From the NCBI RefSeq assembly GCF_025136295.1, contig NZ_CP062788.1, positions 62,001 to 126,000 of the forward strand: a stretch of DNA of 64,000 nucleotides. Reading direction: 5' to 3'. The DNA comes from Aestuariispira ectoiniformans. Lineage in GTDB: Bacteria > Pseudomonadota > Alphaproteobacteria > UBA8366 > Aestuariispiraceae. The notes under the pieces are model-generated. The model did not search any database. It saw only the letters and a list, made by a program, of their open reading frames with translations, and was not told the DNA's origin. Positions 1 through 64,000 of this stretch are shown here, in pieces. The position numbers were made by a program, and so were the translations under genes. The first letter of the stretch is position 1; the number at the start of each line of letters is the position of its first letter.

Positions 1-213
1 GTTGGTTTTCTATGTGCACCCAATTCAGTTGACGCCTTTGTGGAAAAAATCGTGGAGCTGGAAGCTGACCCAGCTTTATACCAGTCGATTAAAGCCCAAG
101 CTCTCGATATGGCATCCAAAAGGTTTTCTGTAGAATCTCACGTTGCCAGTGTCTCCCGCATCTACGATGACCTTGTTAAGCCTAATGACGTCGAACCAAG
201 GCAATTTCTATGA
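1..213 (+). CDS. Glycosyltransferase, C-terminal end (partial)
   Basis: The reading frame is open from the window's first base to a TGA at 211-213 and gives about 70 residues. The segment has the look of the last helix region of a family-4 glycosyltransferase: a 'GFLCAPNSVDAFVEKI' stretch followed by a helix ending in 'ASKRFSVESHVASVSRIYDDL', which resembles the usual W/F-S-x(n)-Y tail of GT-B enzymes. It overlaps the next glycosyltransferase by ATGA, so the two are probably co-transcribed and translationally coupled. The acceptor and donor cannot be told from this fragment. The family call is inferred from the tail pattern and the neighbour. Confidence 0.6.
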   Translation, partial: VGFLCAPNSVDAFVEKIVELEADPALYQSIKAQALDMASKRFSVESHVASVSRIYDDLVKPNDVEPRQFL

Positions 214-1319
214 CTATGCTGTCACAAACGAAACTGCTTTGTTTCCTTTCCGATCTTGATGGCGGGGGCGCTCAGCGCACGATGGTCAACATCGTAAATC
301 AACTGGCGAATACCCCTGATTTGGACATTGTTTTCGTTGTCGCCCATTGCCGGGGCGCTGGACAGCAGTGGGTAGATAAAAACATACGATTGATAGATTT
401 GGCATCTCCTCGCCTTCGCAGCAGTCTGTTCAAGCTTGTGAAGGTCATTAACACCGAAAAGCCCGACATTGTTTTCTCGACAATGCTGGACTCGAACGTT
501 GTCGCTACATTGGCCACCCGACTTAGCAGGCAGAGCCCCAGATTAGTCCTGCGAGAAACCAACAGTCACCGTGCACGCAATGACCTCGGAGCGATACGGA
601 AACAGCTCGCTGGTTGGGCCTATCGACAGGCTGATCGGGTTATAGCACTTTCAAACGGAGTGGCGGACGAGATTCTGGCGGACTGCAAAGTAAAAAGAGA
701 AAGCCTTCTCACGTTGCCGAATCCTGTGGATGTGAGCGGAATAAAAGAAAAGGCAGAAAAAGCCCGTCTGAACGATGCCCCATTCTCTGCGAAGGAGCCC
801 ACCATCATCAGTGTTGGGCGTCTCACCACACAGAAGAACTTCGACCTTCTCATATCAGCATTTTCTCAGCTGAAAACAAAGGCAAACCTTATTATTCTTG
901 GGGAAGGCCCGGATAGAAAGACCTTGGAAGCGCAAGTGGAAAGGCTCCATTTGGTGGACAGAGTTATGATGCCCGGCTTCGTCAAAACCCCTGAGGCGTG
1001 GCTGTCCCACGCTGACCTCTTTGTTCTGTCGTCCCGCTGGGAAGGCTTTGGGCATGTCATTGTCGAAGCTATGGCTTGCGGTGCAGCCGTTATTGCGACC
1101 GATTGCCCACATGGGCCGCGCGACATCATCACCAGCGGAAAGAATGGCATTTTGGTGCCAATGGGCGATAAGGACACCCTAAGCCGTAGCATGGATGAAG
1201 TTCTTCAGTCAAAACCGCTTAGAGACAAGCTTTCAGCTGAAGGCTCGCGGAGAGCGGAGGCATTTGAACTCAATGCCATCGTTGAACGCTACAAGGAAGC
1301 ACTCCTTGGAGCCAAGTAG
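210..1319 (+). CDS. Family 4 glycosyltransferase
   Basis: A 369-residue GT-B fold glycosyltransferase predicted to transfer a sugar from a nucleotide-activated donor to a growing surface glycan at the cytoplasmic face of the inner membrane. The N-terminus carries the glycine-rich 'DGGGAQRTMVNI' loop (about residues 17-29). The C-terminal half has 'ISVGRLTTQKNFDLLI', 'LGEGPDRKTLE' and the donor-binding 'SRWEGFGHVIVEAMACG' with the E-x7-E type motif (about residues 275-293). The ATG lies in an ATGA overlap with the preceding glycosyltransferase. The gene converges on pseI. Base composition is more AT-rich than the rest of the window, in keeping with a glycan locus acquired by transfer. Sugar specificity is unknown. 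Confidence 0.88.
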   Translation: MTMLSQTKLLCFLSDLDGGGAQRTMVNIVNQLANTPDLDIVFVVAHCRGAGQQWVDKNIRLIDLASPRLRSSLFKLVKVINTEKPDIVFSTMLDSNVVATLATRLSRQSPRLVLRETNSHRARNDLGAIRKQLAGWAYRQADRVIALSNGVADEILADCKVKRESLLTLPNPVDVSGIKEKAEKARLNDAPFSAKEPTIISVGRLTTQKNFDLLISAFSQLKTKANLIILGEGPDRKTLEAQVERLHLVDRVMMPGFVKTPEAWLSHADLFVLSSRWEGFGHVIVEAMACGAAVIATDCPHGPRDIITSGKNGILVPMGDKDTLSRSMDEVLQSKPLRDKLSAEGSRRAEAFELNAIVERYKEALLGAK

Positions 1320-1492
1320 CCCACTGTGAATGGCTTTGCGTCCAAACCTCCACAAATTAGAATCTTCAGGTCTGAAAAAACTCTCATTTCTTGATGATAT
1401 ACATACAGCGGTCCAATGTTCCCTTCCAAACAGGAAGATGTCACGAAGTATCAGATTTTTAGACCGGGAACGTATGTAACCAGAACATTTTT

Positions 1493-2551
1493 TCAGTCGA
1501 CATAGTGCCATTGCAAAGCCGTACCGCGTTTGATCTTAGCTTTTGCCTTCCTGCCAACAACATCCTGAAAATGTTTCGGGGCCAAGCCATATCCCGGTCG
1601 AATAATTCTTATCTTATCGGAAGTTATTCTCTCACCTGCATCAATATCTCTGATGGCATAAATTGATCGCCGAAACTTAATATTGGCTTCTTCCGCCGGC
1701 TTTAGATCATATCCAGCCTTGCCCAAAGCCAACCAAGCGGCCTTTGCACTGGAACATAAGTCCCTCAGTTCGGAGGGTTCAAGAGAGAATTCAGAGTCCG
1801 GCCCTTTGTCCGCACGACTAAGGGTTACATGTTTTTCAATAAAACAAGCGCCCAAGGCAACACTCGCGACAGATGCGGTAACACCAAGTGTGTGGTCGGA
1901 CAGACCAACCAATGTACTGAAACGATCTCTCATATCTGGAATCGTTCTTAAATTGGCCTCTTCAATCGGTGCCGGATAACTGCTGATACAATGCAATAGC
2001 AGAAGGTCTTTACAACCGTTGTCGCGAGCACATTCAACGGCCTCGGAGATTTCAGCTAAATTTGCCATTCCCGTCGACATAATGACCGGTTTGCCTGTTT
2101 TTGCTATTTTCGAAATCAGCGGCAAATCGACAACTTCAAAGGATGCGACTTTGTAGGCTGGCGCCTCCAACTCTTCCAACAGGTCAACAGCTGTTTCATC
2201 AAAAGGTGTGGAGAAAACAGTTATCCCAATTTCACGGGCCTTTGTAAATAAGGCCTGGTGCCACTCAAAAGGCGTTTGGGCCCATTCATAAAGTTTATAG
2301 AGATTATATCCGTCCCAAAGCCCCCCTTTTATTTGGAAGTCTTCATTGTCGCAGTCGATCGTCATGGTATCCGGCGAATACGTTTGCAGCTTTACCGCAT
2401 CGGCCCCCATTTCCTTCGCCATAACGAGTGTTTCAAGCGCACGGTCAAGCTTTCCATTATGATTGGCGGAAAGTTCTGCGACAACATAGGGAGGATATTC
2501 CGGGCCAATCCTGCGTTTCTCAATCTCAATATATTTCTGCACGTTAATCAT
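1493..2551 (-). CDS. pseI: Pseudaminic acid synthase (NeuB family)
   Basis: Condenses 2,4-diacetamido-2,4,6-trideoxy-L-altrose with phosphoenolpyruvate to make pseudaminic acid, in the cytoplasm. The 352-residue protein has the NeuB barrel: 'VAELSANHNGKLDRALE' near the N-terminus, 'ADAVKLQTYSPDTMT', 'AYKVASFEVVDLPLI', 'VIMSTGMANL', 'LSDHTLG' and 'ACFIEKHVTLSR', then a C-terminal SAF (antifreeze-like) domain beginning near 'RRSIYAIRDIDAGERI'. The wording around the substrate site (KVASFE, FDETAVDLLEELEAPAYK) is closer to PseI than to sialic or legionaminic acid synthases. I placed the start at the ATG at 2551 because GGAGAG lies just upstream; a longer frame exists to 2593. It is the last gene of the leftward operon with pseG and the pseH-like gene. 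Confidence 0.88.
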   Translation of the reverse strand: MINVQKYIEIEKRRIGPEYPPYVVAELSANHNGKLDRALETLVMAKEMGADAVKLQTYSPDTMTIDCDNEDFQIKGGLWDGYNLYKLYEWAQTPFEWHQALFTKAREIGITVFSTPFDETAVDLLEELEAPAYKVASFEVVDLPLISKIAKTGKPVIMSTGMANLAEISEAVECARDNGCKDLLLLHCISSYPAPIEEANLRTIPDMRDRFSTLVGLSDHTLGVTASVASVALGACFIEKHVTLSRADKGPDSEFSLEPSELRDLCSSAKAAWLALGKAGYDLKPAEEANIKFRRSIYAIRDIDAGERITSDKIRIIRPGYGLAPKHFQDVVGRKAKAKIKRGTALQWHYVD

Positions 2552-2656
2552 CACTCTCTCCTTCCGCATCAAATATGCGGATCGCCACAACATAGTGATG
2601 TAGCCCCTGATTACTTGTTGAGTACATCAACGTTTTGACTGGGTGTTACGCCATCA

Positions 2657-3136
2657 CTAACGAGAAGGCGATACAATGCAACGAAGTCGGTAACATTTGC
2701 GCCCTTGGATACACTCTTGTCCTATTTCTTTGTAGCCTGCCTTCAAAAAAGCCTTTCTAGATCGAAGGTTCTCTACCTTTATTATTGCATCGATGGCCTT
2801 AACTGGAACACATTCAACAAACTTCACAGTTCCCTGTTGAATAATCCCTGCACCCAACCCTCTACCGCGCTGGTGGGGATCGGTATAAACAGCCACTTCC
2901 GCCCTATCTTCATGAACTAGGTCGAAACGTATTTGCCCAACCGGCTGTCCAGCTCCGTCCTCCGCAATATAAATTCTGCATCGATCACTTGCCATCTTGT
3001 TCGCAAACCAACGCTCGTGGACCTCCCACGAGAATTGCTCCGAAGAAAGAGACATCTCGCGCACTACCTTGTCCTGTGACCACTCATATAATAGCTGAGC
3101 GTCTTCCTTATTCGCTTTTCTAAGCGAAATAGTCAT
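2657..3136 (-). CDS. GNAT N-acetyltransferase, probably PseH-type
   Basis: A 159-residue GNAT acetyltransferase. The acetyl-CoA loop reads 'DPHQRGRGLGAGII' (about residues 87-100), preceded by beta-strand 4 'RAEVAVYTD' and followed by 'AFLKAGYKEIG'. It lies between pseG and pseI, where PseH (the N-acetyltransferase that acts on the 4-amino group of UDP-4-amino-4,6-dideoxy-AltNAc) is expected, so that role is inferred from position plus family. The sequence alone would only support 'GNAT'. It is separated by about 80 bp from pseG and 105 bp from pseI, in the same direction. A different amine substrate in a related nonulosonate pathway is the main alternative. Confidence 0.75.
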   Translation of the reverse strand: MTISLRKANKEDAQLLYEWSQDKVVREMSLSSEQFSWEVHERWFANKMASDRCRIYIAEDGAGQPVGQIRFDLVHEDRAEVAVYTDPHQRGRGLGAGIIQQGTVKFVECVPVKAIDAIIKVENLRSRKAFLKAGYKEIGQECIQGRKCYRLRCIVSPSR

Positions 3137-3218
3137 CCTGCGCCTTTCTCAAAACGAACGTGGTAACAAGTCCACATAGAAAAATATGCGAAAAACAAGG
3201 AGCATAGTGATAGCAAGG

Positions 3219-4304
3219 CTAATTGCCTTCCGCGGAAACCAGATCACATATACGGCCCGCTCCAAGTCCATCACAAATCATTTTGCTTCTGGTCACCATT
3301 TTCAGCAAAAGCTCACTATCATCACATAGCCTGCGAACATTCTCCTGTATCATGTCCTGACTAATGTCTTCAAACCATCCGAGGGAACGAACAGCACCGG
3401 CTTTCGCCAAACTTTTGTCAACCCATTGCTGATTTCTTGCTGTCACAATTGTTAAGGCAGGCAAGCCCAACACACAGCGTTCCCAGGAAGTTGTCCCACT
3501 TGCCCCAACAGCCAGATCAGCATCGCACATCACAGATGCCATATTCTTAACGTCAACCAATATCTGTGTTCGGGAATTTGCAAAATTTCTAACTTCCGAC
3601 AAATGTGGCGCCTCAGAACTCAAGACGACATCAACAACAATCTCCCTATCAAGCCCATAGAGTGCTTCGAGAACTTTTAATGTCACATTGTCCGGATCCA
3701 TCGCGCCTACGGCGACAAGTATCTTCTTTACCTCTTTCGTAGCATAGCGCCTGAGCAAAGCTTCCTCTCGCGCTTCTGCAAACTGTGGCCTCAAGGGTGC
3801 GAAGGCTGGTCCCAGCAAAATACGGCAATCGTCCCGAGTTAGGTTTCTATAGTCCGATTGTTCGCGACCGAAAGTCTGGTCAATCAGGATATCGCAATCA
3901 TGCGGTCGGTCGGCCAAGTCGTCGAACACCAACAGTCGCGCGAAGTGTGTTTGAAGGCTCCTCTCCCACCGGGCGTCTAGAGAATAATGATCAACAAATA
4001 ACCATTCGACCCCGCCAAGAGTTTTCAAAACTTCTGCGCAAGCGGCCGCATCGTCTTCCCAAGCGCAACCTAACCATTCATTTGCAACTTGGGCATTTGT
4101 CTCAATGCACGGTAACAACACACAGTCATAACCGCGATTTTCAATAACCTCCTTCATGTGCCCTGTGTGAACACGACAGATAAACGTTATTTCATAACCA
4201 TCTTTGGAGAGTTCATCTGCGAGACTTAAGCAACGCATCACATGTCCACCACCAATCCGGGTGGAAGCATCAGCTCGGATAGCAATACGCTTACTCACAA
4301 CCAT
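3219..4304 (-). CDS. pseG: UDP-2,4-diacetamido-2,4,6-trideoxy-L-altropyranose hydrolase
   Basis: Removes UDP from UDP-2,4-diacetamido-2,4,6-trideoxy-beta-L-altropyranose, giving the free sugar used by PseI. The 361-residue GT-B-like protein begins 'RIAIRADASTRIGGGHVM', the PseG signature with the catalytic-site histidine (about residue 21). It continues with 'LFVDHYSLDARWE', 'LVFDDLADRPHDCDILID' and 'ILVAVGAMDPDNVTLKVL', and ends with a 'GASGTTSWERCVLGLPAL' nucleotide-binding loop. The length is usual for PseG without a fused PseH domain. The start at 4304 is ATG. It sits between a glycosyltransferase and the pseH-like gene. PseB, PseC and PseF, needed for a complete pathway, are not in the window. 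Confidence 0.88.
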   Translation of the reverse strand: MVVSKRIAIRADASTRIGGGHVMRCLSLADELSKDGYEITFICRVHTGHMKEVIENRGYDCVLLPCIETNAQVANEWLGCAWEDDAAACAEVLKTLGGVEWLFVDHYSLDARWERSLQTHFARLLVFDDLADRPHDCDILIDQTFGREQSDYRNLTRDDCRILLGPAFAPLRPQFAEAREEALLRRYATKEVKKILVAVGAMDPDNVTLKVLEALYGLDREIVVDVVLSSEAPHLSEVRNFANSRTQILVDVKNMASVMCDADLAVGASGTTSWERCVLGLPALTIVTARNQQWVDKSLAKAGAVRSLGWFEDISQDMIQENVRRLCDDSELLLKMVTRSKMICDGLGAGRICDLVSAEGN

Positions 4305-4375
4305 CTCTTACAAAAACCAAACGGTTAAGATCTATCTTCACTATCAAAAATAGCATATCGACATGTCAAGGCATC

Positions 4376-5497
4376 CTAGTCGTCGGATCTGACGAGCCCA
4401 CTCCAAATTTGGCGATAGGAAACTGCCTTACCAGGCATCGAGTAAAAATCCCGGATTCGCCTCCGTGCGCGGGACCGCAGATCCTGGCGGTCGCCATGTC
4501 CCATGACGATCATTTGTTCAATCTCACCAGCAAGTTTGCCCGGGTTCGACACAGGTGCGACCCTGCCAGTGTCCCCCACTACCTCTGCCGCATCTCCAAC
4601 GTTCGTCGTCACACAAGGGACACCTGTTGCCATAGCCTCGCCCAAAACATTTGGGAAGCCCTCACCATATGCAGAACTCAATACGATTAAATCCAGGCCA
4701 CGCATCAAATACGTAACATCCCGCCGTTGCCCTAGGCAAAACGTCACATGTTTTACCCCCTCGGTTTGAACAACCTGTTCTGTCCCCTTACCAATCAGAA
4801 CAATGCGAACGTGGCCGTATTTCCGAACAATCGCCTCTACAGCCGCCAGAAACGTCGGATAGTCCTTTTGCGGGTCGACACGCGCAACCATACCAATAAC
4901 AAAGTTCTCGTCAGTCACCCCCCATTCGGACCTGACCGCATCGCGATCGCCTTCATCGGGATACCATTCATCCAGGTCAAAGCCGTTGGGAACATAGCAC
5001 CATCGCTTTGGATGATAACCTATCTCCGCGTGAACCGCCTTGCCGACTTTACTGTTATAGAGGACACCAGCAGGATATCCCGACAGCCTGGACAAGAGCT
5101 GTACTGTCCAACGAGTGAACGGGGAATAATTGGAAAATTCTATGTTGGAACAGCGAATGTTCCAGTAGAGGTTTTCCACACCAGTCAACCAACAAGCAAT
5201 TGTACCCATCAAATCAGCATGATAGAGCCAAGTAACGACAGAGTCCGGTCGGATAGATATCAGCAACCTGCATAACCGCCAAAGTGCAACAGGCGCTGTG
5301 AGAAGTTTTAGATTCAAGCAATGCAGTTCTACGCCCGCATCACGCAGCATCGAGCCGAACACGCCCTCATCCCCCAGAGAAACAACAACCTGCCGGGGTT
5401 TCGGTTCCTCAAAATCGAAGGTCACCAGGCGCGACAACATTCGCTCGGCCCCGCCTGCTCCCAGGCCGGTGATAATGTGCACGACTGTTTCAGACAC
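4376..5497 (-). CDS. Family 4 glycosyltransferase
   Basis: A 373-residue GT-B glycosyltransferase of the kind found in capsule, O-antigen and flagellin-glycan loci. It has the N-terminal 'HIITGLGAGGAERMLSRL' loop, a central 'IGMVARVDPQKDYPTFL' strand and the C-terminal donor site 'SSAYGEGFPNVLGEAMATG'. I chose the GTG at 5497 because AGGAG lies about 10 bases upstream; this makes an 8-base overlap (GTGTCTGA) with the end of asnB. A GTG at 5521 would add eight residues but has no visible ribosome site. The coupling to asnB and the downstream pse genes suggests it builds the same glycan. The transferred sugar is not predictable from sequence. Confidence 0.87.
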   Translation of the reverse strand: MSETVVHIITGLGAGGAERMLSRLVTFDFEEPKPRQVVVSLGDEGVFGSMLRDAGVELHCLNLKLLTAPVALWRLCRLLISIRPDSVVTWLYHADLMGTIACWLTGVENLYWNIRCSNIEFSNYSPFTRWTVQLLSRLSGYPAGVLYNSKVGKAVHAEIGYHPKRWCYVPNGFDLDEWYPDEGDRDAVRSEWGVTDENFVIGMVARVDPQKDYPTFLAAVEAIVRKYGHVRIVLIGKGTEQVVQTEGVKHVTFCLGQRRDVTYLMRGLDLIVLSSAYGEGFPNVLGEAMATGVPCVTTNVGDAAEVVGDTGRVAPVSNPGKLAGEIEQMIVMGHGDRQDLRSRARRRIRDFYSMPGKAVSYRQIWSGLVRSDD

Positions 5498-7439
5498 GTG
5501 GCCACTGCTCCTGCCAAACACGATACATCAGCACCGTCCACAGCTGTGCTTCATTATTTCTTTCGCCGCTCAAATGGTCACTCCAGGCCTTCCGGATAGG
5601 CCCAGCATTTAACAGGCCCTCCGCCTCCAACGCCCTGGGTTCAAGGAGGTCTTCGCACCAATCACGCATGTCACCTTTCAACCATGCGCCGACAGGAATT
5701 CCGAACCCTGCCTTGGGTCGTTCGAAAAGACTTTCCGGGAGATAGCGCGATAGAACCTTCCGCAGGGCCCATTTGCCTTTCCCATCCCGCACCCGCAACT
5801 GCCGCGGCAGACGAAAAGCCGCCTCCGCCACACGGTGATCAAGCAGTGGCACCCTTGCTTCCAGGCTGACTGCCATGCTGGCACGGTCGACCTTGGTTAG
5901 AATATCGTCCGGCAAATATGTCTGGCCGTCCAACACCTGCATCCGTTCCATGAATGGCTGAATATCCTTCTGGACCGTATCATCCCACAGGACATTTTTT
6001 GGTTCGACGGCACCAGGCACAATGTCACCCGGCCGGTCCCACACCGTCACCAGACGACGGTACATCTCCATTTCATTATCCATGTCCAGGACATTGGCCA
6101 CCTTATGCGCCTTCAGCCCCAATTGCGGAATGCGTATCTTTTCCGGCATCATCCGCGCCATCCGGTTCCAGCCGGCGGGCGACAACCCACGAATGGCCCG
6201 ACTTCCGCTTTTGCGCAAAAACACAGGAATTTGCATCCGACGCCGGTTGATCGCATCCCCCCAAAGGTAACGGTTATAACCGCTGAAAAATTCGTCCCCG
6301 CCATCACCTGACAGGCTGACAGTAACACTCTGCCGCGCTAGTTGAGACACAAGATAGGTTGGAATTTGGGAGGAGTCGGCAAAAGGTTCGTCGTAAAATT
6401 CCGCCAATTGGGGTATCACACCTTGTGCGTCTTTGGCCGTGATATAAAGCTCATGATGGTCCGTTCCCAGATGTTTGGCGACGGCCTTGGCATGGTCGGC
6501 TTCGTTATATCCATCGATATCCATACCGATCGAGAATGTTTTCACCGGCCGGCTGCTTTGCGCCTGCATAAGCGCTACAACGGTTGACGAATCAATGCCC
6601 CCTGACAGGAATGCGCCCAAAGGTACATCGGCAATCATCCGGCGGCCAACAGCATCCTTCAACAGATCATGTAAGTGGTCCAGCGTCTCAGCCTCGTCAC
6701 CATGCAAGGGATTTTCCAATCCTTTGCGGGCGACCTCACAAAGGTTCCAGTATTGCGTCAGCTTAACGGCTCCGTCTTCGTCGACGGTCAGCAGGTATCC
6801 AGGTTCCAGTTTGTGGACATCCCTGAAAATTGACAAGGGTGCAGGCACATAGCTGAACCTCATATAGGAACTCAGTGCGTTTGGGTCAATTTCTCCGCGC
6901 CAGGCCGGATGGGGGCGCAGAGCTTTCAGTTCCGACCCAAAAAAAAGGCTATCGCCTACACGCCCCCAATATAGAGGCTTGATACCGACCCGGTCCCGTC
7001 CCAGGGTCAAGCGCCGTTCCTGTCGATCCCATACTGCAAAGGCGAACATCCCGATCAGGCGCGAAACCGTTTGCTCTATCCCCCAATGGGCGAAGGCTTC
7101 CAGTATCACTTCCGTGTCGGAATGTCCGCGAAAACTCGGACAGGAGGCGCCCATTTCGCGCTGCAATTCCTCCCGTACTTCGGTCGCGTTATAGACCTCG
7201 CCGTTATAGACGATGACATAGCGTCCGCAGGAGGACTTCATCGGTTGATGACCGGCAGGTGACAAATCAATAATTGACAATCGGGCGTGAGCCAAACCAA
7301 GGCCACGCTCTGCATCAATCCAGGCCGCCTGCGCATCCGGGCCACGATGGTGCATAGCCAAGGCCATCGTCATCGCAACCGAACGCAACTCGTCTTCCGT
7401 TTTTCCTGCTTTCTGCCAGAAGCCGGCAATGCCACACAC
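5490..7439 (-). CDS. asnB: Asparagine synthase (glutamine-hydrolysing) / glycan amidotransferase
   Basis: A class II glutamine amidotransferase of 649 residues. The glutaminase domain must start with a catalytic Cys after Met removal. Here the GTG at 7439 gives 'MCGIAGFWQKAG', with GGAG 10 bases upstream, so I reject longer starts that would bury the Cys. 'MHHRGPDAQ', 'LAHARLSIIDL', 'VYNGEVYN' and 'GHSDTEVILEAF' complete the glutaminase half. The synthetase half has the ATP pyrophosphatase loop 'GAFLSGGIDSSTVVALM' and 'VSLSGDGGDEFFSGYNRY'. It heads the glycan operon. AsnB paralogues in polysaccharide loci are thought to amidate acidic sugars rather than make free asparagine; either role is possible here. 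Its GC content is higher than that of the pse genes that follow. Confidence 0.9.
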   Translation of the reverse strand: MCGIAGFWQKAGKTEDELRSVAMTMALAMHHRGPDAQAAWIDAERGLGLAHARLSIIDLSPAGHQPMKSSCGRYVIVYNGEVYNATEVREELQREMGASCPSFRGHSDTEVILEAFAHWGIEQTVSRLIGMFAFAVWDRQERRLTLGRDRVGIKPLYWGRVGDSLFFGSELKALRPHPAWRGEIDPNALSSYMRFSYVPAPLSIFRDVHKLEPGYLLTVDEDGAVKLTQYWNLCEVARKGLENPLHGDEAETLDHLHDLLKDAVGRRMIADVPLGAFLSGGIDSSTVVALMQAQSSRPVKTFSIGMDIDGYNEADHAKAVAKHLGTDHHELYITAKDAQGVIPQLAEFYDEPFADSSQIPTYLVSQLARQSVTVSLSGDGGDEFFSGYNRYLWGDAINRRRMQIPVFLRKSGSRAIRGLSPAGWNRMARMMPEKIRIPQLGLKAHKVANVLDMDNEMEMYRRLVTVWDRPGDIVPGAVEPKNVLWDDTVQKDIQPFMERMQVLDGQTYLPDDILTKVDRASMAVSLEARVPLLDHRVAEAAFRLPRQLRVRDGKGKWALRKVLSRYLPESLFERPKAGFGIPVGAWLKGDMRDWCEDLLEPRALEAEGLLNAGPIRKAWSDHLSGERNNEAQLWTVLMYRVWQEQWPRV

Positions 7440-7563
7440 GCTGAACTGTCTCCAAAAAATAACAAGGCCGCCATAGGTCCCAGCCAAAGGATTAGCAAAC
7501 CTGCACCCTGAAAGAAAACCTCTTTCGCACGCCATCACCCCAGGATCACGCTCCTCCAAATAT

Positions 7564-7603
7564 ACAAAAAAACCAGCCGGGCTTTCACCCGGCTGGTTTT
7601 TTT
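7564..7603 (-). terminator. Intrinsic terminator (bidirectional)
   Basis: An 11-bp perfect stem (7571-7581 with 7588-7598) and 6-base loop, flanked by an A-run on the left and a T-run on the right. It can therefore stop transcription in both directions. It follows the leftward ompW-like gene and precedes the promoter region of asnB. Confidence 0.88.
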
Positions 7604-7635
7604 AACGCCGCTGCTTGATACAGCAGGCTATTCCA

Positions 7636-8256
7636 TCAGAATTTGTAGCCGACGCCGAGACCAAAGATCCACGGGTCGATGTCCACATCGCCCTTAATGG
7701 CGCCGTTGTTGATGCTGACATCCGTGTTCAGCCACAGCTTTTTAACGTCCATATTCAGCGCCCAGTTTTCATCCAGGAAGTAGTCGAAACCAACCTGAGC
7801 GGCAACGCCGAAGCTGTTGTCGTAGTCAACTTTAAGGCCGTTGGCGCCATCTTCGTTGTAGAACATGGTATAGTTCACACCGGCACCGACATAGGGCTTG
7901 AATTTATCGAAATTCGTGAAGTGATACTGCAGGGTCAGGGTCGGCGGAAGCAGGCTGACGTCGCCCAGGTCCACGTCACCAATCGAGGTGCCCTTTGCCT
8001 TGGCATCATGTTTCGTCGTGGCCAGGATCAGTTCCGCAGCAATGTTTTCCGTGAAGAAATAGCTAATGTCCAGTTCCGGTACGTAATCATTGCTCACGTC
8101 CGGTTCACCGCCGATCGTCGTGCTGCCGCCTTCGTCGGGAACCACGCCAATGCCACGTACGCGCAGCATGAAACCGCTGCCGTCGTCTGCCAGAACCGGG
8201 GTCGTAACCATCACGCCGGCCAGCGCAGCCGCCGCAATTTTCAAAGTCTTGCTCAT
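7636..8256 (-). CDS. ompW: OmpW-family outer membrane protein
   Basis: A 206-residue outer membrane beta-barrel of the OmpW family, small porin-like channels for small hydrophobic molecules. Residues 1 to about 23 are a signal peptide ('MSKTLKIAAAALAGVMVTTP' then VLA before DDG). The mature part shows 'GFMLRVRGIGVVP' at the start, 'LPPTLTLQYHF', 'KPYVGAGVNYTMFY', 'FGVAAQVGFDYFLDENWAL' and the terminal aromatic 'GVGYKF', all hallmarks of OmpW. The ATG at 8256 is preferred over the longer frame to 8331, because only it exposes a normal signal peptide. It is monocistronic: a strong terminator follows, and an FNR-like site lies about 100 bp upstream, matching the oxygen control known for ompW in other proteobacteria. 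Confidence 0.9.
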   Translation of the reverse strand: MSKTLKIAAAALAGVMVTTPVLADDGSGFMLRVRGIGVVPDEGGSTTIGGEPDVSNDYVPELDISYFFTENIAAELILATTKHDAKAKGTSIGDVDLGDVSLLPPTLTLQYHFTNFDKFKPYVGAGVNYTMFYNEDGANGLKVDYDNSFGVAAQVGFDYFLDENWALNMDVKKLWLNTDVSINNGAIKGDVDIDPWIFGLGVGYKF

Positions 8257-8347
8257 AACAATCACCACAATTGAGACCTTACGGAGAAGCCCCCTGCCCC
8301 TCCTCATTTCGCGGTCGGCATCTGACCGCATAGGCCCCGTATTTGCG

Positions 8348-8361
8348 CTGATTTATATCAA
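8348..8361 (-). promoter_or_regulatory. FNR/Anr-like box upstream of ompW
   Basis: Read on the minus strand the site is TTGAT-ATAA-ATCAG, 9 of 10 matches to the FNR/Anr/FixK consensus TTGAT-N4-ATCAA. Its centre is about 98 bp upstream of the ompW start codon. A class II arrangement would put the transcript start near 8313. The site match is seen; that an FNR-type protein binds it is inferred. Confidence 0.65.
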
Positions 8362-8397
8362 TTAACCCAATGACATAATGTCGCGGATGCCCCGGTC

Positions 8398-10038
8398 TCA
8401 GGAATGTCCGACCGCGCCACTGCGGCGATCTTCACGGATCATATCCGATGCTTTTTCCGCGATCATAATCACCGGAGAATTCGTATTACCAGAGGTGATT
8501 GTTGGCATGATCGACGCATCAACCACCCGCAAACCGGTCATTCCGCGTACCCGCAATCGATCGTCGACAACGGCTGTGGGGTCATCGCCCATTTTACAGG
8601 TCCCGACCGGATGAAAGATCGTTGTCGCGATATTACCCACTTCGCGTACAAGGTCTTCCTCACGCTCAAATTTTATACCGGGAAGCATCTCTTCAGGCGC
8701 ATATTCGGCCACCGCCTTCGCCGCCATGATCCTGCGCGTCAGTTGTATCGACTTCACAGCCACCTGCCGGTCGCTTTCCGCAGACAGGTAATTCGGGCGG
8801 ATGGAAGGTTGATCCCTGAAGTCCGGCGACTTGATATGAATACTGCCACGGCTATCCGGACGCAGATTGCAAACCGAGGCCGTAATCGCCGGGAAAGGGT
8901 GAAGCGGATCGCCCAGCTTGTCCGTGCTGAGCGGCTGAATGTGATACTCCAGGTCCGGGAACTCCTTGGTCGGATCGCTTTTGGTGAACAGGCCCATCTG
9001 GCTCGGCGCCATGGCGAGCGGTCCGCGCTGAAACAGCAGATATTCCAGCCCCATACCGATCTTTCCAAACAGGCTGTTGGCCTTCTGATTCAGGGTCACC
9101 GCATCCTTGATCCTGAAGACCGTCCTAATCTGGAGGTGATCCTGCAGGTTGCCGCCAACCCCCTTCAGGTCATGCCGTACCGGGATACCGAAGTCATTCA
9201 ACACAGCGCCATCACCAACGCCCGACAATTCCAGCAGTTGCGGAGAGGCGACCGCGCCCGCCGCCAGAATGACCTCACCCTTCGCCCGCGCACTGGCAGG
9301 CTCGCCATCCAGATCGAAATTAACACCAACCGCGCGCTTGCCTTCCAGGATAAGCGAAGATGTATGTGCCCCGGTCAGCACCTTCAGATTCGACCGGGAC
9401 ATTGCCGGTTTCAGAAAGGCCTTCGCCGTGCTCCAGCGAATCCCCTTGCGCTGGTTGACTTCAAAATAGCCAACGCCTTCGTTATTGCCGGTATTGAAAT
9501 CGTCAACGCGGGGAATTCCCATTTCCTCCGCCGCCGCCTGAAAAGCATCCAGAATGCTCCAGGAAAGGCGCTGGCGTTCCACCCGCCACTCGCCATCCGT
9601 ATGATGCAGGTCCGACGGCCCCTTGTAATAGTCTTCCGACTTCAGGAAATAGGGCAGCACGTCCTGCCAGCCCCAGCCCGAATTCCCCAGCTGCCGCCAC
9701 AGATCATAGTCACCGGACTGACCGCGCATATAGATCATACCGTTGATCGAGGAACACCCGCCCAGCACCTTGCCTCGTGGATAGTTCAGGGCCCGGCCGT
9801 TCAACCCCGGTTCGACCTCGGTTTTCATGCACCAATCCGTCCGGGGATTGTTCATGCAATAGAGATAGCCGACGGGAATATGAATCCAGGGGTAGCTGTC
9901 CTTGCCACCCGCCTCCAGGATCAACACCGAAATATCAGGATCCTGTGACAATCGGTTGGCAAGCACACAACCGGCAGACCCCGCCCCGATGATGATATAA
10001 TCAAACTCCCCCTGCTCGCGGCGTGTCGGCGTCGGCAT
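8398..10038 (-). CDS. GMC-family FAD-dependent oxidoreductase (choline/alcohol dehydrogenase-like)
   Basis: A 546-residue glucose-methanol-choline oxidoreductase that oxidises an alcohol group using FAD. The N-terminal dinucleotide site is 'FDYIIIGAGSAGCVLANRLS'. GMC signature 1 follows as 'GKVLGGCSSINGMIYMRG' and signature 2 as 'GAVASPQLLELSGVG'. The C-terminus has the catalytic His in 'FHPVGTCKMGDD' and the conserved Asn in 'TSGNTNSPVIMIAEKA'. Sequence type is close to choline dehydrogenase BetA and medium-chain alcohol dehydrogenase AlkJ, but the substrate is uncertain, as no betaine aldehyde dehydrogenase is nearby. I set the start at the ATG at 10038, 9 bases after AGGGA; ATGs at 10047 and 10068 are poorer. 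There is no obvious operon partner. Confidence 0.88.
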   Translation of the reverse strand: MPTPTRREQGEFDYIIIGAGSAGCVLANRLSQDPDISVLILEAGGKDSYPWIHIPVGYLYCMNNPRTDWCMKTEVEPGLNGRALNYPRGKVLGGCSSINGMIYMRGQSGDYDLWRQLGNSGWGWQDVLPYFLKSEDYYKGPSDLHHTDGEWRVERQRLSWSILDAFQAAAEEMGIPRVDDFNTGNNEGVGYFEVNQRKGIRWSTAKAFLKPAMSRSNLKVLTGAHTSSLILEGKRAVGVNFDLDGEPASARAKGEVILAAGAVASPQLLELSGVGDGAVLNDFGIPVRHDLKGVGGNLQDHLQIRTVFRIKDAVTLNQKANSLFGKIGMGLEYLLFQRGPLAMAPSQMGLFTKSDPTKEFPDLEYHIQPLSTDKLGDPLHPFPAITASVCNLRPDSRGSIHIKSPDFRDQPSIRPNYLSAESDRQVAVKSIQLTRRIMAAKAVAEYAPEEMLPGIKFEREEDLVREVGNIATTIFHPVGTCKMGDDPTAVVDDRLRVRGMTGLRVVDASIMPTITSGNTNSPVIMIAEKASDMIREDRRSGAVGHS

Positions 10039-10164
10039 TGTAGACATTCCCTGTTTATTCCATTGCATTCAATGGCGGTTTTATTTGGATGAACTTATCA
10101 AAGCATCCTCCACAACCGCTTGTCTACATACCATTGGAACGAAACAGGAAATCGTCGCCCCGGG

Positions 10165-10353
10165 CTATCGGTCGGCTTTCCCCCGAACATCGGCCATCAT
10201 GGAACGGTCCGCCTCAAGAGACAGTCCAGCCCCGGTCAAAGCTGGCCCCAGTTGCCAGGCTGCGATGGCGAAGGCCAAAAGAACGGAAATCCATATGAGC
10301 AATACTTCAAGCGCGGGCTGTTCGCGCCACGACGTCCATTTGTCTTTCGTCAT
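10165..10353 (-). CDS. Small single-pass membrane protein
   Basis: A 62-residue protein I do not recognise. The start at 10353 is chosen because a very strong GGAGGAGGA ribosome site sits just upstream; a longer frame from 10377 would bury that site in coding sequence. Residues about 5-12 are polar and charged. Residues about 16-38 form one hydrophobic segment ('VLLIWISVLLAFAIAAWQLG'), followed by a short polar tail with acidic and basic residues. It begins only 27 bp after the stop of the Bax-like lipoprotein gene, so the two are very likely one transcript. The purpose-made ribosome site and the operon position argue that it is real. Function is unknown. Confidence 0.7.
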   Translation of the reverse strand: MTKDKWTSWREQPALEVLLIWISVLLAFAIAAWQLGPALTGAGLSLEADRSMMADVRGKADR

Positions 10354-10379
10354 CGTCCTCCTCCTCCCATCGGACATGG

Positions 10380-11375
10380 TCAGTCGCCCTCCACGATCCA
10401 GAACCTTTCTTTCCCGTCCCGTACGGCCAGTCTGGCCGTATCGAAAATCTGGAAATCGTTGTAGCGAATCTGCTCATCAACAGCGCTTGCATATTCCTTG
10501 CCGGAATCGGCATAGGGCAGAAGCGTGGAGACCAGCAAAGTGCCTATGGCCTCGCCGTCGACACCACCCAGATCCGCCCGCCGCCTGCGGAAATCCGCAA
10601 AGGCCGGATCTGTATTCAGGGCATGCATATAGGCGTAGACGGAATGAATCAGATGTTCGAACCCACCCTGAACCTGTGCTTTTTCCGCCGGGCCTCTGAG
10701 ATCAACAGGCTGCGTCGACCGCTTCGGTTTCGGCAGGGCGATGCGGCCTCCGAACAGGGCGTGCTTGTCCTGTACCGCGGGAGACGTCCCCCAGCCGCTG
10801 TCGAGAACCGCCTGGGCAAGCGCCAGAGATGGAGGAACCCCGTCCACCCTCCGGTCAAGTTCCTCCAGGTCACCTGACGCCCCATAGTGATGATCAAGCC
10901 AGGCAATCTGGCTTCGCAAATCCCCGCCCAGCCTGCGCCCCTGTGCGACGCAATCCAGTGCAGCGGTAACCACGGCACGACGATCCGCAATGATTTCATT
11001 CACGCGCAAGATCAGAGGCAGCGCCACCGCAACGAAGACCTCCCGCCGGTCTTCCGAGGTGGCGGCATCCGCCATGTCCTTCGGCATGGATGCCGCATAA
11101 ACGCGTGGAATCTCCGTTGTTTCCCAGAGGTTGGCCGGATCGACACCCGCCTTTTTATAGGCATCCAGCACCGTTTCACCACGCAGCCCCGACAGCTGCG
11201 CCAGCACACCGGTATTTTCATAGATGGAGGCATGATAGGCGGAAAGACGGGGGCCCATTTCACATTGGTCGGTTTCCGCGTTGCGCCACCATTCCTTGGC
11301 GCATCCGGCGACCATCAGCGAAGACAGGACCAACAATCCCGCGACCAATCCGGTGTTGCGCTGCCCAAACAACAT
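10380..11375 (-). CDS. Bax-like lipoprotein, glucosaminidase (GH73)-type domain
   Basis: A 331-residue lipoprotein. The signal sequence ends in 'SSLMVAGC', so the Cys near residue 25 should be lipidated. The C-terminal half resembles the peptidoglycan glucosaminidase domain of E. coli Bax: 'VPPSLALAQAVLDSGWGTS', 'ALFGGRI' and 'HLIHSVYAYMHALNTDPAFADFRRRRADL'. In active members the residue before SGWG is the catalytic Glu; here it is Asp, read directly from the GAC codon. Activity may therefore be reduced or the domain may only bind the wall. The N-terminal 150 residues are not recognised. It is transcribed leftward, downstream of the two-component operon, and followed at once by a small membrane protein gene. 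Confidence 0.78.
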   Translation of the reverse strand: MLFGQRNTGLVAGLLVLSSLMVAGCAKEWWRNAETDQCEMGPRLSAYHASIYENTGVLAQLSGLRGETVLDAYKKAGVDPANLWETTEIPRVYAASMPKDMADAATSEDRREVFVAVALPLILRVNEIIADRRAVVTAALDCVAQGRRLGGDLRSQIAWLDHHYGASGDLEELDRRVDGVPPSLALAQAVLDSGWGTSPAVQDKHALFGGRIALPKPKRSTQPVDLRGPAEKAQVQGGFEHLIHSVYAYMHALNTDPAFADFRRRRADLGGVDGEAIGTLLVSTLLPYADSGKEYASAVDEQIRYNDFQIFDTARLAVRDGKERFWIVEGD

Positions 11376-11544
11376 TTACCCCAGTCCCATGACATAATCA
11401 CGCCCGGACAAAACCGAAAGCGCGACGAACAAACTCCAATTCCAGACTATGAAAATAGGGATCGGCTCTGAGAAATGTTGCGACAAAGCTGGGGCAAGTG
11501 CCGCCAACAGGTCACAGCTTTGTCACAGTGCAGGTATGGTCGTT

Positions 11545-13062
11545 CTAATGCTGAACCGGAAGCGTAATCCGAATCCGCAAACCGCCTTCTTCCCGATTGG
11601 CGGCCGAGATATTGCCACCCAGGGCCTCGATATTGCGGCGGGCAATCCACAAGCCGATCCCGTAATGATCCTCACCGTCAGCCCCGTTATTCTGCGGCCG
11701 TTCGCTGACATAGCGGTCGAAGATACGTTGGCAGTCATTGCCGGGAACGCCTGCGCCCTCATCGACAACGTCAATATGGCACAGGCCCTTGTCCTGCCGC
11801 AGCGTCACCCCGATCTCGCCATCCTCGGGCGAGAAATCAGCCGCATTGTCGAGAATGTTCTCCAGGGCGGTTTCCAGAATATCCTCTGTCGCCAACACCC
11901 GTATGCCCGCAGCGATATCATCCACCACCTCGATATTCGCCACACCGAGATCCGCCTTGTAGCTTTTCACGATCTGCGTCAGGAAGGCCGACAGGTCCAT
12001 TTCCTCCAGCACACCGTCATAAACGTCGGCAGTCGTTTCATCGAGCTTGCGAACTGTGGAAACAAGGCTGTCCAGTTTGGCGACAGACTTCTCGATCACC
12101 TGAATGGCGCGAATGAAACGCGGGTCGGCCTCGTCGCCTGCATGTCTGCGCAATGGCTCCAGGGCCTGGGCGATCACGGCAACCGGCGCCTTCAGGGCAT
12201 GCGCGTTTTCCTCTGCCGTCTGCCTCAACATCCGCGCGGACCCGCGCAGGGTCTGGACCATGCGGTCAAATTCCACGGCCACCGTATCAAGTTCGGGAAT
12301 ACGGTTTAGCGAACGGAAGGAGGCATGGCCGCGATCGCGATGCGTGATGCGCCCGGCCAGACGCCCGAAACGCCGCAGATTACGCCAGCCATCCAGGAAC
12401 AGGATGACCACGGCCACCGCCATAACCAGATAAATCATCGCCGCGATCTGTACTTCGGGCGTACGCCAGTATTCCCGGCCAAGCGACGAGTTCAAAACCG
12501 CCTCGGTCCGGTCGGATGTAATCACCACCCAACAACCGCTGTCATTGAGAACCGGCGAAACAGAGGTCACGATTTCCGCTTCGTTTTCGTCGGGCTGAAG
12601 GCGATCAGCCACGGAATAGTTCCAGTCACAACTGTCACGTATCTTGTCCAGAATACCCGATCCGATCAGGGAGTTCCGCTCGTCCTCCAGATCACTTGTC
12701 GATAAGGTCGGCCAGGCCGAGATCAGGTAGAAATTCTTCGCACCGAACTGGCCGCTGGGCCGGAACAGCAGGCGGATAACGGTCTCGTCACCTTCACCGA
12801 TCGCACGCAGGCGGTCGTTCAACCGTTCAATGCTTTCAGGACTGCCGGGCTTCATGAAAGGCTTCAGGACCATTGCCGCCAGACGGCCCTTTTCCGAGAC
12901 GCTGGAAAGCAGAAGGCCGTTTTTCTCTTCGTCCGCGCCCTGGAATTCCTGATAGAGAATTACCGGGACGAAGGTGAATACCACCAGCAGCAGCAACAGC
13001 CGCACGGCAAAAGACCGCAGCCAGCGGCTGGCAATGGAATTACGCTTGGTTTCCTCAGCCAT
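11545..13062 (-). CDS. Sensor histidine kinase, ChvG/PhoQ-like
   Basis: A 505-residue inner-membrane sensor kinase. A first membrane helix lies at about residues 17-36 ('FAVRLLLLLVVFTFVPVILY'), followed by a periplasmic domain of roughly 240 residues and a second helix in 'IYLVMAVAVVILFLDGW'. A HAMP-like linker follows. The phosphoacceptor histidine is in 'ENAHALKAPVAVIAQ', the ALK-P form typical of the ChvG/PhoQ group. ATP-binding boxes are N ('NILDNAADFSPEDGE'), G1 ('DEGAGVPGNDCQRIFDRY') and G2 ('HYGIGLWIARRNIEALGG'). The ATG at 13062 overlaps the regulator gene's end by 8 bases (ATGGCTGA), so the pair is translationally coupled. By analogy with ChvG it may sense envelope or acid stress; the signal is not visible in the sequence. 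Confidence 0.88.
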   Translation of the reverse strand: MAEETKRNSIASRWLRSFAVRLLLLLVVFTFVPVILYQEFQGADEEKNGLLLSSVSEKGRLAAMVLKPFMKPGSPESIERLNDRLRAIGEGDETVIRLLFRPSGQFGAKNFYLISAWPTLSTSDLEDERNSLIGSGILDKIRDSCDWNYSVADRLQPDENEAEIVTSVSPVLNDSGCWVVITSDRTEAVLNSSLGREYWRTPEVQIAAMIYLVMAVAVVILFLDGWRNLRRFGRLAGRITHRDRGHASFRSLNRIPELDTVAVEFDRMVQTLRGSARMLRQTAEENAHALKAPVAVIAQALEPLRRHAGDEADPRFIRAIQVIEKSVAKLDSLVSTVRKLDETTADVYDGVLEEMDLSAFLTQIVKSYKADLGVANIEVVDDIAAGIRVLATEDILETALENILDNAADFSPEDGEIGVTLRQDKGLCHIDVVDEGAGVPGNDCQRIFDRYVSERPQNNGADGEDHYGIGLWIARRNIEALGGNISAANREEGGLRIRITLPVQH

Positions 13063-13840
13063 CGCCCCGCCGCCATCGGTAGCCGTAGCCCGGGAAATTC
13101 TCGATATGCTCGAATTCGGGATCGGTCTCACGGAATTTCTGGCGGATGCGTTTTATGAAGGTGCGGACATTCTGCCGATAACCCAGATGCCCCTGTCCTG
13201 CTGCAAACCCCTCGCCCCGGACAACGTCGTAAATCTCCCTGTAGGAGAAGTCCTTGCCCCCCTGCCGTGCCAGCGCCACGACGATCTTGAATTCATTGAT
13301 CGTCAGATTGATTTGCCGGTCCCGCCACAGAACACGATGCCCGGCCTCATCAACCATCAACAGCCCGTATCGTTCGGACGCCTGCTCCTCTCCGGCCTTG
13401 TCGGCGCCACTTTCGCGCGCCTGCCCTTTCACGCCTTCCAGGATCAGGGAAATCCTGCGCCCGAGAATGGCAAAGCTTCGCGATTTCTCGACGAAATCGA
13501 CTGCCCCGCCATGCAGGGCTGCCTCTTCGTAAATCTGTTCTGAAAGCACAGTCAAAAAGATAACCGGCGTGTTGTTATGGCTGACCCGCAAGCGCCGCAA
13601 CACCTCTATCCCGTTCATATTGGGCATGCGCCAGTCCAGCAGGATCAGGTCGCACCCCTGCCCCGAGGACAAGGCCATCAGCGCCGTTTCACCGTCGCTG
13701 AAACTTGTCACGTCATAGCCTGCATCACGCAGGTTCTGTTCCAGGGATTCACGGAAGAGATCATCGTCATCAATGATCATGATTTCGCCCTGTCCGTCCT
13801 CCGGACGGGCATCGGTATTCAAAAGATAAGGCTCACTCAT
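13055..13840 (-). CDS. OmpR-family response regulator, ChvI-like
   Basis: A 261-residue response regulator and partner of the overlapping kinase gene. The receiver domain has the acidic cluster 'IMIIDDDDLFRESLE', the phosphoacceptor Asp in 'LILLDWRMPNMNGIEVL' and the conserved Lys in 'AVDFVEKSRSF'. The C-terminal winged helix (about residues 160-260) has 'LTINEFKIVVALARQ', 'SYREIYDVV', 'VRTFIKRIRQKFRE' and 'IENFPGYGYRW'. Both the receiver 'FVEKSRS' pattern and the wing resemble ChvI rather than OmpR or PhoB. The ATG at 13840 overlaps the upstream lipoprotein gene by 8 bases (ATGAGTGA); longer starts up to 13894 would run further into that gene. In rhizobia ChvI controls pckA and envelope genes; a pckA gene lies 19 kb away here. 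Confidence 0.88.
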   Translation of the reverse strand: MSEPYLLNTDARPEDGQGEIMIIDDDDLFRESLEQNLRDAGYDVTSFSDGETALMALSSGQGCDLILLDWRMPNMNGIEVLRRLRVSHNNTPVIFLTVLSEQIYEEAALHGGAVDFVEKSRSFAILGRRISLILEGVKGQARESGADKAGEEQASERYGLLMVDEAGHRVLWRDRQINLTINEFKIVVALARQGGKDFSYREIYDVVRGEGFAAGQGHLGYRQNVRTFIKRIRQKFRETDPEFEHIENFPGYGYRWRRGDG

Positions 13841-14333
13841 GCGCCTGCCCCTGCAAAATGGCAGTGCAGTCTTCATCCCGAACGTTTCGCCCATCGCCCT
13901 TCACGTCATAGGCGAGCGTCCGGAAGACCTTGTTTTCCACATCCATATAAAGGAACAGGTCCAAACTGCATTTACCGAACTGATACTCAAGAACTGTTGC
14001 AGTGGTATCCTCACGCTTGCCGCTGGCAGGCCCCAGCAAGACGTATATTTCCGCCTCACTTTTACCTATCAGATCACCTGCCTCCCTGACCGTGGGAAAA
14101 GGCGCAACCGGTGCCGCCTTGCGGGGCTTTGCCGGTGCAATTTCCGGGCGAACCGGGGGTCGGGGGAAGGTAGCCGCGTCGGGCTCTGGCGGTTGGGGCA
14201 GCATGACAACCGGATTTTCGTCAACGCTTTTGGCGTTGTCCTGTGCATCCTGGGAGGTCACGCATCCCGTGAGAGCCAGAAAAACCAGAGATATGCCGAC
14301 AAGCCGCTGCTGCGGAAAAAACAATTTCACCAT
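13833..14333 (-). CDS. Lipoprotein with SmpA/BamE-like C-terminal segment
   Basis: A 166-residue lipoprotein: the lipobox is 'LALTGC' at about residues 19-24. A proline-rich linker follows (about residues 42-76, 'PQPPEPDAATFPRPPVRPE'). The C-terminal domain reads 'AGDLIGKSEAEIYVLLGPAS', then 'VLEYQFGKCSLDLFLYMD', a pattern like small outer-membrane lipoproteins of the SmpA/OmlA superfamily; that assignment is tentative. It is the first gene of an operon with the response regulator and sensor kinase, joined by an 8-base overlap. A periplasmic lipoprotein made with a two-component system may be its signal input or its feedback product. No exact family name could be given with confidence. Confidence 0.72.
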   Translation of the reverse strand: MVKLFFPQQRLVGISLVFLALTGCVTSQDAQDNAKSVDENPVVMLPQPPEPDAATFPRPPVRPEIAPAKPRKAAPVAPFPTVREAGDLIGKSEAEIYVLLGPASGKREDTTATVLEYQFGKCSLDLFLYMDVENKVFRTLAYDVKGDGRNVRDEDCTAILQGQAHE

Positions 14334-14699
14334 CCGAATAACCGCAAAGCCCGATCTTGCACCCCATAACGCGAAAGCTCTCCCAGTTTCGATCGGTTAC
14401 CACTGAGCGCCGCTAGATAATGTGGCAAGATGGCAACAAAAAGGCAAATCGCGAAAGGGAACGCGCTTTCTTTCCCCCGACTATTGCAACCATCCGCAAT
14501 CAATAGGGAGGTTGCAATTTTTACCTATATCGCAACTGCATACACAAGAGTCCAGTGCAATCACGCGGTATTTTAAAACCGCGAAACATTACAGGCGACT
14601 TCGTGTATACTGGCCCGCGATCTAATGGGAAAAGTGATTGTGACGGCGTGTTTTCCCGGTCCGGGACAGGACGCAACGCCATAGACAGGGAATTTGCCC
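14334..14699. other. Divergent intergenic region (366 bp)
   Basis: This gap separates the leftward lipoprotein-regulator-kinase operon from the rightward vWA gene. No coding region with a ribosome site is convincing. It contains a 9-bp inverted repeat (14483-14491 with 14510-14518), a 6-bp GC-rich hairpin with an AT loop (14564-14583), and a TATACT hexamer at 14606-14611 that could be a -10 element for the vWA gene, with only a poor -35 match upstream. The two divergent promoters must lie here. Confidence 0.6.
14483..14518. repeat. 9-bp inverted repeat in divergent promoter region
   Basis: ATTGCAACC at 14483-14491 is repeated perfectly as GGTTGCAAT at 14510-14518 with an 18-bp spacer. Neither a T-run nor a short loop is present, so it does not look like a terminator. 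An operator for the adjacent OmpR-type regulator, or for another dimeric regulator, is possible. Confidence 0.5.
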
Positions 14700-15446
14700 A
14701 TGTTTTTTTGGACGACCCTTTCGAACCTGTTGCCCCGAGGCGTGCCGTTCGCTGTCATACTTGCCGCGTCGATGGCAGGCGGCCTCCTGAACAGCACGCC
14801 TGCGCGCGCGCAGGAGCCGGTCGACCTTGCGCTGGTCATCGCGATTGATTGTTCTTTCAGCGTGGACAGGGTGGAATACCAGAAACAGCTTCTGGGCATC
14901 TCCGAGGCGCTTCGCAACCCATCGGTCATCCAGGCCATCCGTTCGGGCCCCATGAGGGCCGTTGCGATTTCGATGATGCTTTGGTCCGACAGCAACCATC
15001 AGGTAACGGCGATTCCCTGGACACGCCTGCGCAGCGAAGAGGACGTCCGGCATTTCGCCGACCTGATCCTCACCCAACCCCGCGCCATCGCCCTGGGTTC
15101 AACCTCCATTTCCGCCGCGATCACTTACGCAATGACCATGTACCGGACCAATCCCTATCCCACACCGCGACAGGTTCTCGACATATCCGGCGACGGCAGG
15201 AACAACACCGGCTTTCCTGTTGAAAAAGCCCGGCAAGCCGCGGTCTTTTCCGGGGTCGTCATCAATGGTCTCGCCATCACCCAGGATGAACCCACCCTGG
15301 ATATCTACTATGAGCGCAATGTTATCGGCGGTCCCGGCAGCTTTGTCATTGATGCGCGGAACTATGACGACTACGCCCGGGCGATGCGTATCAAAATGCA
15401 ACGGGAAATCGGCTATGTGCCCGTCGCCATGGCAGCCCCCCAATGA
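14700..15446 (+). CDS. Secreted von Willebrand factor A-domain protein (DUF1194-type)
   Basis: A 248-residue exported protein. The signal peptide ends about residue 38 ('STPARA' then QEP). The mature protein is almost entirely one vWA domain: the metal-site motif D-x-S-x-S appears as 'AIDCSFSVDRVEYQKQLLG', with the MIDAS threonine/serine region 'GSTSISAAITYAM' and the aspartate in 'VLDISGDGRNN'. This arrangement matches the alphaproteobacterial DUF1194 family, whose role is not established. The start at 14700 is ATG with AGGGA 8 bases upstream; a TTG six bases earlier is less likely. It overlaps the DUF4112 gene by ATGA, so the pair forms an operon. Confidence 0.85.
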   Translation: MFFWTTLSNLLPRGVPFAVILAASMAGGLLNSTPARAQEPVDLALVIAIDCSFSVDRVEYQKQLLGISEALRNPSVIQAIRSGPMRAVAISMMLWSDSNHQVTAIPWTRLRSEEDVRHFADLILTQPRAIALGSTSISAAITYAMTMYRTNPYPTPRQVLDISGDGRNNTGFPVEKARQAAVFSGVVINGLAITQDEPTLDIYYERNVIGGPGSFVIDARNYDDYARAMRIKMQREIGYVPVAMAAPQ

Positions 15447-15808
15447 AATATCATCCGCAGCTTCGTAATGCGGAACGGCTGGCCCGCCTTCTGGACAGCC
15501 AGTTCCGCCTTCCCGGCACCAACTGGCGCTTTGGTCTGGATGGGCTTGTCGGCCTCTTTGCGCCGGGCGCGGGCGACACGATCACGGCGGCGCTTGGCCT
15601 TTATATTATCGTCACCGCCCATCGCCTCGGCGCCCCGGCAACGATCATCCTGCGGATGCTGATCAACCTGGCCCTCGACTGGCTGGTCGGCAGCATCCCG
15701 ATCCTGGGCGATATCTTCGATTTCGCCTTCAAGGCCCATCGGCGGAACCTGTCCCTACTGCGCCGCCATGTACTGGATCCGCGCCCAGATCGCGGGATAT
15801 CCGATTGA
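15443..15808 (+). CDS. DUF4112 membrane protein
   Basis: A 121-residue protein with the DUF4112 pattern: 'RLARLLDSQFRLPGTNWRFG' near the N-terminus, then 'DGLVGLFAPGAGDTITAALG' leading into a hydrophobic segment, and 'LALDWLVGSIPILGDIFDFAF' followed by 'KAHRRNLSLLRRH'. Two membrane-embedded segments are likely (about residues 45-62 and 70-95). The family has no known function. The ATG overlaps the vWA gene stop (ATGA), which implies coupled translation and perhaps a joint envelope role. A separate short frame overlaps the 3' end. Confidence 0.85.
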   Translation: MKYHPQLRNAERLARLLDSQFRLPGTNWRFGLDGLVGLFAPGAGDTITAALGLYIIVTAHRLGAPATIILRMLINLALDWLVGSIPILGDIFDFAFKAHRRNLSLLRRHVLDPRPDRGISD

Positions 15809-15887
15809 TTTAAACGATCTGAAGCGCGCCGAAGACCATCTTAGTCCCGACCTGGTCGACCTCACAGAAGAGGAGGCAAATAAATAA
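15768..15887 (+). CDS. Possible 39-residue small protein
   Basis: A short frame from ATG at 15768 to TAA at 15885-15887, out of frame with and overlapping the last 40 bases of the DUF4112 gene. It begins 'MYWIRAQIAGYPIDLNDL' and ends in an acidic 'DLTEEEANK'. There is no convincing ribosome site, and the product matches nothing I know. It may be a real coupled microprotein, or the remnant of a longer DUF4112 C-terminus in another frame. Confidence 0.3.
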   Translation: MYWIRAQIAGYPIDLNDLKRAEDHLSPDLVDLTEEEANK

Positions 15888-16203
15888 TAGAGGAATCCCA
15901 TCTCGTGCTGCGAGTCGGCCCTTAAAATTCACGTATTTGATGGGAGACAAGTAACTGCACAGTCACGCTTTATGCTTTACGGACTACTGCCCGCCAGAAC
16001 TCCCTGACCAATCAGTCAACTTCTCTCTCCGACTTTCCTGCGTTTTTTTGATATTCCCCCTCTGGTCAAGCGGGATCACTTGCTGTACATCTGCGCCGCC
16101 TAAGGACCCTGTTTCTGGATCGAGGCACGCCGAACACCTGCCGGCGCGATCCGACAAGGCCATGGGCGCAAACTCCAACCCCGGGAATCAAGGATTTTGC
16201 GCG
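15888..16203. other. carB leader region (316 bp)
   Basis: No gene is supported here. The frame that extends carB upstream to 16048 has no family similarity and lies in front of the standard CarB N-terminus, so it is leader, not coding. I see no T-tailed hairpin that would end the DUF4112 transcript, no riboswitch I recognise and no clear sigma-70 promoter. A short leftward frame at 15984-16178 has no ribosome site. Confidence 0.55.
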
Positions 16204-19200
16204 ATGCCAAAACGTACCGACATCGATACCGTCCTCATCATCGGCGCCGGCCCGATCATTATCGGCCAGGCTTGCGAATTCGACTATTCAGGCACCCAGG
16301 CCTGTAAGGCCCTGAAGGACGAAGGCTATCGTGTCGTTCTGGTGAACTCTAATCCGGCGACGATCATGACCGATCCGGGCACGGCGGACGCCACCTATGT
16401 GGAACCGATCACACCTGCTGTGGTGGCCAAGATCCTGGAACGAGAACTGGCGGAACGCCCCGACGACAAGCTGGTGGTCCTGCCCACCATGGGCGGTCAG
16501 ACGGCACTGAACACAGCCCTTGCCCTGGATCAGGATGGCACGCTGGAACGACTGGGCGTGGAAATGATTGGCGCCAATGCCGACGTCATCGACAAGGCGG
16601 AAGACCGCCAGCGCTTCCGCGCGGCCATGGACAAAATCGGCCTGGAAAGCGCCAAGTCCCGCCAGGTGGGCACCCTGGAAGACGCGATTGAGGCGCTGGA
16701 TCATATCGGCCTGCCCGCCATCATCCGGCCCAGCTTTACCCTGGGCGGCACCGGCGGCGGCGTGGCCTACAACGTCGAGGAATACAAGAAAATCGTCGAA
16801 AGCGGCCTGAAAGCCTCCCCGGTAACGACGGTTCTGGTCGAAGAATCGATCCTTGGCTGGAAAGAGTATGAGATGGAAGTCGTCCGCGACAAGGACGATA
16901 ACTGCATCATCATCTGCGCCATCGAAAACATCGACCCGATGGGCGTTCACACCGGCGACAGCATCACCGTCGCCCCTGCCCTGACCCTGACCGACAAAGA
17001 ATATCAGATCATGCGGAACGCCTCGATTGCGGTCCTGCGTGAAATCGGGGTCGAGACCGGCGGGTCCAACGTACAGTTCGCGGTCGACCCGGACAGCGGC
17101 CGCCTGATTGTGATCGAGATGAACCCGCGTGTGTCGCGGTCGTCTGCACTGGCTTCCAAGGCAACCGGCTTCCCGATCGCCAAGATCGCGGCCAAACTGG
17201 CGGTCGGCTATACGCTGGACGAGTTGAAGAACGACATCACCATGGTGACCCCGGCCAGCTTTGAGCCGACCATCGACTATGTGGTCACCAAGATGCCGCG
17301 CTTCACCTTCGAGAAATTCCCCGGCTCCGAACCGATGCTGACCACGGCGATGAAATCCGTGGGCGAGGCCATGTCCATCGGCCGCAGCTTTGCGGAATCC
17401 CTGCAGAAAGCCCTGCGGTCCATGGAAACCGGCCTGACCGGCCTGAATGATGTCGAGATCGAAGGCGCGATCGACGAAAACAACGAAGTCCACAAAGGCG
17501 CCATTCGCGCAGCCATTTCCCGGACGACCCCGGACCGGCTGCTGAAAGTGGCCCAGGCCTTCCGCCATGGCCTGACCATGGAAGAGATTTACAGCGCCAC
17601 CAAGATCGACCGCTGGTTCCTGCGCCAGATCGAACATCTGGTCCAGGCCGAAGCTGGTATTCGCAGCAACGGCCTGCCGGGCGACAAAGCGGGCCTGCTG
17701 AAACTCAAGAAGCTGGGTTTCTCCGACGAACGCCTTGCCGAGTTGAGCGGCCAGACGGAAGACGCCATTCGCGCCCTGCGCAAGCAGATCGGCGTTCAGC
17801 CGGTCTTCAAACGCATCGACACCTGTGCGTCGGAATTCCCCAGCCAGACGTCCTACATGTACTCCTGTTATGAAGGCGATGGCTTCAACCCCGCCCAGTG
17901 CGAGGCCGACATTTCGGACAAGAAGAAAGTCGTCATCCTGGGCGGCGGCCCGAACCGGATCGGCCAGGGGATCGAATTCGACTACTGCTGTGTTCATGCG
18001 GCCTATGCGCTGTCGGAAAGCGGCATCGAGTCCATCATGGTCAACTGCAACCCGGAAACGGTTTCCACCGACTATGACACCTCCGACCGGCTCTATTTCG
18101 AACCGCTGACGGCCGAAGACGTTATTGCGCTTTGCCACAAGGAGCAGGAGAAGGGCACCCTTCTCGGCGTGATCGTTCAGTTCGGCGGCCAGACACCGCT
18201 GAAGCTGTCCCATGCATTGGAAAAGGCAGGCATTCCCATCCTGGGCACGAGCCCGGATGCCATCGACCTGGCGGAAGACCGTGAACGTTTCCAGAAACTG
18301 CTGCAGGACCTCGACCTGAAGCAACCCCCGAACGGCATTGCCACCACCGAGGAACAGGCCGCACAGATTGCCGAGGATATCGGTTATCCGGTCGTTATCC
18401 GTCCGTCCTATGTTCTGGGTGGCCGCGCCATGGAGATTGTCCATAACCGCGCCGCATTGGAACGTTATATGGGGTCTGCGGTAAAGGTCTCTGGCGACAG
18501 CCCCGTTCTGATCGACTATTACCTCAAGGATGCAATTGAGGTGGATGTGGATGCGCTGTGCGATGGCACGGACGTCTTCGTCGCCGGTGTCATGGAACAT
18601 ATCGAGGAAGCCGGTATTCACTCCGGTGACAGCGCCTGCTCCCTGCCGCCCTATTCCCTGTCCGACAGTGTCATCGAGGAGATGAAGCGTCAGGCCGAGG
18701 CCCTGGCCCATGCGCTTAAGGTGATTGGTCTGATGAATATCCAGTTCGCCGTGCAGGGCCAGAATATCTTCATTCTGGAAGTGAACCCCCGCGCCAGCCG
18801 GACGGTGCCTTTTGTTGCAAAAGCAACCGGCAAGCCGGTTGCCAAAATCGCCGCCCGTATCATGGCCGGTGAGAAACTGACGGATTTCGATCTGTCGGAC
18901 ACCGCGCTCGGCGATCATATCGCGGTCAAGGAAGCGGTCTTCCCGTTTGCCCGCTTCCCGGGCGTCGACGTCATGCTTGGCCCGGAAATGCGCTCCACCG
19001 GCGAGGTGATCGGCCTGGACACCAATTTCGAAACCGCCTTCGCCAAGGCTCAGTTGGGCTGCGGTGCGGACCTCCCCGCCAAGGGCTGCGCCTTCATTTC
19101 CGTGAAGGACAGTGACAAGGAGAAGGTCCTCGACGCTGCACGCATGCTGATCGATGAGGGTATCTCGATCATCGCGACCGCAGGTACGGCCTCCTTCCTG

Positions 19201-19485
19201 CGTGAACAGGGCCTGGATGTGAAACAGGTCAACAAGGTTCAGGAAGGCCAGCCGCATATCGTGGACGCCATGATCAACGGCGAGGTGCAACTGGTCTTTA
19301 ACACGACCGAAGGCGCGCAGGCGATCAAGGACAGCTTTGCAATCCGCCAGACCGCGCTGTTGCAGAGCATCCCTTACTACACGACGGTTGCGGGCTGCCG
19401 CGCCGCCGCCAAGGCCATCCGCGCCCTGCGCAAGGATGAGCTGGACGTAGCGCCGTTGCAGAGCTATTTCCGCAAAAGCGCATAA
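16204..19485 (+). CDS. carB: Carbamoyl-phosphate synthase large subunit
   Basis: Makes carbamoyl phosphate from bicarbonate, ammonia supplied by CarA, and two ATP, for arginine and pyrimidine synthesis. The 1093-residue protein has two homologous ATP-grasp halves. The first starts '[20 protein letters not shown]' and contains '[12 protein letters not shown]'. The second starts '[17 protein letters not shown]' (about residue 577) and contains '[14 protein letters not shown]'. The C-terminal allosteric (MGS-like) domain begins near residue 960, '[15 protein letters not shown]'. The ATG at 16204 gives the standard '[16 protein letters not shown]' N-terminus. carA is not in the window. In this order carB is followed by greA, a common alphaproteobacterial arrangement. 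Confidence 0.97.
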
Positions 19486-19500
19486 TACCTGAACTGGCAA

Positions 19501-19536
19501 TATAGGCCGGGACGGCAAAGCCCGCTCCGGCCTATA
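19501..19536 (+). terminator. Weak hairpin after carB
   Basis: A perfect 10-bp inverted repeat, TATAGGCCGG (19501-19510) with CCGGCCTATA (19527-19536), starts 16 bases after the carB stop. The loop is 16 bases and GC-rich. No long T-run follows, so termination strength is uncertain. Confidence 0.45.
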
Positions 19537-19584
19537 ATATTGTTGCCGAATGCCGCCGGGACAGCGTTTTCTATTGCGCGCCCC

Positions 19585-19613
19585 TTGACCAGGGTCGGGT
19601 AAATACCTATTTT
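19585..19613 (+). promoter_or_regulatory. Sigma-70-type promoter upstream of greA
   Basis: TTGACC (5 of 6 to the -35 consensus) at 19585-19590 and TATTTT (4 of 6) at 19608-19613 are separated by exactly 17 bp. The predicted start, near 19620, lies about 145 bases before the greA ATG and ahead of a T-tailed hairpin. Confidence 0.55.
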
Positions 19614-19650
19614 CCTGCCCCTGAGCGTAATAAGGTATGCGCATGTCGGA

Positions 19651-19685
19651 TCGTGAGGTGTTGGCCTCGCGACGGTTTTTTTTTG
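19651..19685 (+). terminator. Intrinsic terminator in the greA leader
   Basis: An 8-bp stem (19651-19658 with 19665-19672, one G-T pair), a 6-base loop and an uninterrupted T-run starting at 19676. It ends about 80 bases before greA and lies downstream of the candidate promoter at 19585-19613. It could stop carB read-through or act as an attenuator that releases a short leader RNA. Confidence 0.75.
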
Positions 19686-19763
19686 TGTGTGCAAAAGTGG
19701 GTGATGCCGCAAAACGTGGATTGGCGCGGGTTCACCCCCGGATAATGAAGTGGTGTATGGCTC

Positions 19764-20237
19764 ATGGAAAAGGTCCCCATGACGCTGCGGGGCTATGAAG
19801 CCCTTCAGGCAGAACTGAAAAACTTGAAATCTGTTGAACGCCCGGCTGTCATCCAGGCAATCGCCGAAGCGCGCGAACACGGCGACCTTTCGGAAAACGC
19901 CGAATATCACGCAGCGCGAGAAAAACAGAGTTTCATCGAAGGCCGCATTCTGGAACTGGAAGACAAGACCAGCCGGGCACAGGTTTTCGACCCGGCCAAA
20001 ATGAATGGCGAGACCGTCACCTTCGCCGCGACCGTCACGGTTGCCGATTGTGATACCGACGAGGAAAAGGTCTATCAGATTGTCGGCGACCTTGAGTCCG
20101 ACATTTCCAAAGGCCTGATCTCCGTATCCTCGCCCCTGGCGCGCGGGTTGATCGGGAAATCGGAAGGCGATGTTTTCGAGTTGCACTCACCAGGCGGCAC
20201 GAAGGAATACGAAGTCGTTTCGGTCGAGTTCAAATAA
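19764..20237 (+). CDS. greA: Transcription elongation factor GreA
   Basis: Rescues stalled RNA polymerase by stimulating cleavage of the backtracked 3' RNA end. The 157-residue protein is the normal length. The N-terminal coiled coil has '[19 protein letters not shown]' and the tip motif '[20 protein letters not shown]', which contains the acidic residues that enter the polymerase secondary channel. The C-terminal globular domain includes '[10 protein letters not shown]' and '[18 protein letters not shown]'. The ATG at 19764 fits the family start. It has its own promoter-like sequence and a strong terminator, so it is probably transcribed alone. The leader arrangement is discussed in the findings. 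Confidence 0.96.
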
Positions 20238-20247
20238 ATACATAATG

Positions 20248-20273
20248 AAGCGGGGCCAAGACCCCGCTTTTTT
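20248..20273 (+). terminator. Intrinsic terminator of greA
   Basis: An 8-bp stem (20248-20255 with 20262-20269), a 6-base loop and a T-run to 20273, 10 bases after the greA stop codon. Confidence 0.9.
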
Positions 20274-20313
20274 ATTGGCAGGGTCCAACAGGGCGCAAAA
20301 CAGGGGGAACGTG

Positions 20314-20949
20314 ATGTACAGGCTTTATTGGTCTCGCAATACAGGTGCATTCGCCGTGGAAGCAGCCCTTGCGCTGGCCGGGGCGGAGTATGAGCTGGTC
20401 CCCGTCGACACCAGGGCAGGCGCCCATCGCCAGGACGACTACCTGAAGATCAATCCGCGCATGCAGGTGCCGACCTTGCGGCTGCCCGACGACACGGTCA
20501 TGACCGAGTCTGCGGCCATCCTCATGCATCTGTCAGACCTGTTCCCCGAGGCCGGGCTGCTGCCCGCAGTGGGCACTGCCGAACGCGCCCAGGCCTATCG
20601 CTGGCTCGTTTTCATGGCCGCCAATGTCTATGAGGCGGATCTGCGTTATTTTTACGCGGAACGCTATGCTGGTGAAGGTGGCAACATCAGGGCCGTGCGG
20701 GAAGCCGCCCTTGGCCATCTGGACCACAATCTGGGAATTCTGGCCGCCTATATGGCCGGTCGCGATACCGTACTGGCCAGTGGCTGGAGCCTCTGCGACG
20801 TCTATCTGACCATGCTTTGCCAATGGCACCCGGACAAGCAGCGCCTTTACGGGGACCACGCGGCGCTGAAGGCCTGCACGGTCAGAACGCTGGCGCAGCC
20901 GACAATCGCACAGGTCGCCGCCCAGCACCCGGAACTGGCGGCCCAGTAA
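20314..20949 (+). CDS. Glutathione S-transferase family protein
   Basis: A 211-residue cytoplasmic protein of the GST fold, expected to conjugate or use glutathione on an unknown substrate. The N-terminal thioredoxin-like domain has 'LYWSRNTGAFAVEAALALAG' and the cis-proline and glutathione contacts 'NPRMQVPTLRLPDDTVMTES'. The all-helical C-terminal domain includes 'GHLDHNLGILAAYMAGRDTV' and the N-capping 'SGWSLCDVYLTML'. The start is the ATG at 20314, with AGGGGG 6 bases upstream. The frame stays open back to 20170 inside greA, but that stretch is not coding by family length. It converges on the Lrp-type gene, sharing a terminator. Confidence 0.88.
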   Translation: MYRLYWSRNTGAFAVEAALALAGAEYELVPVDTRAGAHRQDDYLKINPRMQVPTLRLPDDTVMTESAAILMHLSDLFPEAGLLPAVGTAERAQAYRWLVFMAANVYEADLRYFYAERYAGEGGNIRAVREAALGHLDHNLGILAAYMAGRDTVLASGWSLCDVYLTMLCQWHPDKQRLYGDHAALKACTVRTLAQPTIAQVAAQHPELAAQ

Positions 20950-20972
20950 CCCGAGACAAGCCCCGATACAAG

Positions 20973-20994
20973 AAAGGGCCCGTCCGGGCCCTTT
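20973..20994. terminator. Shared convergent terminator
   Basis: A near-perfect palindrome, AAAGGGCCCG with CGGGCCCTTT, lies between the GST stop (20949) and the stop of the leftward Lrp-type gene (20998). It can form a hairpin in either transcript, though the T-run is short. Confidence 0.6.
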
Positions 20995-20997
20995 ATC

Positions 20998-21516
20998 TTA
21001 TTGTTCGATTTCTTCTTCCTCTTCGTGGAAGTCGTCTTCCACATCCACGTCGATGGGAACACCGAAACTGCGCTTGGAATTGCGGATACCCAGGGCCGAT
21101 TTCACGTGGGAGACATTGGCGGCTGCCGTCAGTTCCTGGGTCAGGAAGCGGTTATAGCTTTCCAGGTCCTTGGCAACGATCTTCAACAGGAAGTCCGTTT
21201 CACCCTGCAGCATATGACATTCACGAACCAGCGGCCATTCCTGGACCCGTTCTTCAAAGGCCACCAGATCGCTTTCCGCCTGGCTGACCAAACCGACAAA
21301 GGCAAAAACAGTCACGCCATAGCCCAGCATCTCGCCGTTGACATCGGCGTGGTAGCCACGCACGAAACCGGCTTCTTCAAGCGCCCGGACACGACGCAGG
21401 CATGGCGGCGCGGAAATACCGGCACGCCGAGCAAGCTCGACGTTGGTCATCCGTCCATCGTCCTGCAGATCGCTCAGAATCTGACGATCTATCTTGTCCA
21501 ATTTAGTACGGCGCAT
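20998..21516 (-). CDS. Lrp/AsnC family transcriptional regulator
   Basis: A 172-residue regulator that probably responds to an amino acid. The N-terminal winged helix-turn-helix reads 'LDKIDRQILSDLQDDGRMT', then 'ELARRAGISAPPCLRRVRAL', which is typical of Lrp. The C-terminal ligand-binding ACT-like (RAM) domain has 'VTVFAFVGLVSQAESDLVAF', 'ECHMLQGETDFLLKIVAKDL' and 'LTQELTAAANVSHVKSAL'. The extreme C-terminus is unusually acidic (about 18 of the last 22 residues in 'DVDVEDDFHEEEEEIEQ' and context). The ATG at 21516 gives the normal start; the frame to 21573 is not needed. The next gene upstream is divergent and unrelated. Target genes are unknown. Confidence 0.92.
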   Translation of the reverse strand: MRRTKLDKIDRQILSDLQDDGRMTNVELARRAGISAPPCLRRVRALEEAGFVRGYHADVNGEMLGYGVTVFAFVGLVSQAESDLVAFEERVQEWPLVRECHMLQGETDFLLKIVAKDLESYNRFLTQELTAAANVSHVKSALGIRNSKRSFGVPIDVDVEDDFHEEEEEIEQ

Positions 21517-21715
21517 AGGTCTTCCCTTCCAAAATTCGCCCTTTTGATAAAACAATATTCCACAAGCTGGCAAGAAAATTATAATTCCGAAACTATGGAT
21601 TCTCGAAAATCAGCGCCATCTTGCGTTGCGTCGCAGGGGCGGGCATAGTCCCGCCAGGACACGGCTGGCCGTGCCCCTACTCCTCCCGGCCCACTAAGTC
21701 AATTCGGAATACGCC

Positions 21716-22684
21716 ATGACGCCTAAAACCTGCTGGGTTCTGACCGACGGACGCGCCGGCAATGTCAATGCCGCGCAGGGCCTGGCAGAGGCATTATGTC
21801 CGCAGGGCGTCACACGGATAGATTTGGAAAACGGCTTTCCCTGGAAGCATTTACCGCCATCCGTCTGGCCGAACGGCATTCTGGGCGGAGGCCGGACAGA
21901 GGCAAAGCTGACGCCCCCATGGCCCGATTTCATTGTCTCCTGCGGACGTCAGGCCGTGGGACCTGCCGCAGAAATACGCCGCCGCGCACGCGGGCGCACG
22001 GTCGCAATCCATGTACAAAACCCTCGAATACCGACCGACAGCTTCGACTTTGTCGTCGTCCCGGCCCATGACCAGGTCAGTGGAGACAATGTCATCGTTA
22101 CCCATGGCTCCGTCGGGCGCGTGAACCGCGCCGTTCTTGACGAGGCGGCAGCCGCCTACAGGGACCGCTTCGCGGACCTGCCGCGTCCCCTTGTCGCAGT
22201 CTCCCTCGGGGGCAGCAACAAGGTCTATGACATGGATGAGCCGCTGGTGAAAAAGCTCGCGACGGAAATCAGGGCGATGGCCGAGGCATCCGGCTGCAGC
22301 TTGCTGGTCACCGCATCCCGCCGAACAGGCGAGCAGAACACAGCGTTGTTCCGCGAGGCCCTCAAGGACATCCCCGGTGAATTCTGGAATGGCATGGGCG
22401 ACAATCCCTATTTCGGCTATCTGGGCTGCGCCGATGCGATCCTGGTCACCGGCGATTCCGTCAATATGGTCTCGGAGGCCTGCGCCACGGGCAAGCCTGT
22501 GCATCTGATCAAGCTTCCGCCCAAGCGCAAGTCGAAGTTCGAGCTGTTCCATCAGGACCTGGAGGAACGGGGCCTCATTCGTCCCTTCGAAGGACGTCTT
22601 GAGACGTGGCAATATGCCCCGCTGGATGAAACGGCCCGTGTCGCAGCGCAGATTCTGGCCGCCCTCGACGCCAATCGGACATAA
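21716..22684 (+). CDS. ELM1/DUF1022 family protein
   Basis: A 322-residue protein of the ELM1 (mitochondrial fission, DUF1022) family, common in alphaproteobacteria and plants. It shows 'CWVLTDGRAGNVNAAQGLAE' at the N-terminus, 'SCGRQAVGPAAEIRRRARGR', 'HVQNPRIPTDSFDFVVVPAH', 'VSLGGSNKVYDMD' and the C-terminal 'VTGDSVNMVSEACATGKPVH', which together recall a GT-B glycosyltransferase fold. The bacterial function is not known; a sugar transferase-like activity is a reasonable guess only. The ATG at 21716 has no strong ribosome site but aligns with the family N-terminus. It stands alone. Confidence 0.85.
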   Translation: MTPKTCWVLTDGRAGNVNAAQGLAEALCPQGVTRIDLENGFPWKHLPPSVWPNGILGGGRTEAKLTPPWPDFIVSCGRQAVGPAAEIRRRARGRTVAIHVQNPRIPTDSFDFVVVPAHDQVSGDNVIVTHGSVGRVNRAVLDEAAAAYRDRFADLPRPLVAVSLGGSNKVYDMDEPLVKKLATEIRAMAEASGCSLLVTASRRTGEQNTALFREALKDIPGEFWNGMGDNPYFGYLGCADAILVTGDSVNMVSEACATGKPVHLIKLPPKRKSKFELFHQDLEERGLIRPFEGRLETWQYAPLDETARVAAQILAALDANRT

Positions 22685-22862
22685 AAAGACCACCGAATTT
22701 TCACAACTTGTGCATTGCAAAAAAAGGCGCCAGGCACTAAAGCCTGCGCGCATATCGCCGCCCTTGTCCATCATCCGGGCATATAGGGCGATTTCTATGA
22801 TTTTTGACCTTCCCTCCACTAAGTCCTTGGTGGCAGAGAGATTTTCGGGATAAACTCCACCC

Positions 22863-23759
22863 ATGCCGATAGATTGGGACAAATTACGGATTTTCCACGC
22901 GGTTTCTGAAGCTGGCAGTTTTACCCATGCCGGCGAGAAACTGAATCTCAGCCAATCCGCCATCAGCCGCCAGATCAGCGCCCTGGAGGAAAGCATCGGG
23001 ACACCGTTGTTCCATCGTCATGCCCGTGGCCTGATCCTGACTGAACAGGGTGACGTGCTCTATAAGACGGTCAACGAAGTCTTCCACAAGCTGACCATGG
23101 TCCAGGCGCGCCTGTCGGAGAGCAAGGACCGCCCGTCCGGTCCGCTCAAGGTCACGACCACCATCGCCTTCGGGTCGACCTGGCTGACGTCCTGCATCAA
23201 GGAATTCATCGAGCTTTATCCGGAAGTCGACGTCAGCCTCTACCTGTCCGACCAGGAACTGGACCTTGGCATGCGCGAGGCGGATGTCGCCATCCGCATG
23301 ACCCCGCCGAAACAGCCGGACCTGATCCAACGTCCGCTGCTGACGGTCCGCTCCAAGATCTATGCGTCGATGGAATATCTGTCGCAATACGGGGAGCCCA
23401 AAGCGCCGGAAGACCTGGATAATCACAAGCTGATTGTCTTCGGGTCCGACACGCCGCATCCGGTCACCACCATCAACTGGATTCTGAATGAAGGCGCCAC
23501 CCCGGAAAACCCGCGTCGGCCGGTTTTGCAGGTCAACAATATCTACGGCATTTACCGTGCAGTACGCAGCGGCCTCGGCCTGGGGGCGATCTCGGAATTC
23601 ATGATCCCGGACGACGCCAACCTGATCCATGTGCTACCTGAACTGGAAGGCCCGCCGCATTACGCCTATTTCGTCTATCCGGAAGAAATGCGTCACTCCA
23701 AGCGGATCGCCGTTTTCCGGGACTTCCTGTTGCGCAAGGTCGCCGAAGGTCAGTTCTGA
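22863..23759 (+). CDS. LysR-family transcriptional regulator
   Basis: A 298-residue LysR regulator. The N-terminal winged helix-turn-helix is 'LRIFHAVSEAGSFTHAGEKL' followed by 'NLSQSAISRQISALEESIG'. After a linker helix comes the effector-binding domain (about residues 90-295) with 'GPLKVTTTIAFGSTWLTSCI', 'DVSLYLSDQELDLGMREADV' and 'SGLGLGAISEFMIPDD'. LysR proteins usually control a divergent gene, but the upstream neighbour points the same way, so the target is not obvious. The 178-bp upstream region holds no clear promoter to my eye. It is followed, after 95 bp, by a parvulin gene. Confidence 0.93.
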   Translation: MPIDWDKLRIFHAVSEAGSFTHAGEKLNLSQSAISRQISALEESIGTPLFHRHARGLILTEQGDVLYKTVNEVFHKLTMVQARLSESKDRPSGPLKVTTTIAFGSTWLTSCIKEFIELYPEVDVSLYLSDQELDLGMREADVAIRMTPPKQPDLIQRPLLTVRSKIYASMEYLSQYGEPKAPEDLDNHKLIVFGSDTPHPVTTINWILNEGATPENPRRPVLQVNNIYGIYRAVRSGLGLGAISEFMIPDDANLIHVLPELEGPPHYAYFVYPEEMRHSKRIAVFRDFLLRKVAEGQF

Positions 23760-23854
23760 TCGCCGCGGTCTGTTGTCTTGCAGGGCGGTTCAAGCTGTGA
23801 TTTCTTGGCCGCAGAATTTCTTGCAGACATTTCGATCCAGACAGGGATGCAACC

Positions 23855-24736
23855 ATGCCGCATAATTTTTTCCGCCGCCTCCTGATCGGGGCGGCAACAG
23901 CCCTTCCTCTCGTTTTGACCCAGAACGCCCTGGCCCAGGACAAGACGGCTGATCCTGTTATTGCGGTCGTGGAAGGCAAGGAAATCCACAAAAGCGATTT
24001 CACCGCGGCCTACAACAGCCTGCCGCCACGAATGCGCCAGCAAGGCATCGACACATTATACCCCCATGTCCTGGAACTTCTGATCCAGCAGATGCTGATC
24101 ATCAAAAAAGGACGGGAAGCCAATCTCGCGAATGATCCGGAGATCAAACAGCAGATCGCACGCATGGAAGACCGGCTGATCCATGACACCTACCTCAGCC
24201 GCAAGGTTCAGGAACGCCTGAACGACGATGTTCTGCACGCGGAATATGAAAAGATTCTGGTGGAGCACCCGCCGGCAGAAGAAATCCACGCCCGCCACAT
24301 CCTGGTGGAAACCGAAACCAAGGCCCGCGAAGTGATCGAACTGCTTGGCCAAGGTCAGGATTTCGCGGATCTGGCAAAGCGCTATTCAAAAGGCCCCAGC
24401 GCCCAAAACGGTGGCGACCTGGGCTATTTCGGCCGTGGCAAGATGGTGCAGGAATTTGAGGATGCCGCCTTTGCCCTGAAGCCGAACACCTATACCTCCG
24501 AACCGGTCCAGACCCGCTATGGCTGGCATGTGATCCTGGTTGAGGACAAACGCACCGGAAAGGCCCCCACTTTTGAGGAAATGCGCCCGCGCCTGACACA
24601 GCTTGTCGCGCAAAGCATGGCCTATGAGATTTCCCACGACATTGTCAAAAAAGCCAAGATCAAACGGTTCGACCTGCGGGGCAATGAAATTGACGCCCCT
24701 GATACCCCCTTGCCTTTGCTGACCGGGCAGCAGTAA
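23855..24736 (+). CDS. Parvulin-type peptidyl-prolyl isomerase, exported
   Basis: A 293-residue periplasmic foldase-like protein. The signal peptide is about residues 1-27, ending 'QNALA' before QDKTAD. A SurA/PrsA-like N-terminal helical part (about 35-130) contains 'HVLELLIQQMLIIKKGREAN'. The parvulin domain (about 140-235) starts 'EIHARHILVETETKAREVIE', continues 'DFADLAKRYSKGPSAQNGGD' and 'LGYFGRGKMVQEFEDAAFAL', and ends 'TRYGWHVILVEDKR'. It should assist folding of exported proteins by proline isomerisation. It is followed after 48 bp by argJ, a gene order common in alphaproteobacteria near secA, although secA itself is not seen here. Confidence 0.92.
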   Translation: MPHNFFRRLLIGAATALPLVLTQNALAQDKTADPVIAVVEGKEIHKSDFTAAYNSLPPRMRQQGIDTLYPHVLELLIQQMLIIKKGREANLANDPEIKQQIARMEDRLIHDTYLSRKVQERLNDDVLHAEYEKILVEHPPAEEIHARHILVETETKAREVIELLGQGQDFADLAKRYSKGPSAQNGGDLGYFGRGKMVQEFEDAAFALKPNTYTSEPVQTRYGWHVILVEDKRTGKAPTFEEMRPRLTQLVAQSMAYEISHDIVKKAKIKRFDLRGNEIDAPDTPLPLLTGQQ

Positions 24737-24784
24737 AAATAATCGTTTTGCATCATATCGTTGCATTTTCTGAGGACCACCGCG

Positions 24785-26014
24785 ATGTTGAAGCCGTCTC
24801 CCTTTGCTCCTGAAACCTTCCCCGACATGCCAACCATCCCCGGCGTTCGCCTGGGCGCTGTCGAGGCGGGCATACGCTATCAGGGGCGCACGGATCTGTT
24901 CCTGGCCGAACTTGCCCCGGGAACACAGGTGGCCGGTGTCCTCACACGCTCGCTGACCCGGTCTGCCCCTGTTGACTGGTGCCAGCAGGTCCTGCCCAAG
25001 GGTACGGCCCGCGCAATGCTGGTCAACGCGGGCAACGCCAATGCCTTTACCGGCAAGGCAGGAATGGAAACCGTGGCCCATATGACCGAGGCTGCCGCCA
25101 AGGCACTGGGTTGTGAACGCGAAGACATCCTCATCGCCTCCACCGGGGTGATCGGGGAGAAACTACCCGCGGAAAAAGTCGAAGAGGCCATGCCCGCCCT
25201 GGTGAAATCCGTGAAGGAAGGCAACTGGGAAGAGGCCGCCAAGGCCATCATGACCACAGACACCTTCCCCAAGGCCGCCTGCGCTGAGGCAAAGATCGGG
25301 GACTTCACCATCAAGATCGCCGGAATTGCCAAGGGCAGTGGCATGATTGCGCCGGACATGGCCACCATGCTGTCCTTCGTTTTCACCGACGCCAATATAC
25401 CGGCCCCGATCCTGCGGAGCCTTTTGAAAAAAGCCACAGACCGGTCCTTCAACTGCATGACGGTGGATGGAGACACCTCCACAAGCGACACCCTGCTTCT
25501 GGCGGCAACCGGCAAGGCAGGCAATGTCGCGCCACATTCCACGGACGACCCCGCGCTGGTTGATTTCTATGAAAAGCTGGAAGCCGTGCTGGTCGAGCTG
25601 GCCCAGTTGACCGCCAAGGACGGCGAAGGCGCCAGCAAATTCATCACGATCGACGTAACCGGCGCGGAAAACGATACCGCCGCCCGCCGGATTGCGCTTT
25701 CCATCGCCAACTCGCCGCTGGTCAAAACCGCCGTTGCCGGGGAAGACGCCAACTGGGGCCGTGTTGTCATGGCCGTTGGCAAGGCAGGTGAACGCGCCGA
25801 CCGGGACAAGCTGACGGTCGCCATGGGCGGGATCGTCATTGCCGAGAAAGGTGAAGGCGTGCCGGATTACGACGAAGCCCCGGTGGCCGAACATCTGAAA
25901 GGCCGGGAAGTTCATATCGCGGCCGATGTCGGCATTGGTGACGGCAAGGCGCGTGTCTGGACCTGCGACCTGACCCACGGCTATATCGACATCAACGCGG
26001 ACTATCGGAGCTAA
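24785..26014 (+). CDS. argJ: Bifunctional ornithine acetyltransferase / N-acetylglutamate synthase
   Basis: Moves the acetyl group from N-acetylornithine to glutamate (and may also make N-acetylglutamate from acetyl-CoA), closing the cyclic arginine pathway. The 409-residue precursor self-cleaves before the Thr nucleophile in '[16 protein letters not shown]' (Ala193-Thr194), giving alpha and beta chains. '[16 protein letters not shown]', '[15 protein letters not shown]', '[16 protein letters not shown]' and the terminal '[10 protein letters not shown]' are all ArgJ hallmarks. I start it at the ATG at 24785, about 10 bases after GAGG; an in-frame codon at 24761 would add eight residues. It begins a run with an acetyltransferase and mutT, a common alphaproteobacterial order. 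Confidence 0.96.
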
Positions 26015-26019
26015 CCCAT

Positions 26020-26574
26020 ATGCACCATCCGGTCATCGAGACGGAACGGCTGACCCTGCGTCAGCCGGAGCACACTGATGCAGACGAACTGGTCCGGGTT
26101 TGTGGGGATTGGGACGTTTCCAGATGGACAACGCGCGTCCCCCATCCCTACAGCCCGCAGGATGCGATGGACCGTATCAAATCCATTCAGGACAGCGCCG
26201 ACGATCCGGATAGCGAATTCATGCAGATGGCCCTTTGCCGCACAGACGGTCATCTTGTCGGGTTGTGCAGCCTGATACCGATGGAACAATCCGGCGCGGC
26301 GGAAATCGGTTTTCTGATTGGCAAGCAGGACTGGGGTAAAGGCTATGGCGGGGAACTGGCCTCTGCGATGGTCGCCGACGGCTTCGACCGGCTGGGATTG
26401 CAGGAAATCTTTGCAGCCGCGCTGCCAGACAATCCGGGTTCCATCCGCCTGCAGGAAAAGCTGGGCTTTCAATATCGCGAGAATTGGGTAAAAGACGCCC
26501 CGGCACGCGGCCAGAGTTTCGAACTGGAAGTCCGCGTTCTAAGCAAGGAAAGATGGAGCAGAACCCATGGCTGA
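26020..26574 (+). CDS. GNAT acetyltransferase, RimJ/RimL-like
   Basis: A 184-residue acetyltransferase. It opens 'ETERLTLRQPEHTDADELVR', the usual start of the RimJ/RimL type (Acetyltransf_3), and has the acetyl-CoA loop 'LIGKQDWGKGYGGELASAMV' at about residues 97-116 and 'IRLQEKLGFQYRENW' near the end. The substrate is unknown; an N-terminal amino group of a protein or a small amine are both possible. It starts 5 bases after argJ and overlaps mutT by 8 bases (ATGGCTGA), so argJ, this gene and mutT are very likely one transcript. Confidence 0.88.
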   Translation: MHHPVIETERLTLRQPEHTDADELVRVCGDWDVSRWTTRVPHPYSPQDAMDRIKSIQDSADDPDSEFMQMALCRTDGHLVGLCSLIPMEQSGAAEIGFLIGKQDWGKGYGGELASAMVADGFDRLGLQEIFAAALPDNPGSIRLQEKLGFQYRENWVKDAPARGQSFELEVRVLSKERWSRTHG

Positions 26575-27016
26575 AGGCGGATGTTGGCAGGCGGATAGCC
26601 GCAAGGGCGCGGCAGAGAAACCGATTATTCTGGTCGTTGCCGTGGCCATGATCGATGTGGACGGGCGCGTCCTGATCGCCAAACGCCCGGAAGGCAAATC
26701 AATGGCGGGCCTTTGGGAGTTTCCCGGCGGCAAGGTTGAAAACGGAGAGACGCCTGAGGCCGCACTGATCCGCGAGCTGCATGAAGAACTGCATGTGGAC
26801 ACGCGGGAAAGCTGTCTCGCGCCGCTGACCTTTGCCAGCCATGAATATGACGACTTCCACCTGCTGATGCCGCTTTACGTGTGCCGCCAGTGGGTGGGCG
26901 AGCCGCAACCCAAGGAAGGTCAGGAACTGGCCTGGGTCCGTCCGATCCGCCTGAAGGACTATCCCATGCCGCCGGCGGATATCCCGCTGATCGCGATGTT
27001 GCGGGATCTGCTCTGA
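26567..27016 (+). CDS. mutT: (d)NTP pyrophosphatase MutT (8-oxo-dGTP diphosphatase)
   Basis: Hydrolyses 8-oxo-dGTP to the monophosphate, keeping oxidised guanine out of DNA. The 149-residue protein carries a complete Nudix box (about residues 50-72) reading 'GGKVENGETPEAALIRELHE' then EL, preceded by 'VLIAKRPEGKSMAGLWEFPG', the substrate-recognition phrase typical of MutT. The C-terminal part 'ELAWVRPIRLKDYPMPPADI' also matches MutT. The ATG overlaps the acetyltransferase gene by 8 bases. It converges with the membrane-protein gene that ends at 27032, with no clear terminator between them. Confidence 0.93.
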   Translation: MAEGGCWQADSRKGAAEKPIILVVAVAMIDVDGRVLIAKRPEGKSMAGLWEFPGGKVENGETPEAALIRELHEELHVDTRESCLAPLTFASHEYDDFHLLMPLYVCRQWVGEPQPKEGQELAWVRPIRLKDYPMPPADIPLIAMLRDLL

Positions 27017-27031
27017 CCGCAGATCAAGCCG

Positions 27032-27847
27032 TCAGGCGTTCTGTGACTTGAAACGCAGATAGGCCATGGACAAGGCAGAGGCGACAACGGCAATACCAAT
27101 GTAGGAAGATGTTTCCACCACCAGGCCGAAGATGAGACCTGCGGTCAGCGTGCTGCTGACGCCCAGGACCTGTGTCACCATCGCTACGGCGGCCACAAAC
27201 AGCTTTTCGACAAGTCCGATCACCAGAGGCGGCGCCAATGTCAGAATTGCCAGACGCCAGCTATTACCCCGCGTGCCCAGCCAGACATCCCGCAGCTTGA
27301 TCGGATCATCGACACAGCCTGCCGTCAGCCATAGCGCCCCCCGTGCATAGGCCAGGCTCACCACAGCAATCATAATCACAATCGAAACGGCGCCGAATGC
27401 GGGAATTGTTGCGGTTATCAGACTAAGGCCCAGCGTCACAGGCAGCATGATAAAGGCCATCAACAGCACTAGTCCGATAAAGCGCAGCAGGAAGCGCGTC
27501 TTGCGGCCATCCCATTTCAGGGCGGTTGCGACGGAAATATCCTCCTCACCGATCAGGAATTTGCGATACCAGGCCACCGCAAACATGGTGAAGAAAACAA
27601 TCGTGACCGCAAAGTCGATCAGGTATGCCGGACCAACAGAAACGGGAAGCCCCATCTTGTTCAAGGTCACACCACCGCCGGGCATCAGGAAATCAAGGCC
27701 GCTTGAGATCAGGGCGAGGGCTACAATCGGCAGACTGGCAAGCGCGATGAAGTCTTTGCGCTCCTCGTAGACATATTTGAAGGCGTTTACGAGGATTTCC
27801 GTCAGCGGTAATTCCACTGTTCCACCCGATTGACGATTACCGTTCAT
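27032..27847 (-). CDS. Multi-spanning membrane protein of unknown function
   Basis: A 271-residue inner-membrane protein I do not recognise. The first 35 residues are soluble, with 'PLTEILVNAFKYVYEERKDF'. About six hydrophobic segments follow, near residues 36-56, 76-95, 117-137, 143-165, 200-225 and 236-258. The pattern, a cytosolic start followed by six helices with a conserved 'AFKYV' near the first, recalls YciC- or glycerophosphoryl-type membrane proteins, but I would not assign a family. It begins 1 base before the stop of the methyltransferase gene upstream (27849), so the two are co-transcribed leftward. Confidence 0.72.
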   Translation of the reverse strand: MNGNRQSGGTVELPLTEILVNAFKYVYEERKDFIALASLPIVALALISSGLDFLMPGGGVTLNKMGLPVSVGPAYLIDFAVTIVFFTMFAVAWYRKFLIGEEDISVATALKWDGRKTRFLLRFIGLVLLMAFIMLPVTLGLSLITATIPAFGAVSIVIMIAVVSLAYARGALWLTAGCVDDPIKLRDVWLGTRGNSWRLAILTLAPPLVIGLVEKLFVAAVAMVTQVLGVSSTLTAGLIFGLVVETSSYIGIAVVASALSMAYLRFKSQNA

Positions 27848-27848
27848 A

Positions 27849-28793
27849 CTATTTGTCCCCCTCGTCCCCGTCTTTCGGTGTCGGGATATTCACTTTTTCG
27901 CCCGCGGCAAATTCCTGTCCGCCCAACGCCTCGGCCAGACTGCCCGTTGCGCTGCCCGGACGCAGGGGCTTCGGCTGTGAGGCATCCGGTGCCCAGCCAT
28001 GCAGATAGAATATATGGAAGGTCGCCTCAATTCGACCGTCCTCATTACTATAATTCTGCTGGTACAGCTCTGCCGCGCGCATGAACAACTGCCGCGGCGG
28101 GATGGCTTTGCTTCGCTCCAGCACCGCATTTGTTTCGCCCATTCCCCGCAGATCGGCAATCAGACGGAACATATTCTCATACGTGACGGTGATGGCCTCG
28201 CTGTCCACCACCGGCAGGGAAAAACCCGCACGTTGCATCAATCCGCCCAGGTCACGCACATCGGCGAAAGGCGATACGCGGGGGCTGACGCCACCGCTAA
28301 TATCCAGTTCCGCCTGCATCAGGCAATCGCGCAATTCGCGGAGTGTCTCCCCGCCAAGGATCGCCCCCTGGAACAGCCCGTCCGGGCGCAAGGCGCGGCA
28401 AACCTGGATCAGCGCGCCGGGCAGGTCATTGGTCCAATGCAGCGAAAGATTGCTGATCACCAGATCGAATATGCCTTCCTTCAGGGGCAGCCACTCTTCG
28501 TCGCAAACCAGACTTGGACCGTGGGCACCGGCCAGCCGTGCGCCGCCATGGCTCAAGTTCGCCTGGATCAGGGTTTCCACCCCGCCGCGCCCCTGCAGTT
28601 CCTGCGCGACCACGCCAGCATGACCACCCAGGTCAAGCGCCAGCGGGAAAGCGCGCGTTACGTCCAGCAAACGATCCGCAAGCCGGTCCGCCACCTCGCG
28701 AAACAGAAAGTCGCTGTCGCCGCCCATCCGGTGGGCACGTTCCTTGCGCTGCGCCAGCAGCTTTCGGTCAAATACATGAATCGCATCAGTCAT
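27849..28793 (-). CDS. SAM-dependent methyltransferase, BioC/NDUFAF5-like
   Basis: A 314-residue class I methyltransferase-fold protein. It starts 'VFDRKLLAQRKERAHRMGGD', a stretch shared with NDUFAF5-type proteins. The SAM site is 'FPLALDLGGHAGVVAQEL', somewhat degenerate relative to DxGxGxG, and motif II/III follows as 'GIFDLVISNLSLHWTNDLPG' and 'ALRPDGLFQGAILGGETL'. The C-terminus has 'DLRGMGETNAVLER'. Mitochondrial NDUFAF5 is an arginine hydroxylase for complex I; the bacterial role is open. The ATG at 28793 gives the family start; the frame extends to 28868 without support. It is divergent from comF, with 86 bp between, and coupled to the membrane protein downstream. Confidence 0.85.
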   Translation of the reverse strand: MTDAIHVFDRKLLAQRKERAHRMGGDSDFLFREVADRLADRLLDVTRAFPLALDLGGHAGVVAQELQGRGGVETLIQANLSHGGARLAGAHGPSLVCDEEWLPLKEGIFDLVISNLSLHWTNDLPGALIQVCRALRPDGLFQGAILGGETLRELRDCLMQAELDISGGVSPRVSPFADVRDLGGLMQRAGFSLPVVDSEAITVTYENMFRLIADLRGMGETNAVLERSKAIPPRQLFMRAAELYQQNYSNEDGRIEATFHIFYLHGWAPDASQPKPLRPGSATGSLAEALGGQEFAAGEKVNIPTPKDGDEGDK

Positions 28794-28879
28794 AGGGCAT
28801 GGAAATAGGCGCTTGGCTAACCGAAAGCAATAGCATAGGCCGTTGCAAGCACAGGCCGGGCCGGGCAATAATTCGCGTC

Positions 28880-29653
28880 ATGCGTTTACCTAACCCAAAT
28901 ATCACCGGAAAACGGGCCCTTCGGCTAGCCAACCGGGTGGCCTCACTGGTTCTGCCCCATCGCTGCCTGTCCTGCCGGACGCTGATGCCCGACGCCAACG
29001 GCCTGTGCATGGATTGCTGGGGTCAACTGACATTTCTGGGCGAACCATGCTGTACCTTATGCGGCTATCCATTCGAACTGTCGGAAGGCAGAGACGCGCT
29101 TTGTGCCGCCTGCACCTTTCGCAGGCCCGCCTATGACAAGGCACGTGCCGTCTTTGCCTATGACGACACCAGCCGCGACCTGATCCTTGCCTTCAAACAT
29201 GGGGATCATACGGAAAATGCACCCGCCCTCGCCGCATGGCTGGTCAGGGCGGCAGGGGGACTTGCCCGGGATGCCGATATCGTTGCCCCCGTGCCCCTGC
29301 ACCGCAAGCGCCTGCGACAGCGCCGTTTCAACCAGTCAGCCCTGATTGCACAGCACGCAGCACGCCATTGGCAGCGCGACTATTATCCGGACCTGTTACA
29401 GCGGCAGCGCGCCACGGCAAGTCAGGGAAACCTGGGGTTTTCCGCCCGCCACCGCAATGTCAGGCAGGCCTTTGGCGTCTCTGAAAAATACCGGGATGCC
29501 ATAGAGGGCCGGACGATCCTGCTGATCGACGACGTGTTGACGACAGGCGCCACCGTTGAGGAATGCAGCCGCATCCTGAAGCGCCACGGGGCCAAGCAAG
29601 TCTATGTCGCAACACTTGCGCGCGTTCCCAGCCCACACACATCCCCTGGCTAG
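28880..29653 (+). CDS. comF: ComF-family phosphoribosyltransferase-like protein
   Basis: A 257-residue ComF protein. The N-terminal zinc-ribbon region has paired cysteines ('HRCLSCRTLMPDANGLCMDC' and 'CCTLCGYPFE', then CAAC). The C-terminal type I phosphoribosyltransferase domain has 'IVAPVPLHRKRLRQRRFNQS' and the PRPP loop 'GRTILLIDDVLTTGATVEEC'. In naturally competent bacteria ComF helps DNA uptake; in others its role is less clear. I chose the ATG at 28880, which begins near the family start, over the open frame from 28799 that crosses the divergent promoter. It leads a rightward group of glutaredoxin and nitrilase genes. Confidence 0.9.
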   Translation: MRLPNPNITGKRALRLANRVASLVLPHRCLSCRTLMPDANGLCMDCWGQLTFLGEPCCTLCGYPFELSEGRDALCAACTFRRPAYDKARAVFAYDDTSRDLILAFKHGDHTENAPALAAWLVRAAGGLARDADIVAPVPLHRKRLRQRRFNQSALIAQHAARHWQRDYYPDLLQRQRATASQGNLGFSARHRNVRQAFGVSEKYRDAIEGRTILLIDDVLTTGATVEECSRILKRHGAKQVYVATLARVPSPHTSPG

Positions 29654-29735
29654 AAAAACAATTCGGACTCGCAATATCCCCGCAGTTTTCCTATATGGGG
29701 TGTTCTGGAATGCATTATGGACGAAAGTGAGAACC

Positions 29736-29999
29736 ATGGCCCTTGTAGAAATCTATGCCCGCCCGATGTGCGGTTTCTGCGCCCAAGCCAAGAAACTGCT
29801 GGATACCAAAGGCGTCGCCTATGCGGAATATGACATCTGGGCTGAAAGCGGCCGCAAGGAAGAAATGGTTCAGCGCAGCAACGGCGGCATGACCGTGCCC
29901 CAGATTTTTATTGATGACGCCCATGTCGGCGGCTGCGACGATCTGATGGCTTTGGAGCGGTCCGGTAAACTGGACCCGCTGCTCGGGGCCATGGCATGA
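29736..29999 (+). CDS. grxC: Glutaredoxin 3
   Basis: An 87-residue glutaredoxin that reduces disulfides and ribonucleotide reductase with glutathione. 'VEIYARPMCGFCAQAKKLLD' holds the redox site, here C-G-F-C in place of the usual C-P-Y-C; the two catalytic cysteines are kept. 'TVPQIFIDDAHVGGCDDLMA' holds the cis-proline and glutathione site. The ATG at 29736 gives the standard length; the frame extends back to 29604 inside comF. It overlaps the nitrilase gene by ATGA. The order comF-grxC-nitrilase-DUF1178 is common in alphaproteobacteria. Confidence 0.92.
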   Translation: MALVEIYARPMCGFCAQAKKLLDTKGVAYAEYDIWAESGRKEEMVQRSNGGMTVPQIFIDDAHVGGCDDLMALERSGKLDPLLGAMA

Positions 30000-30832
30000 G
30001 CGACGCCAATTTGCGTATCGGACTGGTTCAGGTCACCTCCACGACAAGGGTCGAGGATAACGCGACCCTGACCGAAGGCCCGATCCGCGAGGCGGCGGCC
30101 CGAGGCGCGCAACTGGTTTCACTGCCGGAAGTCGTCAATCTGGTCGATATGCGCAAGGGCCGGTCCAGCCAGGAAGCACGCCTTGAGGAGGAAGACCCCT
30201 GCCTTGCCCTTTACCGCAAACTGGCGCGTGAACTGGGCATCTGGATTCATGCAGGGTCCCTCGTAGTCAAACTGGAAGACGACGACCGCATGGCCAACCG
30301 GGCTTTCATGATCGACGACCAGGGCGAAATCCGCGCGCGTTATGACAAGATTCATATGTTCGATGTGGATCTGGAAGGCGGCGAAAGCTATCGCGAATCC
30401 AAACTGTTCCGCCCCGGCGACAAGGCCGTCCTGGTAGATACGCCCTGGGGCAAGATCGGCCTGACCATCTGCTATGACGTCCGTTTCCCGCATCTGCACC
30501 GTCAACTGGCAGAGGCAGGCGCGCGCATTCTGCTGAACCCGGCGGCCTTTACCCGCAAGACCGGCAAGGCACACTGGCATACGCTGCTGACGGCACGCGC
30601 CATTGAGACCACCTGTTTTGTCGCCGCCGCCGCACAATGCGGCGATCACGACGACGGTCGCGAGACCTTCGGGCATTCGCTGGTGGTCTCCCCCTGGGGC
30701 GATCAACTGGCCGACGGTGGGACGGAGCCGGGCGTCGTTATTGCCGACCTGGACCTCACACTCATCGACAAGACACGCGGCATGGTGCCGTCCCTGAAGA
30801 ACGGACGTCCCTTCACCCTGACCGAAGTCTAA
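29996..30832 (+). CDS. Carbon-nitrogen hydrolase (Nit1-type, deaminated glutathione amidase-like)
   Basis: A 278-residue nitrilase-superfamily amidase. The catalytic triad is visible: Glu in 'LVSLPEVVNLVDMRKG', Lys in 'ARYDKIHMFDVDLEGGESYR', and Cys in 'IGLTICYDVRFPHLHRQLAE'. The wording is that of the Nit1/NitA branch, whose known members hydrolyse deaminated glutathione as a repair step. It overlaps grxC by ATGA, which fits a glutathione-linked role. It converges with the methyltransferase gene, the two ends overlapping by 4 bases. Confidence 0.92.
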   Translation: MSDANLRIGLVQVTSTTRVEDNATLTEGPIREAAARGAQLVSLPEVVNLVDMRKGRSSQEARLEEEDPCLALYRKLARELGIWIHAGSLVVKLEDDDRMANRAFMIDDQGEIRARYDKIHMFDVDLEGGESYRESKLFRPGDKAVLVDTPWGKIGLTICYDVRFPHLHRQLAEAGARILLNPAAFTRKTGKAHWHTLLTARAIETTCFVAAAAQCGDHDDGRETFGHSLVVSPWGDQLADGGTEPGVVIADLDLTLIDKTRGMVPSLKNGRPFTLTEV

Positions 30833-31380
30833 CTTTCATCGGACAGCAGCCGACGCGCGGCGATTTTCTGTTTAATCGCGGGCGTCGGTTTTTCCTGCAA
30901 TCCGTGGCGATAATCCAGAATTTCAAACTTGCCCGACGTCACGTCCAGCAACTCTCCGCTTTTCAGCAGGAAATTGGGATTTGAAGGCTTGCCATAGGCC
31001 TCATTGCCTTCCGCAAAGGTTTCATACAATAGATGCCCGCCCGGCTTCACCAATTGCAGTAACCGCTGCCAGTTGGGCCGCCACAAGTAGTTGCACACGA
31101 CCACCACATCGAATTGCAACCCCTTCAGCGGCCAGCCACCCTCACCCTCCAGGTCGGCCTCTATGATGGTCACGCCCGAATTTCCCGCCAGACCGTCAAC
31201 GCCATCCGTATTGATATCGACAAATGTGACCTGCCAACCCGCGCTCAGAAAACGCCGTCCGTGACGCCCCGTTCCGCAGGCCAGATCAAGCATTGTCGCG
31301 CCCTCACCATCGGCAGGTCGCAGGTTATGCAACCAGTGCTCGATAAATGCACTGGGCGGGGACAATTGCTGGTGGGCCAT
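30829..31380 (-). CDS. SAM-dependent methyltransferase
   Basis: A 183-residue class I methyltransferase of the small TehB-like type. Motif I is 'TMLDLACGTGRHGRRFLSAG' (about residues 29-48), motif II is in 'VTFVDINTDGVDGLAG', and motif IV/V in 'FDVVVVCNYLWRPNWQRLLQ' and 'VKPGGHLLYETFAEGNEAYG'. The substrate is unknown. It faces the nitrilase gene tail to tail and is divergent from the DUF1178 gene across a 117-bp region with two hairpin-like repeats. Confidence 0.87.
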   Translation of the reverse strand: MAHQQLSPPSAFIEHWLHNLRPADGEGATMLDLACGTGRHGRRFLSAGWQVTFVDINTDGVDGLAGNSGVTIIEADLEGEGGWPLKGLQFDVVVVCNYLWRPNWQRLLQLVKPGGHLLYETFAEGNEAYGKPSNPNFLLKSGELLDVTSGKFEILDYRHGLQEKPTPAIKQKIAARRLLSDES

Positions 31381-31412
31381 CGGGTGGAATACTCCAAAAT
31401 TGGTGACAAATC

Positions 31413-31433
31413 CTTGTCTGTCGGCTAGACAAG
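31413..31433. repeat. 7-bp inverted repeat before the DUF1178 gene
   Basis: CTTGTCT (31413-31419) and AGACAAG (31427-31433) form a perfect inverted repeat with a 7-base spacer, in the divergent region between the methyltransferase and DUF1178 genes. It lies just upstream of a TATAAA at 31441-31446, a suitable place for an operator. Confidence 0.45.
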
Positions 31434-31451
31434 CGCCACATATAAAGCAGT

Positions 31452-31476
31452 CGATAGGCGTAACCTATCGGTTTTT
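31452..31476 (+). repeat. Stem-loop with short T-run in the DUF1178 leader
   Basis: CGATAGG (31452-31458) pairs perfectly with CCTATCG (31464-31470) across a 5-base loop and is followed by GTTTTT. It ends about 22 bases before the DUF1178 ATG. If the TATAAA at 31441 is the -10 element, the hairpin would be at the very 5' end of the mRNA, so it may protect the transcript rather than stop it. Confidence 0.45.
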
Positions 31477-31497
31477 GTGCGTTATCTGGAACCGTAA

Positions 31498-31917
31498 ATG
31501 ATCTCGTTCAACTTGCGTTGCAAACATGACCACGAATTCGAAGGGTGGTTCAAGGACAGCGCCGCTTTTGAAAAACAAGCGGAAGCCGGGCAGTTGGAAT
31601 GCCCCTATTGCGGGACCCATGATGTGACCAAGGGGCTCAGCGCGCCCAATATTTCCACCAGCCGCACCCGTGAAAAGGCCCAGACGGAAATTGCCGTCAA
31701 GGCCCAGCAGATGATCCAGGCCATGCGCAAATCCGTCGAGGATAATTGCGACAATGTCGGTGACCGTTTCGCCGAAGAGGCCCGCAAAATCCACTATGGC
31801 GAGGCCGAGGCCCGCGGAATCTACGGTCAGGCCACCGCCGACGAGGCGAAGGAATTGGTCGAAGAAGGTGTTGAATTTACCCCCCTGCCCTGGACCGACG
31901 ACAGCAAGAAAAATTGA
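31498..31917 (+). CDS. DUF1178 family protein
   Basis: A 139-residue protein of the alpha/betaproteobacterial DUF1178 family, function unknown. It opens 'MISFNLRCKHDHEFEGWFKD' and carries a second Cys pair in 'LECPYCGTHDVTKGLSAPNI', so a small N-terminal zinc ribbon is likely (Cys8, His10/12, and the CPYC pair near residue 40). The middle is a charged helix ('AQQMIQAMRKSVEDNCDNVG') and the end 'FAEEARKIHYGEAEARGIYG' then 'EEGVEFTPLPW' is the family signature. Its usual neighbours, nitrilase and glutaredoxin genes, are present just upstream. Confidence 0.92.
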   Translation: MISFNLRCKHDHEFEGWFKDSAAFEKQAEAGQLECPYCGTHDVTKGLSAPNISTSRTREKAQTEIAVKAQQMIQAMRKSVEDNCDNVGDRFAEEARKIHYGEAEARGIYGQATADEAKELVEEGVEFTPLPWTDDSKKN

Positions 31918-31992
31918 CGCAGCATTGATCCAGATTCTGGCCCCGCCCCGAAATATCCATCATTATCGGGGCAAGCCACAGATGAGGATGCC

Positions 31993-32715
31993 ATGCCTGA
32001 TACGCCCGCCGATCTCAGCCGCCGCCTGATACGCGCCAGCGACCGCGCCACCCTTGCAACCACACTGGCCGACGGCAGCAACGCCCCTTACGCATCGCTG
32101 GTCATGACGGCCTGCGGACATGACGCACGCCCCCTGTTACTCATCAGCGACCTTGCGGAACACACAAAAAACCTGCGGGTCGATCCCAGATGCTCTCTTC
32201 TGTTCGACGGCACCACCGGGCTGGAAACACCGCTCACAGGCGCGCGTATATCGGTGCAGGGCACCGCACGGGAAGTGCAGGATGAAGCGCTGCTCGACCG
32301 TTATTGCCGCCGCCACCCCTCAGCATCCGGCTATGCAGGCTTTGCCGATTTTCATCTGTTCCAGGTCGATATGGAACGCGTTCACCTGGTCGCCGGGTTT
32401 GGCCGCATCCATTGGATCGATGCCCGGGATGTCCTGCTCGATTGCAGCAGTTATGAAACACTGGCAGCGGCAGAGGCTGATATCATCAGCCATATGAATG
32501 CCGACCACAGCGATGCTGTCGGCCTCTATGCAAATGTTCTGGCGGGACTGCCCGAAGCGGGCTGGCGGTTGACCGGCGTTGATCCGGAGGGCTGCGACCT
32601 TGCACTTGGCGGCAGGACCGCGCGCCTGGATTTTGATGCGATTGCAGACAATGCCGAAGCAGCGCGTCGGGAACTGGTAAAACTCACACGGAAAGCCAGA
32701 CAGAAAGCAGGTTGA
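31993..32715 (+). CDS. HugZ-like / pyridoxamine 5'-phosphate oxidase-fold protein
   Basis: A 240-residue protein with an N-terminal split-barrel flavin/heme-binding fold: 'ATLATTLADGSNAPYASLVM', 'LLLISDLAEHTKNLRVDPRC', 'SLLFDGTTGLETPLTGARIS'. A C-terminal DUF2470-type domain begins near residue 165, with 'ISHMNADHSDAVGLYANVLA'. This two-domain layout is that of HugZ/HutZ heme-utilisation proteins, but other members of the family do not handle heme. A heme-degrading role here is therefore possible but unproven. It stands alone between the DUF1178 and pckA genes. Confidence 0.85.
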   Translation: MPDTPADLSRRLIRASDRATLATTLADGSNAPYASLVMTACGHDARPLLLISDLAEHTKNLRVDPRCSLLFDGTTGLETPLTGARISVQGTAREVQDEALLDRYCRRHPSASGYAGFADFHLFQVDMERVHLVAGFGRIHWIDARDVLLDCSSYETLAAAEADIISHMNADHSDAVGLYANVLAGLPEAGWRLTGVDPEGCDLALGGRTARLDFDAIADNAEAARRELVKLTRKARQKAG

Positions 32716-32956
32716 GAAAATCGCATTCCAGCGACGCTTCGAAACGCCGCAGCTTCTTCAAATTTCAGAAAGTTTCAAAAGCTTAGAGCCCTTTATAAGG
32801 AGAAGAATCCCGAAATCGCGGGCTCTACAGAAAAGTTTTCCACAATAACGACTCGCATCTGATGCAGAGGGCGGATATAAAAAACTTGTCCCTGAACGAC
32901 ATAAAATCACGCAGGCATGGGACATAAATAAATATCCAATCACGCAGGAGGTAACC

Positions 32957-34552
32957 TTGGTTTCCCAAGGAAGCACATTTGGCATTTCCGACCAGGGCAT
33001 CGTCAATCACGATGCGGTCCATTGGAACCTGGGGCCCGAGGCCCTTTATGAAGAAACAGTAAGGCGCGGCCTGGGTACGGTTACCCACGGGGGCGCACTT
33101 ACCGTTGAAACCGGCAAATTCACGGGCCGTTCCCCCAACGACAAATTCATCGTCGAAGGCGGGGCCAGCCAGGACAGCATCTGGTGGGGTGCCGTCAACA
33201 AGGGCACCTCGGAAGAGGTCTTCGACAACCTGCATCGCCAGATGCTGGCCTACTATCAGAACCGTGATCTGTTCGTGCAGGACCTCCACGCAGGGTCGGC
33301 GGCGGATTACCGCCTGAATGTGCGCGTTGTCTCCGACAGCCCCTGGCACAGCCTGTTCGCCCGCAATATGTTCCTGCGCCCGAACCAGGACGAACTGGCG
33401 AATTTCCGGCCCGAGTTCACCATCCTCCATGCACCGACCTTCCAGGCCGTGCCCGAACGTGACGGCACAAACTCCGAAGTGTTCATTATGGTGAACTTCG
33501 AAAAACGCCTGATCCTGATCGGGGGCACGCGTTATGCGGGTGAGATCAAGAAGTCGATCTTCTCCATCCTGAACTATCTGCTGCCGGAACGCGGCGTTCT
33601 GCCGATGCACTGCTCTGCCAATATCGGCGAGGCTGGTGACACGGCCATCTTCTTCGGTCTCAGCGGCACGGGCAAGACCACGCTCAGTGCTGATGGCAGC
33701 CGTAAGCTGATCGGCGATGACGAACATGGCTGGTCCGACCAGGGTGTATTCAACTTTGAGGGCGGCTGCTACGCGAAGGTCATTAACCTCAGCCCCGAGA
33801 TGGAACCGGAAATCTTCGCCACCACCCGGCGTTTCGGAACGGTCCTTGAAAATGTGGTTTTCGATCCCGTTACCCGCATCCCCAATTTCGACGACAACAG
33901 CCTGGCGGAAAACACCCGCGCCTCCTATCCGATCGATTTCATCCCGAATATCGAAGAAAGCGGCATGGGTGGACAGCCGGAAAACATCGTCATGCTGACG
34001 GCGGATGCCTTCGGAGTCCTGCCGCCGATTTCCGAACTGACACCGGAACAGGCCATGTACCACTTCCTCAGTGGCTACACCGCCCGCGTGGCAGGGACCG
34101 AACGCGGCGTGACAGAACCGCAGGCAACATTCTCCACCTGTTTCGGCGCCCCCTTCATGCCGCGCCATCCGAGCGTCTATGCCAAAATGCTGGGTGAGAA
34201 AATGGCCAGGACCGGTGCGAAATGCTGGCTGGTCAATACCGGCTGGTCCGGCGGCGCTTACGGCACCGGCAAACGGATGAGTATCCACCACACCCGCGCC
34301 ATGGTGCGCGCCGCCCTGGACGGTCGCCTGGCCTCCATAGCCAAGGTAAAGGACGAGAATTTCGGCCTGAACATCCCGGAAATGTGCCCGGATGTACCGA
34401 AAGAAGTCCTGTTGCCGAAGACCACCTGGAACGACGCTACGGCCTATGACCAGACCGCCCGCGACCTCCGTGGCCGGTTCGAACAGAATTTCAAACAGTT
34501 CGAATCCCATGTCACCGAAGACGTGAAAAAGGCGGGCATTTACGCCGCCTGA
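32957..34552 (+). CDS. pckA: Phosphoenolpyruvate carboxykinase (ATP)
   Basis: Converts oxaloacetate and ATP to phosphoenolpyruvate, the entry step of gluconeogenesis. The 531-residue enzyme contains 'ETGKFTGRSPNDKFIVE', the kinase-1a P-loop 'IFFGLSGTGKTTLSAD' (about residues 231-246), the metal-site 'LIGDDEHGWSDQGVFNFEGG' and 'NTGWSGGAYGTGKRM'. The start is TTG at 32957, decided by a perfect AGGAGG five bases upstream (32946-32951); no ATG fits. The 241-bp upstream gap has a 7-bp inverted repeat (32785-32791 with 32820-32826) and a TATAAA at 32876-32881. In rhizobia, pckA is controlled by ChvI; that link is untested here. Confidence 0.97.
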   Translation: MVSQGSTFGISDQGIVNHDAVHWNLGPEALYEETVRRGLGTVTHGGALTVETGKFTGRSPNDKFIVEGGASQDSIWWGAVNKGTSEEVFDNLHRQMLAYYQNRDLFVQDLHAGSAADYRLNVRVVSDSPWHSLFARNMFLRPNQDELANFRPEFTILHAPTFQAVPERDGTNSEVFIMVNFEKRLILIGGTRYAGEIKKSIFSILNYLLPERGVLPMHCSANIGEAGDTAIFFGLSGTGKTTLSADGSRKLIGDDEHGWSDQGVFNFEGGCYAKVINLSPEMEPEIFATTRRFGTVLENVVFDPVTRIPNFDDNSLAENTRASYPIDFIPNIEESGMGGQPENIVMLTADAFGVLPPISELTPEQAMYHFLSGYTARVAGTERGVTEPQATFSTCFGAPFMPRHPSVYAKMLGEKMARTGAKCWLVNTGWSGGAYGTGKRMSIHHTRAMVRAALDGRLASIAKVKDENFGLNIPEMCPDVPKEVLLPKTTWNDATAYDQTARDLRGRFEQNFKQFESHVTEDVKKAGIYAA

Positions 34553-34578
34553 CGCCTGTGGGCTTGTACTTGTGAATC

Positions 34579-34609
34579 AGAAGGGGCCTTCGTGGCCCCT
34601 TCTTTTTTT
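34579..34609 (+). terminator. Intrinsic terminator of pckA
   Basis: A perfect 10-bp stem (34579-34588 with 34594-34603), 5-base loop and T-run, 26 bases after the pckA stop. It also faces the end of the leftward HD-GYP gene. Confidence 0.93.
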
Positions 34610-34618
34610 GACTGGGAG

Positions 34619-35773
34619 TTAATCCACAACGCCGTCGAGAACCATTTCCCGGAACTTGCTGTAAAAGCCCGGCTCCAGATGCCTTTCAATCATGCCGTCC
34701 ATGATATCTATCGCCTTGCGCGGCGGAAGCGACGGCTTGTAGGAACGCTTGTCTACCAGGGCCGAGTAAACGTCCATCATGGCCGATATCAGGCTCAGAT
34801 CATCCATCTGTGCCCCTTTCAAACCATAGGGATAGCCCGTGCCGTCGATCTTTTCATGATGGCGTTCCGCAATATGAATGGCCTCCATCGGGATGCCTGC
34901 AGACGCCCTCAATATTCTGCCGGAATGGTTGACGTGAAGCTTCATTTCCTCCCATTCGTCAGGGTCCAGCTTGCTTGGCTTCTCCAGAAGATGCACGCCT
35001 GTTATCGCCTTGCCGACGTCATGCAGCAGTCCACCCTGGGCCAATAGCTCCATGTCACCGTTCTTCAGGCCCACTTCCTGCCCGAAGATCGTCATCAGTC
35101 CGGCTACCTTCAGACTGTGGCAAAAGGAATAGCTGTGATGGTCCCGAAGGGCGACCAAAACACCGTTGAGGTCATTGGACTGGGCAGCTTCCACCAAGGC
35201 CCGTGAGCAATCCACGGACAGGCCCGGTTCCACCTTTCCGGTTGATGCCGCCGTTGAGAACAAATGCTTCAAATTGGTGCGTGTCACCTTCAGGACACTG
35301 GATTGCACATAATTGAGCTCGTCCCATTTCTCCTCAACCTTCTTATTTACCACATCCCAGAGGTGAACCAGAAAATTGGTCGGCTCGAAAGGCGCAGAGA
35401 TACAGGCCTCTGCCATTTCCTGGACCTCGTCGTCCGGGTCCGACATCCGCGGGTCCTTCCAGGACACCAGCAGAATGGGCGGCCGCTTTTCCCCCGCGGC
35501 AACATCCCGGTGAATCCTCTTGGCGACATCAAAGCCGCTCAGCCCCGGGAGATCCGCATTGATGATCGCAGCGTCGTAATCGCCCTTGCGCAGCATCTCC
35601 AGAGCCGCCCAACCCTGTTCGATCATCGTGATATCGAACCGGTTGCGTATGGGATCAATGACACCATCGAAAATGTGCAGATCACCGCAGGCCAGCAGCA
35701 GTTTTTGCCGCCTGATCTTTTTTTGATCCTCTTGAGTCACAAGCTGATGCAGATCAGCCGATTTCAGCACCAT
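34619..35773 (-). CDS. Response regulator with HD-GYP domain (cyclic-di-GMP phosphodiesterase type)
   Basis: A 384-residue protein. The N-terminal receiver-like domain (about residues 22-140) keeps the phosphoacceptor Asp in 'AAIINADLPGLSGFDVAK' but has lost the usual acidic pair ('LLACGDLHIFDG') and the conserved Lys ('ISAPFEPTNF'). The C-terminal HD-GYP domain (about 190-384) has the HD pair in 'LAQGGLLHDVGKAITG' and the GYP signature in 'AERHHEKIDGTGYPYGLKG'. Such domains hydrolyse cyclic di-GMP. So this is probably an active phosphodiesterase whose input domain may not respond to standard phosphorylation. It is transcribed leftward alone and ends next to the pckA terminator. Confidence 0.9.
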   Translation of the reverse strand: MVLKSADLHQLVTQEDQKKIRRQKLLLACGDLHIFDGVIDPIRNRFDITMIEQGWAALEMLRKGDYDAAIINADLPGLSGFDVAKRIHRDVAAGEKRPPILLVSWKDPRMSDPDDEVQEMAEACISAPFEPTNFLVHLWDVVNKKVEEKWDELNYVQSSVLKVTRTNLKHLFSTAASTGKVEPGLSVDCSRALVEAAQSNDLNGVLVALRDHHSYSFCHSLKVAGLMTIFGQEVGLKNGDMELLAQGGLLHDVGKAITGVHLLEKPSKLDPDEWEEMKLHVNHSGRILRASAGIPMEAIHIAERHHEKIDGTGYPYGLKGAQMDDLSLISAMMDVYSALVDKRSYKPSLPPRKAIDIMDGMIERHLEPGFYSKFREMVLDGVVD

Positions 35774-35908
35774 AGAAGCCTCACCATGTGCCCCATGTCA
35801 GCGCCCCTCCAGCCCCAACATCTCCTATCCTAACAAGGGGAAGTTACACGTCCAATCATTTAAACCGGGTTAATCGTCTGCCGGTACTTCTATTTTAGCA
35901 GACAAATC

Positions 35909-36346
35909 TCAAGTTGCTGCATAAACGGCGATATAGGCGACAACGATATAACGTGAAAATTTCGATATCGCGACCAGCAGAAGAAACAGGTCAAAACGGA
36001 CTCTCAAGACACCCGCCGCGAAAGTCAGCGGATCTCCGATAAACGGCGTCCAGGCCAGCAGCAGCGACCACACGCCCCAGCGTTGAAACCTGTCCTGCGC
36101 CTTTGCAAGGGCTGCCTTTGGAACGGGGAACCAGCGGCGGTCCTGGAAATGCAAACACCAGCGCCCCAGGCACCAGTTCACGACACTGCCCAGAGTGTTG
36201 CCTACGCCCGCCACGAGGACCAGCCACCATAGCGAAAAGCCCTTTTGAACCGTCAGAGCCGCCAGAACTGCTTCAGACTGGATCGGCAACAGCGTCGCCG
36301 CAAAAAAAGCCGTTAGAAAAAGGCCCAGATAGCCAAGACTGCTCAT
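35909..36346 (-). CDS. YqaA-family (DedA/SNARE-associated) membrane protein
   Basis: A 145-residue inner-membrane protein of the YqaA branch of the DedA superfamily. It has 'GLFLTAFFAATLLPIQSEAV' at the start, 'VAGVGNTLGSVVNWCLGRWC' (the conserved glycine-rich re-entrant region), 'FQRWGVWSLLLAWTPFIGDP' and 'LTFAAGVLRVRFDLFLLLVA'. DedA proteins are involved in lipid scrambling and membrane homeostasis; YqaA itself is uncharacterised. It starts 8 bases after the lipoprotein gene, so they are probably co-transcribed leftward. Confidence 0.88.
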   Translation of the reverse strand: MSSLGYLGLFLTAFFAATLLPIQSEAVLAALTVQKGFSLWWLVLVAGVGNTLGSVVNWCLGRWCLHFQDRRWFPVPKAALAKAQDRFQRWGVWSLLLAWTPFIGDPLTFAAGVLRVRFDLFLLLVAISKFSRYIVVAYIAVYAAT

Positions 36347-36354
36347 TCACAAAA

Positions 36355-37035
36355 TCACTGTTTGGGAGGGATGGCGATAACCATGCGTGGACCGGGGTCC
36401 TCCATGGACTGGATATCCCATGTGTATAGCGACAAATCCCCGCTTTTGACGGAATTCGCATTCTGGAATTTCACATCCGCATTGGTCCAGATACGGATTT
36501 TCCCCCAGGCGTCGAACCCACCGGCGATCAAATCCCGCCGATAATCCTTCGGCAATTTATTGGATACGATTTCGACGACGCCCGGCGCGGTCTTGGCGAT
36601 ACGCAGGAACCAGGCATTGCGGCGCACGAAGCGATAACTGGGCTGTTCATAGACATTCCCCTGATAGCGATATTTCACCGCATAGCGCGCCTGCCCCTTG
36701 TAGCGAACCTCACTGAAGCCGCTGTCGCGCAGGAGGTCCTGCTTGTAGACGTCAATCTTGTCCTTTTCGTCAAAGGCCAGAATATCACTCTCGCTCAGTC
36801 CCCGTGCATCCCATATCTTGCGGACCTTCTCGCTCGGCTCGACTCCCCGTTGCAACATCTGCTTCCAGCCGATGTCCTGCAGGAAACCCAGGTGGATCAG
36901 GTCTCCCTCATATTCAAAGGCGTACCGCCCGTCCTTCAGGATCTGCATTTTCAGATCGTAACCGGTCGGCAGATAGCAGCTATTCAGCAGGAACAGGCTG
37001 ACGAGCAAGACTATGGTTCTGGCAAGTATCTTCAT
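36355..37035 (-). CDS. Lipoprotein of unknown function
   Basis: A 226-residue lipoprotein. The signal sequence 'ARTIVLLVSLFLLNSC' ends in a Cys at about residue 20, preceded by L-N-S, a workable lipobox. The mature part has many beta-strand-like stretches with regular aromatic residues ('GRYAFEYEGDLIHLGFLQDI', 'GQARYAVKYRYQGNVYEQPS', 'AWFLRIAKTAPGVVEIVSNK', 'WGKIRIWTNADVKFQNANSV'). I do not recognise the family. It lies directly upstream of the YqaA-like gene and downstream of the cobT terminator, facing the same way. Confidence 0.75.
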   Translation of the reverse strand: MKILARTIVLLVSLFLLNSCYLPTGYDLKMQILKDGRYAFEYEGDLIHLGFLQDIGWKQMLQRGVEPSEKVRKIWDARGLSESDILAFDEKDKIDVYKQDLLRDSGFSEVRYKGQARYAVKYRYQGNVYEQPSYRFVRRNAWFLRIAKTAPGVVEIVSNKLPKDYRRDLIAGGFDAWGKIRIWTNADVKFQNANSVKSGDLSLYTWDIQSMEDPGPRMVIAIPPKQ

Positions 37036-37061
37036 GGCAGGCAGTCTAGCATGCGTTTCCC

Positions 37062-37092
37062 AAAAAAGAACCGCCGGAAAGACCGGCGGTTC
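37062..37092 (-). terminator. Intrinsic terminator of cobT
   Basis: A perfect 10-bp stem (37068-37077 with 37083-37092) and 5-base loop. On the minus strand it is followed by a run of six T residues (the A-run at 37062-37067). It lies 28 bases past the cobT stop. Confidence 0.92.
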
Positions 37093-37119
37093 AAAAAATT
37101 GCTGTTGGCTGACAGCAGC

Positions 37120-38142
37120 TTATGCGCCGCTGACACCCGCCTCGGCAAAGGTTGCCATGCCGGTGTGGCAGGCAAGCGCCGATTTGACCACGCCCAGCGC
37201 AACAGCGGCCCCGGAGCCTTCGCCCAGGCGCATGCCGTAATTCACCACAGGCTCCTTGCCGACCGTCTCCAACAACCGGATATGCGCCGGTTCCGCAGAC
37301 AGATGGCCGACAACACAATGGTCGAGCGCACTGTCATTCATCGGGTACAAGACCGCAGCCGCAGCCGTGCAGGCATAGCCATCCAGGATGACCGGAATCC
37401 GGGCCATGCGGGCCGCGATCACGGCGCCCGCGATTGCGGCCAGCTCAAAGCCACCCAGATGACGCAAAATTTCCAACCCGTCCGTCATCGCGTCCTTATG
37501 CTTGGCCACAGCCTCACCAACCACACGGACCTTGTTTTCAAACGCATCACCCTGAACGCCCGTACCGGGACCGACCCATTCACGTGCGTCTCCCCCGAAC
37601 AGCGCATGAGCCATGGCGGCCCCGCTGGTGGAATTGGCAATGCCCATTTCCCCCAGGCACAGGCAGTCGATGCCGTCCTCAACCGCCATCATGCCGTAGG
37701 CCATGGCGGTCGCACATTCCTCTTCGCTCATCGCGGGCTCTTGCGTGAAATCCTTGGTCGGATTTTCAAGCGCCATTTCATAGACCCGTAATTCTGCGTC
37801 ATGAACACGGCAGAGCTGGTTCACTGCCGCGCCACCGTTCTGGAAATTGGCAACCATCTGCACGGTCACTTCCTGCGGGAAGGCGGATACCCCCTGTGCC
37901 GCCACGCCGTGGTTACCGGCAAAGACAGCCACACGCGGGCGTTCCAGGGTCGGCTTTTCCTTTGCCTGCCAGGAGGCAAACCAGGCCGAAATATCTTCCA
38001 GACGCCCCAGTGCCCCCGGCGGTTTGGTCAACTGACCTTCACGCTCTCGCGCATTGTTCAGGGCTGTTTCATTGGGACCGGGGAAGCCCGCGATGATCTC
38101 GCGCATTTCCTGGAAACTGGCTTTTGGCGGCGTTTCTGTCAT
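37120..38142 (-). CDS. cobT: Nicotinate-nucleotide-dimethylbenzimidazole phosphoribosyltransferase
   Basis: Makes alpha-ribazole phosphate from the lower-ligand base (5,6-dimethylbenzimidazole or related) and nicotinate mononucleotide for the B12 nucleotide loop. The 340-residue enzyme has the N-terminal 'REREGQLTKPPGALGRLEDI', 'VAVFAGNHGVAAQGVSAFP', 'MVANFQNGGAAVNQL', 'CLCLGEMGIANSTSGAAMAH', the C-terminal 'GHLSAEPAHIRLLE' and 'MRLGEGSGAAVAL', where the catalytic Glu (E317 in Salmonella numbering) lies. The ATG at 38142 matches the family; the frame runs on to 38253 into cobS. It is divergent from cobS with 54 bp between the starts. Confidence 0.96.
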   Translation of the reverse strand: MTETPPKASFQEMREIIAGFPGPNETALNNAREREGQLTKPPGALGRLEDISAWFASWQAKEKPTLERPRVAVFAGNHGVAAQGVSAFPQEVTVQMVANFQNGGAAVNQLCRVHDAELRVYEMALENPTKDFTQEPAMSEEECATAMAYGMMAVEDGIDCLCLGEMGIANSTSGAAMAHALFGGDAREWVGPGTGVQGDAFENKVRVVGEAVAKHKDAMTDGLEILRHLGGFELAAIAGAVIAARMARIPVILDGYACTAAAAVLYPMNDSALDHCVVGHLSAEPAHIRLLETVGKEPVVNYGMRLGEGSGAAVALGVVKSALACHTGMATFAEAGVSGA

Positions 38143-38196
38143 AGTCGGTGACCTGTTTCTGGTTTCACGGGGATTTTGCGGGTATATCCTGCCGTC

Positions 38197-39018
38197 ATGA
38201 CGAGCGAAAGTGAAAAAAACGCCGCAGGGGAGCGGACGCCAGCAGGGTTCCACCCTCTCGCCGACCTGAGCACGGGCTTCATGTTCCTGACCCGCCTGCC
38301 CTTTCCGGGGCGCGGCGACCGGCCGTTGTCAACCGCGGCATGGACCTTCCCCGTCGTCGGCGCCCTTGTCGGCAGCCTGGGCGGACTGGCCTTCTGGGGC
38401 GCAACGCTTTTGGGTATGCCACCTGTGATCGCGGCACTGCTCGCAGTTGCAGTAACTGCCGCCGTCACCGGCGCATTGCATGAAGACGGTCTGTCTGATG
38501 CCTGCGACGGCCTGTTCGGCGGATACACCCCCGAAAGGCGGCTGGAAATCATGCGGGACAGCCGCATCGGCGGCTTCGGGGCGCTGGCCATGGTTATCAG
38601 CGTCGGCCTGCGGGTCGCCGCCCTTACCAGCCTGCATTTCCCGGACGGGGTTCTGGTCTTCCTGATCGCCGCCCATACCCTGTCGCGGGCAAACATCGTG
38701 CTGGTCATGAACCAGATGCAACTGGCCGGAAAGACCGGCATGGCGGCAACGGCGGGACGGCCCGGTCTGTTTATCAGTGCGCTCGCCTTCATCTTCGGGC
38801 TGTCCGTCACCTTCTATCTAGCCGGTCTTTTCCTGACACCACTTGGTGTCGGGGTTGCCTGCGCAGTCAGCATCGGCCTCAGTTGGGCCTTCATGATGAT
38901 GGCTCTCGCCAAAATGGGTGGCTATAACGGCGACTGCCTGGGCGCGGCACAGCAGATCGGCGAAATCGGACTTCTGCTGGCGGTGCTTGGCTGGATCAAT
39001 GTGATGGGGTTGGCATGA
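38197..39018 (+). CDS. cobS: Adenosylcobinamide-GDP ribazoletransferase (cobalamin synthase)
   Basis: Joins adenosylcobinamide-GDP to alpha-ribazole (or its phosphate) in the inner membrane, the last assembly step of the nucleotide loop. The 273-residue protein has the N-terminal 'STGFMFLTRLPFPGRGDRPL', the family's 'HEDGLSDACDGLFGGYTPER' metal-site region, 'RLEIMRDSRIGGFGALAMVI', and several hydrophobic segments. The ATG at 38197 has the family start; an upstream TTG at 38176 is less likely. It overlaps cobC by ATGA and is divergent from cobT. Confidence 0.95.
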   Translation: MTSESEKNAAGERTPAGFHPLADLSTGFMFLTRLPFPGRGDRPLSTAAWTFPVVGALVGSLGGLAFWGATLLGMPPVIAALLAVAVTAAVTGALHEDGLSDACDGLFGGYTPERRLEIMRDSRIGGFGALAMVISVGLRVAALTSLHFPDGVLVFLIAAHTLSRANIVLVMNQMQLAGKTGMAATAGRPGLFISALAFIFGLSVTFYLAGLFLTPLGVGVACAVSIGLSWAFMMMALAKMGGYNGDCLGAAQQIGEIGLLLAVLGWINVMGLA

Positions 39019-39650
39019 GCAAGACGACACGATGGTGGTGGGTGCGTCACGCACCGGTAACCGCCCATAAGGGTACGATCTACGGACAGCGGGACCTGCC
39101 CTGCGACGTGGATGACACCGACACCTTCAAGGCCCTCGCCACTATGCTGCCGGACGAGGCGGCCTGCATAACCAGCACGCTACAACGCACCCATCAGACT
39201 GCAGATGCCATCGCCGCCCAGGGCCTGACCTTCGCCGAACGTCAGGCAGAGGCAGACCTGGTCGAGCAGAGCTTTGGCGACTGGCAGGGGCACAGTTTTG
39301 CCGAATTCGACCATATCCGGGACAATATCGCCCATCGGTACTGGTCCGCACCGGCCTATGAACGCCCGCCCAATGGCGAAAGCTTTGCCGATGTCATCGC
39401 GCGTGTGGCCCCGGCTGTCACCCGCCTGACAGCAGAACACAGCGGCAAGGATATCGTCGCCGTCGTTCATGGCGGCACCATCCGGGCGGCAATCGCCTTT
39501 GCCCTTGGCATCGATGCAGACAAGGCACTGGCCTTTGCGATCAACAATTGTTCCGTCACGCGTCTGGACCATATTGATCTGGGAGAGACCCAGTCCTGGC
39601 GGATCAATGTCGTCAACTGGCTGCCCCATACCAAACATAAAACGGCATAA
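39015..39650 (+). CDS. cobC: Alpha-ribazole phosphatase-type histidine phosphatase
   Basis: A 211-residue phosphoglycerate mutase-superfamily phosphatase. The catalytic phospho-His is in 'RWWWVRHAPVTAHKGTIYGQ'; the second Arg/Thr region is 'ACITSTLQRTHQTADAI' and the second His is in 'DIVAVVHGGTIRAAIAFALG'. Its place between cobS and cobU makes the alpha-ribazole-5'-phosphate (or cobalamin-5'-phosphate) phosphatase role very likely. The substrate is inferred from context because many family members act elsewhere. It overlaps cobS by ATGA. Confidence 0.88.
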   Translation: MSKTTRWWWVRHAPVTAHKGTIYGQRDLPCDVDDTDTFKALATMLPDEAACITSTLQRTHQTADAIAAQGLTFAERQAEADLVEQSFGDWQGHSFAEFDHIRDNIAHRYWSAPAYERPPNGESFADVIARVAPAVTRLTAEHSGKDIVAVVHGGTIRAAIAFALGIDADKALAFAINNCSVTRLDHIDLGETQSWRINVVNWLPHTKHKTA

Positions 39651-39653
39651 TCC

Positions 39654-40196
39654 ATGGAAAAATTCTTAAGCGGCGACCTTATCGTCGGCCTCGTTATTCT
39701 GTTCATGTTCCTGCTGGTTATGCGCCGTATGCGTAAGAAACCGGGGCTGCGGCCACAGGAATGGGATCTGGCCTATGACTTTGTGACGGAACCCGCCACC
39801 ACGGACAACGAGGACTACAAAAAGACATTCGACGGCATCTCCTTTCCCGTTGAGGACAATGTCCATCTTGTCCGGCTTGCCTTCCTGAACCGGGGCACCA
39901 AGCATATTCCGCTCGACAAGTTCAAAGACGCAGTGCGCGTTCATATCCCCGACGGCGCGGAAATCCTGGAGGCGAAATTCAACGAACGCTTCCGTTCCAC
40001 CCTGCCTGCCGCCGATGATCCCTGCGTCGACGGGCAGACGCTCACCATCGCCCCCTTCGCCCTGGAACCGGAAGGCATCCTGATTTTCAATCTGGTACTC
40101 AAAGGCGCCAGCGAACCGGAATCGGTCGAGGCCGCCCTGGAAGATCAGGAAGAGGTAAACCGCCTGGGTCTCAAATTCCGTTTCATGAGGCAGTAA
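39654..40196 (+). CDS. Unknown single-pass membrane protein in the cob operon
   Basis: A 180-residue protein I do not recognise. An N-terminal membrane helix (about residues 7-23, 'GDLIVGLVILFMFLLVMRR') is followed by a basic stop-transfer segment (RRMRKK). The rest is soluble and probably cytoplasmic. It has a beta-rich look ('DNVHLVRLAFLNRGTKHIPL', 'DAVRVHIPDGAEILEAKFNE', 'EGILIFNLVLKGASEPESVE') without catalytic motifs. It sits 3 bases after cobC and overlaps cobU by the TAATG junction at 40194-40198. Tight coupling on both sides suggests co-production with the nucleotide-loop enzymes; a membrane anchor or scaffold is a guess. Confidence 0.8.
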   Translation: MEKFLSGDLIVGLVILFMFLLVMRRMRKKPGLRPQEWDLAYDFVTEPATTDNEDYKKTFDGISFPVEDNVHLVRLAFLNRGTKHIPLDKFKDAVRVHIPDGAEILEAKFNERFRSTLPAADDPCVDGQTLTIAPFALEPEGILIFNLVLKGASEPESVEAALEDQEEVNRLGLKFRFMRQ

Positions 40197-40726
40197 TGAC
40201 GGCAAAAATCACCCTGATCCTGGGCGGCGCCCGGTCCGGTAAGACCGCCCATGCCTTATCTGTCACAGAGGCGTTGGCGGACGGCCGACGCAAGACCTAT
40301 GTCGCCACCGCCCAGGCGTTCGACGACGAAATGCGCGACCGGATTGATCGCCACCGGCAGGAACGTGACGAAAGCTGGGTCACACTGGAAGCCCCGGAAA
40401 ACCTGCCACAGGTCATCCGGGCCCATGCCGGTCCAGACAAGGTTCTGCTGGTGGACTGCCTCACATTGTGGCTCAGCAACTGCATGTTGGCGGAACGCGA
40501 CCTTGACGCCGAGCGGCAAGCATTGGTCGCCGCCCTGGGCGAGGCCGCAGGACCGGTTGTGCTTGTCTCCAACGAAGTGGGATTGAGCATCGTGCCGGAG
40601 AACAAACTGGCCCGGCGCTATCGCGATGAGGCGGGCTGGACCAATCAGGCCGTCGCCGCGATTGCCGAACGGGTTATTTTCGTTGCTGCGGGCTTGCCAC
40701 TAACGCTAAAAGACAACCAGAACTAG
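40196..40726 (+). CDS. cobU: Adenosylcobinamide kinase / adenosylcobinamide-phosphate guanylyltransferase
   Basis: Phosphorylates adenosylcobinamide and transfers GMP to it, giving adenosylcobinamide-GDP for CobS. The 176-residue protein has the P-loop 'LILGGARSGKTAHALSVTEA' (residues 7-26), 'TYVATAQAFDDEMRDRIDRH', where the His takes the guanylyl group ('DRHRQERDESWVTLEAP'), 'VLLVDCLTLWLSNCML' and 'SNEVGLSIVPENKLARRYRD'. The start codon shares a base with the upstream stop. It is followed by cobW after 25 bp. Confidence 0.96.
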   Translation: MTAKITLILGGARSGKTAHALSVTEALADGRRKTYVATAQAFDDEMRDRIDRHRQERDESWVTLEAPENLPQVIRAHAGPDKVLLVDCLTLWLSNCMLAERDLDAERQALVAALGEAAGPVVLVSNEVGLSIVPENKLARRYRDEAGWTNQAVAAIAERVIFVAAGLPLTLKDNQN

Positions 40727-40751
40727 ATTTCATACCGATAAGGGGTTTCAC

Positions 40752-41792
40752 ATGGCCAAAAAGATTCCAGCCACCGTTGTCACCGGTTTTTTGGGGGCAG
40801 GTAAAACCAGCCTGATCCGGCATATGGTGGAAAATGCCAACGGCAAACGCCTGGCCTTCCTGATCAACGAATTCGGGGACCTTGGGATCGACCGGGAAAT
40901 GCTTCTGGGCTGCGGGATCGAAGGCTGCGGCGAGGAAGATATCGTAGAACTGGCCAATGGCTGCATCTGCTGCACCGTCGCCGACGACTTCCTGCCTGCC
41001 ATGGAATCCCTGCTGGATCGCGAAGACAAACCGGACCACATCCTGATCGAAACATCCGGACTGGCACTGCCCAAACCGCTGGTAAAGGCCTTCAACTGGC
41101 CGGAAATCCGCGCCCAGGTGACAGTTGATGGCGTGATCACCGTCGTCGACAGCAAGGCCGTTGCCGAGGGCCGTTTCGCCGATGACGAAGACGCCGTCCA
41201 GGCCCAGCGTGAGGCCGACGAAAATCTGGACCACGAAAACCCGTTGGAAGAGGTTTTCGAGGACCAGATGCTCTGCGCGGATATGGTCGTCCTGAACAAG
41301 GCGGACCTGTTGGACGAGGCGGACATCGAAAGCCTCAAGGCAGATCTGTCCAAATCCCTGCGCGACGGCGTGCGTTTCATCCATGCCTCCCATGCGCAGG
41401 TCGACCCCGCTGTCCTTTTGGGCCTTGATGCCGCAGCCGAAGATGATCTGGAGGCGCGCCCGTCCCATCACGACAGTCACGGCGATGGTGAAGACGACCA
41501 CGACCATGACGATTTCGACAGTTTCACCATCGCGCTCGACATGATCGACGATGCCGATGCCCTGCAGGACCGCCTGATCGAGGTCGTGAAGGACCACGAT
41601 GTCCTGCGCGTCAAAGGCTTCCTCCTGCGTCCCAATGCCGAACGGCGAGAGGTCATCCAGGGGGTCGGCCCGCGTTTCAACCGCTATTTCGACCGCCCCT
41701 GGAATGGCGACGAGCCGCGCCGGTCGCAGTTGGTGATCATTGGCCGCAAAGGCATTGACCGCGCCGCCATTGAAACGGCAATCATGTCCTAA
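40752..41792 (+). CDS. cobW: CobW-type GTP-dependent metallochaperone
   Basis: A 346-residue G3E-family P-loop GTPase linked to cobalt delivery for B12. It has the Walker A 'TVVTGFLGAGKTSLIRHMVE' (residues 8-27), the CxCC metal site 'VELANGCICCTVADDFL', Walker B/E-T-S 'HILIETSGLALPKPL' and the NKAD guanine motif 'MVVLNKADLLDEAD'. A His/Asp-rich insertion near residue 237, 'HHDSHGDGEDDHDHDD', separates it from the CobW C-terminal domain ('LRVKGFLLRPNAERREVIQG'). CobW usually lies next to cobN of the aerobic cobaltochelatase; here no cobN follows, but a CbiX gene is downstream. A terminator follows it. Confidence 0.94.
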   Translation: MAKKIPATVVTGFLGAGKTSLIRHMVENANGKRLAFLINEFGDLGIDREMLLGCGIEGCGEEDIVELANGCICCTVADDFLPAMESLLDREDKPDHILIETSGLALPKPLVKAFNWPEIRAQVTVDGVITVVDSKAVAEGRFADDEDAVQAQREADENLDHENPLEEVFEDQMLCADMVVLNKADLLDEADIESLKADLSKSLRDGVRFIHASHAQVDPAVLLGLDAAAEDDLEARPSHHDSHGDGEDDHDHDDFDSFTIALDMIDDADALQDRLIEVVKDHDVLRVKGFLLRPNAERREVIQGVGPRFNRYFDRPWNGDEPRRSQLVIIGRKGIDRAAIETAIMS

Positions 41793-41801
41793 AGCCCGCT
41801 A

Positions 41802-41834
41802 CCCCGTCCGGCCAACCGGGCGGGGATTTCCTTT
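41802..41834 (+). terminator. Intrinsic terminator after cobW
   Basis: A 10-bp stem (41802-41811 with 41816-41825, one T-G pair) with a CCAA loop and an ATTTCCTTT tail, 10 bases after the cobW stop. It separates the cobS-cobW unit from regB. Confidence 0.75.
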
Positions 41835-41860
41835 ACAAACAGCAGAAACGATAGTCCGCC

Positions 41861-43174
41861 ATGCTGGCCCCGATCAAACGACTGTTCCCGAAATCCACCG
41901 CCGTCACAAGACGCAAGGGCGGCGGTATTCTGCCGCAAACCCTGGTGCTGGTTCGCTGGATCGCAGTCGCCGGTCAGCTTGCCGCGATCCTGTCGGTGGA
42001 ATATCTGCTGGATTTCCGGCTGCCGATTCTGGAATGCCTGCTGGCAATCCTGCTATTGGCCGGATCGAATATCTTACTGGGCATGGGCTATCCTCGCCGG
42101 GAAAGGCTGACCGACTATCACGCCGCCCGCGTTCTCGCCTTCGATCTGGCCCAGCTCACCGCCCTGATTTACCTGACCGGCGGATTGGAAAACCCGTTCA
42201 CGCTGCTTATTCTGGTGCCGGTAACGGTCTCCGCGACCATGCTGTCGCGCGGCGCGACCATCATGCTGACCATCCTGGCGCTTTTCGCCGTCACCTTCCT
42301 GGCCTTTTACCAGCGCCCGCTGCCCTGGATGATCGGCGGGCTGGAACTGCCGCTGATCTATGTGTCGGGTCTGTGGACGGCACTCGCCGTCGCCATCGTC
42401 TTCACCACGATTTACCTCTGGTCGCTGACGGAAGAATCACGACGCACCGCAGAGGCCCTCGCGGAGGCTGAAAGCGCCCTGAACCGCCAACAGAAGCTTT
42501 CCGCATTGGGCGGGCTTGCCGCGGCAGCGGCTCATGAACTGGGCTCCCCGCTTGCCACCATCGCCGTGGTTGCCAAGGAACTGCAGTCCGAAGTTCCCGC
42601 TGGCAGCCCAATTGCAGAAGATATCGCGCTGTTGCTCAGCCAGTCCGACCGATGCCGCGAAATCCTGGCCGGTCTGACACAGCGCCCGGAAACCTCCGGC
42701 GGCGCGCCGTTTGAGCAGACGCTGCTGACCAATCTGGTCTCGGATGCGGCAAACAACTATCAGACCAAACGCATTGAAATCGACCTGAACCTGGACCCTG
42801 CCAGCCGGGGTGGCGAACCGGAAGTCCCCCGCAAGCCGGAGATTCTTCAGGGCCTTGGCAATATCGTACAGAACGCCGGACAGTTTGCCGCCACCAAGAT
42901 CACGATCCTCCTTTATTGGGATGAAAACACAGTCCGCGTCACCGTCCATGACGATGGCCCAGGCTTTCCACGTCAGGTGCTTGATTCAATTGGCGAACCC
43001 TATATTTCCACAAGGGCGGGCAGCGGAAATCATATGGGACTTGGCATTTTCATCGCCAAAACGTTACTGGAGCGCGTGCGGGCCCGGGTCCGGTTCCGTA
43101 ATCGCCCCGTTCCGAAACATGGCGCCGAGGTCGAGGTTACCTGGCGGCGGCGCGACCTGGAACCAACCGTCTGA
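41861..43174 (+). CDS. regB: Redox sensor histidine kinase RegB/PrrB
   Basis: A 437-residue membrane histidine kinase that in phototrophic and other alphaproteobacteria reports redox state to RegA. Six hydrophobic segments lie in residues about 28-188. The ubiquinone-contact motif 'LTGGLENPFTLLILVPVTV' is present (about 106-124). The phosphoacceptor His is His225 in 'ALGGLAAAAAHELGSPLATI', and the redox-active cysteine is Cys265 in 'LLSQSDRCREILAGLTQRPE', both at the same numbers as in Rhodobacter capsulatus RegB. ATPase boxes are 'LGNIVQNAGQFAATKI', 'DDGPGFP' and 'GNHMGLGIFIAKTLLERVRA'. It is followed by regA after 110 bp and lies within the B12 region. Confidence 0.94.
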   Translation: MLAPIKRLFPKSTAVTRRKGGGILPQTLVLVRWIAVAGQLAAILSVEYLLDFRLPILECLLAILLLAGSNILLGMGYPRRERLTDYHAARVLAFDLAQLTALIYLTGGLENPFTLLILVPVTVSATMLSRGATIMLTILALFAVTFLAFYQRPLPWMIGGLELPLIYVSGLWTALAVAIVFTTIYLWSLTEESRRTAEALAEAESALNRQQKLSALGGLAAAAAHELGSPLATIAVVAKELQSEVPAGSPIAEDIALLLSQSDRCREILAGLTQRPETSGGAPFEQTLLTNLVSDAANNYQTKRIEIDLNLDPASRGGEPEVPRKPEILQGLGNIVQNAGQFAATKITILLYWDENTVRVTVHDDGPGFPRQVLDSIGEPYISTRAGSGNHMGLGIFIAKTLLERVRARVRFRNRPVPKHGAEVEVTWRRRDLEPTV

Positions 43175-43284
43175 CGCCGACCGGCCGATGCGACAACTTG
43201 CCCCGCCCACAAGGTTGCCAAAGCTTGAAGCTGGGGTATTTTGTTGCAAGAAAAGAAAAAACCTTCTGGACGGAAGTTGGACAT

Positions 43285-43842
43285 ATGAGCGACGACCTAC
43301 CCAATCCCAGCCGGGAAAAGACGCTATTGATCGTCGATGACGATGCACCTTTGCGGACGCGCCTCGTGCGCGCCATGGAAAAACGCGGTTTCACCGTAAC
43401 CGATGCCGGCAGCGTAACCGACGCCATGGATATGATGGGCGATGCAATCCCCGCCTATGCCGTGGTCGACCTTCGCCTGGATGACGGTAACGGCCTGCAG
43501 GTGGTTGAAGCCCTGGCAGAGGCACGCCCTGACATTCGCATCGTGATGCTGACCGGCTATGGCAATATCGCCAGTGCGGTCAGCGCCATCAAGGCCGGTG
43601 CCGTCGACTATCTGTCAAAACCCGCGGACGCGGACCAGATCGAGGCAGCCCTGCTGGAATCCAACCGCAACCTGCCGCCGGTACCGGAAAACCCCATGAG
43701 CGCAGACCGCGTACGCTGGGAACATATCCAGCGTGTCTACGAACAATGCGACCGCAATGTATCGGAGACCGCGCGGCGTCTCAAAATGCACCGCCGCACC
43801 CTGCAGCGCATCCTGAGCAAACACGCCCCACGGGAAGAGTAG
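43285..43842 (+). CDS. regA: Redox response regulator RegA/PrrA/ActR
   Basis: A 185-residue regulator and partner of RegB. The receiver has 'TLLIVDDDAPLRTRLVRAME', the phosphoacceptor Asp62 in 'AYAVVDLRLDDGNGLQVVEA' and the Lys in 'AVDYLSKPADADQI'. The C-terminal Fis-type helix-turn-helix 'NVSETARRLKMHRRTLQRIL' is nearly invariant in RegA/PrrA/ActR proteins. In relatives it controls photosynthesis, respiration, nitrogen and hydrogen genes in response to redox. The start is the ATG at 43285, which gives the normal length; the frame continues to 43198. It lies 190 bp upstream of cbiX. Confidence 0.95.
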   Translation: MSDDLPNPSREKTLLIVDDDAPLRTRLVRAMEKRGFTVTDAGSVTDAMDMMGDAIPAYAVVDLRLDDGNGLQVVEALAEARPDIRIVMLTGYGNIASAVSAIKAGAVDYLSKPADADQIEAALLESNRNLPPVPENPMSADRVRWEHIQRVYEQCDRNVSETARRLKMHRRTLQRILSKHAPREE

Positions 43843-44032
43843 CACCTTCAGGCAGTCGCATTAAGCGGCGTAAAATGAACAGGATAAGACGGTAATTGGG
43901 CTGACAAAGTCAGGCCTGAATGTTAGGCATGACTACATGAGTACCCGGGAAGCGGGGGCAAGTTCGGCTTCAGGGTCCGGCAACGGGCCTGATATCCTTG
44001 CAATGAGAACCCAAGACAGGACGGGGGCAAAT

Positions 44033-45166
44033 ATGTCTGAGCGCGAAAACGCGACAATCGATCCATTTCACATTCCGACCCATGCAGCCGACGGCCGAAA
44101 AATCGGCATCATGGTCTGCGGCCACGGCAGCCGTGACGAGCGCGCCGTCACCCAGTTCAAACAGGTGAGCGAACAGTTGAAAGCACGCTGGGGTCACCTG
44201 CCGGTGGACTACGGGTTTCTGGAATTCGCCACCCCGATCATCCGCACCGGCCTGGACAATCTGCGTGAACAGGGTTGTGAGCTGATCCTGGCAGTGCCCG
44301 GCATGCTGTTTGCCGCAGGCCACGCCAAGAACGATATCCCGTCAGTGCTCAACACCTATGCCGCACAGCATGACGGTCTGACCATCAAATACGGCCGCGA
44401 ACTGGCCGTTGACCTGAAGATGCTGAAAGCCGCCGGTGACCGCATTCAGGAGGCAATCGACGCCTGCGACGACGACGTGCCGCTGCATGAAACCATGCTG
44501 GTGGTTGTCGGGCGTGGCGCAAGTGACCCGGATGCCAATTCCAACGTGACCAAGGTCACCCGCATGCTGTGGGAAGGCTTCGGCTTCGGCTGGGCGGAAA
44601 CCTGTTATTCCGGCGTAACCTTCCCGCTGGTGGAGCCGGGCTTGGAACATTATGCCAAGCTGGGCTACAAGCGCCTCTTGGTCTTCCCCTATTTCCTGTT
44701 CACCGGCATCCTCGTCGACCGGATTTATGATTCCGTCGATGTGGTGGCGGAGCGGCACCCGGACCTGGACTTCGTGAAGGTGCCCTACCTGAACGATCAT
44801 CCGAAGGTAATGGAGACCTTCGCCGAACGCGTCTGGGAAATCCTCGACGGCGCCAACAACATGAACTGCCAGATGTGCAAATACCGCAGCCAGGTTCTGG
44901 GCTTCGAAGAAGAAGTCGGCCTGCCGCAGGAAAGCCATCACCATCATGTGGAAGGTATCGGCACCGGTGACGCCCACAGCCACGACCACGAGCATGACCA
45001 TCATCACCATGATCATTCCCACGGTCACCACCATCATCACGATCATGACCACCATCACGGGCACAGCCATGAGCATGGGCATGACCACGACCATCACCAC
45101 CATCCCTACCCCCATGCGGATCACCCGCTGGGCCCGGTGACATTGAAGCAGGGTTATAAGGGCTAG
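44033..45166 (+). CDS. cbiX: Sirohydrochlorin cobaltochelatase CbiX with His-rich tail
   Basis: Inserts cobalt into sirohydrochlorin without ATP, the early step of oxygen-independent B12 synthesis. The 377-residue protein has two CbiX half-domains: the first starts 'GIMVCGHGSRDERAVTQFKQ', and carries 'PGMLFAAGHAKNDIPSVLNT'. The second starts 'LVVVGRGASDPDANSNVTKV' and carries 'FPYFLFTGILVDRIYDSVDV'. A Cys pair ('MNCQMCKYRSQ') near residue 285 could bind metal or a cluster. The final ~70 residues are dominated by His/Asp/Gly ('HDHEHDHHHHDHSHGHHHHH'). The ATG at 44033, five bases after GGGGG, is preferred to one at 43937 which lacks a ribosome site. Confidence 0.92.
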   Translation: MSERENATIDPFHIPTHAADGRKIGIMVCGHGSRDERAVTQFKQVSEQLKARWGHLPVDYGFLEFATPIIRTGLDNLREQGCELILAVPGMLFAAGHAKNDIPSVLNTYAAQHDGLTIKYGRELAVDLKMLKAAGDRIQEAIDACDDDVPLHETMLVVVGRGASDPDANSNVTKVTRMLWEGFGFGWAETCYSGVTFPLVEPGLEHYAKLGYKRLLVFPYFLFTGILVDRIYDSVDVVAERHPDLDFVKVPYLNDHPKVMETFAERVWEILDGANNMNCQMCKYRSQVLGFEEEVGLPQESHHHHVEGIGTGDAHSHDHEHDHHHHDHSHGHHHHHDHDHHHGHSHEHGHDHDHHHHPYPHADHPLGPVTLKQGYKG

Positions 45167-45177
45167 GGAACAAGGGC

Positions 45178-46077
45178 ATGCCCCTGTTCGATTCCTATAT
45201 CACCGTGGACTGGAGCGTGGCCAACACACCGAATACCGGTCGTGACAGCATCTGGTTCACGGAACTCTCTTGGGATAAACGGGGGCGGCTTGCCCGCAGA
45301 TGCCTGAACAACCCGGCCACACGGGCGGAAGCCACACAGCTTCTGGGCGACCGGCTGGCAAAACGGGTGGATGAGGGTAAACGGGTTCTGGTCGGCTTTG
45401 ACTTCCCATTCGGCTATCCACGCGGAACCGCGGGTCGCTTGGGACATGACGGATTACAGTGGCAACAAATGTGGTCAGAAATTTCTGACTTAATCGACGA
45501 TCGGCCTGACAACCGGAACAACCGCTTCAACGTGGCCGAAGGGCTGAATGATCGATTGTATGGCGAGGCCTTTCCCTTTTGGGGGCATACCGGACAGGAT
45601 GAACGGGCCGGATTAAAAAAAAGGGGCCGCCGCCCGCATGGACCGGACGACCTGTCGGAAAGGCGGCTGGTGGAAATCCGCATCCGTAAGACGCAACCGG
45701 TCTGGAAACTGGCCTATACCGGCTCCGTCGGCAGTCAGGCCCTGACTGGCATTCCCCGTGTCCGGGCGTTGCGCCACGACCCGCGTCTGGCGTCCAGCAC
45801 CCGGATCTGGCCCTTTGAAACCGGGCTGCGTCATGACCCGAAAGCCCAGGTGATCCTGGCGGAGGCCTATCCCTCTCTGGTGGAGCCCGACATTCTGGAC
45901 GGCAAACCGAAGGATGCCGGGCAGGTCACGGCGTTGGCGCGGCATTATGCACGGTTGGACGAAGGAGACGCCCTTGAGCCGCTTTTTGCCGCGGACCCGG
46001 ATTTAAATGAGAGTGAAATGACTATGGTCACCATGGAAGAAGCCTGGATTCTGGGCGTTACCGGAGGCACCGCATGA
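45178..46077 (+). CDS. Unknown B12-operon protein with RNase H-like N-terminus
   Basis: A 299-residue protein of unknown function. The N-terminal 'SYITVDWSVANTPNTGRDSI' with a second 'RVLVGFDFPFGYPRG' resembles the two acidic strands of an RNase H/actin-like fold (DUF429-like), but the remainder is not familiar. The centre is rich in Arg/Asn ('DDRPDNRNNRFNVAEGLND') and 'KLAYTGSVGSQALTGIPRV'. The C-terminus has 'AYPSLVEPDILDGKPKDAGQ' and 'TMVTMEEAWILGVTGG'. It starts 11 bp after cbiX and overlaps cbiC by ATGA. This strongly suggests co-translation with corrin-ring enzymes, so a B12-linked role is likely but unknown. Confidence 0.78.
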   Translation: MPLFDSYITVDWSVANTPNTGRDSIWFTELSWDKRGRLARRCLNNPATRAEATQLLGDRLAKRVDEGKRVLVGFDFPFGYPRGTAGRLGHDGLQWQQMWSEISDLIDDRPDNRNNRFNVAEGLNDRLYGEAFPFWGHTGQDERAGLKKRGRRPHGPDDLSERRLVEIRIRKTQPVWKLAYTGSVGSQALTGIPRVRALRHDPRLASSTRIWPFETGLRHDPKAQVILAEAYPSLVEPDILDGKPKDAGQVTALARHYARLDEGDALEPLFAADPDLNESEMTMVTMEEAWILGVTGGTA

Positions 46078-46721
46078 GCCATCTGCAATTCGACTATATC
46101 CGTGACCCGATGGCGATCTATCAGGCGTCCTTCAAGGCCATCCGCGCGGAAACGGACCTGCGCCGCCTGCCGGAGGCCCTGCACGGCGTGGCGCTTCGCG
46201 TCGTCCATGCCGCCGCCAACCCCGATATCGTCGACCTTCTGGACTGGTCGGAGGGGGCGGCGGAGGCCGGTATCAAAGCCCTCAAAAACGGTGCTACGGT
46301 CCTAACCGACGCGGAAATGGTCAGCCACGGCATCATCCGGCGCAAGCTACCTGCCGAGAATGCCGTGATGTGCTGTCTCAAGATGCCGGGCGTTCCGGGC
46401 ACGGCCAAGCGGCTGAACACCACACGTTCTGCTGCTGCGGTCGAAAACTGGAAACCCTGGGTCGAAGGCTCAGTCGTTGCCGTCGGCAACGCGCCCACCA
46501 CCCTCTTCCACCTGCTGGAGCGTATCTCCGAAGGCTGGCCCAAACCGGCATTGATCCTGGGCTTCCCCGTCGGCTTCATCGGGGCGGCAGAATCCAAACG
46601 CGCGCTCGCCGATCATGCCGCCGAACTGGGTGTCCCCTATGTCACCCTGCATGGCCGGTTAGGCGGCAGCGCCATGGCCGCCGCCGCCGTCAACGCGCTG
46701 GCCGGAGGGAATGAAGAATGA
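46074..46721 (+). CDS. cbiC: Precorrin-8X / cobalt-precorrin-8 methylmutase
   Basis: Moves the C11 methyl to C12, giving hydrogenobyrinate or cobyrinate. The 215-residue protein carries the catalytic His in 'HGVALRVVHAAANPDIVDLL' (His45) and 'TVLTDAEMVSHGIIRRKLPA', 'PALILGFPVGFIGAAESKRA' and the C-terminal 'TLHGRLGGSAMAAAAVNALA'. Because cbiX, cbiD and cbiG are present, the cobalt form of the substrate is expected. It overlaps both neighbours by ATGA. Confidence 0.95.
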   Translation: MSHLQFDYIRDPMAIYQASFKAIRAETDLRRLPEALHGVALRVVHAAANPDIVDLLDWSEGAAEAGIKALKNGATVLTDAEMVSHGIIRRKLPAENAVMCCLKMPGVPGTAKRLNTTRSAAAVENWKPWVEGSVVAVGNAPTTLFHLLERISEGWPKPALILGFPVGFIGAAESKRALADHAAELGVPYVTLHGRLGGSAMAAAAVNALAGGNEE

Positions 46722-47938
46722 ACAAGAATAATCAGGCCTGGCTCAGCATTGTCGGTATCGGTGAAGACGGTCTTGAAGGCGTGCCTGCCGCAGGCCGCAC
46801 ATTGATCGACAAGGCAGAGGTTGTCATCGGCGGCCTCCGTCATCTGGAGATGCTGCCTGCCGACCACAGGGGTGAAAAGCTCACCTGGCGGTCCCCGTTG
46901 AAAGACACCATTGCCGATATCCGCGCACTGGAAGGCCGCCCGGTCTGTGTGCTCGCCACCGGCGACCCCATGAGCTATGGCATCGGGGTGACGCTTGGCC
47001 GGGAATTCGGCCACGACGCCCTGACCGTCCTGCCTGCAGTCGGGGCCTTCTCGCTTGCCGCCGCGCGGCTGGGCTGGCCGCTTTATGCACCAAATGTCGA
47101 TTGCTTGACCCTGCATGGACGTCCGCTGGAAACCATCAACCTGCATCTGCGAGACGGCGCGCGGCTACTGATCCTTTCCGAAGACGGCCAGACGCCGAAA
47201 CAACTGGCGGACCATCTGACCGCCCTCGGCTATGGTGACAGCGAATTGATCGTGCTGGAACATATGGACGGGCCAAAGGAAAAGCACCTGCGTGGCCTGG
47301 CGAAAGACTGGTCCCATCCGGCAGGCGCCGACCTGAATTCAATCGCGGCGACTTTAGTCGCAGGACCGGATGCGCAGGTCTATTCCCGACTGGCGGGCCT
47401 GCCCGACGACGCCTTTCGGCATGACGGCAAGATGACCAAGCGCGAGGTCCGCGCGGCAACACTGGCCTCATTGGCACCACAACCGGGCGAGTTGCTCTGG
47501 GATGTGGGCGGCGGCAGCGGTTCCATCGCCATCGAATGGATGCGCGCGGGCGGCGAAGCTATCGCCATCGAAAAGAACGCGGAACGCTGTGCGGCCATCG
47601 CCCATAACGCCGCCCTGCTCGGTACGCCGCGCCTACGCATCGTCGAGGGGGAGCTGCCGGACGCCCTGAACGGGTTGGCTCAGCCAAAAGCAATCTTCAT
47701 CGGCGGCGGGTTGAGCGTGGACGGGCTTCTGGAACGCTGCTGGGACGCGCTGCCGGCGGCGGGGAGACTGGCGGCCAATGCGGTGACGGCGGAAGGGGAA
47801 ACCGAACTCTTCCAGGCCTATCAAAAATGGGGTGGTGAGCTCAGCCGAATTGCGGTATCCCGGCTGACAGCCGTGGGTCCTCATCACGGCTGGAAGCCTT
47901 TCATGCCTGTCACCCATTTCTGCGCCCGCAAAGGATAG
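46718..47938 (+). CDS. cbiET: CbiE-CbiT fusion: precorrin-6Y methyltransferase and decarboxylase
   Basis: Bifunctional enzyme that methylates C5 and C15 and decarboxylates the C12 acetate of (cobalt-)precorrin-7/6. The 406 residues contain CbiE (about 1-200), with 'WLSIVGIGEDGLEGVPAAGR', 'CVLATGDPMSYGIGVTLGRE' and 'VLPAVGAFSLAAARLGWPLY'. CbiT (about 225-406) follows, with a class I SAM site 'LLWDVGGGSGSIAIEWMRAG' and 'PKAIFIGGGLSVDGLLERCW'. This fused form is the CobL type; the name cbiET fits the oxygen-independent context. It overlaps cbiC by ATGA and is followed after 3 bases by the four-helix-like protein gene. Confidence 0.94.
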   Translation: MNKNNQAWLSIVGIGEDGLEGVPAAGRTLIDKAEVVIGGLRHLEMLPADHRGEKLTWRSPLKDTIADIRALEGRPVCVLATGDPMSYGIGVTLGREFGHDALTVLPAVGAFSLAAARLGWPLYAPNVDCLTLHGRPLETINLHLRDGARLLILSEDGQTPKQLADHLTALGYGDSELIVLEHMDGPKEKHLRGLAKDWSHPAGADLNSIAATLVAGPDAQVYSRLAGLPDDAFRHDGKMTKREVRAATLASLAPQPGELLWDVGGGSGSIAIEWMRAGGEAIAIEKNAERCAAIAHNAALLGTPRLRIVEGELPDALNGLAQPKAIFIGGGLSVDGLLERCWDALPAAGRLAANAVTAEGETELFQAYQKWGGELSRIAVSRLTAVGPHHGWKPFMPVTHFCARKG

Positions 47939-47941
47939 ATC

Positions 47942-48274
47942 ATGGCCAAGCTCTGCGCCCAGTTTCAGGAATCAAGTCTCTGGAAAGCCGCATTCGACCT
48001 CGCACAGGATGCCGTGGAAAAGATCGCCACCGTCGATCATTCCCTGGCGACCCCTGCCCTGGCCACGGCGACACGCATCCCGACCACCATTGCCCAGGCG
48101 ATGGTAAACCCGGAGGCGGATATCACCGACGCGCTGGTCGACACCCTGAATGACCTCGTGCTGTTGGAACATCAGGCGGCCCTGGGAGGGATCGCACTGG
48201 ACGCGAAGGCCCTGCAGGAATTGAAAGACCATATCGTCTCCCTGTTGGAAGACGAAGAGGATGACGAGGACTGA
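47942..48274 (+). CDS. Four-helix-bundle-like protein in the B12 operon
   Basis: A 110-residue acidic protein. 'SLWKAAFDLAQDAVEKIATV', 'ATATRIPTTIAQAM' and 'VDTLNDLVLLEHQAALGGIA' give four predicted helices. The RIPTTIAQ phrase at the start of helix 2 echoes the SIPxNIAEG of the 23S-rRNA-intervening-sequence (four-helix bundle) family, so that fold is my tentative guess. The C-terminus is strongly acidic ('SLLEDEEDDED'). It lies 3 bases after cbiET and 5 bases before cbiL, so it is embedded in the corrin operon. The role is unknown; a partner or substrate-channelling protein is conceivable. Confidence 0.72.
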   Translation: MAKLCAQFQESSLWKAAFDLAQDAVEKIATVDHSLATPALATATRIPTTIAQAMVNPEADITDALVDTLNDLVLLEHQAALGGIALDAKALQELKDHIVSLLEDEEDDED

Positions 48275-48279
48275 TCTCC

Positions 48280-48999
48280 ATGACGCAGAATACCGGCAAA
48301 GGCACGCTTTATGGCGTGGGCGTCGGCCCCGGCGACCCGGAACTGATCACGCTGAAGGCCCTGCGGGTCATTCGCGAGGCCCCGGTTCTGGCCTGGCCCG
48401 CCCCGTTGGAAGGGGAATCGCTGGCCCGCAGTATCGCCGCCCCCCATTTGGACGGCAGCCATATCGAGGTGCCGATCCGCATGCCGATGGAAGTCGCGCG
48501 CTTTCCGGCCCAGCAGGTCTATGACGAGGCCGCTATCGAGATCGCCGATCATTTGAGCAATGGCCGCGACGTTGCCGTGCTTTGCGAAGGCGATCCGTTT
48601 TTCTACGGTTCCTTCATGTATCTCTTCGGACGTCTGGCCGATGATTTCCCCGTGGAGGTGATCCCCGGCGTTTCCTCCCTGATGGCAACCGCGGCTGCCG
48701 TCGGTGCACCGCTGGCCAGCCGTAACGACGTGCTGACGGTGCTGCCCGGCCCATTGGATGAGGATATCCTGGAACGCCGTCTGGACCGGGCGGAGGCGGC
48801 GGCCATCATCAAAGTCGGGCGGCATTTGGGTAAAATCCGGCGCGTATTGGATCGCATGGATCTGACGGAAAATGCACGTTACATCAGCCATGCCACCATG
48901 GATAAACAACGGGTTTCGCCGCTTAGCGAAATCACGGAAGAAAAGGCTCCTTATTTCACCATGATCCTGGTTCATAAACGCGGCGAGGCCTGGAAATGA
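48280..48999 (+). CDS. cbiL: Precorrin-2 / cobalt-factor II C20-methyltransferase
   Basis: Transfers a methyl from SAM to C20 of (cobalt-)precorrin-2. The 239-residue tetrapyrrole methylase has 'LYGVGVGPGDPELITLKALR' at the N-terminus, 'DVAVLCEGDPFFYGSFMYLF' for the SAM site, 'VEVIPGVSSLMATAAAVGAP' and 'AAIIKVGRHLGKIRRVLDRM'. With cbiX present, the cobalt form is expected. It overlaps the cbiG-cbiH gene by ATGA. Confidence 0.95.
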   Translation: MTQNTGKGTLYGVGVGPGDPELITLKALRVIREAPVLAWPAPLEGESLARSIAAPHLDGSHIEVPIRMPMEVARFPAQQVYDEAAIEIADHLSNGRDVAVLCEGDPFFYGSFMYLFGRLADDFPVEVIPGVSSLMATAAAVGAPLASRNDVLTVLPGPLDEDILERRLDRAEAAAIIKVGRHLGKIRRVLDRMDLTENARYISHATMDKQRVSPLSEITEEKAPYFTMILVHKRGEAWK

Positions 49000-50795
49000 C
49001 CACCGCCATCATCGCCCTGACTGCCTCCGCACTGAAAACGGCGGAAGCCATCCGCGCCCATGTCCCCGGTGCACAAATCCACGGCCTGTCCAAACGGGTC
49101 GAGGGTGCCGACATCGCCTTCGACGATACCATGGCGCATCTGCGCGGCCTGTTCGACGACGGCGTCACGATCATCGGCATCTGTGCCTCCGCGATTCTGA
49201 TCCGGGCCGTCGCGCCGTCGCTCGCCAACAAGCGTGAAGAACCGCCGGTCCTGGCCGTCGCCGAGGACGGCAGCAGCGTTGTGCCGCTGCTCGGCGGGCA
49301 TCGCGGTGCAAATAAACTCGCTCGCGACCTGGCAACCCATCTCGGCGCCCCTGCGGCGGTCACGACCGCAGGCGACTTGTCCCTGGGATTTTCCCTGGAT
49401 GAGGCGCCGGACGGTTGGACTGTTGCCAATCCGGCAGTGATGAAACCGGTGACCGCCGCCCTCTTGGCAGGTGAGCCCGTCGCCCTGGTGGTCGAGGCCG
49501 GTGATGAATCCTGGCCCCCGGCAGCGCCCTTCGCTGCCCCGACGGAACAGACCGCCTATCGCGTCCTGGTCACCGACAAAGCCGGTTGTGAAGACGATCA
49601 CACGCTGGTGGTGCATCCGCCGGTGCTGGCGCTTGGCGTCGGCTGTGAACGCAACGCCCCGGCGGGCGGCCTGACGGCATTCGTCCGTGAACAACTGGCC
49701 GAAGCCGGTCTGGCGGAGGGTGCCATCGCCGCCATCGGCAGCATCGACATCAAGGCCGATGAAGCCGCCATGCATGACCTGCAAAAAACACTGGGCAAAC
49801 CGTTCCGCGTTTTCGACGCAGCAACGCTCGACCGGCAGGCGTCGCGCCTTGCCAATCCGTCCGACGTTGTTTTCTCCGAAACCGGTTGCCACGGCGTTGC
49901 GGAAGGCAGCGCCCTGACATTGGCCGGAGACGCAGGCGAGTTGACCCTGCCGAAACGCAAGGACGCCAAACACACGATGGCTATCGCCCGCGCCCCGCAG
50001 ATCGACCTGACCGACAAGGGTCGGGACCGGGGCCTGCTTTATGTGGTGGGCATCGGCCCGGGTGTCGACGGCTGGCGCACGGCGGAAGCGGTTCGTATGC
50101 TGCGCGATGCGGACGAGATTGTCGGCTATCAGCTTTACCTCGACCTCTGTGCCGACCTGATTGCAGGCAAGCCCACGCATCATTCCGACCTTGGCAAGGA
50201 AGAGGCCCGCGCACGCCGCGCCATCGAACTGGCCGCCGAAGGCCGCAAGGTGGCCCTGGTCTGTTCCGGCGATCCGGGCATCTACGCCCTGGCGACGCTG
50301 GTGTTTGAGCTGATCGACCGGGCCGACGACCGCGCATGGAACGGGGTAGAGGTCGTCACCGCCCCCGGCATTTCCGCCTTCCAGGCCGCTGCCGCCCGGA
50401 TCGGCGCGCCGATCAACCACGATTTCTGCACCATCAGCCTGTCGGACCTGCTGACTCAGCGGGAGGCGATCCTGAAGCGGCTGAATGCGGCGGGCGAAGG
50501 TGATTTCGTTATTTCCTTCTACAATCCGCAGAGCCTGCGCCGCCGAACCCTGCTGCCGGAGGCAAAGGAAATCCTGCTCAAACACCGCCCGGACAGTTGC
50601 CCGGTCCTGATCGCGCGAAACCTGGGCCGGGAGGACGAAACAATCACCGTCACCACGCTGGCCGATTTCGACCCCTCCGTGGTCGATATGCTGACGCTGG
50701 TGATGATCGGCAATTCCGAAACCCGCTGGATCAATCGCGCCGGACGCAACATCGTCTACACCCCGCGCGGCTACGCCAAGAAGATGGAGGATTAA
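48996..50795 (+). CDS. cbiGH: CbiG-CbiH fusion: cobalt-precorrin-5A hydrolase and C17-methyltransferase
   Basis: A 599-residue fusion of two consecutive activities in the oxygen-independent pathway. CbiH-type methylation with ring contraction makes cobalt-precorrin-4, and CbiG opens the delta-lactone of cobalt-precorrin-5A. CbiG (about residues 1-340) shows 'GICASAILIRAVAPSLANKR', 'GGHRGANKLARDLATHLGAP' and 'LALGVGCERNAPAGGLTAFV'. The methylase part (about 345-599) shows 'LLYVVGIGPGVDGWRTAEAV', 'KVALVCSGDPGIYALATLVF', 'VVTAPGISAFQAAAARIGAP' and 'GDFVISFYNPQSLRRR'. No iron-sulfur tail or CobG-type oxygenase is seen. It overlaps cbiL by ATGA and precedes cbiF by 3 bases. Confidence 0.95.
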   Translation: MTTAIIALTASALKTAEAIRAHVPGAQIHGLSKRVEGADIAFDDTMAHLRGLFDDGVTIIGICASAILIRAVAPSLANKREEPPVLAVAEDGSSVVPLLGGHRGANKLARDLATHLGAPAAVTTAGDLSLGFSLDEAPDGWTVANPAVMKPVTAALLAGEPVALVVEAGDESWPPAAPFAAPTEQTAYRVLVTDKAGCEDDHTLVVHPPVLALGVGCERNAPAGGLTAFVREQLAEAGLAEGAIAAIGSIDIKADEAAMHDLQKTLGKPFRVFDAATLDRQASRLANPSDVVFSETGCHGVAEGSALTLAGDAGELTLPKRKDAKHTMAIARAPQIDLTDKGRDRGLLYVVGIGPGVDGWRTAEAVRMLRDADEIVGYQLYLDLCADLIAGKPTHHSDLGKEEARARRAIELAAEGRKVALVCSGDPGIYALATLVFELIDRADDRAWNGVEVVTAPGISAFQAAAARIGAPINHDFCTISLSDLLTQREAILKRLNAAGEGDFVISFYNPQSLRRRTLLPEAKEILLKHRPDSCPVLIARNLGREDETITVTTLADFDPSVVDMLTLVMIGNSETRWINRAGRNIVYTPRGYAKKMED

Positions 50796-50798
50796 TCC

Positions 50799-51551
50799 AT
50801 GACCGTCTATTTCATCGGCGCCGGCCCCGGCGCACCGGACCTGATCACCGTTCGCGGCCTGAAACTGATCCAGCAATGCCCGGTCTGCCTGTTCGCGGGC
50901 TCCCTGGTCCCGGAAGAGGTTGTCGCCGAGGCACCGGACGATGCGCGTGTCATCGACACCGCGCCGATGCATCTGGATGAGATCATCGACGAGATTGTCG
51001 CCGCCCATGAGGCAGGCAAGGATGTCGCCCGTGTCCATTCCGGCGACCCCTGCCTTTATGGCGCGACGGCGGAGCAGATGCGCCGTCTGGACAAGCTGGG
51101 TATTGATTACGAAGTCGTGCCGGGCGTGTCCGCCTATGCCGCCGCAGCCGCCGCAATCAATTCGGAACTGACACTGGCGGGCGTCAGCCAGTCTATCGTG
51201 CTGACCCGCACGGCGGTGCGCGCCTCCTCCATGCCGGAAGGTGAGACGCTGGAAAACTTCGGCAATACAGGCGCCACGCTGGCGATCCATCTGTCCGTCA
51301 ACAATCTGGCAAAAGTCGTGCGCGAACTGACGCCCCATTATGGGGAGGATTGTCCGGTGGTAGTCGCCTATCGCGTGACCTGGCCGGACCAGAAGATCAT
51401 TCGCGGTACGCTGGCCGACATCCGCCAGAAGGTGAAACCGGAAGGCATCACGCGGACTGCGTTGATTCTGGTCGGTCGTGTTTTGGAAAACGAGGAATTT
51501 GAAGACAGCCGCCTTTACGCCAAGGACCATACCCATGTCCTGCGGCCGTAA
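50799..51551 (+). CDS. cbiF: Precorrin-4 / cobalt-precorrin-4 C11-methyltransferase
   Basis: Methylates C11 of (cobalt-)precorrin-4. The 250-residue enzyme has '[20 protein letters not shown]' at the start, '[20 protein letters not shown]', '[20 protein letters not shown]' (SAM site), '[20 protein letters not shown]' and '[20 protein letters not shown]'. It is the last enzyme of the cbiX-to-cbiF operon; a strong terminator follows 28 bases later. The ATG at 50799 fits the family start. Confidence 0.96.
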
Positions 51552-51578
51552 GCGGTCAAATTGTCGGAAAGTCTCGAG

Positions 51579-51610
51579 AGCTGCGGTCCCAGGGCCGCAG
51601 CTTTTTCTTT
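51579..51610 (+). terminator. Intrinsic terminator of the cbi operon
   Basis: An 8-bp stem (51579-51586 with 51595-51602) with an 8-base loop and a TTTTTCTTT tail. It marks the end of the cbiX-cbiF operon. Confidence 0.85.
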
Positions 51611-51614
51611 ACGC

Positions 51615-51740
51615 CTAATAGGCAATCAACAGGAAGGCGGCTTCCGCTGCCACGGCCACAAGGCCAAGCATTGCACCAACCGCCAGACCAAAGCCAACGT
51701 TGCGCAGGCTATGCTTACATTGGGTCGTGATTGTCATCAT
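51615..51740 (-). CDS. 41-residue single-pass membrane microprotein
   Basis: A leftward short frame with ATG at 51740 and TAG at 51615-51617. A perfect GGAGG lies 5 bases upstream of the ATG (a second ATG follows at once). The product begins 'MMTITTQCKHSLRN' and continues as one hydrophobic helix from about residue 14 to 41, ending 'AEAAFLLIAY' with the stop at the membrane edge. The good ribosome site and the clean hydrophobic segment argue for a real gene. It lies between the cbi operon terminator and the leftward transporter genes (81 bp downstream of the last of them). I know no family for it. Confidence 0.68.
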   Translation of the reverse strand: MMTITTQCKHSLRNVGFGLAVGAMLGLVAVAAEAAFLLIAY

Positions 51741-51820
51741 GTCGTCCTCCATGGCCTGAAGAATGCCACAACGACACCTGATTTTCTGTGATCGGCATCA
51801 CACAACCGATACCGGCATGC

Positions 51821-53038
51821 TTAGGCCGCGGCCTCTTCCGCATCCGCCGGGGCGGCATGCACAACGAAACGATAGAAGAGATAGGTCCCCACACCCATTG
51901 CACAAATCATGGTGACCATGGGGAACTGTGTCTGGTTGAAGGCATGCCCCACGGCGAGGCCGACAAGCGCGGCAAATCCATATTGGCAGAAGCCGATCAG
52001 ACTGGACGCCGCCCCGGCCATGCGCGGAAAGGGACCAATTCCGGCCGCCGCCGCATTGGGCAGGACCAATCCCATACCGACCATATAAGTGACCATAGGC
52101 AGCAGGATCACCGCCACATTCAACACCCCGATATAGGCAAATCCAGCCATTGCAATCCCCGACAGGGCCGAGACAATCGCGCCCCGATGCACAAGGCGAC
52201 GTTCCCCATGCCGATGGACCGTGCGGCCACCAATCTGGGTGCCCACCATATAGCCAATGACAATAGCTGCGAAGCAATAGCCATATTGATCTGCCGACAG
52301 ACCGATCACCTGGATGAAGACGAAGGAAGAACCGGAAATATAGGCAAACAGCCCGCCATAGCTGAAGGCGCTGACCAGCAGAAAACCAAAGAAACTACGG
52401 TGTTTGATCAACTGTGCGAAATTGGCCGCCATCTGGCGGGGGCGTAAGGCCGTATGGTCGGGGTCGGCATTCGATTCCCGAAGAACGAACAGGACGCCCA
52501 ACAGACAGGCCCCGCCGAACCCGCTCAACACCCAGAAGCTGGCAACCCAACCGAAGGCAACGGTCAGATAACCGCCGATCACCGGCCCCAAAGCCGGTGC
52601 CAGCGCCATGGCGGTTCCCATATAGGACAGGATCTTGGCGGATTTCTTGCGTCCGAAGACATCGCGGACGACAGCCCGGCCAACGACAACACCACAGCAC
52701 CCGCCCAACGCCTGACAGAAACGGGCCGCCACCAGTCCCTCGATGCTTGTCGCCAGCGCACAGGCAACGGATGCCACGAAATACACAGTAACGCCAAAGG
52801 CCAGGACCGGCTTGCGGCCAAAACGGTCACTCATCGCGCCATAGAAAAGCTGGCAGACGGCAAAGGCCACCATATAGACACTGAGCGTAAGCTGGACCGT
52901 CGCCACATCGGTCTCAAACGCCTTTTCAATCGACGGAAGGGCCGGAAGATAAAGGTCTGTGGATATGGGACCAAGCGCTGCCAGCATGGTCAGCAGGACC
53001 GCCAACAGTCCCCTGTGTTGGTTTTGCCCGTTACCCAT
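51821..53038 (-). CDS. Bcr/CflA-family MFS transporter
   Basis: A 405-residue major facilitator with about 12 hydrophobic segments, of the Bcr/CflA drug-efflux group. The signature 'GPISTDLYLPALPSIEKAF' lies after helix 1, the A-motif 'GAMSDRFGRKPVLAFGVTVY' between helices 2 and 3, and the antiporter C-motif 'ALAPALGPVIGGYLTVAFGW' in helix 5. The substrate is unknown. Its start overlaps the preceding transporter gene by 8 bases (ATGGGTAA). Two related transporters in tandem could form a pair with different substrates or a heterodimer-like arrangement, but neither is shown by the sequence. Confidence 0.9.
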   Translation of the reverse strand: MGNGQNQHRGLLAVLLTMLAALGPISTDLYLPALPSIEKAFETDVATVQLTLSVYMVAFAVCQLFYGAMSDRFGRKPVLAFGVTVYFVASVACALATSIEGLVAARFCQALGGCCGVVVGRAVVRDVFGRKKSAKILSYMGTAMALAPALGPVIGGYLTVAFGWVASFWVLSGFGGACLLGVLFVLRESNADPDHTALRPRQMAANFAQLIKHRSFFGFLLVSAFSYGGLFAYISGSSFVFIQVIGLSADQYGYCFAAIVIGYMVGTQIGGRTVHRHGERRLVHRGAIVSALSGIAMAGFAYIGVLNVAVILLPMVTYMVGMGLVLPNAAAAGIGPFPRMAGAASSLIGFCQYGFAALVGLAVGHAFNQTQFPMVTMICAMGVGTYLFYRFVVHAAPADAEEAAA

Positions 53039-54260
53039 CCTTATGTCCCCCTTCCAGATGCGGCCCCATCCGCGGCCAGGCCATCAGCGCAAAGGCAATC
53101 AGCGCCGCTGCGGCCAATCCTATATTCATAACCCCCAAAGGCAAGGCAGTGCCGTGATAAAGCGGCTGTATCAGGAAACTTGCCACCCCGCCAACAGCCA
53201 TCTGCAAAAACCCCATAAGCGCAGATGCACTGCCCGCCACGCGCGGGAAAGGCTGCAACGCTGTTGCCGATGACGGCGGCAGGGCAAGCCCGAAGCCCAG
53301 CAGGAAAAACATCATCGGCCCGATCACGCGCACCAAAGTTAATTCATTGGAAAAGGCAAAAAGCAGAACCGCCCCGATCAGGGAGATCGTTGCACCCAAA
53401 ACCACCAGATTGCGCGCCTCCAGCCGACCGACAAGCCTGCCTGACGTAAAACTGCCGAAGGCATAGGAACCAACGGTAAAAATCATCAGGCTGCCGAACA
53501 CATCCGGGCGGATTCCCAGCTCCCTGATGAACAGGAAGGGAGACAGGGTTGTGTAACAGAACAGCCCGGCAAAAAGCAGGCTGCTGACCAGCACATTGCC
53601 CATATAGAAACCATGCCCGAGAAGCGAGACATAGATCTGGACCAGCCGTCTTGGCTTCAGGGCATCCATCACCTGTTCACGCAGGGTTTCCGGCAACTTC
53701 ATCCAGGACAGCCCGATCATCATCACGCCAAAGCCGGCCAGGAAGAAGAAGACCGACCGCCAGCCCAAATAGACCTGCAACTGACCACCGATAATCGGCC
53801 CCAGCGCGGGTGCCAGGGCCACCGCCGTACCAATCAGGGAAAAGACCTTTGCCGCTTCTTTTGGTGGATAATAATCGCGCACCACCGCCCGCGCGACCAC
53901 AGGGCCACAACAGGCCCCCAGCCCCTGCAGGAATCGCCCCAATTGCAGGATTTCAACCGACGGCGCAAAGGCGCAGGCGATGCTCGCCAGCACATAGATC
54001 GTCAATCCCGTCAGCAAGACCGGACGCCTGCCGAACCGGTCGCTGACCGGACCGTAGAGAAGCTGTGCGGAGGCAAATCCCAACAGAAATAGACTGAGCG
54101 TTGCCTGAACCGAGGCCAGTGAGCTGTGCAGCTCATCGGCAATCGACGGCATGGATGGCACATAGATGGAAACCGACAGCGAGCCAAAGGCAACGCAGGC
54201 CGTCAACAGGGCCGTCAGCCCTCGGGTTTCCGTCACCCGCACCGGTGCCGTATTATCCAT
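53031..54260 (-). CDS. Bcr/CflA-family MFS transporter
   Basis: A 409-residue Bcr/CflA-type efflux protein, similar in layout to the next transporter. It has 'SVSIYVPSMPSIADELHSSL', the A-motif 'GPVSDRFGRRPVLLTGLTIY', 'QGLGACCGPVVARAVVRDYY' and the C-motif 'ALAPALGPIIGGQLQVYLGW'. I chose the ATG at 54260, which shares one base with the YgjP-like gene's stop (TGATG); the frame to 54302 would overlap that gene further. It ends with an 8-base overlap into the second transporter. Substrate unknown. Confidence 0.9.
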   Translation of the reverse strand: MDNTAPVRVTETRGLTALLTACVAFGSLSVSIYVPSMPSIADELHSSLASVQATLSLFLLGFASAQLLYGPVSDRFGRRPVLLTGLTIYVLASIACAFAPSVEILQLGRFLQGLGACCGPVVARAVVRDYYPPKEAAKVFSLIGTAVALAPALGPIIGGQLQVYLGWRSVFFFLAGFGVMMIGLSWMKLPETLREQVMDALKPRRLVQIYVSLLGHGFYMGNVLVSSLLFAGLFCYTTLSPFLFIRELGIRPDVFGSLMIFTVGSYAFGSFTSGRLVGRLEARNLVVLGATISLIGAVLLFAFSNELTLVRVIGPMMFFLLGFGLALPPSSATALQPFPRVAGSASALMGFLQMAVGGVASFLIQPLYHGTALPLGVMNIGLAAAALIAFALMAWPRMGPHLEGGHKDG

Positions 54261-55000
54261 CAACCAATCCTCTGCAGGCGCATGCCATGACTGCGCAGCC
54301 ATTCACGGCTTTTTTTCATTTGGGGGTCTATTTCACCGACTAGCTTCCAGAAACGCGGGCTGTGGTTTCGCTCGATGAGATGTGCCACTTCATGGGCCAC
54401 TACATAATGCAATACTGCTTCAGGGGCGAGAATGAGCCGCCAGTTAAAGGACATGTCCCCGTTGGCCGAACAGCTTCCCCAGCGGGTTTTCTGGTCCCGG
54501 ATCGTAATACGCCCTGCCTTGCATCCGATGCCCGCGGCCATGTCCGGCGCCCTGGCGAGAACTTCCTCGCGGGCAAGCTTTTTACAATGATCGCGCAATC
54601 GCCGTTCCAGATGCTCTTGCGGACCCGCCACCCAGATTTCGCGCTCATTCCTGATCTCAACGCCATAGCGGCGGGCCGTATCGTGGCAGATCAGAACATC
54701 CCGTCCGCGATAGGGAATAATATGCCCCGGTTCAAACGGCACCGCCTGAGGCAACCCCTCCAACTGCCGAAGGACCCAGTCTTCCTGCCTTGCAAGAAAG
54801 GCCATGCCCTCACGCTGCGGTACGCGCGGCGGCAGGACCATCACGACCTTGCCGGTTTTCCCGTCGAGTTTCAGCGATAGGCGCTTGGCGCGGCTGTTGC
54901 GCCTGATCTCGACAATAATATCCTGGCCGCCCAACTGAATGACCGTGTCATTCGGCGGAGTCTTGTCAGAATTTTTGCCTAAAAAGTGCAGCAGAGCCAT
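54260..55000 (-). CDS. YgjP-like (SprT/M48-type, DUF45) metallopeptidase
   Basis: A 246-residue protein of the DUF45/YgjP family. The zinc site is 'HYVVAHEVAHLIERNHSPRF' (HEVAH at about residue 201), with the third ligand region 'FWKLVGEIDPQMKKSREWLR'. The preceding 'KTRWGSCSANGDMSFNWRLI' is a strong YgjP signature. The N-terminal half has 'RAKRLSLKLDGKTGKVVMVL'. Its targets are unknown; family members are presumed proteases. It begins 39 bp after the YcgN-family gene and overlaps the first MFS gene by one base, so it is in the leftward cobA-to-MFS transcript. Confidence 0.9.
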   Translation of the reverse strand: MALLHFLGKNSDKTPPNDTVIQLGGQDIIVEIRRNSRAKRLSLKLDGKTGKVVMVLPPRVPQREGMAFLARQEDWVLRQLEGLPQAVPFEPGHIIPYRGRDVLICHDTARRYGVEIRNEREIWVAGPQEHLERRLRDHCKKLAREEVLARAPDMAAGIGCKAGRITIRDQKTRWGSCSANGDMSFNWRLILAPEAVLHYVVAHEVAHLIERNHSPRFWKLVGEIDPQMKKSREWLRSHGMRLQRIG

Positions 55001-55039
55001 TAACTCTGCTTATGGGAAATAGTTGACCCCGACAAGCAA

Positions 55040-55513
55040 TTATCGGGCAAAAGGATTGTTCCCGGCATTCAACCAGCCGGTGACATAATCCTCCAGGTCT
55101 TCGATATCCGCCTCGGAAACGGCCTGACCGCGAACCGACATACCAGCGTCATGAACGCTGTTCGGGTCGCCGGTAACCAGCGGATGCCAATCAGGCAGGT
55201 CCTCTCCTTCCGCCAGCAGGCGATAGGCACAGCTTTCAGGAAGCCAATGCAGCTCCCCCGCCTTATCCGGCGTCAACTGCTCGCAGTCGGGCACGAATTT
55301 CCAACGGTTGGAATAGGATGAGCAGCGGCAGCTTTCGGTATCCAGCAGCTTGCAGGCCACATTGGTCACCGCAATAGCGCCGGTGTCGGCATCTTCCAGT
55401 TTATGCAGGCAGCATTGCCCGCAGCCGTCACAAAGGGATTCCCATTCCGGCTTGGACATCTGGGAGAGGGTTTTGCGTTTCCAGAAGGGCAACGCGTCCT
55501 GTTTTGTTTCCAT
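55040..55513 (-). CDS. YcgN (UPF0260) cysteine-cluster protein
   Basis: A 157-residue protein of the YcgN/UPF0260 family. It has the cysteine-rich '[20 protein letters not shown]' at about residues 27-46, plus '[20 protein letters not shown]' and '[20 protein letters not shown]'. The cysteines suggest a zinc or Fe-S site (CxxCxxCC type). The C-terminus has '[20 protein letters not shown]'. The function of the family is unknown. It starts 1 base after the cbiA stop, so it is co-transcribed with the B12 genes cobA and cbiA. Confidence 0.9.
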
Positions 55514-55514
55514 A

Positions 55515-56843
55515 CTAGGCCCGATCGATCAGATGCAGGAAGGAGCCCGCAACGCTCCCCACCGCCAATCCGATATTTTCCTGTCTGCCACCGACGGCGT
55601 CCGTTACCTGAAACAGGCGCGGGGCATCGCCCTCTTCCGCCACGGTGGCATAATGAAATTCATGGCCGCGCAATTGCAGCCCACTGGCGCCAAGCACCGT
55701 ATCGCAGAGCGATATAGCGCGGCGATAGCCCAAGTGAAGCCTGCGCTTCTTAAAACTGGTTTCCAGCGGCAGCAGCCCCGCCATCTTATGACGCACGCCA
55801 TCCGCATCCTCCAGCCCTTGGCCGAGGGTCATATACCCCCCGCATTCGCCAAAAACAAATGCTCCCTTCTCCGCCGCCGCCCGCAGACCACCCATAAAGA
55901 CAGTGTTCGCCGCCAGTTTCCCGGCGTGCAGCTCCGGATAACCGCCCGGCAGGTATACGGAATCCGCCGCCGCTGCCGGGGCTTCATCGGCCAACGGGGA
56001 AAAGAAGGAAATTTCCGCCCCGGCCCGTCGCCAACCGTTCAAGACACCGTTATAGCTGAAGGCATAGGCATCATCCCGCGCCATTGCGATATGCTGCCCC
56101 AAAGGCGGGATGGAGAAATCATCCGACGTGGCTGCAACCGAAGAGGCGCTTGCAAGACCGGTCAGGCCGGACAGGTCAACGCATTCGCTCACCCAGTCGG
56201 CGGCCTTGTTCAGGAAAGCGTTAAGGTCCGCATTTTCACCTGCCTGCACCAGCCCCAGATGCCGTTCAGGCATAACCAGACCCGCCACACGCGGGAGACA
56301 GCCCAGGACCGGCACTTCCGGTACATGGGCCTGCATGGCCATATTGAGCATTTCAGTATGGGCCGGACTACCCACCCGGTTAAACAAAACGCCTGCAATC
56401 CGGATATCCGCACGCAAGGACGCCAATCCCTTCACCACCGCCGCCGCCGTTGCCGACTGTCCCTTGACGTCGACCACCAGCACAACAGGCCAGCCGGTGA
56501 GCGCCGCCAGGTCCGCCGTAGAACCGCTGCCGTCCCGCGCGCCGTCGAACAGCCCCATCACCCCTTCCGCCAGGATCATATCGGCATCCTGTGACAGTGC
56601 CTCGACATGGCTGCCGATGGTTTGCGGGCGCATGGCCCAGGGGTCCAGGTTCAGGCAGGACCGCGCGGATGCGGCGGAATGGAAGGCAGGATCGATATAG
56701 TCCGGGCCGACCTTGGCGGATGCGATTTTCGTTCCCGCCCGATGCAAGGCCCGCAACATCGCCAATGTCACCAGCGTCTTGCCGCTGTTCGATGACGGGG
56801 CCGCAATAATCAGGCCCGGCGCGGTTTTGGCGGCCCCGGACAT
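55515..56843 (-). CDS. cbiA: Cobyrinate a,c-diamide synthase
   Basis: Amidates the a and c side chains of cobyrinic acid with glutamine and ATP. The 442-residue enzyme has an N-terminal synthetase domain with '[20 protein letters not shown]' (P-loop) and '[20 protein letters not shown]', then '[20 protein letters not shown]'. The C-terminal glutaminase domain carries the nucleophile Cys in '[20 protein letters not shown]', following '[20 protein letters not shown]'. CbiA and CobB are the same family; the cobalt (CbiA) form suits this pathway. The ATG at 56843 shares one base with cobA's stop (TGATG); a GTG three bases earlier is also possible. Confidence 0.95.
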
Positions 56844-57649
56844 CACTCGGCAGACGTCGGCAGGGCCGACAACCAGTCCAACTGCTTACGAAGCTCCACC
56901 ACGGGACCGATGGCGACAATGGCAGGCGGGGCAACCTGTTTCGCGGCCTCTTCCATGGTCTCCAGGGTACAGGTGACGACTTTCTGGTCCGGGGTCGTCG
57001 CGCTTGCGATCAAAGCCACCGGCTCATCCGCCGGTCTCCCACCGTCGCGCAGGCGCCGGCTGATCTCACCGATATGCTTGATCGCCATGTAGAAAATCAG
57101 GACCGGCGCACCTTTGGCCAAAGCCTGCCAGTCCAGATTGTCCGGCACATCGCCGGTGACCGAGTGACCGGTCACGAAAGTGACGGCGGAATTGGCCTCG
57201 CGATGGGTGGCCGGGATTCCGGCATAGGCCATGCCGCCGATACCGGCAGTCACCCCCGGCACCACGCGGAAGGGAATTCCCGCATCCACCAGGGCAAGCG
57301 CCTCTTCACCACCACGGCCAAAGACGAAAGGATCGCCACCCTTCAACCGCAGAACCCGACGCCCTTCCTTCGCCAGATCAATCAGGCGTTCGGAAATGGA
57401 ACGCTGCGTCGGTGACGGCTTGCCACCGCGTTTTCCGGCATAAATCCGTTCCGCCTCCGGGCGCGCCATATCCAGAATCTGGGTATCGACCAGGGCGTCA
57501 TAAACAATCACATCTGCCTGCGCCAAAGCGTTGACGCCATGCAGGGTCATCAGGCCGGGATCACCAGGGCCCGCACCAACAAGCCAGACCCAGCCCGGCA
57601 AAAATTCGGGCAGATTCCTAGGTGGAGTAATATTCGCTTGCCATGTCAT
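56843..57649 (-). CDS. cobA: Uroporphyrinogen-III C-methyltransferase
   Basis: Adds methyls at C2 and C7 of uroporphyrinogen III to make precorrin-2, the branch point to B12 and siroheme. The 268-residue SUMT has 'VWLVGAGPGDPGLMTLHGVN' at its start, 'DALVDTQILDMARPEAERIY', 'VLRLKGGDPFVFGRGGEEAL' (SAM site), 'FRVVPGVTAGIGGMAYAGIP' and 'VAIGPVVELRKQLDWLSAL'. No fused CysG dehydrogenase domain is present, so the enzyme that oxidises precorrin-2 to sirohydrochlorin must be elsewhere. I set the start at the ATG at 57649, about 7 bases after AGGA; another ATG at 57658 is closer to the ribosome site. Confidence 0.95.
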   Translation of the reverse strand: MTWQANITPPRNLPEFLPGWVWLVGAGPGDPGLMTLHGVNALAQADVIVYDALVDTQILDMARPEAERIYAGKRGGKPSPTQRSISERLIDLAKEGRRVLRLKGGDPFVFGRGGEEALALVDAGIPFRVVPGVTAGIGGMAYAGIPATHREANSAVTFVTGHSVTGDVPDNLDWQALAKGAPVLIFYMAIKHIGEISRRLRDGGRPADEPVALIASATTPDQKVVTCTLETMEEAAKQVAPPAIVAIGPVVELRKQLDWLSALPTSAE

Positions 57650-57765
57650 AATCGTCATCCTAATCGGGTGCTCACCTATTGCCCAGCGGGAACGCGACTT
57701 GCAACCCTTTGTCTGCGGCAATCTTTCATTAGATTCAATCTCTCAGCATCGTTAAACTGCGCGCC

Positions 57766-58845
57766 ATGGCACGGAAACCGGACGGAGACTTACGGAAAGG
57801 ATGGACGACAGGCGCCTGCGCATGTGCAGCCGCCACCGCCGCCTATTGCGCGCTTTTGGGGCGCAGCTTCCCGAATCCGGTTCGCATCCAACTGCCCAAG
57901 GGGCTTACCCCCTTGTTCGATCTGGCCGAACAGGAGCTAAAAGAGAACGAGGCCAGCGCCGCTGTGATCAAGGATGCCGGTGACGACCCGGATGTCACCC
58001 ATCAGGCCTGCATTCGCACGACGGTGCGACTGTTGCCGGAAGGCAGCGGGGTCGTCTTCAAGGCCGGTCCCGGTGTGGGCATGGTGACAAAACCGGGCCT
58101 GCCCATCCCGCCGGGAGAACCCGCCATCAATCCGAAACCCCGGGAAATGATACGCGACAATCTGACCGCCATCGCTGAAGCCCATGAAGTCCCGCTCGAC
58201 GTGGAAGTTACGGTCAGCATCGACAATGGCGAGGCAATCGCCCAGAAGACCTGGAATCCGCGTCTGGGCATTGTCGGTGGCCTGTCCGTGCTGGGCACGA
58301 CGGGGGTCGTCATTCCCTTTTCCTGCAGTGCCTGGATTCATTCCATCCATCGCGGGATCGACGTTGCCCGCGCAACCGGTCTCACCCATGTGGCAGGCGC
58401 AACAGGCAAAACCTCAGAGGACACCGTCCAGAAATTGTTCGACCTGCCGCCTGAGGCCATGCTGGACATGGGGGATTTTGCCGGGGGCCTGTTGAAATAC
58501 TTGCGGCGTAATCCGCTGCCACGCCTGACATTGGCCGGTGGTTTCGCCAAATTCGTGAAGCTGGCACAAGGGAACCTGGACCTCCACAGCTCCCGCTCCC
58601 AGGTAGATTTTGCGGCTCTGGCGCAATTGGTGGAAAGGTTGGGTGGCACCGCTGAACAGGTCACCCGGACCCGCACAGCAAACACGGCTAAACAAGTTCT
58701 CGAGCTGTGCAGCGACCTGCCTTTGCCGCAGGTTATCGCACGGCAAGCACGCGAAACCGCCCTGGCTACATTGTCCGGAGAAACGGCAGTGGACGTGCTG
58801 ATCATCGATCGACAGGGAGCGGTCATCGCCCATGAGGGGGTCTGA
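57766..58845 (+). CDS. cbiD: Cobalt-precorrin-5B C1-methyltransferase
   Basis: Methylates C1 of cobalt-precorrin-5B in the oxygen-independent pathway. The 359-residue protein shows 'LRKGWTTGACACAAATAAYC', the CbiD start, 'GPGVGMVTKPGLPIPPGEPA', 'NPRLGIVGGLSVLGTTGVVI', 'THVAGATGKTSEDTVQKLFD' and 'LAGGFAKFVKLAQGNLDLHS'. This enzyme is specific to the anaerobic-type route and supports that reading of the locus. It is divergent from cobA (116 bp between starts) and overlaps cbiJ by about 14 bases. Confidence 0.95.
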   Translation: MARKPDGDLRKGWTTGACACAAATAAYCALLGRSFPNPVRIQLPKGLTPLFDLAEQELKENEASAAVIKDAGDDPDVTHQACIRTTVRLLPEGSGVVFKAGPGVGMVTKPGLPIPPGEPAINPKPREMIRDNLTAIAEAHEVPLDVEVTVSIDNGEAIAQKTWNPRLGIVGGLSVLGTTGVVIPFSCSAWIHSIHRGIDVARATGLTHVAGATGKTSEDTVQKLFDLPPEAMLDMGDFAGGLLKYLRRNPLPRLTLAGGFAKFVKLAQGNLDLHSSRSQVDFAALAQLVERLGGTAEQVTRTRTANTAKQVLELCSDLPLPQVIARQARETALATLSGETAVDVLIIDRQGAVIAHEGV

Positions 58846-59599
58846 CAAAGCCACGGTTCTGCTTCTGGCAGGCACCGGCGAAGCCCGCCGACTGGCCTCG
58901 GCCATCTGTGACACCCTACCGGAAGTAGACCTGATTTCGTCACTCGCCGGTGTGACCAGCAAACCCGCCCCGATTGCCGGAACAAAGCGTGAGGGCGGCT
59001 TCGGCGGCGTCGATGGCCTCTGCCGTTTTCTGGAACAGGAATCCGTGGTGGCCGTGCTGGACGCAACGCACCCCTTTGCCGAAGGGATGACGCGAAATGC
59101 CGTTGAGGCCTGCGGAAAAACAGGAACGCCCTTGTTACGCCTGGAGCGTGCGCCCTGGACGGAAACACCCGACGATATCTGGCATCATGTTCCTTCGCTG
59201 GCGGATGCCGCGTCTCATCTGTCGGGATTTGGCGGACGCGCCTTACTGACCGTTGGCTCAAAGGATCTGCTGGCATTTCGCGATGTGCAAGGCCCGACAA
59301 TTATCGCGCGGATGACCGAACCACCTGAAAAAGGCATCATGCCGCAGAATTTTAAAATTCTACTGGAGCGCGGCCCATTTGACCTTCCCCACGAACGGGC
59401 GTTAATGTCGCGGTTGAAAATCGATCTGCTTGTGACCAAAAATAGTGGTGGGGACGCTGTGGCTGCGAAACTGGATGCTGCACGGGAGTTGCGCATTCCT
59501 GTTTTGATTGTCGACCGGTCGGCTGTACCTGCGACAGAAACGACAACGTCGCTTGAGGATACGGTCGAGTGGGTTAAAGAGATTGTGAGGGGCTCTTAA
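58832..59599 (+). CDS. cbiJ: Cobalt-precorrin-6A reductase
   Basis: Reduces the C18-C19 double bond of (cobalt-)precorrin-6A using NAD(P)H. The 255-residue protein begins 'TVLLLAGTGEARRLASAICD', continues 'VVAVLDATHPFAEGMTRNAV', 'VGSKDLLAFRDVQGPTIIAR' and 'LLVTKNSGGDAVAAKLDAAR', and ends with 'RIPVLIVDRSAVP'. This is the CbiJ/CobK family; the cobalt form is preferred given cbiD and cbiX. The start codon lies inside the end of cbiD, giving coupled translation. A secreted ankyrin gene starts 2 bases after its stop. Confidence 0.94.
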   Translation: MRGSDKATVLLLAGTGEARRLASAICDTLPEVDLISSLAGVTSKPAPIAGTKREGGFGGVDGLCRFLEQESVVAVLDATHPFAEGMTRNAVEACGKTGTPLLRLERAPWTETPDDIWHHVPSLADAASHLSGFGGRALLTVGSKDLLAFRDVQGPTIIARMTEPPEKGIMPQNFKILLERGPFDLPHERALMSRLKIDLLVTKNSGGDAVAAKLDAARELRIPVLIVDRSAVPATETTTSLEDTVEWVKEIVRGS

Positions 59600-59601
59600 A
59601 A

Positions 59602-60159
59602 ATGCGTGTTTTCTCTATTGTCCTGGCGTTGTTCCTGGCGTTGACGCCCTTTGCCGCGCAGGCGACAAAGGGTCTGTTTCAGGAAGACGCCATTTTGAAG
59701 GCCACAACGGAAGGCGACTTTAACGCAGCGCGCACGGCCCTGTTCAAGGGCGCCAACCCGGACACGCCCGACCAGCAGGGCAGGACGCCGATGATGCGCG
59801 CCGCCAACGCGCATAATTTCGACATCATGGAATTGCTGTTGAAATACAATGCCGAGATTGATGTGACCGACAAGCTTGGCAATACCGTGCTCTATTATGC
59901 AGCCGACCGCGGGGACTATGAAACTGTTCAGTTCCTGCTGGACCACGGCGCCAGCCCGAATGTGCAGAACAACCAGGGCGTCACCCCCTTTATGATGGCA
60001 GCAGAATCCGGTGACCGGGATGTTGTCCAGCTCATGCTGGACCATGACGCAACATTCGGCCTGCGTGACTATACCGGGCGCGGCGTGATGGATTTTGCCC
60101 GCAACGCGCGTGGTGGCGGCATGGAAGATTTCCTCAGGCGTAACGGCGCCCCCGAATAG
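59602..60159 (+). CDS. Exported ankyrin-repeat protein
   Basis: A 185-residue protein with a signal peptide ('VLALFLALTPFAAQA', cleavage near residue 20) and about five ankyrin repeats: 'ILKATTEGDFNAARTALFKG', 'QGRTPMMRAANAHNFDIMEL', 'LGNTVLYYAADRGDYETVQF', 'QGVTPFMMAAESGDRDVVQL' and 'TGRGVMDFARNARGGGMEDF'. Ankyrin repeats bind proteins, so a periplasmic scaffold or inhibitor role is likely; no enzyme domain is present. The gene is 2 bases downstream of cbiJ and so may be in the same transcript, although nothing else links it to B12. It ends 6 bases before the convergent PBP gene. Confidence 0.88.
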   Translation: MRVFSIVLALFLALTPFAAQATKGLFQEDAILKATTEGDFNAARTALFKGANPDTPDQQGRTPMMRAANAHNFDIMELLLKYNAEIDVTDKLGNTVLYYAADRGDYETVQFLLDHGASPNVQNNQGVTPFMMAAESGDRDVVQLMLDHDATFGLRDYTGRGVMDFARNARGGGMEDFLRRNGAPE

Positions 60160-60165
60160 GATTAC

Positions 60166-62049
60166 CTATTCCGCTTCCATCATGAAATTCCGCCAGAATC
60201 GTGTGGGCAACCCGCCACCGGCAACATGTTTCATCGGGCTGAAATCGTCATTGCCCATCCACACGCCTGCAATCAGGCCCGCATCATAACCGACGAACCA
60301 GGCATCCCGGTTATCCTGACTGGTGCCGGTCTTGCCCGCACCGCCTCCATTCGGCAGTTTCGCCGCCTTGCCGGTTCCCCAGGCAACCACTGCGTGCAGC
60401 AGGTTATACATATTCTCTGCGACCTTGGGCGCGATGACCCGTTCTTCCACCGGCCGGTACCGGTAAAGGACATTTCCATTTCGGTCCTCGATCGACAGGA
60501 TCGCATAGGGTGTGACCCCCATCCCCCCGTTGGCAAAAACCGCATAGGCCGCCGTCAGTTCCAGGGGAGAGACCTCATGCACCCCCAAAGCCAGGGAAGG
60601 GTCCGTCTTCAGCGGTGACGTGATGCCCAGGCGGCGGGCCGCCTGAACCACCTTGTCGCGGCCAACGGTTTCGGACAAGGCAACGGCGACAGAGTTGGAA
60701 GACCGCGCCACCCCTTCCCGCATGGTCATCTCACCGCGATGTTTCCGGCTGGCATTTCGCGGCGTCCAGCCGTCCACGCTGATCACGCGATCATCCAGGA
60801 TTGTGTCCGGTGTAAAACCGGCCTCCAGTGCCGCCAGATAAACGAATGGCTTGAAGGTGGAGCCCGGCTGGCGAAAGGCCTGAACGGCCCTGTTGAAAGG
60901 GCTTTTCGACCAGGATCGTCCACCCAGCATGGCCGTCACCGCTCCATCGACCTCCATCGCGACAAAAGCCAGTTGCCCGGCATCGCCCTGATCCATTTTT
61001 GATTTGAACTTTACCGCCGTCCGTTCCGCCAAACGCTGGTGTTGCGGGCGAAGCGTCGTGCGAATCACAAGATCCCTGTCAACGCCGCCGACCAGAGCCT
61101 CCGCACGCTGACGGACCCAACTGCCGAAGTATCGGCCGCTATCGCCAACGGAATATCCCGACGAATGAATAACCTTGCGTTTTGCCTTACGCGCCTTGTC
61201 CGCCGACAACCACCCGGCCGCCACCATATTGTCCAGTACCACATTGGCGCGGGCCGCCGCCTTTTTGGGTGATGCGACGGGATTGAGGCGGCTGGGGGCC
61301 TTGGGCAGTCCCGCAAGGACAGCGGCCTCATAAAGGCTGACCTTGGCTGCAGGCACACCAAAATATCGTCTCGCCGCCGCATCAACACCATAGGTGCCTG
61401 CCCCCAGGTAAATGCGGTTCAAGTAAATCGACAGAATCTGATCCTTGGTCAGGTTCCGCTCCAGCCAGAAGGCCAGGATGACCTCCTGCACCTTACGCCG
61501 GATGGTTCGTTCCTGCGTCAGGAACAGATTCTTTGCCAATTGCTGGGTAATCGTACTACCGCCCTGGCGTATGCCACCCGCCAGCACGTTGGTCACCATC
61601 GCACGCGCCAGACCGATGGGGTCGATACCACCGTGATCATAGAAACGGCGATCCTCGGTCGCCAGGAAGGCATGGGGCAGATAGGAGGGTAAATCCGCAA
61701 CCTTGATGGCATTGCCGTAGATATCGCCCTGGTTTGTCACGACACTGCCATCTGCCGCCAACAGGGTTACCGTCGGCCGCCGTGATGTCTGGTCAATTGC
61801 CTCCATTGGGTCCGGCGTATCCCAGCCGAACCAGAGAACGACCGCCACCAGCGCGATGCCGCCCCAGATCACAAGCGCCAGAAGGCGCTTCAGCCAACGC
61901 CACCATCCCCGCGACGACCTTGGCGCATCGTCCTTCCGTGTTTTCTTGCGTGTCGAGGCAGACGACCGTTTTGACGCAGGTTTCTTCGCCGTTTTCTTGG
62001 CTTTGCTCTTGGTCGGTTTTTTCTTCTTTTGAGGGGCGGATTTAGTCAT
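60166..62049 (-). CDS. Class A penicillin-binding protein (PBP1a-type)
   Basis: A 627-residue bifunctional peptidoglycan synthase. A long Lys/Ala/Ser-rich cytoplasmic tail (residues 1-47) precedes one membrane helix ('LLALVIWGGIALVAVVLWFG'). The glycosyltransferase (GT51) domain holds 'FLATEDRRFYDHGGIDPIGL' with the catalytic Glu, 'GGSTITQQLAKNLFLTQERT' and 'LSIYLNRIYLGAGTYGVDAA'. The transpeptidase domain has the SxxK motif in 'FRQPGSTFKPFVYLAALEAG', SxN in 'VARSSNSVAVALSETV' and KTG in 'GGAGKTGTSQDNRDAWFVGY'. It is transcribed leftward, divergent from irr. Confidence 0.94.
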   Translation of the reverse strand: MTKSAPQKKKKPTKSKAKKTAKKPASKRSSASTRKKTRKDDAPRSSRGWWRWLKRLLALVIWGGIALVAVVLWFGWDTPDPMEAIDQTSRRPTVTLLAADGSVVTNQGDIYGNAIKVADLPSYLPHAFLATEDRRFYDHGGIDPIGLARAMVTNVLAGGIRQGGSTITQQLAKNLFLTQERTIRRKVQEVILAFWLERNLTKDQILSIYLNRIYLGAGTYGVDAAARRYFGVPAAKVSLYEAAVLAGLPKAPSRLNPVASPKKAAARANVVLDNMVAAGWLSADKARKAKRKVIHSSGYSVGDSGRYFGSWVRQRAEALVGGVDRDLVIRTTLRPQHQRLAERTAVKFKSKMDQGDAGQLAFVAMEVDGAVTAMLGGRSWSKSPFNRAVQAFRQPGSTFKPFVYLAALEAGFTPDTILDDRVISVDGWTPRNASRKHRGEMTMREGVARSSNSVAVALSETVGRDKVVQAARRLGITSPLKTDPSLALGVHEVSPLELTAAYAVFANGGMGVTPYAILSIEDRNGNVLYRYRPVEERVIAPKVAENMYNLLHAVVAWGTGKAAKLPNGGGAGKTGTSQDNRDAWFVGYDAGLIAGVWMGNDDFSPMKHVAGGGLPTRFWRNFMMEAE

Positions 62050-62172
62050 GTCACCATTCTTATGCCGATTCGCACGCAGAGGAATGCGGGATTTACCCTT
62101 TGCCTTTTGCCTGAAAAAGCCCTAAAATTATAGCCATTCTAAAAAGAGCCCTTAATGGGTAAAATGGTTGGG

Positions 62173-62202
62173 TTTAACAAGGTAACGGGCTTCCCATATA
62201 AA
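62173..62202 (+). promoter_or_regulatory. Possible irr promoter abutting the start codon
   Basis: TTTAAC (62173-62178) and TATAAA (62197-62202) are separated by 18 bp and resemble sigma-70 elements. The irr ATG is at 62207, only 4 bases past the -10 element, so the transcript may begin at or beside the ATG (leaderless). Confidence 0.4.
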
Positions 62203-62206
62203 GCTC

Positions 62207-62623
62207 ATGATTAAAGAACGCCCTTTCGCAAAAGTTTTGGAACAATTGTCTGCAGTCGGCCTTCGCCCGACGCGACAGCGGTTGGCTCTGGCGAAGCTGT
62301 TGTTTGACAACGGTCATCACCATGTCACCGCAGAACAACTGTATTCAACCGCCTGCGCCAACAATGTAAAAGTCTCCTTGGCGACCGTCTATAATACCTT
62401 GCACCAGTTTAAGGAAGTGGGGTTGTTGCGTGAGGTTGTTGTTGAAGCCGGTCGGTCCTATTTCGACACAAATCTGAGCGACCATCATCATTTCTTCCGG
62501 GAAAGCACCGGCGAATTGATCGACATCCCCAAAGACGATATCGCGGTCTCCAATCTGCCTCAGCCGCCACAGGGAACCAAAGTCGACAGCGTCAATGTGA
62601 TTATTCGCATACGCGATCAATAA
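62207..62623 (+). CDS. irr: Iron response regulator Irr (Fur family)
   Basis: A 138-residue Fur-superfamily regulator of the Irr type, which in alphaproteobacteria represses or activates iron and heme genes under low iron and responds to heme status. It has 'AVGLRPTRQRLALAKLLFDN' with the DNA-binding helix in 'VKVSLATVYNTLHQFKEVGL'. The Irr-specific 'NLSDHHHFFRESTGELIDI' (three His at residues 93-95) is present. The 'GHHHVTAEQLYSTACANNVK' segment is also typical. No ribosome site is visible; the start gives the family's normal N-terminus. It lies directly upstream of a rubrerythrin-like gene that carries a matching operator. Confidence 0.92.
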   Translation: MIKERPFAKVLEQLSAVGLRPTRQRLALAKLLFDNGHHHVTAEQLYSTACANNVKVSLATVYNTLHQFKEVGLLREVVVEAGRSYFDTNLSDHHHFFRESTGELIDIPKDDIAVSNLPQPPQGTKVDSVNVIIRIRDQ

Positions 62624-62635
62624 TCATTATCATTA
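62619..62635. promoter_or_regulatory. Fur-box-like sequence after irr
   Basis: The 17-bp AT-rich site reads, on the minus strand, TAATGATAATGATTATT, close to the overlapping NAT(A/T)AT hexamers of the Fur consensus. It overlaps the irr stop codon and is about 170 bases upstream of the rubrerythrin-like start. Confidence 0.55.
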
Positions 62636-62664
62636 CCCTTTAAAAACATGGTTTTTACAGACTG

Positions 62665-62681
62665 TTTGGAATTATTCTAAA
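62665..62681. promoter_or_regulatory. Irr-box (ICE)-like palindrome
   Basis: TTTGGAA-TTA-TTCTAAA is a near-perfect inverted repeat (one G-T mismatch) that matches the iron control element pattern TTTAGAA-N3-TTCTAAA bound by Irr. It sits just upstream of the -35 element of the rubrerythrin-like gene. Binding is inferred. Confidence 0.68.
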
Positions 62682-62683
62682 CA

Positions 62684-62712
62684 TTGACAGCGATTGCATT
62701 CTGGCTCATAGT
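62684..62712 (+). promoter_or_regulatory. Sigma-70-type promoter of the rubrerythrin-like gene
   Basis: TTGACA (6 of 6) at 62684-62689 and CATAGT (4 of 6) at 62707-62712, with exactly 17 bp between. The -35 begins 2 bases after the ICE-like palindrome. Confidence 0.7.
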
Positions 62713-62803
62713 ATCAGTCTGGGTTTCCGGCCGCTTTGGCCCAATAAGATAACCAATGGGCAGCAAACTGCCCGCCATTCTTGGACTTATCAGGAGAGAA
62801 GCC

Positions 62804-63223
62804 ATGTCGCTCAAGGGCACAAAAACCGAAGACAATCTGAAAGAAGCATTTGCCGGTGAAAGCCAGGCAAACCGCCGCTACCTGTATTTTGCACAGAAGG
62901 CCGACATCGAGGGCTATAACGACGTTTCCGCCGTATTCCGCTCTACTGCGGAAGGTGAAACCGGCCACGCCCACGGCCATCTGGAATTTCTGGAAGAAGT
63001 TGGTGACCCCGCCACGGGCGAGCCGATCGGTAACACTGCCGCCAATCTGAAAGCGGCGATCGCGGGTGAAACCCACGAATACACCGATATGTATCCGGGC
63101 ATGGCCCGTACTGCCCGTGAAGAGGGCTTCGATGAAATCGCCGACTGGTTCGAAACGCTGGCCAAGGCCGAAAAAAGCCACGCCGGGCGTTTCCAGAAGG
63201 CTTTGGACTCGTTGGGCAGCTAA
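62804..63223 (+). CDS. Rubrerythrin-like diiron protein
   Basis: A 139-residue ferritin-like diiron protein that should reduce peroxide. The four-helix bundle carries the ligand-type motifs '[17 protein letters not shown]', '[20 protein letters not shown]', '[20 protein letters not shown]' and '[20 protein letters not shown]'. The usual C-terminal rubredoxin domain is absent, so it is of the short (rubredoxin-less) type and needs another electron donor. The ATG at 62804 follows AGGAGAG; the longer frame from 62756 is not needed. Promoter, Irr- and Fur-like sites precede it, and a terminator follows, so it is probably iron- and oxidative-stress controlled. An Fe-S protein gene follows downstream. 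Confidence 0.9.
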
Positions 63224-63239
63224 CGCGTTAAAGATGCCA

Positions 63240-63267
63240 GGCGGGGCCATGTGCCCCGCCTTTTCTT
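63240..63267 (+). terminator. Intrinsic terminator after the rubrerythrin-like gene
   Basis: A perfect 8-bp GC stem (63240-63247 with 63253-63260) with a 5-base loop and a TTTTCTT tail, 17 bases after the stop. Confidence 0.9.
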
Positions 63268-63338
63268 AAAGCCCACCACCGGAATTGACGGCCTGACAAG
63301 CTGTTTACCACATCCCCTTAGAGAGGTGAGGTAGCGCT

Positions 63339-64000
63339 ATGCGTGAAGGTAGCCTGGACGCACCGATCCGCCATCCCATCAATTGGACGGATCCCGAATT
63401 TTACGATGCGGAAAAACTGGACGAGGAATTACGCCGCGTCTTTGACATCTGTCACGGATGCAGACGCTGCTTTAACCTGTGCGATTCCTTCCCCCGCCTC
63501 TTCGATCTGATCGACGAGTCAGAAAGCGGGGAGCTGGATACGGTCGATTCAAAGGATTTCAAACCCGTCGCGGACGCCTGCACCTTGTGTGACATGTGCT
63601 TCATGACGAAATGTCCCTATGTGCCGCCGCATGAGTTCAACCTGGATTTTCCGCATCTCATGCTCCGCTATCGCGCTGTCGAATTGAAGAACGGTCAGCA
63701 GTCCGCCATGGACCGGCAACTGACGGAGACCGACCGCAACGGCAAGCTGGCCGGAATGGTCGCCCCCATTTCGAACTGGGCCTCAGACCGGCATAATTCG
63801 ATGACGCGCCCGGTGATGGAGAAGGTAACCGGTATCCATAAGGAGGCCGAACTTCCCAAATTCCATGCCAGTACCTTCGTCAAACGCGCCAGCAAGACAA
63901 AGCCGGAGGTGAACGCACAAGCCCCCGCCTATGGCCGCAAGGCGGTCCTTTATGCCACCTGCTTTGCCAATTACAACAACCCGACCATTGGAACGGCAGC
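63339..64000 (+). CDS. (Fe-S)-binding oxidoreductase, GlpC/HdrD-like (partial)
   Basis: The frame opens at the ATG at 63339 (GAGGT upstream) and runs off the window's end, giving 220 residues. It carries two [4Fe-4S] ferredoxin motifs: 'FDICHGCRRCFNLCDSFPRL' (Cys38, 41, 44, 48) and 'ACTLCDMCFMTKCPYVPPHE' (Cys81, 84, 87, 92). This is the front half of GlpC/heterodisulfide reductase-like Fe-S proteins; the CCG domain ('VLYATCFANYNN') is just starting at the cut. In many alphaproteobacteria such a gene lies beside a rubrerythrin gene, as here. Its role may be to pass electrons to the diiron protein; that is inferred. Confidence 0.85.
   Translation, partial: MREGSLDAPIRHPINWTDPEFYDAEKLDEELRRVFDICHGCRRCFNLCDSFPRLFDLIDESESGELDTVDSKDFKPVADACTLCDMCFMTKCPYVPPHEFNLDFPHLMLRYRAVELKNGQQSAMDRQLTETDRNGKLAGMVAPISNWASDRHNSMTRPVMEKVTGIHKEAELPKFHASTFVKRASKTKPEVNAQAPAYGRKAVLYATCFANYNNPTIGTA

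What the first reader, a model, noticed from the sequence alone, without database searches (positions are those of the whole stretch)
19585..19763. greA leader with promoter, terminator and long gap: a possible attenuator or short leader RNA
Seen: a 5/6 and 4/6 sigma-70 promoter with 17-bp spacing at 19585-19613, then a T-tailed hairpin at 19651-19685, then 78 bases before the greA ATG. If the promoter is used, most transcripts would end after about 60 nt, with read-through making GreA. In E. coli the greA leader makes terminated GraL RNAs and is autoregulated; this window shows the same layout in a distant group. Alternatively the hairpin just ends carB transcription.
Basis: partly seen in the sequence, partly recalled or inferred. 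Interest (0 to 1): 0.6.

Follow-up and report, generated by a model that had tools for sequence, protein, structure and literature searches.

The report
Early stop signal ahead of greA
The gene for the RNA-polymerase helper GreA is preceded by its own likely promoter and an early stop signal that probably limits how much GreA is made, and in many related bacteria that promoter seems to be hidden inside the last codons of the neighbouring gene carB.

Summary
In detail: promoter (19585-19613), hairpin with nine T (19651-19684) and gap to greA are as described. The promoter match alone is at chance level; the hairpin is not (2 of 2000 shuffles as good). The two nearest relatives, G003 and G005, keep the module at nearly the same distances, with compensatory stem changes. 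G005 keeps it although another gene now separates carB and greA. Strong hairpins follow carB in 31 of 184 loci when greA is next and in 1 of 37 when it is not. So the hairpin goes with greA, and a GraL-like attenuating leader is the best reading. Termination and feedback are untested, and most leaders in the class lack such a hairpin.

The larger result lies beside the finding. In relatives a greA promoter sits inside the last codons of carB (TTGAAG-N17-TAYTTT): 122 of 206 carB genes followed by greA, 1 of 37 others, 0 of 41 outside the class, with a sharp codon bias. The window species lacks this version and has a promoter 100 nt behind carB. My searches of a partial library showed no report of it.

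The parts
16204..19485 (+). carB (carbamoyl-phosphate synthase large subunit)
   Evidence: ORF 16048-19485; start MPKRTD as in G005 carB
19442..19470 (+). place inside the carB 3' end where relatives carry the promoter; here it reads TGGACG-N17-TATTTC, i.e. degraded
   Evidence: the only one of 13 greA-adjacent members of its family without the embedded promoter
19501..19536 (+). long inverted repeat just after carB, no T-run; one match in the genome; possible carB 3' end or insulator
19585..19613 (+). sigma70-type promoter-like site for greA (TTGACC-N17-TATTTT), relocated compared with relatives
   Evidence: G005 has a similarly placed one, TTGTAA-N17-TATCTT, with the same AAATACC 0-1 nt before the -10
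19620..19763 (+). inferred greA leader RNA (start about 19620, 144 nt)
   Evidence: inferred from the -10 box; no RNA data
19651..19684 (+). intrinsic-terminator-like hairpin, 3-nt spacer and T9 within the leader (+32 to +65)
19764..20237 (+). greA
20247..20273 (+). hairpin and T-run after greA; makes greA look like a one-gene unit

Best explanation
greA is transcribed from its own sigma70-type promoter at 19585-19613. About 31 nt into the RNA a 9-bp hairpin forms, followed by nine U, so a fraction of transcripts ends as an RNA of about 65 nt and read-through makes GreA. The terminator thus sets, and may adjust, the GreA dose, as GraL does in E. coli, possibly with GreA itself acting on read-through. 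In many Alphaproteobacteria with carB next to greA a promoter is written into the last ten codons of carB, so that any terminator between the genes lies inside the greA leader. In the window's lineage the promoter is no longer in the carB tail while the hairpin module stayed with greA. Supported by comparison: the module, its linkage to greA and the codon-level promoter signal. Inferred: promoter use, partial termination. Assumed by analogy: feedback by GreA.
For: Hairpin significance: 2/2000, 2/2000 and 0/2000 shuffles for G000, G003 and G005. Constant layout in these three: 150, 145 and 153 nt from the -10 box to ATG, hairpin 37, 33 and 33 nt after the box. The eight core stem pairs are kept in all three, three of them with both sides changed. 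In G005 a 476-aa ORF separates carB from greA; the module stays with greA while the carB tail lacks the promoter. Strong hairpins (score 12 or more): 23/122 and 8/62 greA-adjacent loci with and without embedded promoter (shuffles 0.4 and 0.2) against 1/37 carB loci without adjacent greA (Fisher p 0.02). 9 of 46 greA genes without carB next door (7 of the 9 Rhodobacterales, 2 unclassified) also have one in 220 nt upstream (shuffles 0.0). In 23 loci with embedded promoter and strong hairpin the predicted short RNA has median 60 nt, range 36-98, if transcription starts 7 nt after the -10 box. In this genome four other T9 runs look like ordinary terminators 47-68 nt behind an ORF, whereas this one lies about 190 nt behind carB and about 90 nt before greA. 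The greA/rnk family ranks seventh among families with predicted attenuators (passage of PMC2965389).
Against: No transcript ends are known. Hairpins are a minority over the class (44 of 184 greA-adjacent loci at score 10 or more), so attenuation is not general. In the window's family of 14, seven (G001, G004, G006, G007, G009, G010, G011) score under 10. No alternative antiterminator fold is evident: before the 3' arm is made only 3-4 of 8 bases of the 5' arm are paired. Whole-leader folding is ordinary. The promoter is at chance level by consensus. For the six aligned leaders of family f4 the covariation term is unfavourable (+0.95) and only 2 of 25 predicted pairs change on both sides. Nothing here tests GreA dependence.
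Confidence: 0.62

Rival explanations
1. The hairpin is the carB transcription terminator and only happens to lie in the greA leader; greA regulation plays no part.
For: It lies between the genes on the same strand and would stop carB read-through in any case. Where carB is separated from greA in G005, a terminator-like hairpin stands directly behind carB (L232).
Against: Strong hairpins are rare behind carB without adjacent greA (1/37) and commoner with it (31/184). The G005 module is not behind carB, although it could serve the gene now upstream. The T-run is about 190 nt from the carB stop, against 47-68 nt for four ordinary-looking T9 terminators in this genome. Both roles could hold at once.
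Confidence: 0.25
2. greA is mainly co-transcribed with carB, as in Pseudomonas aeruginosa and Xanthomonas, and the promoter at 19585 is a chance match; the hairpin is then an intra-operon partial terminator.
For: [quoted passage not shown] 29 of 41 loci outside the class have greA within 400 nt of carB, none with the embedded promoter. Promoter match at chance level. 84 of 206 greA-adjacent class loci lack the embedded promoter, and only the window among them has a strict one in the gap.
Against: Codon-level signal of a promoter in the carB tail in 122/206 greA-adjacent loci. G005 has a promoter-like site and the module with a different upstream gene. Inverted repeat 19501-19536 stands between carB and the promoter.
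Confidence: 0.13

Closest known systems
E. coli GraL / greA leader attenuation (passages of PMC6829880 seen; the 2010 GraL paper is not held)
   Same: Promoter, terminator within the greA leader, similar distances: hairpin +19 to +48, U tail to +59, AUG +150 there; +32 to +53, +65 and +145 here with the start inferred.
   Different: No Rfam match anywhere in the window; upstream gene is carB, not dacB; feedback, imprecise ends and action on other mRNAs untested here.
greA/rnk leaders of Naville and Gautheret 2010 (passages of PMC2965389)
   Same: Terminator ahead of greA as a predicted attenuator; [quoted passage not shown]
   Different: Their figure 6 legend shows Pseudomonas, Enterobacteria, bacilli and Yersinia; the word alphaproteobacteria does not occur in the main text. 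Their distance filter drops terminators nearer the upstream gene, which would drop many of the relatives' hairpins (not the window's).
carA-orf-carB-greA operon of Pseudomonas and Xanthomonas (passages of PMC4619228)
   Same: carB upstream of greA, same strand.
   Different: There one operon with a single promoter before carA; here a greA promoter-like site at or in the carB 3' end.
Intragenic promoters reading into the next gene (general class, recalled)
   Same: Promoter in the coding sequence of the upstream gene.
   Different: Here kept in 54 of 80 family-level groups of one bacterial class at fixed codons of one enzyme.

Membership tests
greA-leader attenuator (GraL-like) | promoter directed at greA upstream of the hairpin | tested here: inconclusive
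   Present at 19585-19613 but at chance by consensus; supported by G005 and G003
greA-leader attenuator (GraL-like) | intrinsic-terminator-like hairpin and T-run within the greA leader | tested here: met
greA-leader attenuator (GraL-like) | terminator associated with greA, not only with the upstream gene | tested here: met
   31/184 against 1/37; G005; 9/46 greA genes without carB next door
greA-leader attenuator (GraL-like) | short terminated RNAs observed | not testable with these tools
   no RNA data
greA-leader attenuator (GraL-like) | repression by GreA requiring its cleavage activity | not testable with these tools
   needs reporter fusions
GraL as a homologous RNA | sequence or covariance-model match | tested here: inconclusive
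   no Rfam match in the window, but I did not check whether Rfam holds a GraL family
classical attenuator with mutually exclusive antiterminator | alternative fold holding the terminator 5' arm | tested here: not met
   minimum-energy folds only: 3-4 of 8 arm bases paired before the 3' arm is made, in three leaders
promoter embedded in the carB tail (comparative finding) | TTGA-N19-TAY..T in the last 75 nt of carB | tested here: not met
   Window reads TGGACG-N17-TATTTC; 12 of 13 greA-adjacent members of its family have the pattern

The most novel reading that the evidence does not exclude
In many Alphaproteobacteria with carB next to greA, the last ten codons of carB carry two messages: the conserved CarB C-terminus (LE/DV..LQSYF) and the main promoter of greA. 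Selection keeps otherwise uncommon codons for it (CTT for Leu, TTT for Phe). RNA polymerase finishing carB must run through that promoter, and a terminator in the leader acts on both transcripts, so carB transcription and GreA supply are physically linked. The window species shows the link being undone by promoter relocation while the attenuating hairpin stays with greA.
Probability: 0.6. Interest if true: 0.65.

Novelty: new variant of a known kind. Interest (0 to 1): 0.52.

Why it matters
GreA is a general rescue factor of RNA polymerase, and how its dose is set outside E. coli is little known. The comparison gives a direct test: does the hairpin of an unrelated leader answer to GreA as GraL does? 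The codon evidence adds a clear case, spread over a bacterial class, of a promoter held inside a metabolic gene's coding sequence. It is readable from synonymous codon choice and tied to the presence of the downstream gene.

Tried and rejected
Antiterminator fold: none found by minimum-energy folding. Second stem between T-run and ATG (19699-19737): relatives have unrelated stems, and the segments fold no better than shuffles (z +0.95 in the window, -1.84 to +0.19 in ten relatives); rejected. A reading frame that crosses hairpin and T-run from an ATG at 19637 was read by eye only; I saw no counterpart in G003 or G005 and did not pursue it. Adjacency and embedded promoter as independent events on a tree: only 10 adjacency changes, 4 independent pairs on supported branches, underpowered. 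The association therefore rests on the 37 non-adjacent loci, which bear 9 group labels (f37 alone 14, f65 10), and on the codon profile. Within one family (f160) it is 2 of 4 adjacent against 0 of 5 non-adjacent. Relocated promoters as a rule: the strict pattern was found in only 1 of 84 intergenic stretches of loci without the embedded promoter, so how those loci drive greA is open. Longer gaps in loci without the embedded promoter: no difference. Rfam: nothing.

My own errors: the carB query was translated out of frame, so their carB ends and gap lengths are void; corrected from then on. In one search the motif anchor misread a few rows (for example L037, L093); one search scores the DNA pattern directly. 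MAFFT misaligned the G003 hairpin; the pair count uses arms aligned by hand. Rows dropped: of 313 loci, those without a usable carB 3' end and duplicates by the last 120 nt (245 left); 2 of the 245 had too short a downstream stretch. For the tree, the codon profile and one over-sampled family (f68; 26 adjacent loci, none with the promoter) was cut to a few; the figure 122/206 includes it. Not in these counts are 23 class loci scored, of which 7 repeat genomes already counted; of the other 16, 4 of 11 greA-adjacent and 0 of 5 non-adjacent have the pattern. The sample is not even: close relatives of the window are over-represented.

Full report
1. Observation. Promoter, hairpin, T-run and gap are as described. 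By consensus the promoter is no better than chance (4 found against 3.6 expected in 10 kb). The hairpin with T-run is better: 2 of 2000 shuffles of the 150-nt leader reach its score. T9 runs occur at 12 separate places in the whole genome. I looked at all 12: four others (L380, L382, L384, L386) look like textbook terminators, stem touching the T-run, 47-68 nt behind an ORF; one (L383) has a weaker hairpin and lies inside an opposite-strand ORF; six have no hairpin by the rule used. The one before greA lies about 190 nt behind carB and about 90 nt before greA and has a 3-nt spacer. greA has its own hairpin and T-run behind it (20247-20273), so it looks like a one-gene unit.

2. Nearest relatives. 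G003 and G005 (GreA 83% and 80-81% identical) have the same module. From the -10 box to ATG it is 150, 145 and 153 nt, and the hairpin starts 37, 33 and 33 nt after the box. The eight core stem pairs are kept in all three; three pairs differ on both sides and two on one side. Apart from this the leaders align poorly. In G003 the promoter is the carB-embedded one; in G000 and G005 it is a separate site. In G005 a 476-aa ORF on the same strand lies between carB and greA (by eye I take it for an alanine/sodium symporter, no family search was run). A terminator-like hairpin stands behind carB there, and greA keeps promoter-like site, hairpin and T9. In the window's family of 14, seven score 10 or more for a hairpin with T-run (G000, G002, G003, G005, G008, G012, G013) and seven do not. 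In family f4 of the same order six of seven members were aligned; a hairpin lies at the matching place in the six, with a variable T-run, but the covariation term of the consensus fold is unfavourable and only three of the six reach score 10.

3. Whose hairpin is it? With one scoring rule, strong hairpins (12 or more) between carB and greA occur in 23 of 122 loci with and 8 of 62 without the embedded promoter, against 0.4 and 0.2 in shuffles. In the 120 nt behind carB where greA is not next they occur in 1 of 37, and that one is G005 (Fisher p 0.02; at score 10 or more 44/184 against 1/37, p 0.0016; loci are related, so the p values are optimistic). Of 46 greA genes without carB next door, mostly Rhodobacterales, 9 have such a hairpin in 220 nt upstream, shuffles 0.0. 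So the hairpin follows greA more than carB. It is a minority feature: most alphaproteobacterial greA leaders examined show none by this rule.

4. The promoter inside carB. Reading the relatives showed that the carB tail (L-E/D-V-x-x-L-Q-S-Y-F) is often encoded as CTT GAA/GAT GTN ... TAY TTT, which spells TTGAAG/TTGATG, 17 nt, TAYTTT. Of 245 distinct carB ends, 206 have greA within 400 nt downstream, 37 do not, 2 are too short to tell. The pattern TTGA-N19-TAY..T in the last 75 nt of carB is found in 122 of 206 and 1 of 37 (L205, where greA is 528 nt away). Codon choice along the carB end, 175 aligned rows: the Leu is CTT in 83% of rows with Leu against 12% background (2.04 bits), the next residue, where Glu, is GAA in 93% against 48% (0.69 bits), the Phe is TTT in 85% against 19% (1.43 bits). 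The Ser before the Tyr has 0.80 bits; a Ser three codons after the Phe has 0.92 bits (52 rows), which I cannot explain. None of the 50 codons upstream exceeds 0.43. In the 71 rows in which the Phe is replaced by another residue, the last base of that codon is T in 45 (133 of 175 over all rows), as the sixth base of a -10 box would favour. By group label, 54 of 80 with adjacent greA hold at least one embedded promoter and 26 hold none; the heavily sampled f68 has none in 26 loci (labels mix codes and names and may overlap). Outside the class 0 of 41 loci have it although 29 of the 41 have greA within 400 nt. Within the window's family 12 of 13 greA-adjacent members have it and the window is the exception; non-adjacent G005 lacks it too. 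The tree-based test of independence is underpowered.

5. Mechanism. The promoter fires, the hairpin ends part of the transcripts at about 65 nt, read-through makes GreA. The layout resembles E. coli GraL: hairpin +19 to +48, U tail to +59, AUG +150 (passages and figure legend of PMC6829880) against +32 to +53, +65 and +145 here, with the start inferred. In E. coli catalytically active GreA lowers its own expression in vivo through GraL in cis, not through the promoter, and the effect was not seen in vitro (same passages). Whether this holds here is open. No antiterminator fold is evident, so if read-through is adjusted, a factor acting on RNA polymerase is likelier than a switch of RNA folds; this is inference.

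6. Known or new. Attenuation before greA is a known kind: the greA/rnk family ranks seventh in PMC2965389 (passages). The alphaproteobacterial leader is a new member or variant of that kind. For the promoter in the carB tail I saw no report in the listings of searches; searches asked for many terms at once and returned no paper at all. PMC7566282 (Zymomonas transcription units) has neither gene name in its main text. PMC8407463 was seen in passages only; tables and supplements were not read. The library is partial, so this is not proof of absence.

7. Verdict. Observation confirmed; the attenuator reading is the best-supported one but untested; the comparison turned up a promoter embedded in carB that deserves the attention more than the leader itself.

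Noticed in passing
L050, L042, L051, L101, L074, L047 (Rhodobacterales and unclassified), stem ending 21-28 nt before the greA start: A recurring hairpin with arms like GTCATGG / CCGTGGC and a T-rich tail just before the greA ribosome site; possibly a separate greA leader element of Rhodobacterales.
   Followed up: no
window 19501-19536: Long inverted repeat (15-nt arms, 87% complementary) right behind carB, without T-run, one match in the genome.
   Followed up: partly
window 16288-19644, minus strand: Open frame of 1118 aa opposite carB; taken for a shadow of carB codon usage.
   Followed up: no
G000:C1:1444753-1445205 and 1874912-1875259: Two further GreA-like proteins, 33% and 35% identical over the matched part, in the window's genome.
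   Followed up: no
L327, L330, L331 (family f161): Loci with CTT GAG GTT ... TAC TTT in the carB tail and greA 209-224 nt downstream, while L323 of the same family does not have it.
   Followed up: no
window 19637 onward: A reading frame from ATG runs through hairpin and T9 (Phe-Phe-Phe) and across the greA start; read by eye, no counterpart seen in G003 or G005.
   Followed up: partly
carB, third codon after the Phe of the motif (52 rows with Ser): TCG is used for 62% of these Ser against 27% background (0.92 bits), outside both promoter boxes.
   Followed up: no
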